In this document: piece after piece, positions 1-64,000 of the stretch
Layout: each line of letters opens with the position of its first letter
Position numbering within the stretch: position 1 is the stretch's first letter
DNA from: Mesorhizobium shangrilense
Lineage (GTDB): Bacteria; Pseudomonadota; Alphaproteobacteria; Rhizobiales; Rhizobiaceae
Direction: 5' to 3'
NCBI RefSeq assembly: GCF_040537815.1
Contig: NZ_JBEWSZ010000006.1
Location: forward strand, 105,125-169,124
Length of the DNA: 64,000 nt
Position numbers and translations under genes: made by a program
Notes under the pieces: model-generated
The model's database searches: none
The model's input: the letters and a program-made list of their open reading frames with translations, nothing else
Told to the model about the DNA's origin: nothing

Positions 1-388
1 CCAGCTTGGGCGCGAGACCGAAGCCGAGCCAGATGGTGAGCGCGGCCGAGATCGCGACGACCGGGATCGCCTGGCTGGCGATCAGCACGGGATAGAGCAC
101 GCCACGGGTGGTGCTGGACGCGTCCATCAGCACGGCAAAGACGAAACCCGCGCTGGCGCCAAAGATGAAGCCGAGCAGGAACTCGTAGAAAGTGATGCCG
201 AAACCATTGAGCAGCGCCTGCCAGTCGGACTGGATGTGGTTCCACACCTGCAGCGGCGACGGCATGACATAGCGCGGGATCTGGAACAGTTCGACCGCGG
301 CCGCCCAGACGAGGATGACCAGCACCAGCGCCAGGAGCGGATAGACGACCTGCAGGACCGTGCTGCCAGACACGCGACTAGTGGCCAT
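1..388 (-). CDS. ABC transporter permease, NitT/TauT (SsuC-like) family, partial
   Basis: Inner-membrane permease of a nitrate/sulfonate/taurine-type importer. It runs off the left edge, so only about the first 129 residues are present. The visible part has a hydrophobic first segment (VVYPLLALVLVILVWAA), the motif IPRYVMPSPLQVW that precedes the permease domain in SsuC/TauC proteins, and further membrane segments (FLLGFIFGASAGFVF). The ATG at 388-386 overlaps the 3' end of the upstream ATPase gene by 11 bp, so the two are translationally coupled. The substrate is unknown; neighbouring hydrolases suggest an amide, carbamoyl or peptide-like nitrogen compound (inference). Confidence 0.88.
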   Translation of the reverse strand, partial: MATSRVSGSTVLQVVYPLLALVLVILVWAAAVELFQIPRYVMPSPLQVWNHIQSDWQALLNGFGITFYEFLLGFIFGASAGFVFAVLMDASSTTRGVLYPVLIASQAIPVVAISAALTIWLGFGLAPKL

Positions 389-1181
389 GGGCCGCCTCCA
401 TTTCGAGCGTTTTTGCAACCGCATCTTCGGAATAGATCAGGTCGAGGATGCGTGCCTTCAGTGCGCTGAATTCCGGACTGGTGAGGCTGGACATCGGCCG
501 GGGCCGCTCGATCGGAACCGGCAGAACCTCCCTCACCCGTCCCGGGCGCGGCGTCATCACGACGACGCGGTCGGCAAGCAGGATCGCCTCGTCGATGTCA
601 TGGGTGACGAAGACGATGGTGCGCTTTTCCTGTCCCCATACGCTCAGCAGCCATTGCTGCATGGCAAGGCGAGTCTGCGAATCCAGGGCGCCGAAGGGTT
701 CGTCGAGCAGCATCACGTCGTGATGCATGGCAAGCGTGCGCATCAGCGCAACGCGCTGGCGCATGCCGCCGGACAGCGCTGCGGGATAGTGATTGATGAA
801 GTCGCCCAGCCCGTAGCGGCGGGCGAGTGCCACGCCCTCGGCCCGTTGCGCATGGCTTGCGCCACCCTTGAGGATCGCACCGAGCACGATGTTGTCGATG
901 ACCGTGCGCCAGGGCAGCAGGAGGTCCTTCTGCAGCATGTAGCCGACATGGCCGCTGCGTCCCGTGACATCCTTGCCGTCGATCAGGACCTGGCCGTTGG
1001 TCGGCTTCAGCACACCGGCGATGATGTTGAACATCGTGCTCTTGCCGCAGCCCGACGGGCCGACGACCGAAACGAATTCTCCGGCCTGCACGTTGAGATC
1101 GGTGGGAGCGAGCGCCTGTGTCTCGCCGAAGATCTGCGAGATATTCTTGAGCGACAGTTTCGGGTTCGAGTTTTCAGGCAT
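378..1181 (-). CDS. ABC transporter ATP-binding protein, NitT/TauT family
   Basis: Cytoplasmic ATPase of 267 residues that powers the importer formed with the overlapping permease gene and the substrate-binding protein at 1956-2945. It shows Walker A GPSGCGKST, a Q-loop in MLQKDLLLPW, the ABC signature LSGGMRQR, Walker B VMLLDEP and the H-loop VTHDIDEA, in the usual order and spacing. The length is normal for SsuB/TauB-type ATPases, which lack a long regulatory tail. An AAGAGA ribosome-binding site lies just upstream of the ATG. The gene order SBP, peptidase, ATPase, permease on one strand suggests one operon. Confidence 0.93.
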   Translation of the reverse strand: MPENSNPKLSLKNISQIFGETQALAPTDLNVQAGEFVSVVGPSGCGKSTMFNIIAGVLKPTNGQVLIDGKDVTGRSGHVGYMLQKDLLLPWRTVIDNIVLGAILKGGASHAQRAEGVALARRYGLGDFINHYPAALSGGMRQRVALMRTLAMHHDVMLLDEPFGALDSQTRLAMQQWLLSVWGQEKRTIVFVTHDIDEAILLADRVVVMTPRPGRVREVLPVPIERPRPMSSLTSPEFSALKARILDLIYSEDAVAKTLEMEAAHGH

Positions 1182-1202
1182 CTGGTCTCTTTTTCCGAAC
1201 GC

Positions 1203-1919
1203 TCAGAGCGTGACGCAGTTGTCACGGCCGAACCACACGAGGTCCTCGACCTTGACGGCGATGTCGCCGCGCGCGGCGAAGGGCTCGATGGCCCAGGCGC
1301 CCCACATCGGCGTCGTGTTTCCCGCGTCGATGAACTGGTGGAGATAGGCGGCTCCGGCCGTCAGCGAATGGCCGATATTGGCAAGCTGGTCGAGCAGGAT
1401 GTAACCCTCTGCGACCAGCCGTTCATGCGTCATGCCAAAAAGTTCGTTAGCCGCCATGCCGGGGCGGCACTTCGCCAGGATCTCATAGTGGAGTGTTTCG
1501 AGATCGCGCAACGCCTGGGTGGCTTCCGGCCAATCACCGATGACCTTGCAGCGCGTGCAGTCGCCCCACGATCCATCGACCGTAATCGGGTGGACATCGA
1601 CCATCAGCACGTCGCGATCAAGTGCCGCGAGGCCTGTCGGCGGATTGGTCGGGAAGCAGGTGCGCGTGTTTTCGCCCAGGCCGACATTGGTGATCGTCCA
1701 GACGTTTTCGACGCCATGCGAGAGCAGGCAGGCACTTACCGCCAGGTCGACCGCCTGCTCCGTTATTCCCGGCCGCGCCGCCGCCAGACCCGCGGCAGCC
1801 GCCTGCTTCGCGATCGCCTGCGCCCTGGCCAGACCGGCAGGGGGCACATTGGCGACATCGGGTCCCGGCCTGTAGGTCCAGGCCGGAACGACACGTCGTG
1901 AAGAGGCGGCGACACTCAT
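1203..1919 (-). CDS. M24-family metallopeptidase-like protein (aminopeptidase/creatinase fold)
   Basis: Protein of 238 residues with the pita-bread fold of methionine aminopeptidases and creatinases, without the extra N-terminal domain of creatinase or Xaa-Pro peptidase. Likely metal ligands are the two Asp residues in VDVHPITVDGSWGDCTR, His in NIGHSL, Glu in AIEPF and Glu in VKVEDLVWFG near the C-terminus. The two Asp ligands are 11 residues apart rather than the 10 usual in MetAP, a small insertion. The ATG is preceded by AGGAG at good spacing. It sits inside the ABC operon, so it probably processes the imported substrate; hydrolysis of an amide or C-N bond is inferred, and the substrate cannot be named. 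Confidence 0.85.
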   Translation of the reverse strand: MSVAASSRRVVPAWTYRPGPDVANVPPAGLARAQAIAKQAAAAGLAAARPGITEQAVDLAVSACLLSHGVENVWTITNVGLGENTRTCFPTNPPTGLAALDRDVLMVDVHPITVDGSWGDCTRCKVIGDWPEATQALRDLETLHYEILAKCRPGMAANELFGMTHERLVAEGYILLDQLANIGHSLTAGAAYLHQFIDAGNTTPMWGAWAIEPFAARGDIAVKVEDLVWFGRDNCVTL

Positions 1920-1955
1920 ACGGTCAACTCCTGTCGGGCTTGCTTGGGAGAGCGC

Positions 1956-2945
1956 TTACTGGGCGAGGTACTGGTTTGTATAGTAAGCCGACGGCTCGAG
2001 GACGTCCGACACGACCTTGAACTTCTTCAACGCGTCGAGCAGCGCCACCCAGTCGGCATTGTTATGAGCCATCAGGTCCGGCCCCATCTCGCCGAAAAGC
2101 GGAACCGTGTCCTTCCATTGCTGGGTGATGAACTTCTCGTCATAGGCCTTCGAATAAAGCTCGAAGAAGGCTGCGACGGCTTCATCCTGATGGGCCGCCG
2201 CATATTCGATGCTCTTCTGGGTCGCGCGCAGGAACGCCTTGGCCACATCCGGATTGGCCTTCAGCCAATCGTCATTGCCGGCGAGCATGAAGATCGGCGA
2301 ATTGGGCACGCCATGCTTGGTGGCCGCGAGGAACTCGGCGCGCTGTCCGCCAGTGGTGGCCATGCCGGTACCCTCGGCATTGGTGATGCCGGTGATCGCC
2401 TCGACCTTCTTCTGCAGCAGCAGCGGCACGGTATCGTCGCTCGCCGCGACCGTGTTCACGTCGTCAAGCGTCAGCTTGGCATCGGCCAGCATCATGGTCA
2501 GCTGCGCCTTCGTCCAGGCATCATTGTAGATGCCGATCGTCTTGCCCTTGAGATCGGCCACGGTGAGAGGTGAGCCCTCCGGGCTCAATATGCCCCAGTT
2601 GTTGCCACGGCCATAACGCGCGATCGCCGTGACCGGCGCCTGCTGTTCCCTGGCGAAGATCACGTCCATCACGGTGGTGAAGGCGACCTGCGCACGGCCG
2701 GTGCCCAGGAACTTCATCGTATCGGCAACGGTCGGCGGGGTGACGATCTCAAGCTCGATGCCCTCTGCCGCGTAGAAGCCCTTCTTGTTTCCCAGGATCC
2801 ACGGAACCCAGAAGCCATCCGGGGTCGGCCATTCCTGGATGAAGGTCAGCTTGGTGAGGCTTTGTGCCGATGAAGGCGATGGGGCCACCGCGAAAGCTGC
2901 CATGGCAGCCAATGCATAGCCGAAACTGCGGCGGGTGAGGTTCAT
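1956..2945 (-). CDS. ABC transporter substrate-binding protein, NMT1/THI5-like (SsuA/TauA type)
   Basis: Periplasmic binding protein of 329 residues. It has a signal peptide whose twin-arginine-like start (NLTRRSFGYALAAMAAFAVA) ends near SSAQ, followed by the family features: FIQEWPTPDGFWVPWILGNKKGFYAAEGIELEIV at the start of lobe 1 and LKGKTIGI in the middle. These features fit the NMT1/THI5 group, which binds nitrate, sulfonates, pyrimidine precursors and similar compounds. It is the first gene of the leftward operon and has an AAAGGA ribosome-binding site. The 209-bp divergent gap upstream carries two copies of a LacI-type operator, so expression is probably inducible. Confidence 0.9.
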   Translation of the reverse strand: MNLTRRSFGYALAAMAAFAVAPSPSSAQSLTKLTFIQEWPTPDGFWVPWILGNKKGFYAAEGIELEIVTPPTVADTMKFLGTGRAQVAFTTVMDVIFAREQQAPVTAIARYGRGNNWGILSPEGSPLTVADLKGKTIGIYNDAWTKAQLTMMLADAKLTLDDVNTVAASDDTVPLLLQKKVEAITGITNAEGTGMATTGGQRAEFLAATKHGVPNSPIFMLAGNDDWLKANPDVAKAFLRATQKSIEYAAAHQDEAVAAFFELYSKAYDEKFITQQWKDTVPLFGEMGPDLMAHNNADWVALLDALKKFKVVSDVLEPSAYYTNQYLAQ

Positions 2946-2994
2946 GTCGCGATCCTTTGCGCTTGTCCGGTTGGCAATCTCAATCGATCAATAC

Positions 2995-3006
2995 TGAACC
3001 GGTTCA
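2995..3006. promoter_or_regulatory. Palindromic operator TGAACCGGTTCA, copy 1 (LacI-family type)
   Basis: Perfect 12-bp palindrome TGAACCGGTTCA in the divergent gap between the binding-protein gene (leftward) and the GATase-like gene (rightward). LacI-family regulators commonly recognise such sites with a central CG. An identical copy lies 89 bp away. No LacI gene is in the window; it may lie beyond the left edge (inference). Confidence 0.72.
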
Positions 3007-3083
3007 ATCTTCCTTGTCAACGGCGACGCTGAAAATTATTTCTCCATTGCATTTACGGCTGAACTCGGCCAAAACATGTTCAT

Positions 3084-3095
3084 TGAACCGGTTCA
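3084..3095. promoter_or_regulatory. Palindromic operator TGAACCGGTTCA, copy 2 (LacI-family type)
   Basis: Second exact copy of TGAACCGGTTCA, 60 bp upstream of the TTG start of the GATase-like gene. Copy 1 is 50 bp upstream of the binding-protein ATG, so each divergent gene has one site near its promoter, as expected for shared repression. Looping between the copies is possible but untested. Confidence 0.72.
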
Positions 3096-3154
3096 TTATG
3101 ATCCGCGCTTTGGTATGGCCAGATGGCGCGGCGGCACGTTAAGGAGTATTCGTC

Positions 3155-3934
3155 TTGGCAAAATCCAACAAGAAAGTCTTGCTTGTCGGCGAGACATGGA
3201 TGAGCTCTTCGACCCATTTCAAGGGTTTCGACCAATTCGGCAGCGTCACCTTCCACTCAGGCGCCGAGCCCTTGATGAAGGCGCTGGAAGGCAGTGCGTT
3301 CGATCTCACCCACATGCCCGCGCATGAGGCGGTGGAAAAGATGCCCTTCGATATGGAAGGGCTCAACGCCTACGACGCGATCCTGCTTTCGGACATCGGC
3401 GCGAATTCGCTGCTGCTGCACCCCGATGTCTGGCTGCGCGGAACCACCGTTCCGAACCGCTTGCAGTTGCTCAAGCAATGGACCGAGGCTGGCGGCGGCC
3501 TTGCCATGATCGGCGGTTATTTCAGCTTCCAGGGCATTGATGGCAAGGCACGCTGGCACCGCACCGCGGTCGAGGACGTCCTGCCGGTGGAATGCCTGCC
3601 CTATGACGACCGGCTGGAGGTCCCCGAAGGCTTCCGCGCGGCTGTCGAGGCCAACAGCAGGCACCCGGTACTTCAGGGGCTGGACGGCGAATGGCCCGTG
3701 TTGCTTGGCGCAAACGAGGTGCGCGTGAGACAGCGTCCGGATGTCGAGGTGCTCGCCCGGCTTCCCGAGGCACAGGGCGGTCATCCGCTTCTGGTCACCG
3801 GCGAATATGGGAAGGGCAGGACGCTTGTCTGGACCTCCGATGTCAGCCCGCACTGGCTGCCGGCGTCCTTCTCCGACTGGCCCGGCTACGCCACGCTGTG
3901 GCGCAACGCCCTTGGCTGGCTGACCAGAAGCTGA
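3155..3934 (+). CDS. Class I glutamine amidotransferase-like protein (COG5426/DUF1355 type)
   Basis: Cytoplasmic protein of 259 residues with an alpha/beta GATase1-like fold. It starts MAKSNKKVLLVGETWMSSSTHFKG, with LNAYDAILLSDIGANSLLL in the middle and GGGLAMIGGYFSFQGIDG at the place of the nucleophile elbow. GATase1 enzymes have a Cys in that elbow; here the motif is GGYFSF with no Cys, so true glutaminase activity is doubtful. The TTG start at 3155 is chosen because AAGGAG lies 8 nt upstream. It is the first gene of the rightward arm under the twin LacI-type operators. The biochemical role is unknown. Confidence 0.8.
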   Translation: MAKSNKKVLLVGETWMSSSTHFKGFDQFGSVTFHSGAEPLMKALEGSAFDLTHMPAHEAVEKMPFDMEGLNAYDAILLSDIGANSLLLHPDVWLRGTTVPNRLQLLKQWTEAGGGLAMIGGYFSFQGIDGKARWHRTAVEDVLPVECLPYDDRLEVPEGFRAAVEANSRHPVLQGLDGEWPVLLGANEVRVRQRPDVEVLARLPEAQGGHPLLVTGEYGKGRTLVWTSDVSPHWLPASFSDWPGYATLWRNALGWLTRS

Positions 3935-3940
3935 TTCCGA

Positions 3941-3989
3941 GAGCATGATCCCGAAAGGTGGAATCCGGCTTTCGGAAAAGATCATGCTC
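3941..3989. repeat. Rhizobial palindromic intergenic repeat (nested inverted repeats)
   Basis: A 49-bp element bounded by perfect 10-bp inverted repeats GAGCATGATC / GATCATGCTC, with an inner stem CCGAAA / TTTCGG around GGTGGAATCCGG. A related core (CCGAAAAGTGGAAACCGG) recurs at 54153. This is the type of short palindromic repeat scattered between genes in rhizobial genomes. It separates the GATase-like gene from the nitrilase gene and could fold in RNA. Confidence 0.8.
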
Positions 3990-4060
3990 AAACAAACAGA
4001 TGGAGCCCCATCCCGATCCCATCGGGATGGAAAAGGCTCTACGCAACAGGAGCAGACGCG

Positions 4061-4939
4061 ATGCCGAAGCAGATCGGGGAAGCCTCCGTCACCGTCGCCA
4101 TCATCCAGATGGAGCCGCGCTTCGGCGAGACCGCTGAAAATGTCGCGCGGTCCATCGCCTTCATGGAAGAGGCAGCCGGCAAGGGCGCGCAGCTCGCCGT
4201 CCTGCCTGAGCTGTGCAACACCGGCTATGTGTTTCAGAACCGTGCCGAGGCGCGAGCGCTTGCCGAGGAAATCCCCAGCGGGCCGACGACACAGGCCTGG
4301 ATGGAGGCTGCCGCACGGCTGAACCTTCACATCGTCGCCGGCATCACCGAGCGTACCGGTGAAATCCTGTTCAATTCGGCTGTCATCATCGGCCCGAATG
4401 GGCTGATCGGCCGCTATCGCAAGATGCATCTATGGGGTGACGAAGCGCTCTATTTCTCGCCCGGCGATCTCGGCTTTCCCGTCTTCGACACGCCGCTCGG
4501 GCGCATCGGCTGCCACATCTGCTACGATTGCTGGTTTCCCGAAAGCTTCCGCCTTGCGGCTTTGCAGGGGGCCGAAATCGTCTGTGTGCCGACCAACTGG
4601 GTGCCGATACCCGGCCAGGACCCCAGCCGCGAGGCGATGGCGAACATCATCGTCATGGGGGCGGCTCACTCCAACTCCGTCTTCGTCGCTGCCGCCGATC
4701 GGGTCGGGACCGAGCGCGGCCAGCCTTTCATCGGCCAGAGCCTTCTCGTCAGCCATACCGGCTGGCCGGTCGCCGGGCCGGCCTCGCCCGACAAGGAAGA
4801 AGTGCTGATCGCCAGGGTCAATCTGGCCGACGCACGGCGCAAGCGCAACTGGAACGCCTTCAACCAGGTATTGCGCGATCGGCGCACCGACGCCTATGAC
4901 GAGATGCTCGGCAGCGGCCAGCGACCGGGATGGTACTGA
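4061..4939 (+). CDS. Carbon-nitrogen hydrolase (nitrilase superfamily amidase)
   Basis: Cytoplasmic hydrolase of 292 residues that cleaves amide or carbamoyl C-N bonds. The Glu-Lys-Cys triad of the superfamily is visible: Glu in AVLPELCNTGYVF, Lys in GRYRKMHLWGDE, and the nucleophilic Cys in GCHICYDCWFPES. The VPTNW stretch and the C-terminal RDRRTDAYDEM resemble aliphatic amidases and N-carbamoyl hydrolases of the family (for example 5-aminopentanamidase types), but the substrate cannot be assigned. AGGAG lies about 7 nt before the ATG. Its stop codon is immediately followed by the ribosome-binding site of the M20 gene, so the two are co-expressed. Confidence 0.9.
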   Translation: MPKQIGEASVTVAIIQMEPRFGETAENVARSIAFMEEAAGKGAQLAVLPELCNTGYVFQNRAEARALAEEIPSGPTTQAWMEAAARLNLHIVAGITERTGEILFNSAVIIGPNGLIGRYRKMHLWGDEALYFSPGDLGFPVFDTPLGRIGCHICYDCWFPESFRLAALQGAEIVCVPTNWVPIPGQDPSREAMANIIVMGAAHSNSVFVAAADRVGTERGQPFIGQSLLVSHTGWPVAGPASPDKEEVLIARVNLADARRKRNWNAFNQVLRDRRTDAYDEMLGSGQRPGWY

Positions 4940-4950
4940 GGGAGGCCAAG

Positions 4951-6093
4951 GTGAGCGCGATTGACGCGATGACGCTGACGCAGGAGCTTGTCCGCTTCGA
5001 CACGCGCAATCCACCGGGCAATGAAGCCCAATGCGCCGCCATGATCGCGGACCTGCTCAGCAGCCACGGCCTTTCGGTGACCTCCCACACTTTCGGCCCA
5101 GGGCGGACCAACATCATCGCGCGGTTCCCCGTTCGCGCATCGAAGGCGACACAACGCCCGGTCATCTTCACCGGTCACATCGACACGGTGCCGCTGGGTA
5201 CTGCCGAGTGGTCGCACGACCCCTTCGGCGCGGAGATCGTCGATGGACGTCTCTACGGCCGTGGCGCCACCGACATGAAGGCCGGTGTCGCGGCGATGAT
5301 CGCCGCGGTTGTTGAAGAGGCCGACCGCCTGCGCGAGCGCTCCGACGTGGTGCTGGTGATCACCGGCGGCGAGGAAACCGGCTGCGAGGGCGCGACCGCG
5401 CTGGTGAAGGACAGGATGCTCGACGCGGCGAGCCTGCTCGTGGTGGGCGAGCCCACCGCCAATGCGTTCGTCGCCGGCCACAAAGGCGCGCTATGGCTGA
5501 AGGCCTGCTGCAGCGGGCGCACGGCGCATGGCGCGATGCCGCATCTTGGCGACAACGCCATCTACAAGGCGGCACGCGCCGTCATCAAACTCGAAAGCTT
5601 CGGTTTCAACGCCGCGCCACATCCGATCCTTGGGTCGGCGACGCTCAATGTCGGGACCATCATGGGCGGCTTGAACATCAACTCCGTTCCCGACCGTGCC
5701 GAACTGACCGTCGACGTGCGGATGTTGCCCGGCATGGACAGCACCACCATCACCGAGCAATTGTCGTTCACGCTTGGCGGCGACTGCTCGATATCGACCA
5801 TTCTCGACCTGCCGGCGATCTGGAGCGACCCGGCGCATCCGGCCGTGAAGCTTTTCTCCGAATGCCGGGAGGCGGCCACCGGTTCGGCCTCAGTCGTGGG
5901 TGGCGCGAATTTCTTCACCGACGCCTCCATCCTCACGCCGGCGCTTGGCGGCGTCGACACCATCATTTGCGGACCGGGCAGCCCGGACATGGCCCACAAG
6001 ACCGATGAGTATTGCGAGGTGGCTGGGATCTATGAGGCGGTGAAGATTTATCGCGCGATCATCGCGCAAGCCGGGCTTATGGACACGCACTGA
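4951..6093 (+). CDS. M20-family metallohydrolase (ArgE/DapE-like)
   Basis: Di-zinc amidohydrolase of about 380 residues. Metal-site motifs are FTGHIDTVPLG (His), RGATDMKAG (bridging Asp), GGEETGCEG (catalytic Glu pair), VVGEPTAN and the C-terminal MAHKTDEY (His). A lid/dimerisation domain lies between them (GRTAHGAMPHLGDNAIYKA). GTG at 4951 is chosen because GAGGGAGG sits 7 nt upstream; an in-frame ATG at 4930, which overlaps the nitrilase stop region, would add seven residues. It probably hydrolyses an N-acyl amino acid, peptide or carbamoyl compound released by its neighbours (inference). Confidence 0.9.
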   Translation: MSAIDAMTLTQELVRFDTRNPPGNEAQCAAMIADLLSSHGLSVTSHTFGPGRTNIIARFPVRASKATQRPVIFTGHIDTVPLGTAEWSHDPFGAEIVDGRLYGRGATDMKAGVAAMIAAVVEEADRLRERSDVVLVITGGEETGCEGATALVKDRMLDAASLLVVGEPTANAFVAGHKGALWLKACCSGRTAHGAMPHLGDNAIYKAARAVIKLESFGFNAAPHPILGSATLNVGTIMGGLNINSVPDRAELTVDVRMLPGMDSTTITEQLSFTLGGDCSISTILDLPAIWSDPAHPAVKLFSECREAATGSASVVGGANFFTDASILTPALGGVDTIICGPGSPDMAHKTDEYCEVAGIYEAVKIYRAIIAQAGLMDTH

Positions 6094-6352
6094 CCGCCCG
6101 CGAATAGACGCGATCTTAGCCGGCTTCTTGCCGTTTCGAATCCCCGCTGTGTGTCATGGGTATGGGCCGCTCCGGCCGGCCGTCACGCATCAAATTTTCC
6201 TGATCGCGCCGCGCGGGACTTGCCGAGCTGATCGTTTTGCCTTCCGTGATGAGCGAGACATCCCGCGCCGCTGCGGGCCTTTTACGATTATGTAAAGCGA
6301 CAGGTGTAGAGGAATGGATACGGTCGAAACCGACCTGTGGACCGAGGTTGGA

Positions 6353-7186
6353 ATGATCGCGCCGCGCAGCTTCACTTTCATCCGCACCGCTCTCGCTGTC
6401 TGGTCCGTTTCCATTCTCCTGTTCGCGGCCAGCCCCGCCAATGCGTCGGTGTTCCTCGAAGACCTGACCTGGACCGAACTGCGCGATCTCATCGGTGGCG
6501 GGACGACGACCATCATCATCCCGATCGGCGGAACCGAGCAGAGCGGTCCCGCCATGGCGCTGGGCAAGCACAATGTGCGGGCGAAGTTTCTCGCCGAAAA
6601 GATTGCCGAGCGGCTAGGCAATGCATTGGTCGCCCCGGTGATCGCCTACGTGCCGGAAGGCACCATCGATCCACCGACCGCCCACATGAAATTTCCAGGC
6701 ACCATCACCATCAGCGACAAGGTGTTCGAGGCGCTGCTCGAATCGGCGGCGCGCAGCTTCAAGCTGCACGGCTTCAAGACCATCGTTTTGATCGGCGACC
6801 ATGGCGGCTACCAGGCCGATGAAAGCGCCGTTGCCGATCGCCTGAATGCCGAATGGAAGAAAACGCCGGTACGGGTGTTCGCGGATCTCGACTATTACCG
6901 GATCACGCAAGGCCCCTATGTCGACAAGCTTCTGGGCGCCGGCGCGAAGCACTCGGAAATCGGCAGCCATGCGGGCCTCGCCGACACGTCGCTGATGCTT
7001 GCCGTCGATCCATCCCTGGTGCGCAAGGACCGCCTTGCGGACGCCTCCAAATTCACCGCGGCCGACGGCGTCTATAGCGGCGATCCGACGCGGTCCTCGG
7101 CCGAATTCGGCCAGCTCGGCATCGACCTAATCGTCAACGGAACAACCAACGCCATTCGCGGCTTCATCGCAAAGCAGCCCAAATGA
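6353..7186 (+). CDS. Exported creatininase-family protein
   Basis: Creatininase-fold protein of about 277 residues with a clear N-terminal signal sequence (hydrophobic IRTALAVWSVSILLFAA, cleavage near ANAS), so it acts outside the cytoplasm. ATG 6353 is chosen because GAGG lies 5 nt upstream; an ATG at 6314 would add 13 residues before the signal. Family motifs are present but altered: PIGGTEQSGPAMALGKHN replaces the usual TEQHGPHLPLGTD and the second motif is IGDHGGYQ. Two usual metal ligands are therefore changed, although GKHN may supply His. Its end overlaps the beta-propeller gene by 4 bp (ATGA), indicating translational coupling. Confidence 0.83.
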   Translation: MIAPRSFTFIRTALAVWSVSILLFAASPANASVFLEDLTWTELRDLIGGGTTTIIIPIGGTEQSGPAMALGKHNVRAKFLAEKIAERLGNALVAPVIAYVPEGTIDPPTAHMKFPGTITISDKVFEALLESAARSFKLHGFKTIVLIGDHGGYQADESAVADRLNAEWKKTPVRVFADLDYYRITQGPYVDKLLGAGAKHSEIGSHAGLADTSLMLAVDPSLVRKDRLADASKFTAADGVYSGDPTRSSAEFGQLGIDLIVNGTTNAIRGFIAKQPK

Positions 7187-8367
7187 CCAAGACTTATCAG
7201 CGATTCACGAGCCTCCTTGCGCCGCTCCTGCTGCTGACCTGCCTGTCATCAGCGGCATCGGCCGGCTCCTGCCCGGAAGATTGCAGCGAGCCGCCCGCCA
7301 AGGCCTCAACCAAGACGCAGGCGCCCGTCAACATCTACAGCGAGACGACGGCCGGTCATCTGAGCCCTGCCACCGCAGGTGCCCTCTCGCGCGTCTATGT
7401 GCCCAACCGCTCCTCCAACAGCGTGTCGGTCATCGATACCGAGACGTTGAAGGAAGTGGCCAGGTTCCCTGTCGGGCGCAAGCCCCAGCATGTGGTTCCG
7501 TCCTGGGACCTGCAGACCCTCTGGGTCGCCAACAATGCCAGCGGCACCAAGCTGGGCAGCGTGACGCCGATCGATCCGAAGACCAGCAAGCCCGGCCAGC
7601 AGATTGCGGTCGACGACCCCTACAACATGTATTTCATGCCGGACGGCAGTTCGGCCATCATCGTCGACGAAGCCTATGAGCGGCTCGACCTGCGCGATCC
7701 CCATTCAATGGCGCTGAAGTCGACCCTTCCGACGCCGACCTGCCCCGGCATCAATCATGCCGATTTCGCGGCCGACAATTCATACGCCATCTTCACCTGC
7801 GAGTATGGCGATGGCGGCCTGCTGAAGGTGGACCTCAAGAACCAGAAGGTGCTGGGCCACCTCTCCCTGTCGAAGATGGGCATGCCGCAGGACATCCGGC
7901 TTTCGCCCGATGGCAAGGTTTTCTACGTCGCCGACATGATGAACGACGGCGTCTTCCTCATCGACGGCGACAGTTTTAAGGAAATCGGCTTCATCCTCAC
8001 CGGCATCGGCACGCATGGCTTCGTCGTCAGCCGCGACGGCACCAAGCTCTATGTGTCGAACCGCGGCTCCCACAAGATGGAACAGGGCCGCGCCAAGGGA
8101 CCGGGCAGCGTCACCGTCATCGATTTCGCCACGCGCGCGATAACAGCGCAATGGCCGATCCCCGGCGGCGGCAGTCCCGACATGGGCAATGTCAGTGCCG
8201 ATGGAAAGCAATTGTGGCTGTCCGGCCGTTTCGACAGCGAAGTCTACATGTTCGACACCACCTCCGGCGCCGTGACCAAGATCCGTGTCGGCGTGGAGCC
8301 ACACGGCCTGACCGTGTGGCCACAGCCCGGCCGCTATTCGCAAGGCCACACCGGCAACATGCGGTGA
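7183..8367 (+). CDS. Exported YVTN/YncE-type beta-propeller protein
   Basis: Protein of 394 residues with a signal peptide (LLAPLLLLTCLSSAASAGS), followed by repeated propeller blades with YVTN-type signatures: VYVPNRSSNSVSVIDTETLKEV, TLWVANNASG, VFYVADMMNDGVFLIDG, KLYVSNRGSHK and QLWLSGRFDSEVYMFDT. About seven blades fit the length. An early CPEDC pair could form a disulfide. Such proteins usually bind ligands or partner proteins and are not enzymes themselves. It overlaps the upstream exported creatininase gene by 4 bp, so the two products probably work together outside the cytoplasm; their common substrate is unknown. Confidence 0.85.
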   Translation: MTKTYQRFTSLLAPLLLLTCLSSAASAGSCPEDCSEPPAKASTKTQAPVNIYSETTAGHLSPATAGALSRVYVPNRSSNSVSVIDTETLKEVARFPVGRKPQHVVPSWDLQTLWVANNASGTKLGSVTPIDPKTSKPGQQIAVDDPYNMYFMPDGSSAIIVDEAYERLDLRDPHSMALKSTLPTPTCPGINHADFAADNSYAIFTCEYGDGGLLKVDLKNQKVLGHLSLSKMGMPQDIRLSPDGKVFYVADMMNDGVFLIDGDSFKEIGFILTGIGTHGFVVSRDGTKLYVSNRGSHKMEQGRAKGPGSVTVIDFATRAITAQWPIPGGGSPDMGNVSADGKQLWLSGRFDSEVYMFDTTSGAVTKIRVGVEPHGLTVWPQPGRYSQGHTGNMR

Positions 8368-8553
8368 GTTTCGCGACCTGCACAACTCAGCCGGGTTGTT
8401 GACGCGCTACTCCTCGCCCCGAACTGGCCGGTGCCATTTACCAAGCAGTCAGGAACAAGCCGCCTCGCCGTGAGTTACCAACACGGACGTACCTCTGCTG
8501 TGAACGCAAAGGCGCTTCCCGCGCATTCATGCATTCATTCAAAGGAGACGGTA

Positions 8554-8862
8554 ATGAAAACGCATCTTTCAATAGCAGCAGCAGGCATTCTTCTTCTCGC
8601 TGGCGTCGGTATCGCCTCGGCGGAAACTGTCATCATCAAGCCCGAGCAGGAAACCGTCATTCGGGAATATGTGAAGAAGAAGCCATTGGTTTCGCTTGAT
8701 CTTCCAGGCGTTGAATTGAACCTCGGCTCAAAGCTGCCCGATACGGTCGAGCTTCACAGAATCGATGTGCCGGATGTCAGATATCAGTATGTCGTGGTGG
8801 GCGGACGCACCTATCTGGTCGATCCGGACACCCATGAGATTGTCCAGGAAATCGAAGAGTAA
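8554..8862 (+). CDS. Small exported protein, DUF1236-like
   Basis: Protein of 102 residues with an N-terminal signal peptide (MKTHLSIAAAGILLLAGVGIASA) and a mature part rich in short beta strands: ETVIREYVKKKP, DTVELHRIDVPDVRYQYVVVGGRTYLVDPDTHEIVQEIEE. The final segment matches the DUF1236 pattern of rhizobial periplasmic proteins (YRYVVVNGRTVLVDPRTRKIV type). The ATG at 8554 follows AAAGGAGA with good spacing; upstream in-frame codons lack a signal. The function is unknown. It stands alone, with about 190 bp upstream that contains no other gene. Confidence 0.8.
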   Translation: MKTHLSIAAAGILLLAGVGIASAETVIIKPEQETVIREYVKKKPLVSLDLPGVELNLGSKLPDTVELHRIDVPDVRYQYVVVGGRTYLVDPDTHEIVQEIEE

Positions 8863-8945
8863 CGTCAGCATCGAAATCACGAAGACCCGCCGTACCGGAA
8901 GGCACGACGGGTCTGATGTGATCGACGACGGGTTCTATCGGCTGC

Positions 8946-9878
8946 TCACGCCGGTTCGCGCTTGAGCGCCTGCGCCATGCAGTGGATGCCGCCGCCGGTC
9001 TTGGATATCTCGCTCATATCGACCGCCGCGACCTCGAAACCGCGCGCCTTGAGCTGGCCGATCAGTGACTTCGAGGAGGTCGGCGCGATCACCCTGTCCT
9101 TGCCGAGCGACATGAAGTTACAGCCGAGCGCCATCGTGTCCTGGAACGGCACGTCGATGATCTCGTGGCCCTTGCTCTTCAGCCAGTCGACGATGCCCGG
9201 CTCCGTGCAGGCGAGGCAGACGGCGGTCAGCTTCTCGGCGATCGGCACCACCATCAGGTCGATATGGACATAGTATTCGTCGATGAAGGCGAGGCGGGTT
9301 TCCCAGCCTTCCTTGTCGAACCAAGCCTGCACCTGGCGCGCGCCCTCTTCCTGCGTGCGGGCGCCGCCGCAGCCGATCAGCACCACGCCGTCCTCGATGA
9401 CGTTGAAGTCGCCGCCTTCGAACGTGCCAGCTGTGACCATGTCGTAAATGGGAATGCCGAGCTTCTCATAGGTGCGGATCGCCGCGTAATTCTCGCCGCG
9501 CCGCCACCAGTTGGCCATGGCGGTGATGATGGCGCCATAAGGTGTCATGACGCTGGAATCGCGCGAATAGACCTGCATCGGCAGTTCCGGGGTCGGCTCG
9601 TGCCAGTGGATGTTGACGCCGAAATTCTCGTAGGCGGCGACGAGGTCCTTGTGCTGCGCCTGCGCGATCTGGACGTTGCAAGGCGCCTCGCGCAGATGCT
9701 TGCGCGACAGCGAGCTGGTCGACAGATGGCGCAGGAAATTCGGCGAGCCGAGCAGCACGTCGGTCAGCACGTCGGTCTCGTTGGCAAAGCCCCAGGCGGT
9801 CAGCGGCTTGGTGCCGCCGGCCGGATTGCGACGCTGGAGAGAAAACGGTTCTGCGACAATGCGGTCATGAACGGTCAT
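8946..9878 (-). CDS. Amidinohydrolase/amidinotransferase-family protein (COG1834, DDAH/arginine deiminase-like)
   Basis: Cytoplasmic enzyme of 310 residues of the guanidine-group modifying superfamily (arginine deiminase, agmatine deiminase, dimethylarginine dimethylaminohydrolase). Visible active-site elements are SRDSSVMTPYG, the acidic motif GTFEGGDFNVI, the His in YYVHIDLMVVP and the C-terminal nucleophile Cys in TGGGIHCMAQAL. The ATG at 9878 is preceded by AAGGAG. It lies 28 bp downstream of the AbgB-like amidohydrolase gene on the same strand. The pair may degrade a guanidino compound, possibly one imported by the ABC system at 12723-16658 (inference); the exact substrate is not readable from sequence. 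Confidence 0.85.
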   Translation of the reverse strand: MTVHDRIVAEPFSLQRRNPAGGTKPLTAWGFANETDVLTDVLLGSPNFLRHLSTSSLSRKHLREAPCNVQIAQAQHKDLVAAYENFGVNIHWHEPTPELPMQVYSRDSSVMTPYGAIITAMANWWRRGENYAAIRTYEKLGIPIYDMVTAGTFEGGDFNVIEDGVVLIGCGGARTQEEGARQVQAWFDKEGWETRLAFIDEYYVHIDLMVVPIAEKLTAVCLACTEPGIVDWLKSKGHEIIDVPFQDTMALGCNFMSLGKDRVIAPTSSKSLIGQLKARGFEVAAVDMSEISKTGGGIHCMAQALKREPA

Positions 9879-9906
9879 GGGATTCTCCTTGTGATCAAAT
9901 CGACGG

Positions 9907-11496
9907 TCATGCGGTTTGGTTGGGTATCCACCAGTCGCGTCCACGCGCGGTGGTGACATATTCGGGCCAGCGGAAGTGGATCGGCGGATCGTAGTCGCAC
10001 AGCGGCGCGATCCAGTTCGAGCCGCCGATGCCGCCGCCGGTACGCTTGACGAATTCGTCCATCGCCGCATCGCGCGCGGCCTTGTCTTCGAGCAGGCGCA
10101 GTGCCGCGAGTGCGACCGTCTTGGACGCACAGGTGACCATGGGATCGATGGTGGCGGGAATGCCGCCCAGCGCATTCATGACCCAGGACGGATAAGCGTG
10201 TCCGCCGGCCGAGCGCAATGCGGGACGGGCGACATAGAAACGTGCCGTCGGCGCATGCCAGCTCATGTCGGTGTAGTCGTCGGAGGTGGAATTCACCTGC
10301 GAGGGTGGCAGGTCGCGCCGCAGGATCGCTTCGGCCTGTTGTGGCGTGATCAGCCGCTCCAGCTCATCGATGAACGGATTTTCCATGGCAATGCCACCGG
10401 CATTGACCTGGATCTCGCGCACAACCGCCTTCGCGGCTTCGTTCCAGTGCGGCGCGCCGACCGTTGACAGCGCGCCATATGCGATATCAGCCATGGCGTG
10501 ATTGGCGAGCCCCGGCCGCGACTTCGACACCCAATGCCGCTCATACCGGCAGCCGCTCATCGCTGCGGCTGCCTCCGCATTGCGGTCGAGCACCGCGGTT
10601 ACCTGCTCGGCCATCGCCAGCGTCGGCACGCGCATCATGTACTGGATCTCCGCCAGCCCCGCCGGCAGATTGTCCGCGGTCGCCTGCCCCGCGGTCAGGA
10701 TCGCCTCGCTGATCGACCAGCCGCCCTGATGCGGCAGCATCGAATCGCGCAGCGCTTTCGAGGCCATGTACATCATCATCAGCGCGTCATTGGCGCCGGG
10801 CGCCCTGATCGCGGAATGCGACTGCGGGATCGGCGCGCCATCGCTTGCGCGAACCCAATTTTCGGGTTCGTCGCAGATGAAGCGATAGATCATCGCATAG
10901 GCGGCGCCGCAATGCGTGTCCCATCGCGCCGTATTGCAGAGCGGCAGCATGTAGAAAGGGTGGAAGGAGAGCATTCCATCCAGTCCGTCATAATAGCCCC
11001 TCGCGGCATGGATGGGCTTGGAACCCCGCACCTTCTCGGCCGGCTCGCCGGTGAAGCGCAACGTTCCGCCGATGCCATGGCGCTGCATCGCCGCCTTGGT
11101 CGCCAGCAACCCGCCGAGGCTGGAGACGCCCAGGCCGGAATGCGGATCGGTATGGCCGCCCGCATGTTCGCCGAGGCCTGGACGCGGGCGCTTGACCGTC
11201 GCCGCATCCTGGCAATTGCCGGGCACCGCGTCATACTCGGCATACATGCCGATGGTGGGGCCTGCGCCATTGGTCCAGTGGGCGCAGAAGGCCGTGGGCA
11301 TGCCGCCGGAGCCTTCCTCGACCGAGAACCCCTCGCGTTTCAGCAGCTCCACATACCACGCCGCCGACTGATATTCGCGCCAGGCCGTCTCGCCGAAATC
11401 GAAGATCGTCCGCGTCCACGCCGACAATGACGGCTGGATATCGTCGAGATGGGCAAGCGCGGTTGTCTGGGCCGAGGTCGTCACTGGTTTATCCAT
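9907..11496 (-). CDS. M20-family amidohydrolase, AbgB-like (aminobenzoyl-glutamate utilisation protein B type)
   Basis: Large M20D-type hydrolase of 529 residues. Typical elements are ETAWREYQSAAW near the N-terminus, IGMYAEYDAVPG, the metal motif GLGEHAGGHTDPHSGLGVSSLGG, the Glu in RFTGEPAEKVRGSKP and the late GGHAYPSWV. The middle holds the dimerisation domain. The length is that of AbgB-like proteins and indole-acetyl-amino-acid type hydrolases. It probably cleaves an N-acyl amide bond. It begins 84 bp from a divergent LysR gene, and the gap contains a CTTTTT-C-AAAAAG palindrome, so it is probably that regulator's target (inference). No strong Shine-Dalgarno precedes the ATG. Confidence 0.88.
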   Translation of the reverse strand: MDKPVTTSAQTTALAHLDDIQPSLSAWTRTIFDFGETAWREYQSAAWYVELLKREGFSVEEGSGGMPTAFCAHWTNGAGPTIGMYAEYDAVPGNCQDAATVKRPRPGLGEHAGGHTDPHSGLGVSSLGGLLATKAAMQRHGIGGTLRFTGEPAEKVRGSKPIHAARGYYDGLDGMLSFHPFYMLPLCNTARWDTHCGAAYAMIYRFICDEPENWVRASDGAPIPQSHSAIRAPGANDALMMMYMASKALRDSMLPHQGGWSISEAILTAGQATADNLPAGLAEIQYMMRVPTLAMAEQVTAVLDRNAEAAAAMSGCRYERHWVSKSRPGLANHAMADIAYGALSTVGAPHWNEAAKAVVREIQVNAGGIAMENPFIDELERLITPQQAEAILRRDLPPSQVNSTSDDYTDMSWHAPTARFYVARPALRSAGGHAYPSWVMNALGGIPATIDPMVTCASKTVALAALRLLEDKAARDAAMDEFVKRTGGGIGGSNWIAPLCDYDPPIHFRWPEYVTTARGRDWWIPNQTA

Positions 11497-11521
11497 GGGA
11501 CGAGAAGAAAGCAGTGAAGCG

Positions 11522-11534
11522 CTTTTTCAAAAAG
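11522..11534. promoter_or_regulatory. Palindrome CTTTTTCAAAAAG in a LysR divergent promoter
   Basis: A 13-bp palindrome with a T-N11-A layout lies between the AbgB-like gene and the divergent LysR gene. LysR regulators commonly bind such sites next to their own gene. Only the symmetry and position support this; AT-rich symmetry can also occur by chance. Confidence 0.4.
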
Positions 11535-11580
11535 TGATATGTTTTCCCGGTTCGTGCAAATTCGGTTCACCTGAGGCCTC

Positions 11581-12477
11581 TTGAGAATACCATCGACCCA
11601 AGCGCTGCGTGCGCTCGACAGCTTCGCCCGTCATGGCAGCGTATGGCGCGCCGCCGACGAACTGCACCTGACCCGCAGCGCCGTCAGCCATCAGTTGCGC
11701 CTGCTCGAACGCGATCTCGGCTTCGATCTGCTGGAGCGCATCGGCAAGGGCGTGGCGCTGACGCCGCGCGGCCAGCGTTACGCCAGCGACGTGCGCAAGG
11801 CGCTGACCGTGCTGGGCGACGCGGTGACCCGTCATGCCGGCACCGGCGTCGGCGGCTCGTTTGCCGTTTCCTGCACGCCGGGCTTCGCCTCGCTGTTCCT
11901 GTGCACGCACATCGCGGAATTCCGGCAGATGTATCCGGACGTGGCCCTGCACATATTGACACCGCGACGCCTGGACGATGTCAGCAATCCGGAAGCCGAT
12001 ACCTTCATTGCCTTCGGCGTCGGCAACTGGCCGAACCGCGCGGTGGAGTTGCTTTGCGAAATTTCCTTCACGCCGCTCTGCAGCCCGACACTGCTCAATA
12101 AGGTCGGCGGTCTTTCGAAGCCGTGGGACGTGCTGCGCGCCAATCTGCTCCATCTCGATGACACCGAGGACTGGGCGCGCTGGCTTGCGCTGTCCAAGGT
12201 GGAAAACCCCGACACCGAAGGCGGCATCTTCTTTTCGGACATGAACCTCGTCTTCTCGGCGGCGATCGCTGGCCAGGGCATTGCCATGGGCGATGAGCTG
12301 ACCAGCCGCCGCGCACTGAACGAAGGCCGGCTCATCAGGCCGTTCGACATCGCGATCAAGTCGCCGCGCTCCTACTTCCTGGTCTCCGAGCACGCCAAGG
12401 CGTCGCATCCTGTGCTGGAAGCGTTCGCGGCATGGCTGAGGTCGAAGCTCTCGGAGAACCCGGTCAGGCCATATTGA
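11581..12477 (+). CDS. LysR-family transcriptional regulator (GcvA-like)
   Basis: DNA-binding regulator of 298 residues. The N-terminal winged helix-turn-helix covers about residues 5-65 (STQALRALDSFARHGSVWRAADELHLTRSAVSHQLRLLERDLG), followed by the linker helix and a periplasmic-binding-like effector domain. The IPSTQALRALDSFARHGS start is typical of the GcvA branch, which often controls neighbouring catabolic genes. The start is TTG at 11581, behind a modest CTGAGG. It is transcribed away from the AbgB-like operon and towards the polyamine-type ABC genes, so it could control either or both (inference). Confidence 0.9.
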   Translation: MRIPSTQALRALDSFARHGSVWRAADELHLTRSAVSHQLRLLERDLGFDLLERIGKGVALTPRGQRYASDVRKALTVLGDAVTRHAGTGVGGSFAVSCTPGFASLFLCTHIAEFRQMYPDVALHILTPRRLDDVSNPEADTFIAFGVGNWPNRAVELLCEISFTPLCSPTLLNKVGGLSKPWDVLRANLLHLDDTEDWARWLALSKVENPDTEGGIFFSDMNLVFSAAIAGQGIAMGDELTSRRALNEGRLIRPFDIAIKSPRSYFLVSEHAKASHPVLEAFAAWLRSKLSENPVRPY

Positions 12478-12496
12478 GCGAGGCGATGGAGAGCTG

Positions 12497-12555
12497 ATCT
12501 CCCCCCTCGAGGGGGAGATGGCCGCGAAGCGGCCAGAGGGGGTCGGTCCGACGGG
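12497..12555. repeat. Mesorhizobial GC-rich palindromic intergenic repeat
   Basis: Two adjoining inverted repeats: a near-perfect palindrome centred on CTCGAG at 12497-12519 (CCCCCCTCGAGGGGG core), then GGCCGCGAAGCGGCC at 12520-12534, followed by AGAGGGGGTCGG. This compound sequence is the kind of repeat found many times between genes in Mesorhizobium. It lies 20 bp after the LysR stop and could act as a transcription barrier. Confidence 0.75.
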
Positions 12556-12722
12556 GCTCGGCCAAGTCTGGCTCTTCGAAGGAAGAGGAAGCCGCGCTCG
12601 ACACAAAGCGCCCCCTTCCGGCGTCATAGATGAATCAAATTTGCCGATCCGGCGAAAACTATTCGGTTGCGGTGAGCCGGAACCGTGCCTACGATTTCGA
12701 TAAGCGTTAGGGAAAGGGCAGT

Positions 12723-13814
12723 ATGCAGCAACCCGGCCGTGCCGCAGAGATCAAGGCAATCGGGATCGGTAAGAGCTTCGGCTCCTTCCGTGCGCTGGAC
12801 AATCTGTCCCTCGATATCGGCCGGGGCGAGTTCCTGACCCTTCTCGGACCTTCCGGTTCGGGCAAGACCACCTTCCTGATGATCCTGGCCGGCTTCGTCC
12901 AGCCGAGCGAAGGCAAGCTTTTCAGCGACGGCACCGACATTACCGACCGTCCCGCCGAGCAGCGCGCCGCCGGCATGGTGTTCCAGGGCTATGCGCTGTT
13001 CCCGCATATGAGCGTCGAGGCCAACATCGCCTTCCCGCTCAAGGTGCGCAAGAAATCGGCTGCGGACATCAAGCGCCGCGTCGGCGAGATGATCGAACGC
13101 GTCGGGCTGAAGGGCCATGAGAAGAAATTGCCGGCGCAGCTTTCGGGCGGCCAGCAGCAGCGCGTGGCCCTTGCCCGCGCCCTTGTGTTCGAGCCCGGCG
13201 TGCTGTTGCTCGACGAACCGTTCTCCGCTCTGGACAAGAGCCTGCGCGGCCAGATGCAGGCCGAGATGAAACGCTTGCATGAGGAGACCGGCACCACCTT
13301 CGTCTTCGTCACCCACGACCAGAGCGAGGCGCTGGCGCTGTCGTCGCGCGTCGCCATCTTCAACCACGGCAAACTGCTGCAGGTCGGCGCCCCCGATGAG
13401 GTCTACGACCGGCCGGACAACCGCTTCGTCGCCGAGTTCCTGGGCGAGATCAACATGCTGCCGCTGAAGGGGGTGCGCCCAGCCGACAATGGCTCGACGG
13501 GCCTGTGCGAAGATCGCGCGGTCAACATGAGTTGCAAGGCCGAGGCGGTGCGTGGCGACGCGATCCTGGCGATCCGGCCCGAGTATATGTCGATAGCGGG
13601 AGAGGCTGTGGCAGGCGAGAATGGCATTGCCGCGACAGCGATCAACTCGACCTATCTGGGGGCTGCGACCCGGCTCGACCTGACGACGCGGCAAGGCGCC
13701 AAGGTGACGGTGTCGGTGCCCAACGAGGTCGCCGCTTCCGCGCTCAAGAACGGCAATTCCGTCTGGCTGACCTGGCCGGCGGAGAAAGGTTTCCTCCTCC
13801 CGAACGGAGGATAG
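12723..13814 (+). CDS. ABC transporter ATP-binding protein, spermidine/putrescine (PotA) type
   Basis: ATPase of 363 residues for a polyamine/opine-type importer. It shows Walker A LLGPSGSGKTTFL, the Q-loop MVFQGYALFPHM, signature LSGGQQQRVALARAL, Walker B VLLLDEPFSALD and H-loop VTHDQSEAL. A C-terminal TOBE-like regulatory domain follows from about residue 280 (DAILAIRPEYMSI). This domain layout is characteristic of PotA-like subunits. It heads a four-gene operon with the binding protein and two permeases. The substrate is probably a cationic amine or amino-acid derivative, matching the amidinohydrolase and amidohydrolase genes just upstream (inference). Confidence 0.92.
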   Translation: MQQPGRAAEIKAIGIGKSFGSFRALDNLSLDIGRGEFLTLLGPSGSGKTTFLMILAGFVQPSEGKLFSDGTDITDRPAEQRAAGMVFQGYALFPHMSVEANIAFPLKVRKKSAADIKRRVGEMIERVGLKGHEKKLPAQLSGGQQQRVALARALVFEPGVLLLDEPFSALDKSLRGQMQAEMKRLHEETGTTFVFVTHDQSEALALSSRVAIFNHGKLLQVGAPDEVYDRPDNRFVAEFLGEINMLPLKGVRPADNGSTGLCEDRAVNMSCKAEAVRGDAILAIRPEYMSIAGEAVAGENGIAATAINSTYLGAATRLDLTTRQGAKVTVSVPNEVAASALKNGNSVWLTWPAEKGFLLPNGG

Positions 13815-13886
13815 CGGCCCGTGGGGCGAATTCGAAATTCGCACCATCGGTTTAAGATCAACAACAACGAGAAAAGGGGAACTGAC

Positions 13887-15002
13887 ATGACCAACGACAC
13901 CAAGAAACACTCCATCGAGAGCCTGTCCGCCAGGGCAGGTCGCGGCGAGATTTCACGCCGGCAATTCGCGCAGTTGGCGGCGATCGTGCTGGCCGGCACG
14001 CCGATGCTGCTGCGCTCGACCGGCGCCTTTGCCGCGGCCAAGGAACTGGTGCTGGTGAACTGGGGTGGAGACGCCATCACCGCCTATGACGCCGCCTACG
14101 GCCAGGCCTTCACCAAGGACACCGGCATCGTCGTCAAGATGGACGGCTCGGGCCCGACGGAAGGCGCCATCGCCGCGCAGTTCAAGAGCGGCGCGCCGAC
14201 CTGGGACCTCGTCGACGTCGACCCGTTCTCGGCCATCACGCTCGGCGCGCAGGGCATGCTCGAGCCGATCGACTACAATATCGTCGACAAGAAGAAGATG
14301 CGGCCGGGCTTCGGCTGGGACTACGCCGCCTCGACCTATTTCTTCTCCTACGTCATCGCCTATGATTCCGAGAAATACGGCAAGGACGCACCGACCGGCA
14401 TGGCCGATTTCTTCGACGTGAAGAAATTCCCCGGCAAGCGCTCGCTCTACAAATGGGGCGTGTCGAGCTGGGAGGCAGCCCTCCTCGCCGACGGCATCGC
14501 GCCGGCTTCGCTCTACCCGCTCGATCTCAAGCGCGCCCATGACAAGATCGCCGCCTTCAAGGAAAACGTCGTCTCCTATTGGGGTGGCGGCGCCGAGAGC
14601 CAGAGCGTGCTGCTCAACGGCGAGGCCTCGATGGCCATCGTCTGGTCGACCCGCGCCTCGCTGATCGAGCAGGATTCCGGCGGCAAGATCAAGTTCATCT
14701 GGGACCAGGGCCTGATCTCGCCCGGCGCACTCGCCGTCATCAAGGGCAATCCGGGTGGCAAGGACGCGGCCATGAAGTTCATCGCCAGCGCCCAGGACCC
14801 GGAAAAGCAGCTGGTCATGTTCGACAAGCTCGGCCAGGGCCCGGCCAATCCGGCCGCCGATGCGCTGATCCCCGCCGACAAGAAGCGGATCAATCCGGTC
14901 GACCCCGCCAACATGGCCAAGCAGATCCCGCTCGACATGGACTGGTACGCCAAGAACTACGGGGCGGCGCTCGACGAATACACCAAGATCATCTCCGCCT
15001 GA
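13887..15002 (+). CDS. ABC transporter substrate-binding protein, PotD type
   Basis: Periplasmic binding protein of 371 residues. The N-terminus has a twin-arginine-type export signal (EISRRQFAQLAAIVLAG) with cleavage near AFAAA. The mature protein opens with KELVLVNWGGDAITAYDAAYGQAFTKDTGIVV, typical of the PotD/spermidine-putrescine family (SBP_bac_8). ATG 13887 is chosen because AAAAGGGGAACTGAC precedes it and the signal peptide begins soon after; an upstream GTG at 13821 has no such support. It lies between the ATPase and permease genes of the same operon. Confidence 0.92.
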   Translation: MTNDTKKHSIESLSARAGRGEISRRQFAQLAAIVLAGTPMLLRSTGAFAAAKELVLVNWGGDAITAYDAAYGQAFTKDTGIVVKMDGSGPTEGAIAAQFKSGAPTWDLVDVDPFSAITLGAQGMLEPIDYNIVDKKKMRPGFGWDYAASTYFFSYVIAYDSEKYGKDAPTGMADFFDVKKFPGKRSLYKWGVSSWEAALLADGIAPASLYPLDLKRAHDKIAAFKENVVSYWGGGAESQSVLLNGEASMAIVWSTRASLIEQDSGGKIKFIWDQGLISPGALAVIKGNPGGKDAAMKFIASAQDPEKQLVMFDKLGQGPANPAADALIPADKKRINPVDPANMAKQIPLDMDWYAKNYGAALDEYTKIISA

Positions 15003-15013
15003 TCAGGGCCGGG

Positions 15014-15847
15014 ATGCGGTCCTATCTATCAGACAGGATGGGCGCGGCGCTGTTGATGGCGCCGCTGCTCCTGTTCCTCGTGCTGGCCTATGCCTGGCCG
15101 TTCCTCGGTGTCGTCAAATGGAGCTTCACGCTGCCGACGCCTGGGCTCGGCCAGTATGAAGCGCTGCTCACCGACGATCTCGTGCAGTCGGTGTTCATCA
15201 GGACGCTGCGCATCGCGGCAATCGTCACCATCGTCTCGGTCGCCGCTGCCTACGCCATCACCGTCGTCTGGGTGCGCGGCACCCCGGCGCAGCGCCTGGT
15301 GGCCGAGTTCTGCATTCTCGTTCCCTTCTGGATTTCCGTGCTGACCCGCGCCTTCGGCTGGGTGGCGCTGCTTTCCAATCGCGGCCTGATCAACACCTGG
15401 CTGCAGTCGATCGGCTTCATCTCAGAACCGCTGACCCTGGTACGCAATGAATTCGGCGTTATCGTCGGCATGACGCATTTCCTCATTCCCTTCGCCGTCT
15501 TTCCGCTGGCATCCGCCATGCGCAGCCTCGACGACCGCGTGCTGCTGGCGGCGCGCGGGCTCGGCTCCAGCCGCATGCGCACCTTCTGGTCCGTCTTCGT
15601 GCCGATGACCCGCTCCGGCATCATCGGCGCCGCGCTCATCGTCTTCGTCTTTTCGCTCGGCTTCTTCGTCACGCCGGCGATCCTCGGCGGCGGCCGCAGC
15701 GTGATGGTCGCCGAACTGATCTATCTCAGGATCTTCCAGAGCCCTGACTGGGGACTGGGCGCGGCGATCAGCGTCGTGCTGGTGCTGTTCGTCGGCGCGC
15801 TGATGGCACTGCTGTTCCGTTACGTGCAACCAAAGCAGATGGTGTAG
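15014..15847 (+). CDS. ABC transporter permease, PotB type
   Basis: Inner-membrane permease of 277 residues with six predicted membrane segments, beginning MRSYLSDRMGAALLMAPLLLFLVLAYAWPFL. The EAA cytoplasmic loop that contacts the ATPase is AARGLGSSRMRTFWSVFVP. It starts 11 bp after the binding-protein stop; ATG 15014 is the first methionine that gives a normal PotB-like N-terminus, with GGGCCGGG just upstream. It pairs with the downstream permease to form the translocation channel. Confidence 0.9.
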   Translation: MRSYLSDRMGAALLMAPLLLFLVLAYAWPFLGVVKWSFTLPTPGLGQYEALLTDDLVQSVFIRTLRIAAIVTIVSVAAAYAITVVWVRGTPAQRLVAEFCILVPFWISVLTRAFGWVALLSNRGLINTWLQSIGFISEPLTLVRNEFGVIVGMTHFLIPFAVFPLASAMRSLDDRVLLAARGLGSSRMRTFWSVFVPMTRSGIIGAALIVFVFSLGFFVTPAILGGGRSVMVAELIYLRIFQSPDWGLGAAISVVLVLFVGALMALLFRYVQPKQMV

Positions 15848-15851
15848 CGCG

Positions 15852-16658
15852 ATGCCGACCTATCGCCCCGGCCCCGTCTCGCTGATCATCGCCGCCTTGG
15901 TCGCGCTGTTCCTCCTGATGCCGCTGCTCGCTGTCGTACCGGTATCGCTGACGCCAAGCCGCATGCTCTCGATGCCTAATGGCGAACTCTCGCTGCGCCA
16001 CTACAGGTCGCTGATCGAGGACCCACGCTGGATCGACTCGATCCTGCTCTCGATCCGCATCGGCGTCGTCAGCAGCGCTTTGTCCACCGTGCTGGCGCTG
16101 TGCTTCAGCCTGGGCGTCTGGATGTTCCAGCCGCGCTTCACAGCGGCCCTTGTCGGCTTCGTGCTGCTGCCCATGGTGGTGCCGCCAGTGGTCTCGGCGA
16201 TCACGCTCTACTTCCTGCTGACCTCGATCTCCGGCTTCAGCTCGTTCTTCGGCTATGACACCTGGCTTGGCGTCGCCATGGCGCATTCGGTGATGACGGT
16301 GCCCTTCGCCACGGTGCTGATGCTGGTGTCGCTCAGCCAGCTCGACCGCCGCATCGACCTTGCCGCGCGCGGCCTCGGCGCCACCGTATGGGAGCGCGCC
16401 ACCCGCATCATCATGCCCAACATCAAGTTCGGCATCATCACCGCCGCCCTGCTGTCCTTCGTCTTGTCCTGGGAAGAAATCGGCGTCACGCTGTTCATCA
16501 CCTCGGTCAACGCCATCACCCTGCCCCGGCTGATGTGGATGGGACTGCGCGACAACATCGACCCGGCGATCGCAGCACTTTCGGTGATCCTGATCATCAT
16601 CACCGTGCTGGTACTGGCAGTGCGCAGCTTCGTGGTCCGGCTGCGCACAGGCCACTGA
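15852..16658 (+). CDS. ABC transporter permease, PotC type
   Basis: Second inner-membrane permease, 268 residues, with six hydrophobic segments (LIIAALVALFLLMPLLAVVPVS at the start) and the EAA loop AARGLGATVWERATRIIMP. The VPVSLTPSRMLSMPNGELSLRHY region between the first segments is typical of PotC-like proteins. It starts 4 bp after the PotB-like stop codon, so translation is probably coupled. It ends the operon; 67 bp later is the stop of a convergent ArsR-type regulator. Confidence 0.9.
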   Translation: MPTYRPGPVSLIIAALVALFLLMPLLAVVPVSLTPSRMLSMPNGELSLRHYRSLIEDPRWIDSILLSIRIGVVSSALSTVLALCFSLGVWMFQPRFTAALVGFVLLPMVVPPVVSAITLYFLLTSISGFSSFFGYDTWLGVAMAHSVMTVPFATVLMLVSLSQLDRRIDLAARGLGATVWERATRIIMPNIKFGIITAALLSFVLSWEEIGVTLFITSVNAITLPRLMWMGLRDNIDPAIAALSVILIIITVLVLAVRSFVVRLRTGH

Positions 16659-16661
16659 GGC

Positions 16662-16715
16662 GCCTCTGCCTTGTCCCAGCCGGCGGCCGCCACCCGACAA
16701 TGCAAGGACTGAGGC
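16662..16715. terminator. Imperfect hairpin between convergent genes (possible terminator)
   Basis: GCCTC-TG-CCTTG at 16662-16673 can pair with CAAGG-ACT-GAGGC at 16703-16715 around a GC-rich loop. It fills the short gap between the convergent ABC operon and ArsR-type gene, but has no clear T-tract. Confidence 0.35.
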
Positions 16716-16724
16716 GGCGTACTT

Positions 16725-17078
16725 TCAGGCCGCTTCCGGGCGCCGCTGGCCTTCAATGCCATCCTGTTCGGGCTGCCGTTCGCGACCGTTCACGAGCAAG
16801 CCGTTCAGTATGGTGAGGAGCTTGCGTGCCGCCGCGGACTTGCAGGAATAATAGATCATCTGCCGATCGCGGCGTGTTTCGACAAGATCGGAGCTCCGCA
16901 ACTTGGCAAGATGCTGCGACAGGGCTGACTGGCTCAGCTGAATTTTTTCGGCAAGCGCGCCTACCGACAGTTCGCCCTCGGTCAGATAGATCATGATCAA
17001 TAGCCGCTTCTCGTTTCCCATCAAGGCCAGAAAAGCTGCGGTAGATTCTACGTTTGCGGTGAGTGTGTTCGTAACCAT
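16725..17078 (-). CDS. ArsR-family transcriptional regulator, NolR-like
   Basis: Winged helix-turn-helix repressor of 117 residues. The HTH is LSVGALAEKIQLSQSALSQHLAKLRSSDLVETRRDRQMIYY. This matches the rhizobial nodulation regulator NolR and relatives closely in pattern (ALMGNEKRLLIM, GALAEKIGLSQSALSQHL). The ELCVC metal-sensing box of ArsR/SmtB proteins is absent (ELSVGAL here), so it is probably not a metal sensor. ATG 17078 follows GGGGAAATAG. It is an isolated gene with no clear partner. Whether it is the true NolR orthologue cannot be decided without a tree. Confidence 0.82.
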   Translation of the reverse strand: MVTNTLTANVESTAAFLALMGNEKRLLIMIYLTEGELSVGALAEKIQLSQSALSQHLAKLRSSDLVETRRDRQMIYYSCKSAAARKLLTILNGLLVNGRERQPEQDGIEGQRRPEAA

Positions 17079-17363
17079 CTATTTCCCCATGTTTTCGGGC
17101 TCATCCGAACGCCATGGGGGCAATGGCATCGGACTTCCAGAGCAGGCCCAGGACGCGCAGGCAACTCGGGTCCTGGCGCGAAGACAGACTATCCCTTGCG
17201 CTTCCGAGCCCGGAGCCGGTTGCTGCAAGCCGGGCCAGCGCGGATCTCGAATTCCGCGCCACCCGGGCCATAGTTTACCTGCGAAGCGCTATCTCCACAG
17301 AACTATAACGTACATTGCTAATATGCTGCGTGCAAGATGTGCTCTCTTGCGGCACCCCTGCCA
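17079..17363. other. Gene-free stretch between arsR-type regulator and dctA
   Basis: I see no convincing ORF here. The part nearest 17078 must hold the ArsR-type gene's promoter, and the part nearest 17364 is the 3' flank of dctA. Base composition becomes more AT-rich around 17290-17340. No named element is recognised. Confidence 0.4.
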
Positions 17364-17395
17364 GGACAGGAGCCGGAGACAACCGGCTCCTGTCC
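17364..17395 (-). terminator. Perfect 13-bp stem hairpin at the dctA 3' end
   Basis: GGACAGGAGCCGG and CCGGCTCCTGTCC pair perfectly around the loop AGACAA. It begins 7 bp beyond the dctA stop codon on the minus strand. There is no long T-run, so it may be a terminator, an mRNA 3' stabiliser, or both. Confidence 0.65.
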
Positions 17396-17401
17396 GAACA
17401 A

Positions 17402-18730
17402 TCAGGCGGGTTGAAGTCCAACCGGCAGGTCAGCTTCTTCCGGCAAGGCGCCGGCGAGCGCCGCCGCGAACTTCGACTGGTCGAGCTCGCCTTCCCAGCG
17501 CGCCACCACCACCGTCGCGACGGCATTGCCGACGAGGTTGGTGAGCGCCCGGCATTCCGACATGAAGCGGTCGATGCCCAGGATCAGCGCCAGGCCGGCA
17601 ACCGGCACCGTGGGCACGACAGACAGCGTCGCCGCCAGCGTGATGAAGCCGGCGCCGGTGATGCCAGCCGCACCCTTGGAGCTCAGCATCGCCACCAGAA
17701 GCAGCAGGATCTGGTCGCCATAGGTGAGCGGCGTATCGGTCGCCTGCGCGATGAACAGTGCGGCCAGCGTCATGTAGATGTTGGTGCCGTCGAGGTTGAA
17801 GGAATAGCCGGTGGGAATGACCAGCCCGACCACCGAGCGGTTGCAGCCGGCGCGCTCCATCTTGGCCATCAGGCCGGGAAGTGCCGCTTCCGAGGACGAA
17901 GTGCCGAGCACCAGCAGCAGTTCTTCCTTGATGTAGCGCAGCAGCGCCAGGATCGAGAAGCCGTTGTAGCGGGCGACCGATCCGAGCACCACCAGCACGA
18001 ACAGCAAGGCGGTGAGGTAGAAGGTGCCGATCAGCATGGCGAGGTTGGCAACGGAGCCGATGCCGTATTTGCCGATGGTGAAGGCCATGGCGCCGAAGGC
18101 GCCGATGGGGGCGGCCTTCATCAGGATGGCGACGAGGCGGAAGATCGGCGCGGTCAGCGCCTGCAGGAAGTCGACGACGGGCTTGCCGCGATCGCCGACC
18201 AGCGCCAGCGCTATGCCGAACAGCACCGAGAAGAACAGCACCTGTAGGATATCGCCCTGGGCGAAGGCGCTGGTGATGGTGTCGGGAATGATGTTCATCA
18301 GGAACCCGACGATGGTCGAGTCATGCGCCTTCTCGGCATAGGAGGCCACGGACTTGGCGTCGAGCGTGGCGGGATTGATGTGCATGCCGGCGCCCGGCTG
18401 CACGATGTTCGAGACGACCAGGCCGACGACGAGCGCCAGGGTCGAGAACACCAGGAAGTAGATCATCGCCTTGCCGGCGACACGGCCGACCTTCTGCAGG
18501 TCGGAAACACCGGCAATGCCGGTTGCCACGGTCAGGAAGATGACCGGCGCGATGACCATCTTCACCAGCTTGATGAAGGCGTCGCCGAGCGGCTTCATGG
18601 ACGCGCCTATGTCGGGATAGTAGTGGCCGAGCAGGATGCCGGCGGCGATCGCCGTCAGGACCTGGACATAGAGATGCCGGTAGAAGGGTACCTTGCCGCG
18701 CGCTTCGGCGGCAGCGAATGCTGTCTGCAT
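17402..18730 (-). CDS. dctA: C4-dicarboxylate:cation symporter DctA
   Basis: Inner-membrane transporter of 442 residues for succinate, fumarate and malate, of the DAACS family. It has multiple membrane segments and the family signatures [15 protein letters not shown] and [26 protein letters not shown] 18730 is chosen because GGAGG lies 5 nt upstream and the N-terminus ([35 protein letters not shown]) then matches rhizobial DctA; an upstream ATG at 18859 overlaps the promoter and is unlikely. A sigma-54 promoter lies 90 bp upstream and the divergent dctB-dctD genes encode its activators. DctA feeds bacteroid nitrogen fixation in symbiotic rhizobia (known biology). Confidence 0.97.
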
Positions 18731-18819
18731 GATGTCCTCCATCGCGCCCCGATCGAGAAGCTCGACCTCCCGGGGCAATTGCATTGACCTCCAACAGCCG
18801 GAGCTGCTGGATAGGCATC

Positions 18820-18835
18820 TGCAAACGCCGTGCCA
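18820..18835 (-). promoter_or_regulatory. Sigma-54 (RpoN) promoter of dctA
   Basis: On the minus strand the sequence reads TGGCACGGCGTTTGCA, an excellent match to the -24/-12 consensus TGGCAC-N5-TTGCW. It lies about 90 bp upstream of the dctA start. DctD is a sigma-54-dependent activator, so this is the expected promoter. Confidence 0.93.
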
Positions 18836-18911
18836 GACGTGCATGCTCAGCCTATCCATCTGATTTCATTGGAAACTGAGTAGTCATATGGCAGCTCTCA
18901 GCCACCAACAG

Positions 18912-18925
18912 TGCGGATATCCGCA
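18912..18925. promoter_or_regulatory. Putative DctD upstream activating site 1
   Basis: Perfect 14-bp palindrome TGCGGATATCCGCA, centred about 84 bp upstream of the dctA -24 element, a normal distance for a sigma-54 activator site. It resembles the second palindrome 32 bp away in its GTGCG half-site. Assignment to DctD is by position and symmetry. Confidence 0.68.
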
Positions 18926-18941
18926 TGCTTGATTTGCGCTT

Positions 18942-18959
18942 TGTGCGAAATCATGCACA
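18942..18959. promoter_or_regulatory. Putative DctD upstream activating site 2
   Basis: Inverted repeat TGTGC-GAAATCAT-GCACA. Its centre is 32 bp (three helical turns) from site 1, so two DctD dimers would sit on the same DNA face. It lies just ahead of the dctB start at 18968, so occupancy could also affect dctBD expression. Confidence 0.62.
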
Positions 18960-18967
18960 GATGGGTG

Positions 18968-20827
18968 ATGTTGCAACGTTCAGCCATTGCTTCGTTGTCG
19001 ACGCCCGAGCAACTCGGCGCGCGGGCGCGCCGTGCATGGCTGCTGTGCGCGGCGATCGCGCTGCTGGTCGTGGCGGCGGCACTGTATGGGGCCGGACGCT
19101 ATGCCCGCACGGCCGCGATCGAAGCACTGGCAACGCAGGGCCGCACTGACGCCAATCTGAAAGTCGCGTTGTTGCGTGCCGTGCTGGAGAGCCCGCGCGC
19201 CCTGCCCTTGCTGCTGTCCGAGGACCAGCAGGTGCGCGATGCGCTGACCCAGAAAAGCAGCGCTTCGATCGACGTGCTGAACCGCAAGCTGGAGGGGCTT
19301 GTGTCCGGCACCAAGGCGTCGGTGCTCTATGTCATCGGCACCGACGGACTGGCCATCGCCTCCAGCAATTGGCGCGAGCCGATCAGCTTCGTCGGCACCG
19401 ACTACACGTTCCGCGCCTATTTCACCCGGGCGATGCAAGCTGGCACGGCCGAGTATTTCGCGCTCGGCAATGTCAGCAAGCGCCCCGGCCTCTACATTTC
19501 CCGCCGTGTCGGCGGTGCCGATGCGCCGCTCGGGGTCGTCGTCGTCAAGGCCGAATTCGACCAGCTCGAAGCCGACTGGCACGAGGCCAACCGGCCCGCC
19601 TATGTCAGCGACGAGCATGGCGTCGTCCTGATCACCAGCATCCCGTCCTGGCGCTTCATGACGGTGGCGCCGCTCACCGGACCAGACCTCGCCAGCGTTC
19701 GCGACAGCCAGCAATTCGGCGACGCGCCGCTGATGCCGCTGCCGATCACCCGTCCACAGGCGTTGAGCCCAGACGTTTCGATCGTCCATGCCATCACGCC
19801 CGGCGGCAGCGATGGCGAGTATCTGCGCCTTTCCACACCGGTTCCCACGACCGCCTGGCGCCTCGACTATCTCGTTCCAACCGAGGGACCAGTTGCCGCC
19901 GCGATCCGCGAAATGCGGCTTCTGGCGCTGGGCGTCATCATCCCGCTGATCGGCCTTGCTGCGTATCTCTTGTGGCGCCGGCAGTCGGCATTGATGCTGA
20001 TCGCAGCCGAACAGGCGGCGCGCACCGAGCTTGAGCGCCGCGTCAGTGAGCGAACCGAGGATCTGAGCCGCGCGCGCGACCGCCTGCAGGCCGAAATCGT
20101 CGATCACCGCACCACGGAAGCAAAACTCCAGGGTGTGCAGCAGGAGCTGGTCCAGGCGAACCGGCTCGCGATCCTCGGCCAGGTCGCCGCCGGTGTCGCG
20201 CATGAGATCAACCAGCCGGTCGCCACCATCCGCGCCTATGCCGACAATGCGCGTGTCTTCCTCGAGCGCAAGCAGACCGCGCCCGTCGAGGAAAACCTCG
20301 GCGCCATCGCTTCGCTGACGGAGCGTATCGGCGGTATCACCGACGAATTGAAGGCCTTTGCCCGCAAGGGACGAACCGCGGCCGAGCCGGTGGAATTGCG
20401 CGGCGTCATCGAGGGCACCCTGGTGCTGTTGCGAAGCCGCTTTGCCGGCCAACTCGACGCGCTCGCCATCGACCTGCCGCCACCGGCCCTGATGGTCATG
20501 GGAAACCGGGTGCGGCTCGAGCAGGTGCTGATCAATCTGTTCCAGAACGCACTGGAGGCGCTCGAGGGCCGTAACGACGCCAGGGTAGACGTTTCCGTGG
20601 AAGAGACCGCAACTGGGGTAACAGTCAGCGTGTCGGACAATGGTCCGGGCATTCCCGTCGAAATCCTGCGCTCGCTGTTCACCCCCTTCAACACGTCGAA
20701 GGAAAAAGGCCTCGGTCTCGGCCTCGTCATCTCGAAGGACATCGTCGCCGACTATGGCGGCCGCATCGAGGTTGCCAGCGACGACAGCGGCACAAGCTTC
20801 ACGATCTTTCTCTGCAAGGCAGCATGA
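18968..20827 (+). CDS. dctB: C4-dicarboxylate sensor histidine kinase DctB
   Basis: Membrane sensor kinase of about 619 residues. Domains in order: a transmembrane helix ([21 protein letters not shown]), a periplasmic PAS/Cache-like sensor ([37 protein letters not shown]), a second helix ([19 protein letters not shown]), a coiled-coil linker, HisKA with the phospho-acceptor His in [16 protein letters not shown], and HATPase with N-box FQNALEAL, G1 DNGPGIP and [16 protein letters not shown] 18968 gives a typical length; in-frame codons at 18911 and 18953 are alternatives and none has a strong Shine-Dalgarno. Its end overlaps dctD by 4 bp. Confidence 0.95.
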
Positions 20828-22173
20828 TGAACCAGGACGCAGCACCCGTCATCCTGATTGACGACGACCGCGACCTGCTGAAGGCGACCGCGCAAACGCT
20901 GGAGCTTGCCGGCTTTGTCGTGTCGGCCTTCTCGGCACCTGTCGAGGCGCTGGCTCGTCTCGACGTCGGTTTTGCCGGCGTCGTGGTGTCCGACATCCGC
21001 ATGCCAGAGATCGACGGGCTGCAACTCTTCGACCGCATCCTGAAGGTGGATCAGGACATTCCGGTCATCCTGGTCACCGGGCACGGCGACATTGCCATGG
21101 CGGTGAAGGCGATCAAGGATGGCGTCTACGACTTCATCACCAAGCCCTTCGCCGCCGACCGGCTGGTGCAGAGCGTGCACCGGGCAGCGGAGAAGCGCCG
21201 CCTGGTGATGGAGAACCGGGCGCTGCGCGACGCGGCCGAGCAGGCACAGGACGGCCTGCCGCTGATCGGCCAGACGCCGGCCATGGAGCGGCTGCGGCGC
21301 ACGCTGCGGCAGATCGCCGACACCGATGTCGACGTGCTGGTGACCGGCGAGACCGGTTCCGGCAAGGAGGTGGTGGCGAGCCTGCTGCATCGCTGGAGTC
21401 GGCGCGCGAAAGGCAATTTTGTCGCGCTGAATTGCGGCACGCTGCCGGACACCGTCATCGAGAGCGAACTGTTCGGCCACGAGGCCGGAGCCTTCACCGG
21501 CGCGCAGAAGAAGCGCATCGGGCGCATCGAGCATGCCAGCGGCGGCACGCTGTTCCTCGACGAGATCGAAAGCATGCCGCCCTCGACACAGGTGCAGATG
21601 CTGCGGGTGCTGGAAATGCGCGAGGTCACCCCGCTCGGCACCAATGAGATACGCCCCGTCGACCTGCGCGTTGTCGCCGCCGCCAAGGTCGATCTCGGCG
21701 ACCCCAGCCAGCGTGGCACGTTCCGCGAAGACCTCTACTACCGGCTCAATGTGGTGACGATCTCCATTCCGCCGCTGCGCGAACGGCGCGACGATGTCGC
21801 CCTGCTGTTCGGCTATTTCACCGAGCGTGCGGCAAGCCGCTTCCGGCGCGCCGTGCCCGTCGTGCCGGCTTCCGTCGTTCGCTATATGCGGGAACATGAC
21901 TGGCCGGGCAATGTGCGCGAGCTCGCGCATTTCGCCGAGCGCTTCGTGCTGGGCCTGGAAGACCTGGCGGAAACGGCGAAGGCAGAGCCGGCGTCGCCGG
22001 ACACGCCGCTGCCCGAGCGCATGGAGCACTACGAGGCCTCCATCATCCGCGAGACGCTCAACCGTCATGACGGCGATGTCCGGCGCACCATCGAGGCGCT
22101 GGGCATCCCGCGCAAGACTTTTTACGACAAGCTCCAGCGCCACGGCATCGTGCGCAGCGATTTTTCCAGATAG
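20824..22173 (+). CDS. dctD: C4-dicarboxylate response regulator DctD, sigma-54 activator
   Basis: NtrC-family activator of 449 residues. The receiver domain has [11 protein letters not shown] and the phospho-acceptor Asp in [13 protein letters not shown], and ends with DFITKPF. The central AAA+ domain has Walker A GETGSGKE, the sigma-54 contact loop in [11 protein letters not shown], Walker [10 protein letters not shown] and an arginine-finger region in [13 protein letters not shown] Fis-type helix-turn-helix closes the protein ([24 protein letters not shown]). Start and stop overlap with dctB (ATGA) shows translational coupling. It activates dctA from the divergent palindromes at 18912-18959. 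Confidence 0.96.
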
Positions 22174-22319
22174 CGGGTCGCCCGTTCGCCACCGCGATAC
22201 TCTTCAGGCCCAGCCGCATCCGTCGAGACTGCCGTTAAGCCTATGTTCACCATGATGAGGCACCTTCGGATTCAGCGGCGATGTTTGAGTACCGCGGCGC
22301 CACAGGTGCCCAGGCAACA

Positions 22320-22345
22320 GCCCGCGCCTCTCCGGAGGCGCGGGC
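22320..22345 (+). terminator. Rho-independent terminator downstream of dctD
   Basis: Perfect 11-bp stem GCCCGCGCCTC / GAGGCGCGGGC with loop TCCG, followed by TTCTTC. It lies 147 bp beyond the dctD stop, leaving a long 3' leader that may be a UTR or a separate small transcript. Confidence 0.8.
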
Positions 22346-22399
22346 TTCTTCATGTCACAAGGTCTCGGATTGTGCGGAGGCCGCTGCGTTGCTGGACGA

Positions 22400-24097
22400 T
22401 CATTGCCGATCCGGCATGTCGTAGCCGAACTGGCGGCAGAAGCTTTCGACACGGTCGAGAAATGCCTGCGGCAGGCCATGGAGATAGACACGGAATTCTT
22501 CGTTGCTTTCCCATTTTCTCAGCGAGGTTGCCCGGATCGGGTTGTTCGGATCCTGGCTGAAGGGGATGACCGGTGAAAGGTCGAACTGGCGGGAAATATT
22601 ATCCTGGACCACATCAGGCTTGGCGATCAGGTCCTCATAGCGCAGGTAGAGAATGCTCCGCTCCGGTTGAGCTTCTCGCAGCCGCATCAGCCCATCATAC
22701 TCCGCCTCCCAGCGCTCGGTCGTTACATGGAAATGGCGCAAATGCTTCGTTTCCGGATGGGTACTCGTCAGCACATCGAACGGATGGCGCACGCAGTAGA
22801 TCAGTCCAACGGAAGCCGGCAATGCCGAAAGATGCTCGTGGCAGTGCGCGGTACGCTTGACGACAAGGTTGTTCTCCGGGCGATCCAGCCTATCGAGCAG
22901 CGAGTGCGGCGCTTCGACCGGGTGGACATAGATATCGTCGAAGCACGCCATCAAACCCAGGGTGAGAGTGGTTCCGCTGCGCGCGCAGCCCGCGATGAAA
23001 ATTCCTGGCCCCGCTTGCTCCGGCACTCGGCGTTCTGATGACCGTGGCGACAGCATCCGGCCGACACCACCAACCAATCGTCCACCCAACTCCTGCAGGG
23101 ACGCAATCGCCCGGCCGGTCGCCCCGATCCGCGGCGGCTCGGCGAAAGAGATTTCGGCCAACGCTATGCCGCTCTCGGCCGCAACGGCATACAGAAGCCA
23201 GGTACGGTCGGCTTCCTCGAAAACCGCGGGGTCGCGCAGTGCGTTCTCCCTGCCCTTTGCCGCGCCCGGCCTGCTGCGGCGGACGGGCAGATCGGCCCCT
23301 TCGAAGGCAGTCATGGGGCGCAGCAATTCGGTCGCTCCCCGCACCTTCCATTGCCGCCAGTCCCCAGTGAGATCGATCGTGCCGTGAAGAACCCGCTCGG
23401 GAGCATCGCCCTTGCGCGTGTAATAGACTCTCAGCAACTCATCGGATTTCTGCACGGCAACGTGCCTCGGCAAAACACGGCGGCGTGCGGCGGAAAGCAC
23501 GACCGGGCCTTGCCTGAAATCCGAAATGCCGTCCCTGGACCGGAAGAGGGTGACGGCATCCGTCCCGAGAAGCCCGTACCACCAGCCGTCGTGACGGAAA
23601 ATCCTTGCATAGGATGGCCCGAGCACCTCGGGAAGGGGGTTGAAACCAAGGCCGTCACCGGATGTCGCGGGAAAGGTCATCTGGCCCTTGCCGCTCTTTG
23701 TCGGACCATGGAAATACATCACGAAGCGGCGTCTCTGATGATCAATGTGGACGTCGGGAGAAGCAATGTGCTCCTTGAGGAAAGGGCATTGATCAAGTGC
23801 CAATACGCCCCCGGCGTGGACACGCCACGGACCTTGCAGGGAATCCGAATAAGCCAGGCGAATATACGTGCCCGTGTGGTGGGCGAAGTAGAGATAGTAA
23901 GCACCCAGCCTGCCCGGCGCCCAGTCGGGCACCTTGATCAGCGACGGGCCGTTGATGTTGGAGCCATCTTCGCCCGACAGCATGTCCGGTGTGATGACAG
24001 GCCCTTGTCGCCCAGCGGCAAGGACTGCGTCGATTTGAGCACTGGTATGGTGTGTGCCATGCAGGCTTTCGTTCAAGCTTCGTCTCCACTCGGGCAA
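22400..24097 (-). CDS. Fusion of glycosidase-like beta-propeller and sulfotransferase domains
   Basis: Single ORF of 565 residues with two unlike domains. Residues about 30-330 form a GH43/GH32/GH117-like five-bladed propeller: MLSGEDGSNINGPSLIKVPDW, YYLYFAHHTGTYIRLAYSD, ASPDVHIDHQRRRFVMYFHGP and LRDPAVFEEADRTWLLYAV. Residues about 365-565 are a P-loop sulfotransferase: FIAGCARSGTTLTLGL binds the 5'-phosphosulfate and IYCVRHPFDVLTS fits the 3'-phosphate site of PAPS. No signal peptide is visible. The start is TTG at 24097, with a weak ribosome-binding site. It may sulfate a glycan or glycoconjugate, but neither donor use nor acceptor is shown. The gene stands alone. Confidence 0.82.
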   Translation of the reverse strand: MPEWRRSLNESLHGTHHTSAQIDAVLAAGRQGPVITPDMLSGEDGSNINGPSLIKVPDWAPGRLGAYYLYFAHHTGTYIRLAYSDSLQGPWRVHAGGVLALDQCPFLKEHIASPDVHIDHQRRRFVMYFHGPTKSGKGQMTFPATSGDGLGFNPLPEVLGPSYARIFRHDGWWYGLLGTDAVTLFRSRDGISDFRQGPVVLSAARRRVLPRHVAVQKSDELLRVYYTRKGDAPERVLHGTIDLTGDWRQWKVRGATELLRPMTAFEGADLPVRRSRPGAAKGRENALRDPAVFEEADRTWLLYAVAAESGIALAEISFAEPPRIGATGRAIASLQELGGRLVGGVGRMLSPRSSERRVPEQAGPGIFIAGCARSGTTLTLGLMACFDDIYVHPVEAPHSLLDRLDRPENNLVVKRTAHCHEHLSALPASVGLIYCVRHPFDVLTSTHPETKHLRHFHVTTERWEAEYDGLMRLREAQPERSILYLRYEDLIAKPDVVQDNISRQFDLSPVIPFSQDPNNPIRATSLRKWESNEEFRVYLHGLPQAFLDRVESFCRQFGYDMPDRQ

Positions 24098-24217
24098 ACT
24101 TCGCCTGATAAGTCGGTTTCAAGGCTGGTGCAATTGGCGGTCCGGTTCCCGATGATCAGCGGCCGACCATATCCCGGTCGCCATGTTCAATGACGCAGCC
24201 GTCCAGTGCTCTGATAT

Positions 24218-25627
24218 TCAAAGCCGATAAGCCTTCTTCGCCAGCGAATAGGCCAATTCCCCGGCCAGCTCATGCGCCTCGTCCTGGCCAAGCCGATGTT
24301 CGGCGACGAGCCGCGCCAGGAACGCGCAGTCGACGCGGCGCGCCACATCATGGCGGGCCGGGATCGATGGGAAGGCCCGCGTGTCGTCGTTGAAGCCAAC
24401 GGTGTTGTAGAAGCCGGCCGTCTCCGTCGTCATCTCGCGGAACCGGCGCATGCCTTCCGGGCTGTCATGGAACCACCAGGCCGGCCCGAGCTTCAGCGCC
24501 GGATAGACGCCGGCCAGCGGCGCCAGTTCGCGCGCATAGCTGCTCTCATCCAGCGTGAAGAGCACGATCGTCAGATCACGCTCGAGCCCGACGCAATCGA
24601 GCAGCGGCCTCAGCGCCGTCACATAGTCGGTTCGGGTCGGGATATCGAAACCCTTGTCGCGGCCGAATGTCTCGAACACAGCACGCGAATGATTGCGCAG
24701 CGCGCCGGGATGGATCTGCAGCACCAGCCCGTCGTCCAGGCTCATCTTGGCCATCTCGGTCAGCATCTGGGCGCGAAACAGCCGCCGTTCGCGTTCGTCG
24801 TCGGAGCCAAGGCGAATCCGGTTGAACAGCTCCTCGGACGCAGCGGCGGAAAGATTGGCGGTTTCGGCCGTCGGATGGCCATGGTCGGAGGAGGTCGCGC
24901 CAAAGCTCTTGAAGAAGGCACGGCGCTGGCGATGCGCGTCGAGGTAGCCACTCCAACTGCCGGTGTCGCAACCTGTGATCTCGCCCAGCCGGTCGAGATT
25001 GGCGAGAAAACCTTCGAAATCCGGATCGACGACCGCATCGGGCCTGTAGGCGGTGATGACCCGGCCCTGCCAACCGCTATCGCGGATCATCTTGTGCCAT
25101 TGCAGATCATCGAGCGCGCCTTCCGTCGTCGCGATCACCTCGATGTTGAAACGCTCCAACAGCGCGCGCGGGCGATAATTGTCCCACTGCAGCAAGGTTG
25201 AGATCGTGTCGTAGTGCCGGTCGGCGGTGGAGGCGTTCAGCGGCTCTTCGATGCCGAAAAGATGAGACAGCACATGGTCGAACCACAGCCGGGTCGGCGT
25301 ACCACGAAACAGATAATAGTGTTCGGCGAAGCGTTTCCAGATCGCCCTGCCGTCGGTCTCCACGGGCGACCCACCGAGGGTTGGAACGCCGAGGTCCTCG
25401 AGGCGAACGCCCTGGCTGAGCAGCATGCGAAAAATATAGTGATCGGGAACGATGAGCAGCCGCGCCGGATCGGGAAACGGCTCGTTGAGCGCATACCAGC
25501 GCGGATCGGTATGGCCGTGCGGACTGACGATCGGCAGGCTTTTTATGCCCGCATAGAGATCGCGGGCAATGGAGCGCGACTGCGCTTCGGGTGGAAAAAG
25601 CAGGTCCGGATCGGTCAGCGCGATCAT
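24218..25627 (-). CDS. uxaC: Glucuronate/galacturonate isomerase UxaC
   Basis: Cytoplasmic isomerase of 469 residues in the amidohydrolase superfamily. It converts D-glucuronate to D-fructuronate and D-galacturonate to D-tagaturonate, the first step of hexuronate catabolism. Family features are the metal motif SPHGHTDPRW near the N-terminus, LIVPDHYIFRMLLSQGV, FDHVLSHLFGIEEPL, HPGALRNHSRAVFETFGRDKGFDIP and the terminal DDTRAFPSIPARHDVARRVDCAFLA. ATG 25627 is chosen because AAGGAGC lies upstream and the length then equals the family norm; an upstream start at 25705 would add 26 unrelated residues. It is divergent from the reductase gene at 25764. Confidence 0.95.
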   Translation of the reverse strand: MIALTDPDLLFPPEAQSRSIARDLYAGIKSLPIVSPHGHTDPRWYALNEPFPDPARLLIVPDHYIFRMLLSQGVRLEDLGVPTLGGSPVETDGRAIWKRFAEHYYLFRGTPTRLWFDHVLSHLFGIEEPLNASTADRHYDTISTLLQWDNYRPRALLERFNIEVIATTEGALDDLQWHKMIRDSGWQGRVITAYRPDAVVDPDFEGFLANLDRLGEITGCDTGSWSGYLDAHRQRRAFFKSFGATSSDHGHPTAETANLSAAASEELFNRIRLGSDDERERRLFRAQMLTEMAKMSLDDGLVLQIHPGALRNHSRAVFETFGRDKGFDIPTRTDYVTALRPLLDCVGLERDLTIVLFTLDESSYARELAPLAGVYPALKLGPAWWFHDSPEGMRRFREMTTETAGFYNTVGFNDDTRAFPSIPARHDVARRVDCAFLARLVAEHRLGQDEAHELAGELAYSLAKKAYRL

Positions 25628-25668
25628 GGGAAAAAAGCTCCTTCCAAGCTGGATATCGGTACGGTCGG

Positions 25669-25711
25669 GCAAGGATGATGTCAACGTATACGCCGAAACG
25701 GGCATCCTTGC
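25669..25711. promoter_or_regulatory. Inverted repeat in the uxaC / reductase divergent promoter
   Basis: Nine-bp arms GCAAGGATG (25669-25677) and CATCCTTGC (25703-25711) flank a spacer that includes GTATAC at 25686-25691. The 136-bp gap must hold both promoters. GTATAC is also the core of known hexuronate repressor sites in enterobacteria, but a regulator cannot be assigned here. Confidence 0.4.
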
Positions 25712-25763
25712 GGCAACCGGGAACAGGTGTTACGCAACCCGCGATCCGTACGGGGACGACGCC

Positions 25764-27248
25764 ATGACCAGCAGCCATCTGTCGAACAACACGCTGCGAT
25801 CGCTGTCCAAGGGCGTCAAGACCCCTGGATACGATCGAGACAAGGTTGCGCCAGGCATCGTCCATCTCGGCGTCGGCGCCTTCCATCGCGCGCACCAGGC
25901 TGTCTATGTCGACGACTGCCTTGGAGCTGGCGAGACAGGTTGGGGCATTGTCGGCGTCTCGCTGCGCAGCGCCGACACACGCGATGCGCTGTCGCCGCAG
26001 GATGGGCTCTATACGCTGGCGGTCCGAAGCAGCGACAGTGAACAGCTGCGCATCATCGGCTCGATCGGCTCGATGCTGGTGGCGCCGGAGGACCCCGCTA
26101 CCGTGCTTGCCGCCCTTGCCGATCCGCGCACGCGCATCGTCACGCTCACGATCACCGAAAAGGCCTATCTGAGGGCTCCAGGAGGCGGTCTCGACACCGC
26201 CCATCCTGACATTGTGGGCGATCTGGCGCGGCCGGAACTGCCCAAGACCGCGCATGGCTTTCTGGCGGAAGCGCTCCACCGCCGCCGTGCCGCCGGCATC
26301 GCCCCCTTCACCGTGCTCTGCTGCGACAATCTCCCGGCCAATGGTGCGACGCTGCACCGTCTGATGATCGAGTTCGCCGCGTTGCGCGATGCCGATCTTG
26401 CCCGTCACATCGCCGATGAGGTGGCTTTTCCGTCGAGCATGGTCGATCGCATCGTACCCGCGACCACCGATGCCGACCGGGCAAGGATCGCCATCGAACT
26501 CGGCGTTGCCGACTCCTGGCCGGTCATGACCGAACCATTCCGCCAATGGGTGATCGAAGACCGCTTTCCAGCCGGGCGGCCGGCATGGGAAAAATTCGGA
26601 GTCACCATGGTCGAGGATGTGCGGCCATACGAGGAGATGAAGCTGCGCCTGCTCAACGGAGCGCATTCGGCCATTGCCTATCTTGGCCTGCTCAGCGGCC
26701 ATGAGACCGTGGACAGGGCTTTCGCCGAACCGGCGATCCGGCAGTTCGTCGACGCATTGTGGGCGGAAGCCATTTCGACCCTGCCCGAGGATGCCGGGCT
26801 CGACACGAGCACCTACACCGCGGAACTGGCTGAGCGTTTTTCCAACCCCGCGCTCGCCCACCGCACGGCGCAGATCGCCAATGACGGCAGCCAGAAACTG
26901 CCGCAGCGGATCATCGCCTCCGCCATCGATTGCCTCGAGGCCGGTGACGAGATGGTCCATCTGACGCTGGTGGTGGCCGCCTGGATCGCCGCCTGCGCGG
27001 CGCGCGCGGACACCTTGCCCGAAAGCCACTTCACCGATCCGCTCGACACGGCGCTGACACCGCTTTTGCGCCAGCATTTGCCCGCGAACGAAACCGTGGC
27101 GGCGGTGTTCGACCTCGCTGGCTTCGCCGGGGATCATGCCGAGCGCCAGACGCTGATCGAACTCGTCGCGGTTCATCTTGTCCATTTGCGGCGGGGCGGC
27201 CCCACTCTTGCCTTCGCCGCGCTTGGCATAGGAAGCGAAGAGGCTTGA
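25764..27248 (+). CDS. Mannitol dehydrogenase-family oxidoreductase, probable fructuronate reductase (UxuB type)
   Basis: NAD-dependent polyol dehydrogenase of 494 residues. The N-terminal Rossmann part begins APGIVHLGVGAFHRAHQAVYVDD, continues with FTVLCCDNLPANG and SMVDRIVPATT, and the C-terminal helical domain carries EEMKLRLLNGAHSAIAYLG with the catalytic Lys region. This family includes fructuronate reductase, mannitol 2-dehydrogenase and tagaturonate reductase-like enzymes. Its position divergent from uxaC favours fructuronate reductase (D-fructuronate to D-mannonate), an inference from context. ATG 25764 gives the family length; no uxuA dehydratase is in the window. Confidence 0.9.
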   Translation: MTSSHLSNNTLRSLSKGVKTPGYDRDKVAPGIVHLGVGAFHRAHQAVYVDDCLGAGETGWGIVGVSLRSADTRDALSPQDGLYTLAVRSSDSEQLRIIGSIGSMLVAPEDPATVLAALADPRTRIVTLTITEKAYLRAPGGGLDTAHPDIVGDLARPELPKTAHGFLAEALHRRRAAGIAPFTVLCCDNLPANGATLHRLMIEFAALRDADLARHIADEVAFPSSMVDRIVPATTDADRARIAIELGVADSWPVMTEPFRQWVIEDRFPAGRPAWEKFGVTMVEDVRPYEEMKLRLLNGAHSAIAYLGLLSGHETVDRAFAEPAIRQFVDALWAEAISTLPEDAGLDTSTYTAELAERFSNPALAHRTAQIANDGSQKLPQRIIASAIDCLEAGDEMVHLTLVVAAWIAACAARADTLPESHFTDPLDTALTPLLRQHLPANETVAAVFDLAGFAGDHAERQTLIELVAVHLVHLRRGGPTLAFAALGIGSEEA

Positions 27249-27296
27249 GATAGATTCGCTGACATCGCCGCATCCCCTGCAGGTCGGCAAGCAGCT

Positions 27297-28256
27297 TTAT
27301 CTGACGATCTGGCGATAGGTGTAGTCGATGCCGCGCGAGTTCCAGAACAGGCGCTCCGCCTTGCCGACCAGATTCTCAAAGGGAACGAAGCCGACGTCAA
27401 AGCGGCTGTCGGCGGAGTTGTCGCGGTTGTCGCCAAGCATGAAATAGCAACCTTCGGGGACCACCAGGGCAGGTGTGTTGTCGCCTGTCGAACCATCCAT
27501 CAGGTCGACGACGAAATGCGACACGCCGTTGGGCAGCGTTTCGCGCTGCAGCCTGGCGGTCTTCTCCGAAAACGCATCCGAGGCAAAAGAGCCGACATCC
27601 TGGAGGCCCACCGCCGCGCCATTAATGTGGAGGATGCCATTAACCATCTGGATCGTATCGCCTGGCATGCCGACGATCCTCTGGATGTAGTCGATGTCCG
27701 GGTCAGGCGGAAACCGGAACACAACGACATCGCCTCGCTGGGGCTGCGCCGCCAACACGCGTCCCGTGATCGGCAGCAACGAGAACGGCACGCTGTAACG
27801 GCTGTAGCCATAGGCGAACTTGGATACGAACAGATAGTCGCCGCGTTCCAGTGTCGGCAGCATGCTGGTGGACGGAATCGAGAACGGCTGGAACAGGAAA
27901 GACCTGATCACGAAAGCCACCAGGTAGCTGGCGAGGAAGACCAGCCCGAGGACCGACAATCCGCGCGCATACCATTTGACCGGCCGGAACCTGCCGGTGA
28001 AAGGCACAACGATCGCCACCGAAAGAACAGAAACGGCCAAGCTCGTGACATTGGCCGGCCCAAGCCCGCTGGATCCGAGAGCGCCGAACGCCGGGAAACC
28101 GATATAGCAGGCCAGCAGGCCGACAAGGACGATCGCGATCAGACTTGCAACCGCAAGCTTTCCACTGCCGATCCAAAGGAACCCGCCAAACGGCCCGCCA
28201 AGGAACGACACCAGGGCCGTGGACCACCTCGATCGTGATGCTGGTTCTTCTGCCAT
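27297..28256 (-). CDS. Signal peptidase I homologue (S26A) with Gln at the catalytic Lys position
   Basis: Membrane protein of 319 residues. Residues about 15-115 hold three to four hydrophobic segments, more than E. coli LepB. The S26 catalytic domain follows: PFSIPSTSMLPTLERGD (nucleophile Ser131), RGDVVVFRFPPDPDIDY, IQRIVGMPGD (box D) and MLGDNRDNSADSR (box E). E. coli LepB has its general-base Lys145 in YIKRAVGLPGD; the aligned residue here is Gln192 (codon CAG at 27683-27681). The enzyme may therefore be inactive or use another base. ATG 28256 is chosen because the atp terminator lies just upstream. It is probably not the main leader peptidase of the cell. Confidence 0.87.
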   Translation of the reverse strand: MAEEPASRSRWSTALVSFLGGPFGGFLWIGSGKLAVASLIAIVLVGLLACYIGFPAFGALGSSGLGPANVTSLAVSVLSVAIVVPFTGRFRPVKWYARGLSVLGLVFLASYLVAFVIRSFLFQPFSIPSTSMLPTLERGDYLFVSKFAYGYSRYSVPFSLLPITGRVLAAQPQRGDVVVFRFPPDPDIDYIQRIVGMPGDTIQMVNGILHINGAAVGLQDVGSFASDAFSEKTARLQRETLPNGVSHFVVDLMDGSTGDNTPALVVPEGCYFMLGDNRDNSADSRFDVGFVPFENLVGKAERLFWNSRGIDYTYRQIVR

Positions 28257-28303
28257 CGGCTCCGATTGGGATCGCGAACGTGGCGGGACTTTCCAACAAA
28301 CAA

Positions 28304-28327
28304 AAAAGCGAGGCAAGCCTCGCTTTT
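28304..28327 (-). terminator. Rho-independent terminator of the atp operon
   Basis: Perfect 11-bp stem AAAAGCGAGGC / GCCTCGCTTTT with a 2-nt loop; on the minus strand it ends in TTTTTTG. It lies 41 bp past the atpC stop codon and separates the ATP synthase operon from the signal peptidase homologue. Confidence 0.85.
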
Positions 28328-28367
28328 CAAGTGCCCGATGGTCTGGGCGCGGTGATGTGGGTCGAAA

Positions 28368-28775
28368 TCAGGCCGGCAGGATGGCGCCTTCGAGCGTCGT
28401 AAGCTGGCTAAGGAACTGTTCCGCCTTGCTGCGGGTCTGGTCATCCTTGGCGTCGGCGGCGTCTTCCTTCGCCTCCTGGATACGGCGGGCGAGATCGGCG
28501 CGGTCGACATCCTTCACGGCGACGGCGGATTCAGCCAGCAGCGTGCAGCCCGAAGGAACGATGTCGGCGAAGCCGCCGAACACCACATAGCGCTCTTCCT
28601 GCCCCGACACGGACTTCACCGTGACGACGCCCGGCTTGATCGTGGTCATGACCGGCGCGTGGTGCGCCATCACGGTCATCTCGCCTTCGGCGCCCGGAAT
28701 GACGACGGATTCGACCTGCTCGGAAACCAGCAGGCGCTCCGGCGAAACCAGTTCGAATTTGAAAGCTTCAGCCAT
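28368..28775 (-). CDS. atpC: F1F0 ATP synthase subunit epsilon AtpC
   Basis: Subunit of the F1 central stalk, 135 residues. The N-terminal beta-sandwich is plain (FKFELVSPERLLVSEQVESVVIPGAEGEMTVMAHHAPVMTTIKPGVV), and the C-terminal part is the two-helix inhibitory arm (KDVDRADLARRIQEAKEDAADAKDDQ). It is the last gene of atpHAGDC. Unlike the other genes of the operon it is separated from atpD by 112 bp that contain an inverted repeat. Confidence 0.96.
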   Translation of the reverse strand: MAEAFKFELVSPERLLVSEQVESVVIPGAEGEMTVMAHHAPVMTTIKPGVVTVKSVSGQEERYVVFGGFADIVPSGCTLLAESAVAVKDVDRADLARRIQEAKEDAADAKDDQTRSKAEQFLSQLTTLEGAILPA

Positions 28776-28787
28776 GTCAATTTAGTG

Positions 28788-28885
28788 AGTAGGGAATAGG
28801 AACTAGGCAGTAGCACGTGGCCCTGACCGGCCCACATTACGCAGCTGCTATTCCCTACCCACTACTGACTACTCCCTATTCCCTG
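28788..28885. repeat. Inverted and direct short repeats between atpD and atpC
   Basis: GTAGGGAATAG at 28789-28799 pairs exactly with CTATTCCCTAC at 28848-28858, and a further CTATTCCCT copy ends near 28884. The arms enclose a CAC-GTG-rich loop. It looks like a small mobile or palindromic repeat inside a housekeeping operon and could form a long mRNA hairpin upstream of atpC. Confidence 0.72.
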
Positions 28886-28887
28886 AA

Positions 28888-31400
<2,513 letters not shown>

Positions 31401-31446
31401 GCTTCAAACCTGATCCCGTCTTGTCTCATCCGGACTGGCGCTTCGC

Positions 31447-32975
<1,529 letters not shown>

Positions 32976-32976
<1 letters not shown>

Positions 32977-33536
32977 CAGCCGACCTCTTTCAGTGCAAGC
33001 TTGAGCGAATTGAGTTTGGTTTTGAGTGACGTGTCGATCTGGCGCGAGCCCATCTTCACCACCAGCCCGCCGAGCAGCGACGGATCGACGGTGACGGTGA
33101 TCGCCACGTCCTTGCCGGCAACGCTTTTCAGCGCGGCCTTCAGTTCTGTTTGCTGGGCCGCCGTCAGCTCATGTGCCGACGTGACATCAGCGGTGGTCTC
33201 GCCACGGGCTTCGGCGGCGATCTGGCGGAACGCCTTGATCATGCCGGGCACGGCGAACAACCGCCGGTTCTGGGCGACGACGCGCAGGAAATTACCGGCG
33301 AGGCCGGTGATGCCAGCCTTGTCGGCAATGGCCGCGATGGCCTTGGCCTGGTCCTCGCTGGAGAACACCGGGCTGTTGATCAGGCGGGTAAGGTCCGCGC
33401 TGCCTTCCAGCATCGCTTCGAAACTGTTGAGGTCAGCCTCGACCTTGGCGATCGAATTTGCCTGCCGGGCGAGTTCGAACAGCGAACCCGCATAGCGTTC
33501 TGCAACACCTGAGATTGGCGATGACGTTTGAGCCAC
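32976..33536 (-). CDS. atpH: F1F0 ATP synthase subunit delta AtpH
   Basis: Peripheral-stalk subunit of 186 residues linking F1 to the F0 b subunits. It has the OSCP/delta pattern: [14 protein letters not shown] near the N-terminus, [32 protein letters not shown] and the C-terminal [33 protein letters not shown]. The start is GTG at 33536. It is the first gene of the operon; F0 genes are not here, as is usual in alphaproteobacteria, where atpIBEF lie elsewhere. Confidence 0.95.
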
Positions 33537-33781
33537 GGACCGTCTTTTCTCTTGTCTGACAGGCCGCAGATTATTGGCGCGAGCAAAAACTCTGGCTAAA
33601 TCTTTGACCTTACTGCATTTTTTCGAGCACGGAGGCGCGGCTTCCGCTATCCCCGGCCGAAAGTCGATTGCCGTCTAGCACAGGCATTTTAAGACCGCAA
33701 TGCGTCGTCCCGCATGGTTTTAGGCACTATTGTCGCATCCGGCGACCCAGTTCAACCGGAAGCCCCTGATTAGTCGATGAT
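33537..33781. other. Promoter region of the atp operon
   Basis: A 245-bp gap with no ORF. It must contain the leftward atpHAGDC promoter. A stretch around 33580-33630 is AT-rich (TGCATTTTTTCG on the plus strand). No clear -35/-10 pair or regulator site could be assigned. Confidence 0.4.
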
Positions 33782-34177
33782 TCAGGGCAGAAAGCCGAAG
33801 GCGAAGGCCAGCGGCGGCACGGCCAGCGCAAGTTCGATCACCACCGAAACCCAGTTGTAGGGCGTGTTGGCTCCATCCGACATCATTCCTAGCAGGCGGC
33901 CAAAGGCCGAGAACAGCCAGCAGAAGCCCAGCGTCATGTAGATAAGCGGCTGGGCCAGCAATATCGCGCAGATGCCGACGCCGAGATAAAAACCTGCCAT
34001 GGCCGCACGACCCTCGGCAATCGCCTCCGGCTTCGCCGGGATGGGTTGCAGCCGCATGATCTTGAACCCAAGGCGCGGCGCCAGGAACATCAGCAGGCCG
34101 AAGACAAGCGTGACGGCGGCACTTGACCATGCCGCCCACTCGCCCTGGCTCATCGGCCACGGAAAGGTAAAATCCAT
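33782..34177 (-). CDS. Small integral membrane protein of unknown function
   Basis: Protein of 131 residues with four predicted membrane segments: WSSAAVTLVFGLLMFLAP, AAMAGFYLGVGICAILLA, LIYMTLGFCWLFSAFGRL and VSVVIELALAVPPLAFAFGF. The loop RLQPIPAKPEAIAEGRAA lies between the first two. It looks like a DUF4345-type or similar small membrane protein, but I do not recognise it firmly. The ATG is preceded by GAGGGG. It sits between atpH and priA on the same strand, with no clear functional link. Confidence 0.75.
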   Translation of the reverse strand: MDFTFPWPMSQGEWAAWSSAAVTLVFGLLMFLAPRLGFKIMRLQPIPAKPEAIAEGRAAMAGFYLGVGICAILLAQPLIYMTLGFCWLFSAFGRLLGMMSDGANTPYNWVSVVIELALAVPPLAFAFGFLP

Positions 34178-34260
34178 CTTGTCCCCTCGAAAAGCGTCTG
34201 CTTCGAAATTTCCCGCATTCTAACGAAGGAACGGACGCGCGCCAGACCGAGCGGCAAATC

Positions 34261-36444
34261 TCAAAGAAAACTCTGCGGATCGATGTCTACCTGCACCCTG
34301 ACCGAGCCGCGCGCCTTCGGACCGTTGGCCAGCATCGTCCGTATGAAGCCTTGCATGTCGGCGCGACGCTCGCCCTGGATCAGCAGGCGAAAGCGATGGC
34401 GTCCGCCGAGCAATGCCAACGGCGCCTCCGCCGGGCCCAGCACGAACAGGTCGGAGGCCTCGGGCGCCGTGCGCCGCAGCGCGCGCGCATGGCCTTCAGC
34501 CTCGGCGCGGCTCGCGGCACTCACGATCACGCCGGCCAGCCGGCCGAACGGCGGCAGCACCGCCCGTTCGCGCTCGGCGATCTCGCGCTCGTAGAAAGCT
34601 TCGGCGTCGCCGGAGATGATCGCCCGCATCACCGGGTGGTCCGGCTGGAAGGTCTGCAGCAAGCCGAGGCTCTTCTTGCCCGTACGGCCGGCGCGGCCTG
34701 TCACCTGGCTGAGCAGCTGGAAAGTCCGCTCGGCGGCGCGCGGGTCGCCATTGGCAAGGCCGAGGTCGGCATCGACGACGCCGACCAGCGTCATGTTGGG
34801 GAAGTTGTGGCCCTTGGCGACAAGTTGCGTGCCGATGACGATGTCCGCCTCGCCATTGGCGATGGCTTCGAGCTCCAACCTGAGGCGCCGCACGCCGCCC
34901 ATGATATCGGACGACAAGACGATCGTGCGCGCATCCGGGAAATGCGTGACGACCTCTTCGGCGATCCGCTCGACGCCCGGTCCGCAGGCCACCAGATGAT
35001 CGAGCGTACCGCATTCCGGACAGGCTTCGGGGCGGCGCTCATTGTGGCCGCAATGGTGACAGACGAGCTGGCCGCGAAAGCGGTGCTCGACCAGCCACGC
35101 CGAGCAGACCGGGCAGCCGAAGCGATGGCCGCAGACCCGGCACAGCGTCAACGGCGCATAGCCGCGACGGTTGAGGAACAGCAGCGACTGTTCCTTCTTG
35201 TCCAGGGTCCGGCTGACATGGTCGAGCAGCACCGGCGACAGGAATCCGCCGCGGGCCGGTGGCGCGCGGCGCATGTCGATCGCCTTCAGGTGAGGCAGGG
35301 CCGCTTCGGCGAAACGGGCGGAGAGAACAGCCCTGTTGTATCGGCCCTGGCTGGCATTGACCCGGCTTTCGACGGATGGCGTCGCCGATGCCAGCACCAC
35401 CGGGAAGCCGCCGATGTGGCCGCGCACCACCGCCATGTCGCGCGCATTGTAGAAGACACGGTCCTCCTGCTTGTAGGCGGGGTCGTGCTCCTCATCCACT
35501 ACAATCAGGCCAAGCTCCTTGAACGGCAGGAACAGGGCCGAGCGGGCGCCGGCAACAACGCGCACGGTGCCTTCCGCCACCTGCCGCCAGACCCGTTCGC
35601 GCATCCTCGGCGGCAGGTCTGAATGCCATTCGCCTGGCTTGGCGCCGAAGCGCTGCTGGAAGCGTTCAAGAAAGGCATGGGTCAGCGCGATTTCCGGCAG
35701 CAGGATGAGCACTTGGCTACCCCGGTCGAGCGCGGCGGCCACCGCCTCGAAATAGACTTCCGTCTTGCCCGATCCCGTCACGCCGTCGAGCAGCGCGACA
35801 TTGAAGATTTCGGCCGCGACATTGGCGCGCAACATCTCGGCCGCAGCGCTCTGGTCGGGCATCAGTTCCGGCACGGCGTAGCTCGGATCGGGTGCCGCCA
35901 CCACCGGGCGTGGCGGGATCATCACCGTCTCGAAGACACCTTGCGCACGCAGTCCATCGATCACGGTCGACGACACGCCAGCCGCATGTGCCAGGCCCGA
36001 TCGCGTCCACGCAAGCCCGCCTTCAGCCGTCTCCAGCACACGCTGCCTTGCGGCGGTCATCCGGTCGGGATCGGCGAGCGTGCGCTGCAGCCCTTCGATC
36101 CAGGGCTCGGGATCGAAGGCCTCCGGTGCCCGCAGCAGCATGCGCGCCACCATGCCGGGCGGCGACAGCGTGTATTGCGCGACCCAGTCGACGAAACGGC
36201 GCATGGCACGGTCGATCGGCGGACAGTCGAAGACCTGCTCGATCGGCCGCAATTTCCTGGCGTCGACCTTCTCAACCGCACCGTCCCAGACGATGCCGGC
36301 GACCTGGCGCGGACCAAGCGGCACACGCACGATCGAGCCCGGCACGACGCGCATGCCTTCAGGCACCGCGTAGGTATAGGGGCGTTCGGCCGGCATGGGG
36401 ACGAGCACGGGAGCGGCCGTGGCAAAGGGCGAATCTTCGATCAT
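34261..36444 (-). CDS. priA: Primosomal replication protein N' (helicase PriA)
   Basis: Superfamily 2 helicase of 727 residues that restarts stalled replication forks. The N-terminal DNA-binding part (VLVPMPAERPYTYAVPEGM, VRVPLGPRQVAGIVW) is followed by the helicase core with Walker A GVTGSGKTEVYFE and DEEHD in place of DEAH. Zinc-binding cysteines are in CRVCGHRFGCPVCSAW and CHHCGH...CPECG. Helicase motifs V-VI are in GTQLVAKGHNFPNMTLVGVVDAD and QVTGRAGR. Length and domain order are normal. Confidence 0.97.
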   Translation of the reverse strand: MIEDSPFATAAPVLVPMPAERPYTYAVPEGMRVVPGSIVRVPLGPRQVAGIVWDGAVEKVDARKLRPIEQVFDCPPIDRAMRRFVDWVAQYTLSPPGMVARMLLRAPEAFDPEPWIEGLQRTLADPDRMTAARQRVLETAEGGLAWTRSGLAHAAGVSSTVIDGLRAQGVFETVMIPPRPVVAAPDPSYAVPELMPDQSAAAEMLRANVAAEIFNVALLDGVTGSGKTEVYFEAVAAALDRGSQVLILLPEIALTHAFLERFQQRFGAKPGEWHSDLPPRMRERVWRQVAEGTVRVVAGARSALFLPFKELGLIVVDEEHDPAYKQEDRVFYNARDMAVVRGHIGGFPVVLASATPSVESRVNASQGRYNRAVLSARFAEAALPHLKAIDMRRAPPARGGFLSPVLLDHVSRTLDKKEQSLLFLNRRGYAPLTLCRVCGHRFGCPVCSAWLVEHRFRGQLVCHHCGHNERRPEACPECGTLDHLVACGPGVERIAEEVVTHFPDARTIVLSSDIMGGVRRLRLELEAIANGEADIVIGTQLVAKGHNFPNMTLVGVVDADLGLANGDPRAAERTFQLLSQVTGRAGRTGKKSLGLLQTFQPDHPVMRAIISGDAEAFYEREIAERERAVLPPFGRLAGVIVSAASRAEAEGHARALRRTAPEASDLFVLGPAEAPLALLGGRHRFRLLIQGERRADMQGFIRTMLANGPKARGSVRVQVDIDPQSFL

Positions 36445-36534
36445 GATGCGTGACCTTGCCCCGACTTTGCTCTAGATCAAAGGGCAACGCTGAACGTGCC
36501 ATTCTGGCACGAGGAAATCGTCAGGAGACCCGCC

Positions 36535-37191
36535 ATGAAATTTTTTGTCGACACCGCCGATGTCAAGGACATCCGTGAACTGAACGACCTGGGACTGCTC
36601 GATGGCGTCACCACCAATCCGTCGCTGATCCTGAAATCCGGCGGCAAGATCGCCGAGGTCACCAAGCAGATCTGCGACATCGTCAAGGGCCCGGTTTCGG
36701 CCGAAGTGACCGCCACCGAATATTCGGAGATGATGCAGCAGGCCAAGGTGCTGGCCAAGATCGCCGACAATGTCTGCATCAAGGTGCCGTTGACGCTCGA
36801 CGGGCTGAAGGCCTGCAAGACGATCCGCACCGAGATGAACCGCATGGTCAACGTCACGCTCTGCTTCTCGGCCAACCAGGCGCTGCTGGCGGCCAAGGCC
36901 GGCGCGTCCTTCATCTCGCCCTTCGTCGGCCGCATCGACGATACCGGCATCGACGGCATGGAGCTGATCCAGGAAATCCGGCAGATCTACGACAATTACG
37001 ATTTCCAGACCGAGATCCTCGTCGCTTCGGTGCGCACCGTGAACCATGTCAAGCAGGCGGCGCTGATCGGCGCCGATGTCGCGACCGTGCCGGCGGCAAC
37101 GCTGAAGGCGCTGGTCAAGCACCCGCTGACGGACAAGGGGCTGGAGCAGTTCCTTGCCGACTGGGCAAAGACCGGCCAGACGATCGCCTGA
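36535..37191 (+). CDS. Transaldolase-like fructose-6-phosphate aldolase (FSA/TalC type)
   Basis: Cytoplasmic class I aldolase of 218 residues of the short transaldolase subfamily. It has [26 protein letters not shown], the Schiff-base Lys in NVCIKVPLT, and [13 protein letters not shown]. Such enzymes transfer or cleave dihydroxyacetone units; in bacteria lacking a full-length transaldolase they serve the pentose phosphate pathway. ATG 36535 is chosen because CAGGAGACC lies upstream and it matches the family N-terminus. It is followed by a strong terminator and is transcribed away from priA. Confidence 0.94.
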
Positions 37192-37212
37192 GATAGGGGA
37201 AGACCCGCAAGG

Positions 37213-37238
37213 AAAAGGCCGAGCAATCGGCCTTTTTT
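37213..37238 (+). terminator. Rho-independent terminator of the transaldolase gene
   Basis: Ten-bp stem AAAAGGCCGA / TCGGCCTTTT closed by the stable GCAA tetraloop, followed by TTTTTT in total. It lies 21 bp past the stop codon. Confidence 0.9.
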
Positions 37239-37262
37239 CGTCTCAGCAACCAGCGTGTCGCT

Positions 37263-37847
37263 TCAACTGGTCTTTTTGCCGTGCTTGACCAGATCCTGAG
37301 CAATGGCGAGATGCAGCGCTTCGGCCAGTTCGCGCGCTGCGCGATTCTCCGCGTCGATCTGCGCCCGGTACGAGGCAAATTCCTGGCGCGGCCGGTCGAA
37401 GGACGACGTGATCGCACGCTTGCCCGTGGAGACGATTGCGCCGGTCTTGGCGTCGGTCAAAGTATAGGCGGACGTCAGCGTCACGGTGCCCGCGGTCGGC
37501 TCGTCCTCATCCGTCGCCACCTGCACGGTCGCGGCCGATTCGACGAGTTCGGTGACGCCAAGTTCGAGCGAATAGACCGGCGACGCCGGTTCGCCCTGGC
37601 CACCGCCAAGCCCGAAGACCAGGTTGTTGCGAATCTGCTGAGCATAGCGTGTCTTGACCGGCTTGATGCCGATCGAGGCAAGCTCTGCGGTGGGGCCGAC
37701 TTGCGAACCGGGGCTCAGCGGCGCGCTCGAATAGAGCGGGCGAATAGTGCACGCGGAAACCAGCGCCATGCAGGCGATCAGGCCGAAAAGCGCCATGCGG
37801 CGCAGGGAACGCGTCACTTGCGTCTTCTCCGGATCAGGCAACGACAT
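37263..37847 (-). CDS. lptE: LPS-assembly lipoprotein LptE
   Basis: Outer-membrane lipoprotein of 194 residues that plugs the LptD barrel and helps insert lipopolysaccharide. The N-terminal signal ends in the lipobox LVSAC, followed by [11 protein letters not shown]. The remainder is the small alpha/beta LptE fold ([53 protein letters not shown]). Its start overlaps the leuS stop by 14 bp; leuS-lptE order is conserved in many proteobacteria and supports the name, since LptE sequences themselves are divergent. Confidence 0.88.
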
Positions 37848-40458
37848 TGACGATCCTCTGCGGGACGATGATCACCTTGCGCGGTGCCTTACCTTCGAGC
37901 GCTTTCTGCACGAAGTCGAGAGCGAGAACCGCTTTTTCGACCGCACCTTGGTCCGCGTCGCGGGCAATTGTCAAATCCCCACGCTTCTTGCCGTTGACCT
38001 GAACTGGCAGAACGATCTCGCTGTCGACAATGAGCGACGGGTCGTAGATCGGCCACGGCCGCTCGGCGACCAGATCTGTGCCGCCAAGTGTGTGCCAGCA
38101 TTCCTCGGCCAGATGCGGCATGACCGGCGCGACCAGGTGCACGAGAATGTCCACCGCCTCGCGGCAGGCACCTTTCAGCGCCGCATCGGCCTTGCCTTCC
38201 GCCACCTCGTTCAGCGGTGTCGTCAGCGCATTGGCCAGTTCGTAGACACGAGCAATGGCACGGTTGAAGGCGAGCTTCTCGATATCCTCGCCGACAGCTT
38301 TCAACATCTTGTGCGCGGCCTTGGAAACCACCCCGGCCTCGCCTTCCCTGGCTGCGGCCGGCCGGATTCCGGCAAGTGATTCGGCCGCTGTCGACACCAG
38401 GCGCCAGATGCGCTGCATGAAGCGGTGCGCGCCGGCGGCACCGTCATCGGTCCATTCCACGTCGCGCTCGGGCGGCGAGTCCGACAGCATGAACCAGCGG
38501 GCCGTGTCGGCGCCGTAGCCGTCGGTGATCTCTTCCGGGCTCACCGTGTTCTTCTTCGACTTCGACATCTTCTCGAGCGGCCCGATCTCCACCGCGTCGC
38601 CGGTGGCGATCTCGATGGCGCGGCGCTTGCCCTCCGCGTCCTCAAGCCGCACCTCGCTCGGCGCCAGCCAGCGGCCATTTGATGCGCCTCCGACCCGGTA
38701 GGTCTCGTGCACGACCATGCCTTGCGTGAACAGGCCCTTGAACGGCTCGGCCAGATCGACATGGCCGGTCTCGCGCATGGCACGGGTGAAGAAGCGCGAA
38801 TAGAGCAGGTGCAGGATCGCGTGCTCGATGCCGCCGATATACTGGTCGACCGGCAGCCATTCGTTCGCCGCCTTGGGGTCGGTCGGCTCATGCGCCCAGG
38901 GCGCGGTGAAGCGGGCGAAATACCAGGACGAATCGACGAACGTGTCCATCGTGTCGGTTTCGCGCCGCGCATCCTTACCGCACCGCGGACATTTCACATG
39001 GCGCCATGTCGGATGCCGGTCGAGCGGATTGCCCGGCCGGTCGAACTCGACATCATCCGGCAGCTTGACCGGCAGGTCGGCCTTCGGCACCGGCACCACG
39101 CCGCAATCCTCGCAATGGATCATCGGGATCGGGCAGCCCCAGTAGCGCTGGCGCGAAATGCCCCAGTCGCGCAGGCGGAAATTCACCTTGCGCTCGGCCA
39201 TCGGCCGGTTGCCGATCGTCTTCTGTTCCAGCAGCCTGGCAACCTCGTCGAAAGCCTGGCTCGGCTTCATCTCGTCGAGGAAGCGCGAATTGATCATCGC
39301 GCCGTCGTCGCCATAGGCCACGTCGATGATCTGGAAGGTCGCCTGATTCTCGCCCTCCGGCATCACCACCGGCACCACCGACAGGCCGTATTTGTTGGCG
39401 AAGTCGAGGTCGCGCTGGTCATGCGCCGGGCAGCCGAAGATGGCGCCGGTGCCGTATTCCATCAGCACGAAATTGGCGACGTAGACAGGCAGCGTCCAGC
39501 TGTCGTCGAACGGATGGACGACGCGGATGCCGGTATCGAAACCCTTCTTCTCGGCGGTTTCCAGCGCCGCCACCGAGGTGCCCATGTGGCGGACTTCCTC
39601 GATGAACTTTGCCAGCGCCGGATTGTTCTCGGCGGCCTTCCTGGCCAGCGGATGATCGGCGGCGATCGCCATGAACGAGGCGCCGAAAATAGTATCGGGC
39701 CTTGTCGTGTAGACCTCCAGCTCGTGCTCGCCGGCAACGTCCGAAGCCAGCGGCCAGCGGACCAGCAAGCCTTCGGAACGGCCGATCCAGTTCTGCTGCA
39801 TCAGCTTCACTTTTTCGGGCCATTCGTCGAGGCCGTCGAGCGAGTCCAGCAGGTCATCAGCGAAATCGGTGATCTTGAAGAACCACTGCGTCAGCTCACG
39901 CTGTTCGACCAGCGCGCCGGAGCGCCAGCCGCGGCCGTCGATGACCTGCTCGTTGGCGAGCACGGTCATGTCCTCCGGGTCCCAGTTGACCTTGGAGGAT
40001 TTGCGCGTCACCAGCCCTTTCTCGACGAAGTCGAGGAACAGCATCTGCTGGCGGTGGTAATACTCGACATCGCAGGTGGCGAATTCGCGCGCCCAGTCCA
40101 GCGACAGGCCCATGACCTTGAGCTGCTCGCGCATGGCGGCGATGTTCCGGTAGGTCCATTCCTTGGGATGGACCTTGTTCTGCATGGCGGCATTTTCGGC
40201 CGGCATGCCGAAGGCGTCCCAGCCCATCGGGTGCAGCACGTTGAACCCCTTGGCCCGCTTGTAGCGCGCCACCACGTCGCCCATCGTGTAGTTGCGGGTG
40301 TGGCCGATATGGATATTCCCAGACGGATAGGGGAACATCTCCAGCACGTAGTATTTCGGGCGCGGATCGTTGTTATCCGCCTCGAACAGCTTCCTGGCGT
40401 CCCAGGCCTTCTGCCATTTGGGCTCTGATGTGCGCGGATTGTATCGTTCGGTTGCCAT
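37834..40458 (-). CDS. leuS: Leucyl-tRNA synthetase
   Basis: Class I aminoacyl-tRNA synthetase of 874 residues, charging tRNA-Leu. The HIGH motif is [12 protein letters not shown], the KMSKS loop is [14 protein letters not shown], and an editing CP1 domain lies between them ([23 protein letters not shown]). A zinc-type pair CEDCG and CPRCGKD is present. Length and order are normal. It precedes lptE in a two-gene operon. Confidence 0.98.
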
Positions 40459-40613
40459 GGGACGTTTTTCACTTAAAAAGCATCGCGGACTGCGGGCGAA
40501 AGCTCGGCAGTTCAGGGAATGTGGTTGGGGTGTTCACCATGGTTTGGCAAACCCGTCAACCATATGGGTATCGCGTCGGTCAAAAACGCGGGTCAAAACA
40601 GCAGGATTCAGAC

Positions 40614-41276
40614 ATGGGCGACGCCGTTCAGCAGTTTTTCGCGGTCAAGGCAAGGATCGCCGCCGCCGAGCGCGAGGCGGCTCGCGAAGCCGATGCGGTG
40701 ACGCTGGTCGCGGTTTCCAAGACCTTTGACGCCGCCGACATCCAGCCGGTGATCGAGGCCGGTCAGCGCGTCTTCGGCGAGAACCGCGTGCAGGAAGCGC
40801 AAGGCAAATGGCCGGAGCTGAAGGACGCATTCCCGGATATCGAGCTGCATCTGATCGGCCCGTTACAGTCGAACAAGGCGAAGGAAGCGGTGGCGCTGTT
40901 CGATGTCATCGAGACGATTGATCGCGAAAAGATCGCCGCCGAACTCGCCAAGGAGATCATCCGGCAGGGCCGCGCGCCAAAACTCTATGTCCAGGTTAAC
41001 ACCGGCTCCGAGCCGCAGAAGGCCGGCATCGAGCCGCGCGAAGCCGTCGCCTTCGTCGCCCGCTGCCGCGACGTGCACGGCCTCGCGATAGAAGGCCTGA
41101 TGTGCATCCCGCCGGCGGATGAGAACCCAGGACCGCATTTCGCCTTGCTGGAAAAGCTTGCGCGGGAGGCCGGCGTCGCGAAACTGTCGATGGGCATGTC
41201 GGGCGACTACGAGACGGCGATCGCCTTCGGCGCCACCAGCGTTAGGGTCGGCTCGGCGATTTTCGGCAGTCGATAG
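40614..41276 (+). CDS. YggS/PROSC-family pyridoxal phosphate-binding protein
   Basis: Protein of 220 residues that carries PLP and supports vitamin B6 and amino-acid homeostasis. The PLP lysine is in TLVAVSKTFDA; other family motifs are RVFGENRVQEAQGKW, LHLIGPLQSNKAKEA, QVNTGSEPQKAGI, GLMCIPP and LSMGMSGDYETAIAFGATSVRVGSAIFG. It is a single-domain TIM-barrel without the racemase C-terminal domain. ATG 40614 follows AGGA at 7 nt. It is divergent from leuS. Confidence 0.93.
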   Translation: MGDAVQQFFAVKARIAAAEREAAREADAVTLVAVSKTFDAADIQPVIEAGQRVFGENRVQEAQGKWPELKDAFPDIELHLIGPLQSNKAKEAVALFDVIETIDREKIAAELAKEIIRQGRAPKLYVQVNTGSEPQKAGIEPREAVAFVARCRDVHGLAIEGLMCIPPADENPGPHFALLEKLAREAGVAKLSMGMSGDYETAIAFGATSVRVGSAIFGSR

Positions 41277-41384
41277 GCCGAGGCGACTTGTGCCAGTCGG
41301 GCATGCTGATTGCGCCAACACTGGAAACGAAACGTACCGTTCCTATTTGCCTTCTGTCATCACAATCCTCCTGGAGCCTCCACC

Positions 41385-42434
41385 ATGCGTTACAATCAGC
41401 TTGGAAACACGGGTATGTTCGTATCCGAACTTTGCCTGGGTACCATGACCTTCGGCGCCGCAGGCCAGAACGCCCAATGGGGCCTGATCGCCAGCCTCGA
41501 CCAGAAGGGCGTCAACGAGATCGTTGCCCGCTCCATTGCCGCCGGCGTCAATTTCTTCGACACGGCCGACGTCTATTCCTTCGGCGAGTCGGAGCGCCTG
41601 CTCGGCCAGTCGCTCAGGGATCTCGGCGTCGCCCGGTCGAACGTGGTCATCGCTACCAAGGTCCACGGCGCCATGGGCGAAGGCCCGAACCAGCGCGGCT
41701 CGTCGCGCGGCCACATCATGGATTCGGTCGACGCCAGCCTGGAGCGCCTGCAGCTCGACCATATCGACCTCTACCAGCTCCACGGCACCGACACGGTGAC
41801 GCCCATCGACGAGACCTTGCGGGCGCTGGACGACCTCGTTGCCAGCGGCAAGGTCCGCTATGTCGGCGTTTCCAACTGGGCGGCGTGGCGCATCGCCAAG
41901 GCGCTCGGCATTGCCGACCGCAAGGGCTTTGCCCGTTTCGAGACCATCCAGTCCTACTACTCGATCGCCGGCCGCGACCTCGAACGCGAGATCGTGCCGC
42001 TGCTCAATGAGGAGAAGCTTGGGCTGATGGTGTGGTCGCCGCTGGCGGGCGGCCTGCTGTCCGGCAAATACGGACCTGGCGCGCCCGGCAATGGCGAAGG
42101 CCGCCGCGCTTCCTTCAACTTCCCACCGGTCAACGAGGACCGTGCCTGGGCGGCCGTCGCGGTGATGCGCGAGATCGCGCAAAAGCACGATGTGAGCGTC
42201 GCCACGGTGGCGCTCGGCTATGTGCTGGCGAAGCCCTTCGTCATGAGCGTGATCATCGGAGCCAGCCGCATGGAACAACTCGAGCAGAACCTTGCTGCCA
42301 CCCAGTTGAAGCTCGACACTGACGACCTCGTGCGTCTCGACGAGGTCAGCGCCCTGCCGGCCGAATATCCCGGATGGATGCTCGAACGTCAGGCGGCGGG
42401 CCGGCGTCCGGCGCCGTTCACCCCGAAAGCATAG
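41385..42434 (+). CDS. Aldo/keto reductase
   Basis: NADPH-dependent oxidoreductase of 349 residues with a TIM-barrel fold. Motifs are MRYNQLGNTGMFVSELCLGTMTFG, the catalytic tetrad pieces FFDTADVYSFGESE (Asp, Tyr), VVIATKVHG (Lys) and IDLYQLHGTD (His), and the cofactor loop VIIGASRMEQLEQN. The substrate is not predictable. GGAG lies 8 nt before the ATG. A LysR gene converges on it. Confidence 0.93.
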   Translation: MRYNQLGNTGMFVSELCLGTMTFGAAGQNAQWGLIASLDQKGVNEIVARSIAAGVNFFDTADVYSFGESERLLGQSLRDLGVARSNVVIATKVHGAMGEGPNQRGSSRGHIMDSVDASLERLQLDHIDLYQLHGTDTVTPIDETLRALDDLVASGKVRYVGVSNWAAWRIAKALGIADRKGFARFETIQSYYSIAGRDLEREIVPLLNEEKLGLMVWSPLAGGLLSGKYGPGAPGNGEGRRASFNFPPVNEDRAWAAVAVMREIAQKHDVSVATVALGYVLAKPFVMSVIIGASRMEQLEQNLAATQLKLDTDDLVRLDEVSALPAEYPGWMLERQAAGRRPAPFTPKA

Positions 42435-42490
42435 AACCCGCCAGCTCAGATATCTCGGGAGCCCATCCGCTCCCGAGAACCCTTCTCATC

Positions 42491-43399
42491 TCAGGTCAGC
42501 CGTACAGTCTCGACCAGAAAATCCAGAAAGGCGCGCACGCGCGCCGGCAGGTGCCGGCCCTGGCCGACATAGACCGCGTGCGTGGCCTCCTCGTCGCCGG
42601 GATTGAACGCATCCAGCAGCGGCACCAACCGACCGGCCGCAATATCATCGGCCACATGCCAGCGAGCCAGCCGGGAGATTCCGGCGCCTGCCAGCGTCAT
42701 CAGCCGCATCGCCTCGCCATCGCTGACCAGCGTGTTGCCGTTGATCGGGACTATGACAGCATTACCGGCCGCGCCGAGGAACGGCCAGCCGTCGAGATGC
42801 CTGACGAAGCCGAAGCCCATGCGATTATGGCTGTCGAGATCGGCCGGCGTCTGCGGTGTGCCGTGCTTTTCGAGGTAGGAGGGCGCAGCGACCACGACGA
42901 CCGGGCCTTGCCCGAGCTTGCGCGCCACCAGTCGCGATTCGCCAAGTGGCCCGGCACGGATGGCGACGTCAGCACGTTCCGCCATCAGGTCGATGACACT
43001 GTCGGTCAGCACCAGATCAACCGAAATCTCGGGATAGCGTTCGAGGAAATCAGGCAGGAGCGGGATCAGCCTGTGCACTCCAAAGGGCACGTAGCTGTTG
43101 ACGCGCAACCGTCCACGCGGCGCCGCACCCGCGGCCGCCTCACGCTCGGCCGCAGCCATGTCGGCAAGGATGCGCACCCCATTGTCATAAAACGCCGTCC
43201 CTTCCGGCGTCAGTTGCAGCTTGCGCGTCGAGCGGCTGACCAATCGGGCGCCGAGTCGGGCTTCCAGCCGCGCGATCAGCTTGCTCACCGCCGACGGCGT
43301 CATCCGCAATGCGCGCGCCGCGGCAGAGAAGCTGCCCGCCTCGACGACGCGGACAAACACTTCGATCTCGCCGGAACGGTTGATGTCGGGCCTGGCCAT
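42491..43399 (-). CDS. LysR-family transcriptional regulator
   Basis: Regulator of 302 residues. The N-terminal HTH is GEIEVFVRVVEAGSFSAAARALRMTPSAVSKLIARLEARLGARL, followed by an effector-binding domain with PFGVHRLIPLLPDFLERYPEISVDLVL. It belongs to the large branch that includes regulators of neighbouring efflux or reductase genes. ATG 43399 is chosen because the HTH begins soon after. The 17-bp palindrome TGTGAA-N5-TTCACA lies directly before it, so autoregulation and control of the divergent MFS gene are likely. Confidence 0.92.
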   Translation of the reverse strand: MARPDINRSGEIEVFVRVVEAGSFSAAARALRMTPSAVSKLIARLEARLGARLVSRSTRKLQLTPEGTAFYDNGVRILADMAAAEREAAAGAAPRGRLRVNSYVPFGVHRLIPLLPDFLERYPEISVDLVLTDSVIDLMAERADVAIRAGPLGESRLVARKLGQGPVVVVAAPSYLEKHGTPQTPADLDSHNRMGFGFVRHLDGWPFLGAAGNAVIVPINGNTLVSDGEAMRLMTLAGAGISRLARWHVADDIAAGRLVPLLDAFNPGDEEATHAVYVGQGRHLPARVRAFLDFLVETVRLT

Positions 43400-43400
43400 C

Positions 43401-43417
43401 TGTGAATCTATTTCACA
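43401..43417. promoter_or_regulatory. LysR-type operator TGTGAA-N5-TTCACA
   Basis: Perfect 6-bp arms with a 5-bp spacer (T-N11-A form), placed 1 bp upstream of the LysR ATG and about 100 bp from the divergent MFS start. This is the classic location of an autoregulatory LysR site. Confidence 0.75.
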
Positions 43418-43518
43418 GAAAATGTTCCCAAGGCAAGTCTGGTTCACAGCGCATGGCAACACGATCTTTCGGGCCGGGGCGCGGGACGGCGCTCTTCGCC
43501 ATTGAAGTGGAAATCGCC

Positions 43519-44700
43519 ATGCCTCTTGCTCTTTATGCCCTCGCCGCCGGTGCCTTCGGCATCGGCGTCACCGAATTCGTCATCATGGGTCTGCTGCTTG
43601 ATGTCAGCAAGGATCTCGGCGTCTCGATCTCGGCAGCCGGCCAGTTGATTTCCGGGTATGCGCTGGGCGTCGTCATCGGCGCGCCGCTGCTGACCATCGC
43701 CACCGGCAACTGGCCGCGCAAGACCGTGCTTCTGGCGCTGATGGCGATCTTCACGCTTGGCAATCTCGCCTGCGCGCTGGCCCCCGACTACTGGACGCTG
43801 ATGGGCGCCCGAATCATCACCGCCTTCGCCCACGGTACCTTCTTCGGCGTCGGCTCGGTGGTCGCCACGGGCCTGGTCGCGCCCAACAGGAAAGCGTCGG
43901 CGATCGCGCTCATGTTCACCGGCCTGACCATCGCCAACATCCTCGGCGTTCCCTTCGGCACCTGGCTCGGCCAGGCCTTCGGCTGGCGCGCGACCTTCTG
44001 GGCGGTAACCGTGGTCGGCCTGGCGGCCTTCGCGGTCATATCGGCTCTGGTGCCACGTAGCCAGACGGCCTCTGAAAAGAGCGACCTGCGCGCCGATCTC
44101 GCCGTGCTGCGCCGCACGCCGGTCCTGCTCGGTCTTGCCACCACCGTGCTCGGCTATGCCGGCGTCTTCGCCGTCTTCACCTACATCGCACCGTTGCTGA
44201 CCGAGATCAGCGGCTTCAAGGAAGCGGCGGTGTCCCCGATCCTGCTCGTCTTCGGTGGCGGTCTCATCGCCGGCAACCTCGCCGGCGGCAAGGTCGCCGA
44301 TCGCTGGCTGGTACCAGCCGTGCTGGGCAGCCTTATCGTGCTGGCCGTGGTGCTCGCAACCATGACCTTCGCCATCCACAGCCAGGTCATGGCCGTGATC
44401 TATGTCGGCCTGCTTGGTGCTGCTGCCTTCGCCACCGTGGCGCCGCTGCAGATGTGGGTGCTCGAGAAGGCTCAAGGGGCCGGCCAGAGCCTCGCCTCGT
44501 CCTTCAACATCGCCGCCTTCAATCTCGGCAATGCCGCCGGCGCCTGGCTTGGCGGCGCGGTCATCGCCCACGGCCTCGGCCTCGGTGCGCTCACCTGGGT
44601 CGCGGCTCTCCTGCCGCTCGCGGCGCTGGGCGTGGCGGGGCTGGCGCTGCGCCTCGATCGCACCGCCACGCTCGGCGCGCCCGCCCCTATCCGGTCGTGA
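43519..44700 (+). CDS. MFS efflux transporter (AraJ/PbuE-like, DHA1 family)
   Basis: Inner-membrane permease of 393 residues with twelve predicted segments. The start MPLALYALAAGAFGIGVTEFVIMGLLLDVSKDLGVSISAAGQLISGYALGVVIGAPLL is typical of the AraJ/YdhP/PbuE DHA1 group of drug or sugar exporters. The motif-A-like loop NWPRKTVLL is present. ATG 43519 gives the normal N-terminus; ATG 43453 is possible. It is divergent from the LysR gene and followed 55 bp later by an aldo/keto reductase on the same strand, probably in one operon. The substrate is unknown. Confidence 0.9.
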   Translation: MPLALYALAAGAFGIGVTEFVIMGLLLDVSKDLGVSISAAGQLISGYALGVVIGAPLLTIATGNWPRKTVLLALMAIFTLGNLACALAPDYWTLMGARIITAFAHGTFFGVGSVVATGLVAPNRKASAIALMFTGLTIANILGVPFGTWLGQAFGWRATFWAVTVVGLAAFAVISALVPRSQTASEKSDLRADLAVLRRTPVLLGLATTVLGYAGVFAVFTYIAPLLTEISGFKEAAVSPILLVFGGGLIAGNLAGGKVADRWLVPAVLGSLIVLAVVLATMTFAIHSQVMAVIYVGLLGAAAFATVAPLQMWVLEKAQGAGQSLASSFNIAAFNLGNAAGAWLGGAVIAHGLGLGALTWVAALLPLAALGVAGLALRLDRTATLGAPAPIRS

Positions 44701-44755
44701 CCGCAAGCCAATTCGCTTTTCGACATTCCCCGTTCAACATCACCAGGAGCAAAAA

Positions 44756-45790
44756 ATGGACTATCGACGTCTCGGCGCATCCGGCCTGAAAGTGCCGGCG
44801 CTGTCATTCGGCGCGGGAACCTTCGGCGGCTCCGGCCCGCTGTTCGGCGCCTGGGGCAACAGTGATGCCAAGGAAGCGCGGCGGCTGGTCGACATCTGCC
44901 TTGAGGCCGGTGTCAACCTCTTTGACACCGCCGACGTCTATTCGAACGGCGCATCGGAAGAAGTGCTTGGCGAAGCCATCAAGGGTCGCCGCGACGCGGT
45001 GCTGATCTCGACCAAGACCTCGCTGCCGATGGGCGACGGGCCGGCCGACTACGGCTCGTCGCGTTCGCGGCTGATCAAGGCCGTGGAGGATGCGCTGAGA
45101 CGCCTCGGCACCGACTACATCGACCTGTTGCAGTTGCATGCCTTCGATGCCGGCACGCCGATCGAGGAGGTGCTGTCGACGCTGGACGAACTCGTCCGCT
45201 CCGGAAAGCTGCGCTATGTCGGCGTCTCCAATTTCTCCGGCTGGCAGGTGATGAAGTCGCTGGCGGAGGCCGACAAGCACGGCTATCCGCGCTATGTCGC
45301 ACACCAGGTCTACTATTCGTTGGTCGGGCGCGACTATGAGTGGGAGCTGATGCCGCTCGGCATCGACCAGGGCGTCGGTGCCTTGGTGTGGAGCCCGCTC
45401 GGCTGGGGCCGCCTGACCGGCAAGATCCGTCGCGGCCAGCCGCTACCGGAAAAGAGCCGGCTGCACGACACCGCGAGCTTCGGTCCGCCAGTCGAGGACG
45501 AACATCTCTACCGGGTCATGGATGCACTCGACGCGGTGGCCGAGGAAACCGGCAAGACAGTGCCGCAGATCGCCATCAACTGGCTGCTGCGGCGCCCGAC
45601 CGTTTCATCCGTCATCATCGGCGCCCGCAACGAGGAGCAGTTGCGCCAGAACCTCGGCGCCGTTGGCTGGACGCTGACGCCTGAGCAGATCAAGAAGCTG
45701 GACGCGGCGAGCGAAGTCACCGCGCCCTACCCCTATTTCCCCTATCGCCGCCAAGAAGGCTTCGCACGGCTCAACCCGCCGGCCGTCTGA
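44756..45790 (+). CDS. Aldo/keto reductase
   Basis: NADPH-dependent reductase of 344 residues. It has MDYRRLGASGLKVPALSFGAGTFGG, FDTADVYSNGASEEVLG, VLISTKTSLPMG, YIDLLQLHAFD and SVIIGARNEEQLRQNL, the standard AKR motifs. CAGGAGC lies upstream of the ATG. It follows the MFS gene and may be under the same LysR control. It resembles the AKR at 41385 in general layout but is clearly distinct in sequence. Confidence 0.93.
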   Translation: MDYRRLGASGLKVPALSFGAGTFGGSGPLFGAWGNSDAKEARRLVDICLEAGVNLFDTADVYSNGASEEVLGEAIKGRRDAVLISTKTSLPMGDGPADYGSSRSRLIKAVEDALRRLGTDYIDLLQLHAFDAGTPIEEVLSTLDELVRSGKLRYVGVSNFSGWQVMKSLAEADKHGYPRYVAHQVYYSLVGRDYEWELMPLGIDQGVGALVWSPLGWGRLTGKIRRGQPLPEKSRLHDTASFGPPVEDEHLYRVMDALDAVAEETGKTVPQIAINWLLRRPTVSSVIIGARNEEQLRQNLGAVGWTLTPEQIKKLDAASEVTAPYPYFPYRRQEGFARLNPPAV

Positions 45791-45838
45791 CATCTCCTCG
45801 CCTGGGTCGCGTGACGCGCGACCCAGGCCTTGGACCGC

Positions 45839-46231
45839 CTATCCCCAGATCGGCCAAAGCGCCGCCTGGCCGCTGCCGATCAGGGCGATGACGATCAGGC
45901 AGACGATCCACAGCGCCGGATATTCCCAGCCGCCGCCCGCATTGGTGAACCAGAAACCATTCTTGCCATGAACGAGCACGATCGTGCCCGCCATCAGGGG
46001 AATGAGCAGGATCGCCGCCAGCCGTGTGGCGACGCCGAAGATCAGCCCGAGGCCGCCAGCCGTTTCGGCGGCGATGGCGATCAAGCCGAAATAGCCGGGT
46101 ACGCCAAGCGACTGGAAATAGTCGGTCGTGCCCTTGGGCGTGAAGACGAAGTATTTCAGATAGGCATGGGCAAGAAACAGGCCGCCGACGCTGACACGAA
46201 GCAGCAATGCGGCATAGTCGAAAGCGGTCAT
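45839..46231 (-). CDS. DoxX-family membrane protein
   Basis: Four-helix inner-membrane protein of 130 residues: LLLRVSVGGLFLAHAYLKYF, GLIAIAAETAGGLGLIFGVA, LAAILLIPLMAGTIVLV and PALWIVCLIVIALIGSG. The GGLFLAHAYLK and ETAGGLGLI pattern is typical of DoxX/SURF4-like proteins. GGGAG lies 8 nt upstream of ATG 46231; an ATG at 46309 is less likely. The function is poorly defined; some members act with redox enzymes. It converges with the aldo/keto reductase gene. Confidence 0.87.
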   Translation of the reverse strand: MTAFDYAALLLRVSVGGLFLAHAYLKYFVFTPKGTTDYFQSLGVPGYFGLIAIAAETAGGLGLIFGVATRLAAILLIPLMAGTIVLVHGKNGFWFTNAGGGWEYPALWIVCLIVIALIGSGQAALWPIWG

Positions 46232-46357
46232 GTCCGTTCTCCCGATCGCGGACGCCGCGTTGGGCATTCTGCCTTGCCGCGCCGCCCGCCAAGCATAGCC
46301 GACAGCCATTTTTCTGTCGCCGCACGAGAATGGAAACAGACCGTCCGCGGCCGCTCG

Positions 46358-46630
46358 TCAGTGCAGCACGAATTCACCGTCGACCTTGCGCCATTCGTTC
46401 GGCGCGATCAGCTTCTGGTGGGTGTAGACAACCGAATGCAGCGGGCCCTCGAGCTCGGCCTTCCAGAACTCGATGAATTTGATCAGCACCGGAAATTTCG
46501 GGGCGATGTCGTAATCCTGCCAGATGAAGCTTTGCAGCAGGTGCGGATGGTCAGGGAAGTGATAGAGAATCTTGGCCGTGGTCAGCCCATAGCCCTTGAG
46601 CATCAGGTCCATTTCGGCGTGGTCGCGCAT
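46358..46630 (-). CDS. Usg-like family protein
   Basis: Small cytoplasmic protein of 90 residues: KGYGLTTAKILYHFPDHPHLLQSFIWQDYDIAPKFPVL, then EFWKAELEGPLHSVVYTHQKLI and a terminal VDGEFVLH. This matches the Usg-like family of alphaproteobacteria, whose function is unknown. AGAGGA lies upstream of ATG 46630. It stands alone between doxX and acsA. Confidence 0.87.
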   Translation of the reverse strand: MRDHAEMDLMLKGYGLTTAKILYHFPDHPHLLQSFIWQDYDIAPKFPVLIKFIEFWKAELEGPLHSVVYTHQKLIAPNEWRKVDGEFVLH

Positions 46631-46958
46631 TGTGGTCCTCTGGGTTCGAGTCTCCTTCTCCTCCCAACGATGATTCTGCGCTTCATTGCTTAATCGTCTA
46701 TTGATATTTTCGTGATCGATGTCAGGTTTATCCCGCAAAAACATGCGGTTAGCAGCGAGCCTTGCCGAGTGCTGACAGCGGCGCGATGGTGGGCGTGCGG
46801 CATCCCGCCGCGCAAACCCCCAATCTCCCACCAAACCCAATGTCTAATATTGCCGTCAACGCGGAACTGTTAATAATGCGCGCGAATTCGCGGCCGCGTC
46901 GCCGCGATCCCCGCTGGCCTCCAAGCCAGCGGTTTGGTTTCGGGAGGAAAGTGAAGAC
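46631..46958. other. Gene-free region upstream of acsA, with a leader hairpin
   Basis: No convincing ORF lies in this 328-bp gap. It holds the leftward usg-type promoter and the rightward acsA promoter. A hairpin with 8-bp arms CCGCTGGC / GCCAGCGG spans 46911-46932, ten bases before the acsA Shine-Dalgarno GGGAGGAA. AT-rich patches occur near 46690-46720 and 46840-46880. Confidence 0.5.
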
Positions 46959-48914
<1,956 letters not shown>

Positions 48915-48922
48915 CACGAACC

Positions 48923-49663
48923 GTGGCCGCACTGGGCGCAGTGACCGAGCTTTGGCGGTATCCGGCGAGTTCGCTTGCCGGGGAACGCCTGGACTCGATT
49001 TCGGTCGGCCCGGAAACCATCGCCGGCGACCGGATGTTCGGCCTTGTCGATGCATCGGACAATGAGATCGCCCGGCCGGATCGCGCCGAGAAATGGCACA
49101 AGGTGCCGCGCATCCGGACCCGGCTGTCGGAAACCCGGCAACTGGAGATCGCGACGCCGGACAGTGGCTGGCTGGCCGCACCTGGGGCCGAAAGCGACCG
49201 TGCCGTATCAGCCTATCTCGGCTTCGAGGCTTCGATCCGGCCGTTTCGCCGGGAGGATGCGACGCCCGACTATTCAGGCCCGCTCACCGAGGAACGCTAT
49301 CGCAAGGCGCCCATTCATCTCCTGACCACGGCGTCGCTGGCGCGACTGAAGGCGCTGCATCCCGAGGGTGTGGCCGACCCACGCCGTTTCCGGCCCAACA
49401 TCGTCGTCGACATGGCCGCCGTCGAAGGGTCCTTTCCCGAGACGGAGTGGATCGGCCGTAAACTGGCCATCGGCGACCTGTTGCTGACGATTTCCGAACC
49501 CTGCCGCCGATGCGGCTTCACCATTATCGGCCAGGACGGTTTCGACAACGATCCGGCGATCCTGCGCAACCTTGTTCGCCACAACGCGCACAATCTGGGC
49601 GTCTACTGTACGGTCGACCAGCCCGCGCCAGTAGCGGTCGGCGCGGCGATGCGGTTCGTCTAG
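48923..49663 (+). CDS. MOSC domain-containing protein
   Basis: Protein of 246 residues with an N-terminal MOSC beta-barrel (VTELWRYPASSLAGERLDSISVGPETIAGDRMFGLVD) and a C-terminal MOSC core (DPRRFRPNIVVDM, WIGRKLAIGDLLLTISEPCRRCGFTIIG). MOSC proteins handle sulfur or molybdenum cofactor; the EPCRRC motif supplies the conserved Cys. The GTG start at 48923 follows acsA by 8 bp, so the two are probably co-transcribed. The substrate is unknown. Confidence 0.9.
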   Translation: MAALGAVTELWRYPASSLAGERLDSISVGPETIAGDRMFGLVDASDNEIARPDRAEKWHKVPRIRTRLSETRQLEIATPDSGWLAAPGAESDRAVSAYLGFEASIRPFRREDATPDYSGPLTEERYRKAPIHLLTTASLARLKALHPEGVADPRRFRPNIVVDMAAVEGSFPETEWIGRKLAIGDLLLTISEPCRRCGFTIIGQDGFDNDPAILRNLVRHNAHNLGVYCTVDQPAPVAVGAAMRFV

Positions 49664-49750
49664 GTGGATTGATGCGGCCGTCAGAGCCCTGACCTTGCCA
49701 CCTCAGGTGAGCGTCAACGATCCAACAACCTCCCGAGCTGCCGCCTTGCC

Positions 49751-50623
49751 TTACAGCGGGTAGACGCGCAGGGACCTGACAACCATGGCGTGGCCGGCGG
49801 GTTTATCGGGAATTTTGCCGGCAAAGAAGGCCAGGGCGGTTGAAAAGCGGATATCCACCGGCTTCTTGATCGCGCCATGGGTCGCAATCGCCGCGACCGG
49901 TTCGCCATCGACCTCGAAGACGATGTCCGTCGGTGTCCAGAGGACGCCGTAGTCGTGAAATCCCTTCGACAGGTCGCCGCTGAACTTGCTGTCGAATCCA
50001 ACTCCGGTGCCGGCGGTGGTGACCCAGTTGTGAAGGGTCATATGCAGATCGTTGGGGAAGTGCACCTCCGCAATGTCGATCTCGAAAGCGTCTTCGCTCA
50101 CAAGCCAGAAGGCATTGTTGAGCCCATCGATGTCGGCCACCTTGATGCTGGCCTCGAAAAATCCGTATGACTGCTTCGATTTGCTGGTCGCGAAGCCGGT
50201 AGACCATTTCGCATGGCATTTCACAGCGTCCAGCGTCCTGAGCTCGAGGCCTGTTGGGGTCGCCACAACGTTGCGCGGCTGACGGCAAGATTGCAGGTCT
50301 CCACGGTCGTCCGATTGCAGCGACCATTGCGATTGGAACTCCGCCCGGTTTGTGAAGTTCGTATCGATGACCGGCTTCTTCCGTCCGGAGCGATAGCTTG
50401 CGATCAACCCACGGTCCGCGGCGGTTACAGGTCGGCGCTCTCCCCAGGGTTGATTGGGATTGAACCAGGTTGCGGGTCCCATCTGCTGTGTGGCGGCGAA
50501 GAGCGGCCAAGCCGACAACAGGCCTGTCACCAGGAAAATCAGGAGCCTGGACAATCGCTTGGGCATCGCATGCCAGGTGGCCTTGCTCGATATGGGATCA
50601 GAAGGCCTGTACAAACGCTGCAT
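49751..50623 (-). CDS. Glycoside hydrolase family 16 protein (beta-glucanase-like)
   Basis: Exported protein of about 290 residues. After a hydrophobic signal (KRLSRLLIFLVTGLLSAWPLFAA) it has the GH16 jelly-roll, with the catalytic pattern DAFEIDIAEV (two acidic residues and the general acid/base of E-x-D-x-x-E). Other elements are ATGLELRTL-like and YGVLWTPTDIVFEVDGEPV. GH16 enzymes cut beta-1,3 or beta-1,3/1,4 glucans and rhizobial exopolysaccharides. ATG 50623 follows AAGGAG; ATG 50566 would start nearer the signal. The substrate is not known. Confidence 0.88.
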   Translation of the reverse strand: MQRLYRPSDPISSKATWHAMPKRLSRLLIFLVTGLLSAWPLFAATQQMGPATWFNPNQPWGERRPVTAADRGLIASYRSGRKKPVIDTNFTNRAEFQSQWSLQSDDRGDLQSCRQPRNVVATPTGLELRTLDAVKCHAKWSTGFATSKSKQSYGFFEASIKVADIDGLNNAFWLVSEDAFEIDIAEVHFPNDLHMTLHNWVTTAGTGVGFDSKFSGDLSKGFHDYGVLWTPTDIVFEVDGEPVAAIATHGAIKKPVDIRFSTALAFFAGKIPDKPAGHAMVVRSLRVYPL

Positions 50624-50836
50624 CGGGGCGCCTCTCCTTCGTCGGAATCTGAAGCCGGGCCGCAGTCAGCCGAACAGGCGAAAAAGGCTTATTTAAGCAG
50701 GACTGATCGAGCGAAACTCAATCGGCCGCCATCTCGACGCGCCGAGTGCAAACAGCAACGCCATCCGCATCGGCCTGTCACAGAGGCATCCGACGTCAGA
50801 TACTGACCACCAGCGCGATGGGCCGAGCAGGGCCAG

Positions 50837-52105
50837 CTACCGATAAAGATCCGCCCGCGTCGGCGGCAGGCCGCTTGGGCCACGTGCCCGCTTGGTCACG
50901 ACAGTCTGGAAAATCTGCGCCGAGGCACGCTCGAAGGTGATCGAACAGCCAGTGAGATAGAGCAGCCAGAGCCGCGCCCTGGCTTCGCCAACCTCGGCGA
51001 TCGCTTCGTCGAACCGGGCCTGGAGACGCTGGGCCCAGAGCCTGCAGGTGCGGGCGTAGTGCTCGCGCAGGTTCTCGACATCGTAGACGAGGAAGCCATG
51101 CGCTTCGAAATTGCCGAGCGTCATGCCGATCGTGTCGAGTTCGCCGCCGGGGAAGATGTATTTGATCAGCGCCTTGTATTCCGGCCCCTTGCGCAGCGTC
51201 TTCTTCATGTCGCCCTTGCTGCGCCTGGTGATGGCATGATGCAGATAGATGCCGCCCGGCTTCAGCAGCCGATGGACGGTGGAGAAGTAGGTGGCATGGT
51301 TGGCGAGCCCCAGATGCTCGAACATGCCGATCGACGATATCTTGTCGAAAGTATCGGTTAGCTCGGCGTAGGACCGTATCTCGATGGTGATCTTGTCTTC
51401 CAGACCCTCGGCGCGGATGCGCTCGCGGGCGAGTTCCGTCTGGGCCTCCGACAGCGAGACGCCGTGGCCGGTGACGCCATAATTCTTCGCGGCATGGATC
51501 AGCATCGCCCCCCAGCCGCAGCCGATGTCGAGCAGCCGCTCACCCGGCTTCAGCCGCAGCTTGCGGCAGATATGGTCGAGCTTGTCGGCCTGCGCCTGGT
51601 CGATGTCATTGGCGAAATCCTTGAAGTATCCGCAGCTATAGACCATGCGCTCGTCGAGGAAGAGCCGGTAGAAGGCGTTTGAAATATCGTAGTGATGCTG
51701 GATCGCCTGCTTGCTCGATCCGCTGACGAAAGGGTTTCGTCCGGCAAGATCGACCGGCGCCGTCATCTGCTTTCGCGAAAGCAGCACGGCGGGCAGGTCG
51801 CGCAGGATCGCCAGTTTCGGCAATGTCTTGAGCTTCGACCTGAGCTTGCCCTGCGATGGCAGGGCGTAGAAGTCGAACAGCGATCCGTCTTCCACATCGA
51901 CCGCCTTGGAAATCCACATCTCGATCAGGGTCGACAGAGAAGGGCGGCGCACGATCTGCCAGACGATATCCTGGTCGTTGATGGTGAGCACCGGGCCTGT
52001 GGCGGGGCCGATCCGCTCGCCAGTCCAGAGCTTGACGGCAAAGCCCGGCTTCAGCGTTTCAATGACCGTTCGAACGATCCGCGCGGCCTTGTCGGTGGCG
52101 TCCAT
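50837..52105 (-). CDS. Cyclopropane-fatty-acyl-phospholipid synthase family methyltransferase
   Basis: SAM-dependent enzyme of 422 residues that methylenates unsaturated acyl chains in membrane lipids. Motifs: HHYDISNAFYRLFLDERMVYSCGYF, SAM-binding LLDIGCGWGAMLIHAAK, SIGMFEHLG and the C-terminal FEAHGFLVYDVENLREHYARTCRLWA. Length and order fit CfaS. Rhizobia have several homologues and lactobacillic acid builds up in stationary phase or acid (known). It stands alone. Confidence 0.92.
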   Translation of the reverse strand: MDATDKAARIVRTVIETLKPGFAVKLWTGERIGPATGPVLTINDQDIVWQIVRRPSLSTLIEMWISKAVDVEDGSLFDFYALPSQGKLRSKLKTLPKLAILRDLPAVLLSRKQMTAPVDLAGRNPFVSGSSKQAIQHHYDISNAFYRLFLDERMVYSCGYFKDFANDIDQAQADKLDHICRKLRLKPGERLLDIGCGWGAMLIHAAKNYGVTGHGVSLSEAQTELARERIRAEGLEDKITIEIRSYAELTDTFDKISSIGMFEHLGLANHATYFSTVHRLLKPGGIYLHHAITRRSKGDMKKTLRKGPEYKALIKYIFPGGELDTIGMTLGNFEAHGFLVYDVENLREHYARTCRLWAQRLQARFDEAIAEVGEARARLWLLYLTGCSITFERASAQIFQTVVTKRARGPSGLPPTRADLYR

Positions 52106-52276
52106 GCTTCCTCCCCGAAAGCCAGTGCAACAATGAAGTCAAGCGCACCAATGTTGTCCGATTGCCCGCGGACTGCAAGTCGGCCTGTCCGGAAAGACAC
52201 ACCACCGGCTTTTTGAGAGTGACGGCTTGCCATTTGCCGGATGAGACCCCATCATCCGTATGTGTTCAACAAATCG

Positions 52277-52290
52277 AAAGGAGGTGATCC
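52277..52290 (+). promoter_or_regulatory. Extended perfect Shine-Dalgarno sequence
   Basis: AAAGGAGGTGATCC is exactly complementary to the conserved 3' end of 16S rRNA (GGATCACCTCCTTT). The AGGAGG core lies 7 nt before the ATG at 52292, the best spacing. No other gene in the window has such a match. Confidence 0.85.
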
Positions 52291-52291
52291 G

Positions 52292-52363
52292 ATGTCGAGT
52301 GATTTCGTTTTCCAGAACGTGGCCTCAGCGGATTGCACTTTCGGGAAGCAGTCTTCCCGTTAA
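52292..52363 (+). CDS. Very small ORF (23 residues) with perfect ribosome-binding site
   Basis: ORF of 23 codons plus TAA, starting ATG 52292. The peptide begins MSSDFVFQNV, includes one Cys (ADCTF) and ends GKQSSR. It is preceded by a 14-nt perfect Shine-Dalgarno. A 7-bp hairpin CGGGAAG-CAGT-CTTCCCG covers its last codons (52342-52359), a second hairpin follows at 52378-52403, and a strong terminator ends at about 52473. No gene follows on this strand, so it is not an ordinary leader peptide. It could be a small protein or a regulatory RNA. The function is unknown. Confidence 0.6.
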   Translation: MSSDFVFQNVASADCTFGKQSSR

Positions 52364-52432
52364 GGCGCGAGATGCGCGGCGGGTGACCTCACGGGTCGCC
52401 GCCATTGAGCCGCGCCATGGACGGAAACACGG

Positions 52433-52473
52433 AAGGCCGCCGGCTTCGCAAGAAGCGGCGGCCTTTTCCTTTT
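52433..52473 (+). terminator. Rho-independent terminator of the small ORF transcript
   Basis: Nine-bp stem AAGGCCGCC / GGCGGCCTT extended by CTTC / GAAG closed with a GCAA tetraloop, followed by TTCCTTTTC on the plus strand. It lies 70 bp after the small ORF. The convergent Tad-type gene ends 8 bp further on and may use it too. Confidence 0.82.
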
Positions 52474-52480
52474 CGCGATG

Positions 52481-53842
52481 CTATTTGCTCAGCGCCAGGC
52501 GTTCGATGTTGCGGGCGATGGTCTGGAACGCGGTGTCGAGTTCGGCGCCGTTGGCGGCCTGGTAGAAATGCTTGATGCCGCCACTGTCGGGGCTGGCGCA
52601 ATCCTGCAGGGTCGCCTTGGCGTTCGCCTCGTTGAGGTCGAAGCCGATAGTGAAGATCTCGATGCCCTTGTCGCGCATCGCGGCGCAAAGCTTCTTCGCC
52701 GCCGTGCGGGTCGGCTCCTTGCCGGCGTCATTGTACACCTGGTTGACGGTGCTGGCATCGAAATAGGACAGGTTGAACTCGCCGTCGGTCATCAGGATCG
52801 CATATTTGGCGACCTTCTTGGGATCCATCTTGGCCGGCCGTTCCGAGGCCTTCATCACGCTACCCCAGTTTTCCGAAAGCATGTACCAGGCCCATTGCAC
52901 GCCGATATGGCCGGCGGTGCCGCCGGACGCGACAAAGGTCTTGATCACATTCTTGAGCGCCGTGGCATCGGCCGTCAGCGGCATCAGCGTTGCGTCCGGG
53001 CAGGCTTTCGTGCTGGTGTTGCTTGCGAAGGTCGGCAGCAGAAAATCGCTGTTGACCATGCTGGAGCCGGGGCCGGCGTCCGTATATTGATCGACCCCCT
53101 TGCGCTCGGTTGCGCAAGTGCCCGCGTTTTTCGGCGCCGAGACATATTGCGGGTCGCTGTTGCCCGGCGCCTGTTTGCGCTGGCTGGCGGAGGTTTCGAC
53201 ATAGACAGTGCTGGCGGCAAGCGTGCCGGCATTCACCGAATTGGCATAGGGCACAATGGACACGCGCACCCGAGGCTTGGACAGATCCTGCCCGGTGAGG
53301 AATGTGTCCACCGCATTGCTCGCCGCTGCCTTGAGATCCTTGATTTTCTGGCCGGCCATCGATCCTGTCACGTCAAGCATCATTGCCACTTCGATCGACT
53401 TGTCCGAATAGACGGCCGTGGTCGAGACAGGCACGCGTTGCATGTTGCCGACGCTGAACAGCGGGAAATAGAACGCGACATTGACATGGACGTCCGCCTG
53501 CACCGTCTTGGCGATCGGATCGACCGTCAATTTGTCGAGGACGATCTGGTTGGCCTGCAGGATTCCCGCCGTGTTGTTGGCATCGAGAAACGCCTGCACC
53601 GACGCGTTCGCATTGGCCTCCTTGATGACGCCGGTCGTCAGGTCGCGCGCCGTCGAGGTGACGGCGGCATCGACCACGCCCTGCAGGCTCGACTTGGCAT
53701 TGTAGATCTGGGACAGGTTGACCGAGAAGCCGACGGCCAGCGCCAAGACCGAGGCGGTAAGGCCAAACAGGACTGCGAAATTTCCACCGCGATCCCTGGC
53801 GAAACCGCCAATCGCGTGAACAAGACCCCCGTAATTCCGCAT
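52481..53842 (-). CDS. Tad-type pilus-associated protein with von Willebrand factor A domain
   Basis: Protein of 453 residues. The N-terminal TadE/TadG-like signal-anchor is DRGGNFAVLFGLTASVLALAVGFSVNLSQI; then comes a putative Flp-pilus assembly TadG region and a vWA domain with the MIDAS start VAMMLDVTGSMAG (D-x-T-x-S) and later TDGEFNLSYFD. ATG 53842 follows GAGGAGAGG. It is an orphan with no other tad genes nearby; such solitary TadG-like proteins are common in rhizobia. It is probably secreted or membrane-anchored and binds a partner protein. Confidence 0.86.
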   Translation of the reverse strand: MRNYGGLVHAIGGFARDRGGNFAVLFGLTASVLALAVGFSVNLSQIYNAKSSLQGVVDAAVTSTARDLTTGVIKEANANASVQAFLDANNTAGILQANQIVLDKLTVDPIAKTVQADVHVNVAFYFPLFSVGNMQRVPVSTTAVYSDKSIEVAMMLDVTGSMAGQKIKDLKAAASNAVDTFLTGQDLSKPRVRVSIVPYANSVNAGTLAASTVYVETSASQRKQAPGNSDPQYVSAPKNAGTCATERKGVDQYTDAGPGSSMVNSDFLLPTFASNTSTKACPDATLMPLTADATALKNVIKTFVASGGTAGHIGVQWAWYMLSENWGSVMKASERPAKMDPKKVAKYAILMTDGEFNLSYFDASTVNQVYNDAGKEPTRTAAKKLCAAMRDKGIEIFTIGFDLNEANAKATLQDCASPDSGGIKHFYQAANGAELDTAFQTIARNIERLALSK

Positions 53843-54143
53843 CCTATTGCCTCTCCTCGCCTCGGCCTCGTCGCCGGGAAGGTTCGATGCAGGATTCCAG
53901 CCGGATGACGCCGCCAATCGCCCGAAAGCAAGGAAGGCGGCACAAACTTATTGTTTTTGTTGGGTTTTGTCAGGAAGACAAGGTCAACAATACGTAAACG
54001 CGACCACCGACTCTTCGCGCCGTTTACCGGGCGCTTACCACGATCTGGCCCACCCTGAAGGAGCCGTCTGGAACGCGTCCCGCGGCGGCACAGCCGGACT
54101 GTGCCAGAGCGGACCACCGGCAGCGAGGCACTGCCGGTGACCA
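53843..54143. other. Gene-free stretch between Tad-type gene and intergenic repeat
   Basis: No convincing ORF. It holds the promoter and leader of the leftward Tad-type gene, including an AT-rich patch with TTGTTTTTGTTGG near 53952 (plus strand). The remainder to 54218 is the palindromic repeat. Confidence 0.4.
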
Positions 54144-54213
54144 GAGCAGGAACCCGAAAAGTGGAAACCGGTTTTCTCGGACAAACGGTCCCCGTTTGTC
54201 CAGAGATCTGCTC
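54144..54213. repeat. Rhizobial palindromic intergenic repeat
   Basis: Outer arms GAGCAG / CTGCTC enclose CCGAAAAGTGGAAACCGG...TTTTCTCGG and a perfect hairpin GGACAAACGG-TCC-CCGTTTGTCC at 54179-54201. It shares its CCGAAA-GTGG-CCGG core with the element at 3941-3989. It ends 6 bp from the stop of the transglutaminase-like gene and may serve as its terminator. Confidence 0.8.
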
Positions 54214-54218
54214 AGGCT

Positions 54219-55088
54219 CTATGCTAGCATGTGTGCGCTGACTGTCCTGTCGACAGCATGATAGGGCGGATTGAACAGATTGCCTTCCTGCTCGTAGGTC
54301 CAGACCTTGAACAGGCTGAGCCGATGCGGGCCGAAACTGTGAAGCAACGGCACGTCGGTGGCGTCGCGGCCGCGCGCGATGACGACGCGGCCGATCCTCG
54401 GCGTGTTGTGACGGGCGTCGAACGTGTACCATTTGCCGTCGAGGAACACTTCCAGCCAGGCCGAGAAATCCATCGGCGCCGGATCGATCGGCACGCCGAT
54501 ATCGCCGAGATAGCCATTCACATAGCGGGCCGGAATGTTCATGCAGCGGCAAAGCGTGATCGCCAGATGCGCGAAATCGCGGCAGACGCCAACCCGCTCC
54601 TCATGTGCCTGCGCCGCCGTTCGGGTCGGCCGCGCATAGCCATAGCCGAACGAAAGGCGATTGTGGACATAGTCGACGATCGCCTGGACGCGCGCCCAGC
54701 CCGCCGGGACATGGCCGAAAAGCTGCCAGGCCAGTCCGCTGAGATGGTCGGTCTCGCAATAGCGGCTGCCAAGCAGATAGCCGAGCACCTCGTCCGGCAG
54801 TTCCGCGACCGGCACTTCCCTGGCCAGCGTGTTGACCTCATCCGTCTGCCCGCTATCCTCGACGACTGCGTCATAGAGAATGCGAAAGCCGCCAGGAGGC
54901 GCCGTGAAGCGCCGGCAGGCATTGCCGTGAAGGTCATGATAAAGGCGCGTGTGCACGGAAGGCGACGTCAGCACGCGTGTCTGCCGCTTGATGGTGGCCT
55001 GGCGATCCCTGTGGATCTCGAGCAGTGAAACGACGGGTGTGGCCTGTGTGCATTCAATGGCGATTTCGTAGCCGAGCCGGATCAGCAT
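54219..55088 (-). CDS. Transglutaminase-like cysteine peptidase-fold protein
   Basis: Protein of 289 residues. An N-terminal beta domain (MLIRLGYEIAIECTQATPVVSLLEIH) is followed by a transglutaminase-like core with the Cys in ERVGVCRDFAHLAITLCR, the His/Asp region ARYVNGYLG, MDFSAWLEVFLDGKWYTFDARHN, giving the Cys-His-Asp triad. Bacterial members are often peptidases or peptide-crosslinking enzymes. No signal peptide is seen. The substrate is unknown. Confidence 0.88.
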   Translation of the reverse strand: MLIRLGYEIAIECTQATPVVSLLEIHRDRQATIKRQTRVLTSPSVHTRLYHDLHGNACRRFTAPPGGFRILYDAVVEDSGQTDEVNTLAREVPVAELPDEVLGYLLGSRYCETDHLSGLAWQLFGHVPAGWARVQAIVDYVHNRLSFGYGYARPTRTAAQAHEERVGVCRDFAHLAITLCRCMNIPARYVNGYLGDIGVPIDPAPMDFSAWLEVFLDGKWYTFDARHNTPRIGRVVIARGRDATDVPLLHSFGPHRLSLFKVWTYEQEGNLFNPPYHAVDRTVSAHMLA

Positions 55089-55255
55089 CGAAGGTCCCCT
55101 TCAATCGTCATGAAAGTCAGAACCGTTGAAACGCGATAGGCCGGGCATGGTTCCCTGAGTGCAGGCGAAAAACGCCCGGCGTCTTTCAAATCCATCACCG
55201 CACCGATACGGTTGGCCGGAATCGATACCTACGTGAACAGCCATCAAGGAAACCA

Positions 55256-55927
55256 ATGCTAGCAGGCAAGAAATTCGCCGCCTTCCTGTTCGACATGGAC
55301 GGTACGCTGCTCAATTCGACCGCCGCGGCGGAGCGGGTGTGGAGCGCCTGGGCGACACGGCATGGGCTGGACGTGGCGACTTTCCTGCCGACGATGCACG
55401 GCAGGAGGGCGATCGAAACCGTTCGCAGGCTGGCCCTCCCAGGCGTCGACCCCCAGCGCGAAGCGGAGCAGATTACCCGCGATGAAATCGCCGACGTAGC
55501 GGGAATCCAAGCACTTGCCGGCGCAGCTGCCTTCCTGCACTCACTGCCGCCAAAGCGGTGGGCCATTGTGACGTCATCACCGCGTGAGCTGGCGCTGAGG
55601 CGGATCGAGGCCGCGGGCATTCCCGTTCCCGCCACCCTTGTCACGGCCGAGGACGTAGCGCACGGCAAGCCGGCTCCCGATTGTTTCCGGTTGGGAGCCG
55701 AGCGGCTCGACTTCGATGCCAGCGACTGCCTTGTGTTCGAGGATGCGACGCCCGGCATCCAGGCGGGCGAGGCTGCCGGAGCCACGGTGCTCGTCGTCAC
55801 CGCGACACATCAGCACCCGATGGCAACAGCGCACGCCACCATCTTCGACTATGACGGTCTGAGGGCGGTCACGGACGCTCAGGGCCGCATCGGCGTGGAG
55901 CAGACGCAAGCCGCGGCGGCTTCCTAG
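55256..55927 (+). CDS. HAD-superfamily hydrolase, sugar-phosphatase-like
   Basis: Cytoplasmic phosphatase of 223 residues, subfamily IA. Motif I FLFDMDGTLLNS holds the nucleophile Asp; motif II VTSSPRE; motif III Lys in HGKPAPDCF; motif IV VFEDATPGIQAG. The cap domain and spacing resemble YfbT/YniC-type sugar phosphatases and glycerol-phosphatase homologues. AAGGA lies 5 nt before ATG. Its 3' end overlaps the convergent SdhAF4-like gene by 4 bp. Confidence 0.9.
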   Translation: MLAGKKFAAFLFDMDGTLLNSTAAAERVWSAWATRHGLDVATFLPTMHGRRAIETVRRLALPGVDPQREAEQITRDEIADVAGIQALAGAAAFLHSLPPKRWAIVTSSPRELALRRIEAAGIPVPATLVTAEDVAHGKPAPDCFRLGAERLDFDASDCLVFEDATPGIQAGEAAGATVLVVTATHQHPMATAHATIFDYDGLRAVTDAQGRIGVEQTQAAAAS

Positions 55928-56142
55928 AAATCGCTGGTCAGGCCCTTGACCTCCCAGTCGCCGTAGCGGCCGGGTTCCTTGCCGCCACGGCCGCCGATCT
56001 CGCGGGGCAGCGCGGCTTCCTTCTGGCGATAGTCTTGCCGCCGTGCCTCGGCTTCCGCCAGTGCGCGGCGGGCGGCGGGCGTCAGTTCTTTTGGCGGCGC
56101 GTCATCCGTGCCGGCGGGCGTTTTACTGGTTTCGTCGTTCAT
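55924..56142 (-). CDS. DUF1674 protein, SdhAF4-like succinate dehydrogenase assembly factor
   Basis: Small protein of 72 residues. The charged N-terminal half (ELTPAARRALAEAEARRQDYR) is followed by the conserved C-terminus GGRGGKEPGRYGDWEVKGLTSDF, the signature of DUF1674/SDHAF4, which helps flavinylated SdhA assemble in mitochondria and alphaproteobacteria. The sdh genes are not in the window. It overlaps the HAD gene end by 4 bp in convergent orientation. Confidence 0.88.
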   Translation of the reverse strand: MNDETSKTPAGTDDAPPKELTPAARRALAEAEARRQDYRQKEAALPREIGGRGGKEPGRYGDWEVKGLTSDF

Positions 56143-56247
56143 GCGATATTTCCAGCGGATTGAAACAGGGACAGGCCTTTCCCATCATATAGCGATGACC
56201 CCACGAGGATCGACCCCTTTTCATCACCATCCGCGGAGGAGCAGACG

Positions 56248-57282
56248 ATGAACACACTTCGCACCGCCATGCTTCTGGCCGCCATGACCGCGCTGTTCAT
56301 GGGAGTAGGCTTTCTGATCGGCGGAACAGGCGGCATGATGATCGCACTGGTCATCGCCGCCGGCACCAATCTGTTCAGCTACTGGAACGCCGACAAGATG
56401 GTGCTGTCGATGAACCACGCCATCGAGGTCGACGAAAAGAACGCGCCCGAATACTACGCCATCGTGCAAGGGCTTGCGCAACGCGCCGGCCTGCCGATGC
56501 CCAGGACCTATCTGATCGACAATCCGCAGCCGAATGCCTTCGCCACCGGCCGCAATCCGCAGAATGCCGCGGTCGCCGCCTCCACCGGCCTCCTGCAGGC
56601 GCTGACCCATGAAGAGGTCGCGGCCGTCATGGCGCATGAACTCGCCCATGTGCAGCATCGCGACACGCTGACCATGACCATCGTCGCGACCTTTGCCGGC
56701 GCCATCTCGATGCTCGGCAATTTCGCCTTCTTCTTCGGCGGCAGCCGCAACAACAACAGCCCGTTCGGCTTTGTCGGCGTGCTCGTCGCTATGATCGTGG
56801 CGCCCTTCGCCGCGATGGTCGTGCAGATGGCGGTCAGCCGGACCCGCGAATACGAGGCAGACCGGCGCGGCGCCGAAATCTGTGGACACCCGCTGTGGCT
56901 GGCATCGGCGCTTGACAAGATCGCCCGCGGCGCCGAACGCATCCGCAACCCCGATGCGGAACGCAATCCGGCGACCGCCCACCTCTTCATCATCAATCCC
57001 CTTTCCGGCGAGCGCATGGACAATCTGTTTTCGACCCACCCGAGCACCGAGAACCGCATCGCCGCCTTGCAGGCGATGGCACGCGAGATGCCTGGTGCCG
57101 GCAGCCCATCCGGGACGACCCGCACGCAAGGAAGGGCATCGGCGCCGCGACAGGCTGACGAACAGCAGCCGTCCAGTCCGTGGGACAGGCCTGCGCAGCC
57201 ACAAACGCCGGCCGAGCCGGCCAGGCCGAAATCCAATCCGTGGGGACGCAACCCGACCGGACCCAAAGGTCCGTGGTCGTGA
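56248..57282 (+). CDS. htpX: Zinc metalloprotease HtpX
   Basis: M48B membrane protease of 344 residues for quality control of inner-membrane proteins. Two N-terminal helices ([37 protein letters not shown]) precede the [10 protein letters not shown] zinc motif; two more helices and the third ligand region [12 protein letters not shown] follow. The last 55 or so residues are a Pro/Arg/Ser-rich tail ([20 protein letters not shown]...NPWGR) that E. coli HtpX lacks. The stop overlaps the GTG start of the methyltransferase gene (GTGA). Confidence 0.95.
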
Positions 57283-58655
57283 GCCAGGCAAAGCCTCGCC
57301 CGGCAATTTCAGGCAATCATGAAGACAGTTCAGGCGGTGACGTCGCCGGCCTCGCCGCCCGAAAGGCGGCGGCGCGCTTGCTTGCCGCCGTCATCGACGC
57401 CAGGACGCCTCTGGACGGGTTGACCGATCACGAGAACGGCCATCCGCAATACAAAGCACTCGACCTGCGCGACCGTGGCCTGGTGCGCGCCATCCTGGTC
57501 ACCGCATTGCGCTATCGCATGACCATTACCGGGCTGCTCGCCCGCCGCCTGGAAAAGCCGCTGCCGCCCAACGCCACCGCTTTGTCGCACATACTGCATG
57601 TGGCCGCTGCGCAGATCCTGTTCCTCGACATTCCCGACAGTGCCGCCGTCGACCTTGCCGTGACCCATGCCAAGTCCGATCCACGCACGCAGCGTTTTTC
57701 GGGCCTGGTCAACGGCGTGTTGCGCACGCTGGCGCGCGCCAAGGACACCGAACTGCCGGCGGCACTCGCCGCTACGGACGAGGCCCCGAAATGGTTCTCC
57801 GACCGTTTGAAGGCCGCTTATGGCGCGGCCAAGGCCAAGGAAATCCTTACCGCCCATCGCCACGAGGCGCCGGTTGATTTTTCGGTCAAGGCCGACCCCG
57901 CTGCATGGGCCGAACGGCTCGGCGGCATCGTCTTGCCGACCGGCACGGTGCGGGTGGAAAAGCTCAGTGCATCCGTCCCGGATCTGCCCGGCTTTGCGGA
58001 CGGTGCCTGGTGGGTTCAGGATGCGGCGGCCAGCTTTCCGGCCAGGCTGTTCGGCGATGTCAGTGGGCTTCGCGTTGCCGATCTCTGTGCGGCGCCCGGC
58101 GGCAAGACCGCCCAGCTGATTGTTGCCGGCGCCAGGGTCACCGCGGTCGACACGTCCAAGAACCGGCTGGCGCGTCTGTCGCAGAACCTCGAGCGCCTTG
58201 GCCTGTCGGCGGAGACCGTGCAAGCCGACCTCACCAAATACGAGCCAAAGGAGCTGTTCGACGCGGTTCTTCTCGACGCGCCATGTTCCTCGACCGGCAC
58301 GGTGCGGCGACATCCCGACGTGCCCTGGACGAAGACCGCGGCCGATGTCGAAAAGCTCGCCGACCTGCAGCGCAGGATGCTCGCCCGCGCCGCCACGCTG
58401 GTCAAGCCGGGCGGCCGGATCGTGTTTTCCAACTGCTCGCTCGACCCGCTGGAAGGCGAAGACCTGCATCGCGCCTTTCTCGCCGAGACCCCTGGCGTCA
58501 TCGACGATCCGATTCATGCGGGAGAGATCGCCGGCATCGATCCATTCCTGACGGCGCGGGGTACACTGCGCACCACGCCCGCCGACCTGGACATGGGGTC
58601 GCCGGAACGCTCCGGCCTGGATGGCTTCTTCGCCGCCCGCATGCGCAGGGTCTAG
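57279..58655 (+). CDS. RsmB/NOL1/NOP2/Sun-family RNA m5C methyltransferase
   Basis: Protein of 458 residues. The N-terminal NusB-like domain ([41 protein letters not shown]) is followed by a Rossmann methyltransferase core with SAM motif [15 protein letters not shown], catalytic [15 protein letters not shown] and the second Cys in [13 protein letters not shown]. This layout is that of RsmB, which methylates 16S rRNA. GTG 57279 overlaps the htpX stop, so translation is coupled. It is followed by a heparinase-type gene and purH, an order common in rhizobia. Confidence 0.92.
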
Positions 58656-58756
58656 TGCATGTCGCCCAAAAGTGCGCAGCGGTTTTGGGACAACGAAATG
58701 CATAAAACAAAAACTTGAAGCGCGTGGCAGGACTCCGTTCAAATGCGACGCGCTTC
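58655..58756. repeat. Rhizobial compound palindromic repeat downstream of rsmB-type gene
   Basis: First unit: CCCAAAA (58665-58671) pairs with TTTTGGG (58683-58689), flanked by GTGCATGTCG-like and ATGCA ends. Second unit: GAAGCGCGT (58718-58726) pairs with ACGCGCTTC. It starts at the methyltransferase stop codon and fills much of the gap before the heparinase-type gene. Confidence 0.75.
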
Positions 58757-58902
58757 AACGATCTAGCCGTTGGAGTTTCAGACTTTTTTGGGGTGGATGC
58801 GGTTCAAAGCCGGGTGAACGGGTCGTTCCATGGAATTCGCCTTCGCATAAGTTCTTGAATCATATAAACTTGCCTTGGGGCAGTGGACGACCAGGAGGGG
58901 CT

Positions 58903-60627
58903 TTGGCACTTGTTGCCGGCAACACGACGCGTCTATGGACGCTTGTCGCGAAGGAGTTCTGGCGCAAAACGCGCCGGCGCCTTCGTGCCGGGCCTGCCTA
59001 TCGCTGGCGCTATTCCGGCCGCACGCCGGAACGCGTGCTGATCGCCCCGCCGGACCTGCGTCTGGCCGATCCGCAGATCGCGCTCGAGATCTACTACGGC
59101 CGTTACCCGCTGTCGGGGCATCTGGTCGAGACCGGCGGCAAATCGCCATTCCAGATCAACGTCCCCAATCATGGTTGGCAGAAGACGCTGCACGGCTTTC
59201 GCTGGCTGCGCCACATGCGCGCCGCCGGCACGGAACTCGCCGCCGCCAACGCCCGCGCCCTGGTATCCGACTGGATCGCCATGCATGGCGGCCACATTTC
59301 CGGTATCGCCTGGGAGCCCGGCACGACGGCCAAGCGTGTCATCGCCTGGCTGCAGCATTCCTCGGTGGTGCTGCAAGGGGCCGAGTATCCGTTCTACCGG
59401 GCCTTCCTGAAATCGTTGGCCGTCCAGATCCGTTACCTGCGCTCGATGGCGCGCGAAATGCCGGATGGCAAGGACAGGCTGCGCGCCCGCATCGCGCTTG
59501 CCTTTGCCGCCTTGTCACTGCCGGCGCCCGCATCGGCATTGCGCGGCGCGACCCGCAACCTCGCCGAGGAACTCGACCACCAGATCCTCCCTGACGGCGG
59601 CCACATCTCCCGCAATCCGATGGCCGTCCTGGAAATCCTCGCCGACCTCCTGCCGCTGCGCCAGACCTATGCCAACCAGGCCGAAACGCCGCCGGCGGCG
59701 CTGATGGGCGCCATCGACCGCATGCTGCCGGCGCTGCGCTTCTTTCGCCACCAGGACGGCAGCCTCGCCCGCTTCAACGGCATGGGCGCGACCATCCACG
59801 ATCGCATCGCCACCATCCTGCGCCACGACGACACCGCCGGCGCGCCGCTGCTGCATGCGCCACATTCCGGCTACGAGCGACTATCCATGGGCGGCGTCAC
59901 GGTGATCGCCGACACCGGCCTGCCTCCACCGATCGACGTTTCCAACGCGGCGCACGCCGGATGCCTCGCCTTCGAACTGTCTTCGGGGCGCCAGCACTAT
60001 ATCGTCAATGCCGGCATCGACACCTATGGCGCCGCCGAATTCCGGCCGCTGGCCCGCGCCACCGCGGCGCATTCCACCGCCACCATCAACGACACATCAT
60101 CAGCGCGCTTCAGCCATTCCCTGCGTCTCAACGATCTCCTCGGCTCGCCACTGATCGGCGGCCCGCGGCATGTTCCCTGCAAGCGTATCGACCAGAAGGG
60201 CAGCCAGGGTTTCGTCGCCCGCCATGACGGCTATGCCCAGCGCTTCGGCTTTCTGCACGAGCGTGAGCTGAAATTGTCGACGAACGGCAATGTGCTGACC
60301 GGCAGGGACCGGTTCCAGCGGCCGGGCGGTGCGCCGATCCGCAACACCGGGCGTGACTTCATCACGGTGCGCTTCCACATCCATCCCGATATCAATCTGT
60401 TCCAGGACGAGCACGACCGGCTGGTGCTGACGGCCGAAGCGGCCGACAGCTGGGTGTTCACCTGCACCGAAGTGGCGCCCGAAGTGGAGGAATCGATCTA
60501 TTTCGCCGGCCTTGGCGGCCCGCGCCGCAGCCGCCAGATCGTGCTTGCCTTCAAGGCGTCGGACATTTCCGAGGTCCATTGGCAGCTGACGCGCACCAGC
60601 ATCGCCGGCCACCCGGAAAACAACTGA
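58903..60627 (+). CDS. Heparinase II/III family protein
   Basis: Protein of 574 residues: an N-terminal alpha/alpha toroid (PDLRLADPQIALEIYYGRYPLSGHLVE, HGFRWLRHMRAAG) and a C-terminal beta-sandwich lyase-like domain (ERLSMGGVTVIADTG, GCLAFELSSGRQHYIVNAGID, AHSTATINDTSSA). Such proteins are alginate/heparin-lyase relatives and may cut uronic-acid polysaccharides. No signal peptide is clear. TTG at 58903 is chosen because AGGAGGGG precedes it; upstream in-frame codons run through the palindromic repeat. It is transcribed towards purH. Confidence 0.88.
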   Translation: MALVAGNTTRLWTLVAKEFWRKTRRRLRAGPAYRWRYSGRTPERVLIAPPDLRLADPQIALEIYYGRYPLSGHLVETGGKSPFQINVPNHGWQKTLHGFRWLRHMRAAGTELAAANARALVSDWIAMHGGHISGIAWEPGTTAKRVIAWLQHSSVVLQGAEYPFYRAFLKSLAVQIRYLRSMAREMPDGKDRLRARIALAFAALSLPAPASALRGATRNLAEELDHQILPDGGHISRNPMAVLEILADLLPLRQTYANQAETPPAALMGAIDRMLPALRFFRHQDGSLARFNGMGATIHDRIATILRHDDTAGAPLLHAPHSGYERLSMGGVTVIADTGLPPPIDVSNAAHAGCLAFELSSGRQHYIVNAGIDTYGAAEFRPLARATAAHSTATINDTSSARFSHSLRLNDLLGSPLIGGPRHVPCKRIDQKGSQGFVARHDGYAQRFGFLHERELKLSTNGNVLTGRDRFQRPGGAPIRNTGRDFITVRFHIHPDINLFQDEHDRLVLTAEAADSWVFTCTEVAPEVEESIYFAGLGGPRRSRQIVLAFKASDISEVHWQLTRTSIAGHPENN

Positions 60628-60722
60628 CGCTATTGGCCGGGCGGGAGCTTGCGGTTTGATTTCCGGGCGTCATGTGCTACGGCGCGCGGACCCTTCAAAT
60701 CAGCCTTGAAAGGCCGCCAGCC

Positions 60723-62339
60723 ATGGCCGTCGCCGCCAAGAACATTCCCGCGCCCGACCTCGTTCCAGTCCGCCGCGCCCTGCTCTCCGTTTTCGACAAG
60801 ACCGGCCTCATCGATTTCGCCAGGGCGCTGGCTGCGGCCGGCGTCGAGCTGGTCTCGACCGGCGGCACGGCCAAGGCGATCGCCGAGGCCGGGATGGCCG
60901 TGCGTGACGTTTCCGAACTGACCGGCTTTCCCGAGATCATGGATGGCCGCGTCAAAACGCTGCATCCGTCGGTGCATGGCGCGCTGCTCGGCGTGCGCGA
61001 CGACCCGGAGCATGCGGAGGCTATGCACAAATACGGCATCGAGCCGATCGATCTTATGGTTTGCAATCTCTACCCCTTCGAGGAAGTGCGCCGCTCCGGC
61101 GCCGACTATGCCGCGATCGTCGAGAACATCGACATTGGCGGCCCGGCGATGATCCGCGCCTCGGCCAAGAACCACGCCTATGTCGCTGTCGTCACCGACC
61201 CCGGCGACTATGCTTCGGTGCTCAACGCGCTGGAGATGAATTTCGGCTCGCTGTCGCTGGATTTCCGCAAGAAGCTGGCAGCCAAGGCCTTTGCCCGCAC
61301 CGCCACCTATGACGCGGCGATTTCCGGCTGGTTCGCCGAGGCCCTGGAGATCGAGCATCCGACATGGCGTGCCTTCGGCGGCAGGCTGGAGTCGGTGATG
61401 CGCTATGGCGAGAACCCGCACCAGAACGCCGGCTTCTACGTCAACGGCGACAAGCGGCCGGGCGTCGCCACGGCGCGCCAGCTGCAGGGCAAGCAGCTGT
61501 CCTACAACAACATCAACGACACCGACGCTGCCTTCGAACTGGTCGGCGAGTTCGACCCCGCCCGCTCGGCAGCCGTCGCCATCATCAAGCATGCCAATCC
61601 GTGCGGCGTCGCCGAGGGCGTATCGCTGAAGGACGCCTATGCCAAGGCGCTGGCCTGCGACCCGGTCTCGGCCTTCGGCGGCATCGTCGCGGTCAACCGC
61701 GTCCTCGATGCCGAGGCGGCCGAGGAGATCGTGAAGACCTTCACCGAAGTGATCATCGCGCCCGAGGCGACCGACGAGGCAGCGGCGATCGTCGCTGCCA
61801 AGAAGAACCTGCGCCTTTTGGTCGCCGGCGGCCTGCCCGACCCACGCACGCCCGGCACGACGGTCAAATCCGTCGCCGGCGGCCTGCTCGTCCAGGGCCG
61901 CGACAATGCGGTCGTCGACGACCTCGAGCTGAAGGTGGTGACCAAACGTGCCCCGACGCCGGCTGAGATGGCCGACCTGAAGTTCGCCTTCCGCATCGCC
62001 AAGCACGTCAAGTCCAATGCCATCGTCTACGTGAAGGATGGCGCCACGGTCGGCATCGGCGCCGGCCAGATGAGCCGCGTCGATTCCTCGCGCATCGCCG
62101 CGCGCAAGGCGCTCGATGCCGCTGAAGCAGCGGGGCTGGCTGAACCGCTGACCAGAGGCTCGGTCGTCGCGTCCGACGCCTTCTTCCCCTTTGCCGACGG
62201 TCTCCTGTCGGCGATCGAAGCCGGCGCCACCGCCGTCATCCAGCCAGGCGGCTCGATGCGCGACGACGACGTCATCGCCGCCGCCGACGCGCATGGCATC
62301 GCCATGGTGTTCACCGGTGTGAGGCATTTTAGGCATTAA
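60723..62339 (+). CDS. purH: Bifunctional AICAR transformylase/IMP cyclohydrolase PurH
   Basis: Last two steps of IMP synthesis, 538 residues. The N-terminal MGS-like cyclohydrolase domain has [34 protein letters not shown] and [16 protein letters not shown]; the C-terminal transformylase has [24 protein letters not shown] and [16 protein letters not shown]. Length and motifs are normal. ATG 60723 follows AAAGG at some distance; in-frame codons further upstream give no family match. Confidence 0.97.
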
Positions 62340-62352
62340 GGCGCTGCTCTTC

Positions 62353-62379
62353 CTTCTCCCTCTGTGGAGAGGGAAGAAG
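62353..62379. terminator. Hairpin between convergent purH and MFS gene
   Basis: CTTC-TCCCTCT pairs with AGAGGGA-A-GAAG around loop GTGG. It lies 13 bp after purH and 2 bp before the MFS stop codon, so it may serve both strands. There is no strong T-tract. Confidence 0.55.
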
Positions 62380-62381
62380 CG

Positions 62382-63761
62382 CTACTGTTCCGTCGGCTTG
62401 TCAGCCGGATACGGCGTTCCGGCCAATATGGCCATGCCGCCAACCAGGAACAGGATGATGACTGCCATGCCGAGCCGGGGCGAACCGCTGACGGCGGTGA
62501 TCGTCGCCACCATGAACGGCGCCAGAAAACTCGTCGCCCTTCCAGCCAGCGCGTAGATGCCGAAGTAGCGGCCCGATTCGGCGGCGGTGACGCTGCGCGC
62601 CATGTAGGACCGCGACGACGCCTGTACCGGCCCGAAGGCAATGCCGATCAGCAAGCCGTAGAGGATGTAAGCTTTCTCGGCCGCGGTGGCGAACAGCCCG
62701 CCTGAATCGCTGACAGGAAGCGGCAGGGCGCCGAACAGCGTATAGCCCGGCCCGGTCGAGACGATGCCGACCGTGGCGATGCTCAACAGCACCAATGCGA
62801 TCATCACCACCACTTTCGAGCCGAGCGCGGTGTCGAGCCGGCTGGCGGCCAGGCAGCCGAAAATCGCAATGACGTTCAGGATAATGCCGAACAGGCCGAT
62901 TTCGGTGATCGACCAGTGGAACATCGCCGCCGCGAACAGACCGCCCAGACCAAGCAGCGCGTTGACCCCGTCCTGATAGATCATGCGGGCGACGAGGAAG
63001 CGGAAGATCCCGACGCGACGGCGCACTTCGCCGAGCGTCGACTTGAGTTCCGACAGGCCCTCGCGCACCGCCGGCCGAATGGGGATGCCTTTAATGGCGT
63101 CGGGCGTGAAGAAGAACATCGGCAGGATGAACAGGAAATACCATGCCGCAGACAATGGTCCGGTCGCCCGCGCGTCCTCGCCGAGCTTTGGATCCAAGCC
63201 AAAAAACGGGGTGATACCGATGATCGTCTTGCCCGTCTCCGGCGAGCCGGCCAGGCAGGTGACGACGAAGATCAGCGCGATCATGCCGCCGAGGTAGCCG
63301 AGGCCCCAGGCGGTGTTGGAAATGCGGCCGATCTCGCTCTTCGGTACCAGGCGCGGCATCATCGAATCGTTGAACACGGTCGAGAATTCGGCGGCGACCG
63401 AGGCCAGCGAGAAGAACAGCACGACCAGGAACAGGTTCGAGCCTGGCGCGGCAAGCCACAGCAGGCACAGGCAGGTGATCTTGATCGCGGCGAAGAACGC
63501 GATCCATGGCTTGCGCGGCCCGGTCTGGTCGGCGATCGAACCGAGGATCGGCGACAGCACGGCGATGACCAGGCCAGCGGCGGCGATGCCGTAACCCCAG
63601 GCCGCCTGGCCCGTGACGGGATCGCCCGCCATGCGCGAGACGAAATAGGGCCCAAAGATGAAGGTGGTGACGACCGTGAAGAACGGCTGCGCCGCCCAGT
63701 CGAAGAACATCCACCCCCAGATGCCGCGTCCCGACGCCCGCTGCACTGTCTCTACCGCCAT
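62382..63761 (-). CDS. MFS transporter, UMF1 (Atg22-like) family
   Basis: Inner-membrane permease of 459 residues with about twelve segments. It begins GRGIWGWMFFDWAAQPFFTVVTTFIFGPYFV, the signature of the UMF1/Atg22 group, and continues with ILGSIADQTGPRKPWI and the long loop with TPFFGLDPKLGEDARATG. Yeast Atg22 exports amino acids from vacuoles; bacterial substrates are unknown. ATG 63761 follows AGGGGA. A longer ORF to 63830 lacks family sequence. Confidence 0.9.
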   Translation of the reverse strand: MAVETVQRASGRGIWGWMFFDWAAQPFFTVVTTFIFGPYFVSRMAGDPVTGQAAWGYGIAAAGLVIAVLSPILGSIADQTGPRKPWIAFFAAIKITCLCLLWLAAPGSNLFLVVLFFSLASVAAEFSTVFNDSMMPRLVPKSEIGRISNTAWGLGYLGGMIALIFVVTCLAGSPETGKTIIGITPFFGLDPKLGEDARATGPLSAAWYFLFILPMFFFTPDAIKGIPIRPAVREGLSELKSTLGEVRRRVGIFRFLVARMIYQDGVNALLGLGGLFAAAMFHWSITEIGLFGIILNVIAIFGCLAASRLDTALGSKVVVMIALVLLSIATVGIVSTGPGYTLFGALPLPVSDSGGLFATAAEKAYILYGLLIGIAFGPVQASSRSYMARSVTAAESGRYFGIYALAGRATSFLAPFMVATITAVSGSPRLGMAVIILFLVGGMAILAGTPYPADKPTEQ

Positions 63762-64000
63762 GATGATTTCCCCTGGCACCCGCCCCGCCCGTGTCGGCGC
63801 CATGTCTGCATGTTTCGAATTCTCATGCAAATGACAAGCGTCGCGCCGCCCCTCGTTACCCTTGGGTCCTCGCCCCTACCGGAGTGGCGGAGAGGTGGCT
63901 CGGCGAAACCGAGACGGAGCGGGGGAAATGCGCCGGCCATATTTCAGATTGATTGTTCAAGGAAGGGCTTCGCCCTATGAGGCCCCCACTCCGTCCGCTA
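63762..64000. other. Right-edge region without a recognised gene
   Basis: No convincing ORF or tRNA. A short hairpin GGCTCGG-CGAAA-CCGAG lies near 63897-63914 and the segment around 63880-63930 is purine-rich and GC-rich, like other intergenic repeats here. The end of the window cuts it. Confidence 0.35.

Follow-up and report, generated by a model that had tools for sequence, protein, structure and literature searches.

A free-standing small RNA with a full-length Shine-Dalgarno sequence in Mesorhizobium shangrilense, a possible translation-gated member of the CC2171 lineage

Why should a 23-codon open reading frame that precedes no gene be equipped with an exact complement of the 3' end of 16S rRNA? 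The question is raised by a 64,000-nucleotide stretch of the Mesorhizobium shangrilense genome (contig NZ_JBEWSZ010000006.1, positions 105,125 to 169,124; hereafter the window), for which the original prediction had proposed a small transcript that is either a very strongly translated micropeptide mRNA or an RNA capturing 30S subunits. The elements it had described at 52277-52473, namely the perfect 14-nt 16S complement, the ATG, 23 codons, a hairpin over the last codons, a second hairpin and a terminator with a GCAA loop, were all found (Table 1). At a probability only slightly above one half (about 0.55), we regard the free-standing structured mRNA, with a predicted length of ~211 nt, as a translation-gated RNA switch, not as a classical micropeptide gene or a plain sRNA.

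Table 1. Features of the RNA locus in the window.
Feature	Position	Strand	Basis
Putative promoter: TTGCCA (52227-52232), 17-nt spacer, CATCAT (52250-52255)	52227..52255	+	sequence
Putative transcript start and conserved leader TGTTCAACAAATCG (contains CAAC)	52262..52276	+	conserved block starts about here
Full-length Shine-Dalgarno (SD) sequence AAAGGAGGTGATCC, exact complement of the 16S 3' end	52277..52290	+	sequence, genome search, duplex energy
ORF of 23 codons plus TAA, ATG at 52292, peptide MSSDFVFQNVASADCTFGKQSSR; start kept, frame mostly kept, peptide not	52292..52363	+	sequence comparison
5' arm of predicted long-range helix P1 (codons 2-11)	52295..52323	+	folding, covariation
Candidate internal anti-SD in the ORF, at codons ADCTF; the Mesorhizobium version is imperfect, that of relatives a better one	52330..52342	+	by inspection in the window; SD-pairing test for relatives
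Hairpin covering the final codons, CGGGAAG-CAGT-CTTCCCG, loop CAGT	52342..52359	+	sequence, folding
Second hairpin	about 52378..52403	+	sequence, folding
Segment most complementary to the SD in the window copy (-20.1 kcal/mol, z -3.8), inside the second hairpin	52391..52404	+	SD-pairing test
3' arm of helix P1, directly before the terminator	52408..52434	+	folding, covariation
Intrinsic terminator: stem 52435-52463, GCAA loop 52448-52451, T-tract 52464-52473	52435..52473	+	sequence, covariation

These elements make up a compact transcription unit on the + strand (about 52262-52473), with the ATG 7 nt 3' of GGAGG. The neighbours, a CFA synthase-like gene on the 5' side (50837-52105) and a gene with VWA and Tad domains on the 3' side (52481-53917), are both on the minus strand, so the RNA leads nothing; the first + strand gene with a Pfam match 3' of it begins at 55256. 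A leader peptide or attenuator in the window was thus rejected, and the transcript is autonomous, as originally proposed. In 9 Sphingomonadales loci a same-strand gene follows, by eye a branched-chain aminotransferase gene, and the RNA may be an attenuator there. An antisense role towards CFA synthase was likewise rejected: the gene lies upstream in many Mesorhizobium loci and synteny is lost elsewhere. Matches to any of eight window neighbours numbered only 4 in 149 other loci. Among 116 Rhizobiaceae loci, a TadG homologue was on the opposite strand in 48 and an acetyl-CoA synthetase-like gene lay 5' of the RNA in 31 (short flanks hide others); the latter gene ends about 63-160 nt 5' of the SD in some Rhizobiaceae, and in the window (46959-48914) is separated from the RNA by three genes. 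CTTG was located at -58 to -40 relative to the SD in 113 of the 116. By its sequence the putative promoter resembles those of sigma70 and, via CTTG...CCCCAT, the sigma32 consensus, and may be an RpoH promoter. It was also noticed that an exact CACAAAATCTGTG palindrome, possibly a regulator site, is common to the promoter regions of L093, L102, L108, L117, L141, L168, L176 and L196, the named carriers being mostly Rhodobacterales genera.

Including G52276, the match to the 16S 3' end extends to 15 nt. The 14-mer occurs once in the 8.35-Mb genome (chance expectation ~0.06 for two strands and uniform bases), and its duplex with 16S rRNA was computed at -29.9 kcal/mol, compared with a best value of -19.4 and a median of -10.7 kcal/mol for 49 window ORFs, each scored at whichever candidate start was strongest. 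The 16S end used (GGATCACCTCCTTTCT) was verified on copies carried by plasmids in Rhizobium, Phyllobacterium, Azospirillum and others, as neither this genome nor four relatives yielded one. The RNA folded with a z of -3.98, none of 200 shuffles being as stable, and a DNA search gave a match in 60 of 61 genomes of the genus, its own included; together with the single genomic copy, these values place the arrangement beyond chance. The sole genome of the genus without a match, G013, has an assembly of 4.5 Mb, smaller than most. Outside the genus, 17 of 40 genomes matched, in the SD/start block only. Extended SD pairing exists elsewhere, as described in a paper on S. aureus (PMC13009471).

Judged by its sequence, the window RNA is a member of the lineage of the orphan sRNA family RF01867 (CC2171), at a score below that model's cut-off, a relationship that the original prediction had missed. 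An Rfam scan of the whole window at the gathering threshold gave 0 matches, and a permissive scan of 371 nt matched RF01867 over 52268-52464 with 35.1 bits (E 5.5e-6), the gathering score of 75 bits not being reached; the other weak matches in that scan we take to reflect terminator likeness or chance. The window copy shares with the family the conserved 5' block (AAUCGAAAGGAGGUGAUCC, start UGUC) and the terminal intrinsic terminator, its lineage has the family's long-range stem between an early segment in the ORF and an arm before the terminator, and intermediates connect both. RF01867 differs in being typed as an sRNA gene, with no ORF, SD or switch named in the accessible part of its entry, and the open-licence PMC papers on CC2171/RF01867, extended SD, anti-SD and dual function described no ORF, 16S complement or switch for the family. 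Rfam 15 lists it among the families given additional covarying pairs, here one (PMC11701678). Close to the window RNA by description is MH_s33 of Mesorhizobium huakuii 7653R, an RF01867-annotated RNA-seq product whose 215 nt compare with the ~211 nt predicted for the window. It is listed as an sRNA, with no Northern mark in that paper's table, and its flanking genes are both on its own strand, whereas both flanks are opposite in the window (PMC5596092).

Of 289 genomes of the class, 61 matched the RF01867 model, 9 of them above its cut-off; of the 14 control genomes, Caulobacter alone gave a match. A search of 385 class genomes located the exact 14-mer with a TGTC start context in 57 and the reversed pattern in none, and an SD with one mismatch followed by NNTG was present in 125 of 199 Rhizobiaceae, a few unrelated matches counted in (reversed control, 3 of 199). 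Scanning of named genomes revealed at least 117 loci, nearly all labelled Alphaproteobacteria (some MAGs, Proteobacteria); genera among the matches listed include Bradyrhizobium, Methylobacterium, Sphingomonas, Novosphingobium, Ruegeria, Azospirillum, Brevundimonas and others. The SD/start pattern also occurred in MAG contigs labelled outside Alphaproteobacteria, L100, L131 (Gemmatimonadetes), L209 (Nitrospinota) and L184 (SAR92), three of these four copies having a TTG start and a 14-20-aa ORF; L184 we take to be a chance match, and the MAG copies may reflect misbinning, transfer or a wider distribution. In a Sinorhizobium-like genus, the RNA was found in 32 of 33 genomes with the SD AAGGAAGGTGATCC, one of them carrying a further change. 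The SD of the Rhizobium/Sinorhizobium clade pairs with the 16S end at 13 of 14 positions, and the RNA is kept all the same.

Is the frame translated? In 221 distinct copies the start codon was ATG (138), GTG (78) or TTG (5), and none was without a start; since the pattern searches behind many copies fixed TG and left the first base free, only that base is informative, and it was never C. ORF lengths were mostly 14-36 codons, with extremes of 6 and 44-59, and stop codons changed identity within lineages, in sets selected for length. Of the 106 copies considered, 96 bear a C-terminal RNA motif; in 90 of these it was located 52, 55 or 58 nt from the start, all in one frame, six being out of frame. 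At the sequence level, this conservation of start and frame argues for translation of an RNA filed as non-coding. At the extremes of length, a Pelagerythrobacter copy (L107, position 7966, -) has a stop after 6 codons, a natural test of the need for the full ORF length, and two ORFs of 59 aa (L171, Azospirillum sp. B21, 6757+) and 56 aa (L066, 1500+), with the same SD and terminator, look by eye like small secreted proteins, having a hydrophobic N-terminal stretch ending in A-x-A.

A link to translation data comes from SEP1 of S. meliloti, a 23-aa peptide of pI 4.18 conserved in Rhizobiaceae, which had the highest translation efficiency among 54 Ribo-seq sORF candidates, one PSM and, as a tagged fusion under the foreign sinI promoter, a Western signal (Hadjeras et al. 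2023, PMC10117765). All 30 copies read, out of the 32 in the Sinorhizobium-like genus, encode 23 aa, and the three searched genomes nearest S. meliloti (G693, G694 and G701; 91-92% identity to a pSymB piece) encode MSNEISDLVMDMGEVKESRQPSA (copies L270, L271 and L278), whose length of 23 aa and computed pI of 4.18 are those of SEP1. Identity is judged here by length and pI, not by sequence, and pI 4.18 is also found in three further copies of this genus (L259, L260 and L279), so the match is strong, not proof. The window peptide, also of 23 aa, has a computed pI of 5.71. Through this link, efficient translation of the family RNA is likely, and the strong translation originally predicted for the window copy is probable. 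In Caulobacter, two previously predicted ncRNAs were found to be translated, the others in the main not (Schrader et al. 2014, PMC4117421). The rnTrpL/peTrpL attenuator RNA of S. meliloti is likewise a small RNA with a very short translated ORF; it is leaderless and derives from the trp attenuator before trpE (PMC10117765), whereas the window RNA has a maximal SD and no downstream gene.

The start is kept, and mostly the frame; the peptide is not what is conserved. In six sets, three of them Rhizobiaceae, dN/dS was 0.80-1.39 and the three codon positions had about equal shares of the variable sites; a Rhizobium-clade set of 7 gave 1.30. The single hint of peptide constraint was a value of 0.54 in Sinorhizobium, for which some constraint is possible. 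Purifying selection on amino acids at the level of a conserved micropeptide (dN/dS well below 1) was thus not found. Membership of these sets was decided on peptide length and N-terminus, which in part predetermines their stop positions and amino acids but leaves synonymous sites free; in 44 near relatives picked by their first six residues (MSSDFV), codons 2-5 were invariant, third positions included.

Conservation was found instead in a long-range helix, P1, in which codons 2-11 can pair with about 30 nt directly 5' of the terminator. As P1 was chosen after looking at the arms, an arm-swap test and two covariation tests served as controls. The arm tests used 199 of the 221 distinct copies (22 failed terminator or length filters); mean pairing z against dinucleotide shuffles was -1.97, with 59% of copies at p<=0.05. 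In 48 clusters linked at 70% identity, own arms averaged -22.6 and swapped arms -16.1 kcal/mol, and none of 2000 permutations matched the own sum; individually, only 17 or 18 of the 48 ranked their own arm in the top 5%. Covariation was assessed in a Rhizobiaceae alignment (A1, 37 sequences) and a CC2171-like alignment (A2, 34 sequences), each with a structure taken from one of its members. Among the P1 pairs, double changes were present at 12 of 18 in A1 and 14 of 20 in A2, and among the terminator pairs at 10 of 12 and 9 of 11, while the share of cells pairing was 83.2% in A1 (shuffled 76.6%, slides 42-54%) and 79.9% in A2 (shuffled 73.1%, slides 35-57%). In both alignments the whole-structure covariation score exceeded all slides and 500 of 500 shuffles, which do not remove relatedness; for the further-pair-types measure of A1, 4 of 500 shuffles did as well. 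Pairing was strong at the outer end of P1 (94.8% in A1, 90.2% in A2) and weak in its inner pairs. Helix by helix, A1 had 81.0% for helix 2, only 59.5% and 53.3% for helices 3 and 4, and a strong 89.9% for helix 5; A2 had 62.7% for helix 2. The consensus folds that RNAalifold gave for the lineage alignments were weak (-14 to -37 kcal/mol), that of the Sphingomonadales set showing the long-range pairing. Terminator criteria were loose: of 257 regions, 241 passed as they stand and 69 after mononucleotide shuffling. The original prediction had held that synonymous bias would favour a peptide and compensatory changes an RNA; the former was not seen and the latter were plentiful, which argues for RNA rather than peptide. 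Its interpretation stood in part, having overlooked both this helix and the internal anti-SD of relatives.

Of 128 representatives, 50 (~6 expected) have a segment 3' of codon 11 whose pairing with the SD outdid 95% of shuffles. In CC2171-like copies the anti-SD often lies in the stretch coding TWIVAS-like residues (CCUGGAUC..GCCUCC); L163 carries GGAUCACCUCC. CCTTCC near the ORF end was present in 31 of 33 distinct copies with the SD AAGGAAGG, as against 6 of 57 Rhizobiaceae copies with a AAAGGAGG-type SD; SD and anti-SD thus differ together in the Rhizobium/Sinorhizobium clade, which may reflect a single evolutionary event. When 112 of the 128 representatives were folded at full length, 40 had the SD paired downstream and 35 had P1 as the dominant pairing; 2 showed both and 39 neither above 0.5, and the two pairings were negatively correlated (-0.72). 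The window copy is of the P1 kind, its SD not being paired downstream in the full-length fold, with no stable sequestration. In the same 112, opening cost on average 6.4 kcal/mol for the SD and 11.9 kcal/mol for the 30S footprint to +15; by simple duplex sums without other initiation terms, the full SD (mean -27.4 kcal/mol) outweighed this cost in all 112 and a bare GGAGG (-8.7 kcal/mol) in 13 of them. Since in these sums only the full SD makes opening generally favourable, we take the extreme SD to be what initiation on a conserved fold costs.

In the translation-gated switch that we propose, a 30S subunit would have to melt P1, and the SD:anti-SD pairing where formed, in order to start, and the 14-15-nt SD would pay the energetic cost. 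Ribosomes crossing the ORF would free the 5' strand of P1 from its partner, along with any anti-SD that the ORF encodes, and the RNA would thereby have two shapes, ribosome-loaded and ribosome-free, toggled by ribosome entry and transit. The idea rests on in-silico folding and is in keeping with the possible switch suggested earlier, there being structure around both the start and the stop codon. The output would be this shape rather than the peptide, perhaps as RNA stability or as a freed 3' arm pairing with other RNAs. More tentatively, we consider it possible that the RNA is an ancient alphaproteobacterial ribosome sensor, carrying the full complement of the 16S end and, in many lineages, a partial mimic of that end; free 30S subunits would compete with its own anti-SD and P1, their supply would set its shape, stability and activity, and the peptide would be a throw-away by-product.

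That the locus is instead a functional micropeptide gene, with a strong SD for high output of a mostly 14-36-aa peptide and structure merely tuning expression, appears unlikely. Such a gene would account for the kept start and mostly kept frame, the nearly invariant peptide within Mesorhizobium, the dN/dS of 0.54 in Sinorhizobium, the 56-59-aa versions in L066 and L171, and the translation efficiency and Western signal of the probable S. meliloti member (PMC10117765); against it, the six sets show no clear third-position excess, peptides share little beyond the initial M-S across orders, and the stretches encoding TWIVAS and similar lineage motifs are also segments of RNA pairing. We think it improbable that the RNA is a decoy titrating ribosomal subunits by its 14-15-nt pairing, a ribosomal counterpart of 6S RNA. 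The pairing of ~-28 kcal/mol is an outlier among the 49 window ORFs and follows the 16S end through GGUGAUCC, past the usual SD core, and a bias on translation is conceivable because most Caulobacter start sites lack an SD (PMC4117421). However, a start codon follows the SD, and the high translation efficiency of the likely S. meliloti member (PMC10117765) argues against a mere 30S trap. Moreover, the match is weaker in the Rhizobium/Sinorhizobium clade, where the RNA was not lost.

There is little to commend a sponge for sRNAs with CCUCC loops, as CrfA is in Caulobacter, the sRNAs concerned being those of the alpha-r8 kind and those of S. meliloti with CCUCCUCCC loops, which we take to be named alpha-r14. 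The 5' segment is GA-rich, and there are precedents in CrfA with UUUCCUCCCU sRNAs (PMC12559287) and in the CCUCCUCCC loops themselves (PMC3927594), but conservation extends through UGAUCC to the start codon, which such sRNAs do not need, and the CrfA motif is in a stem-loop, that of the window RNA in a 5' tail. Least probable, and already disfavoured, is an ordinary trans-acting sRNA whose SD and ORF are incidental: Rfam and the M. huakuii list (PMC5596092) file it so, yet the SD is invariant with variation in the start codon only, the frame is conserved and SEP1 matches.

Already known were RF01867 as an sRNA family, the 215-nt Mesorhizobium transcript and SEP1 as a translated sORF; new are a start and mostly a frame kept without the peptide, codons 2-11 in a covarying helix, the internal anti-SD of many members and, in a simple energy sum, the need for the full SD to open the fold. 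If the switch reading is true, an Rfam family that is filed as sRNA and owes its first name to a cell-cycle model organism would prove to be translated, its ORF conserved as RNA and ribosome track, not as peptide, with an extreme SD kept in a class where most Caulobacter start sites have none. The family would offer a test bed for extended SD function, for competition between structure and ribosome and for the evolution of dual coding and structural constraints, and it cautions against taking strong Ribo-seq signal together with a conserved start as sufficient evidence of a functional peptide.
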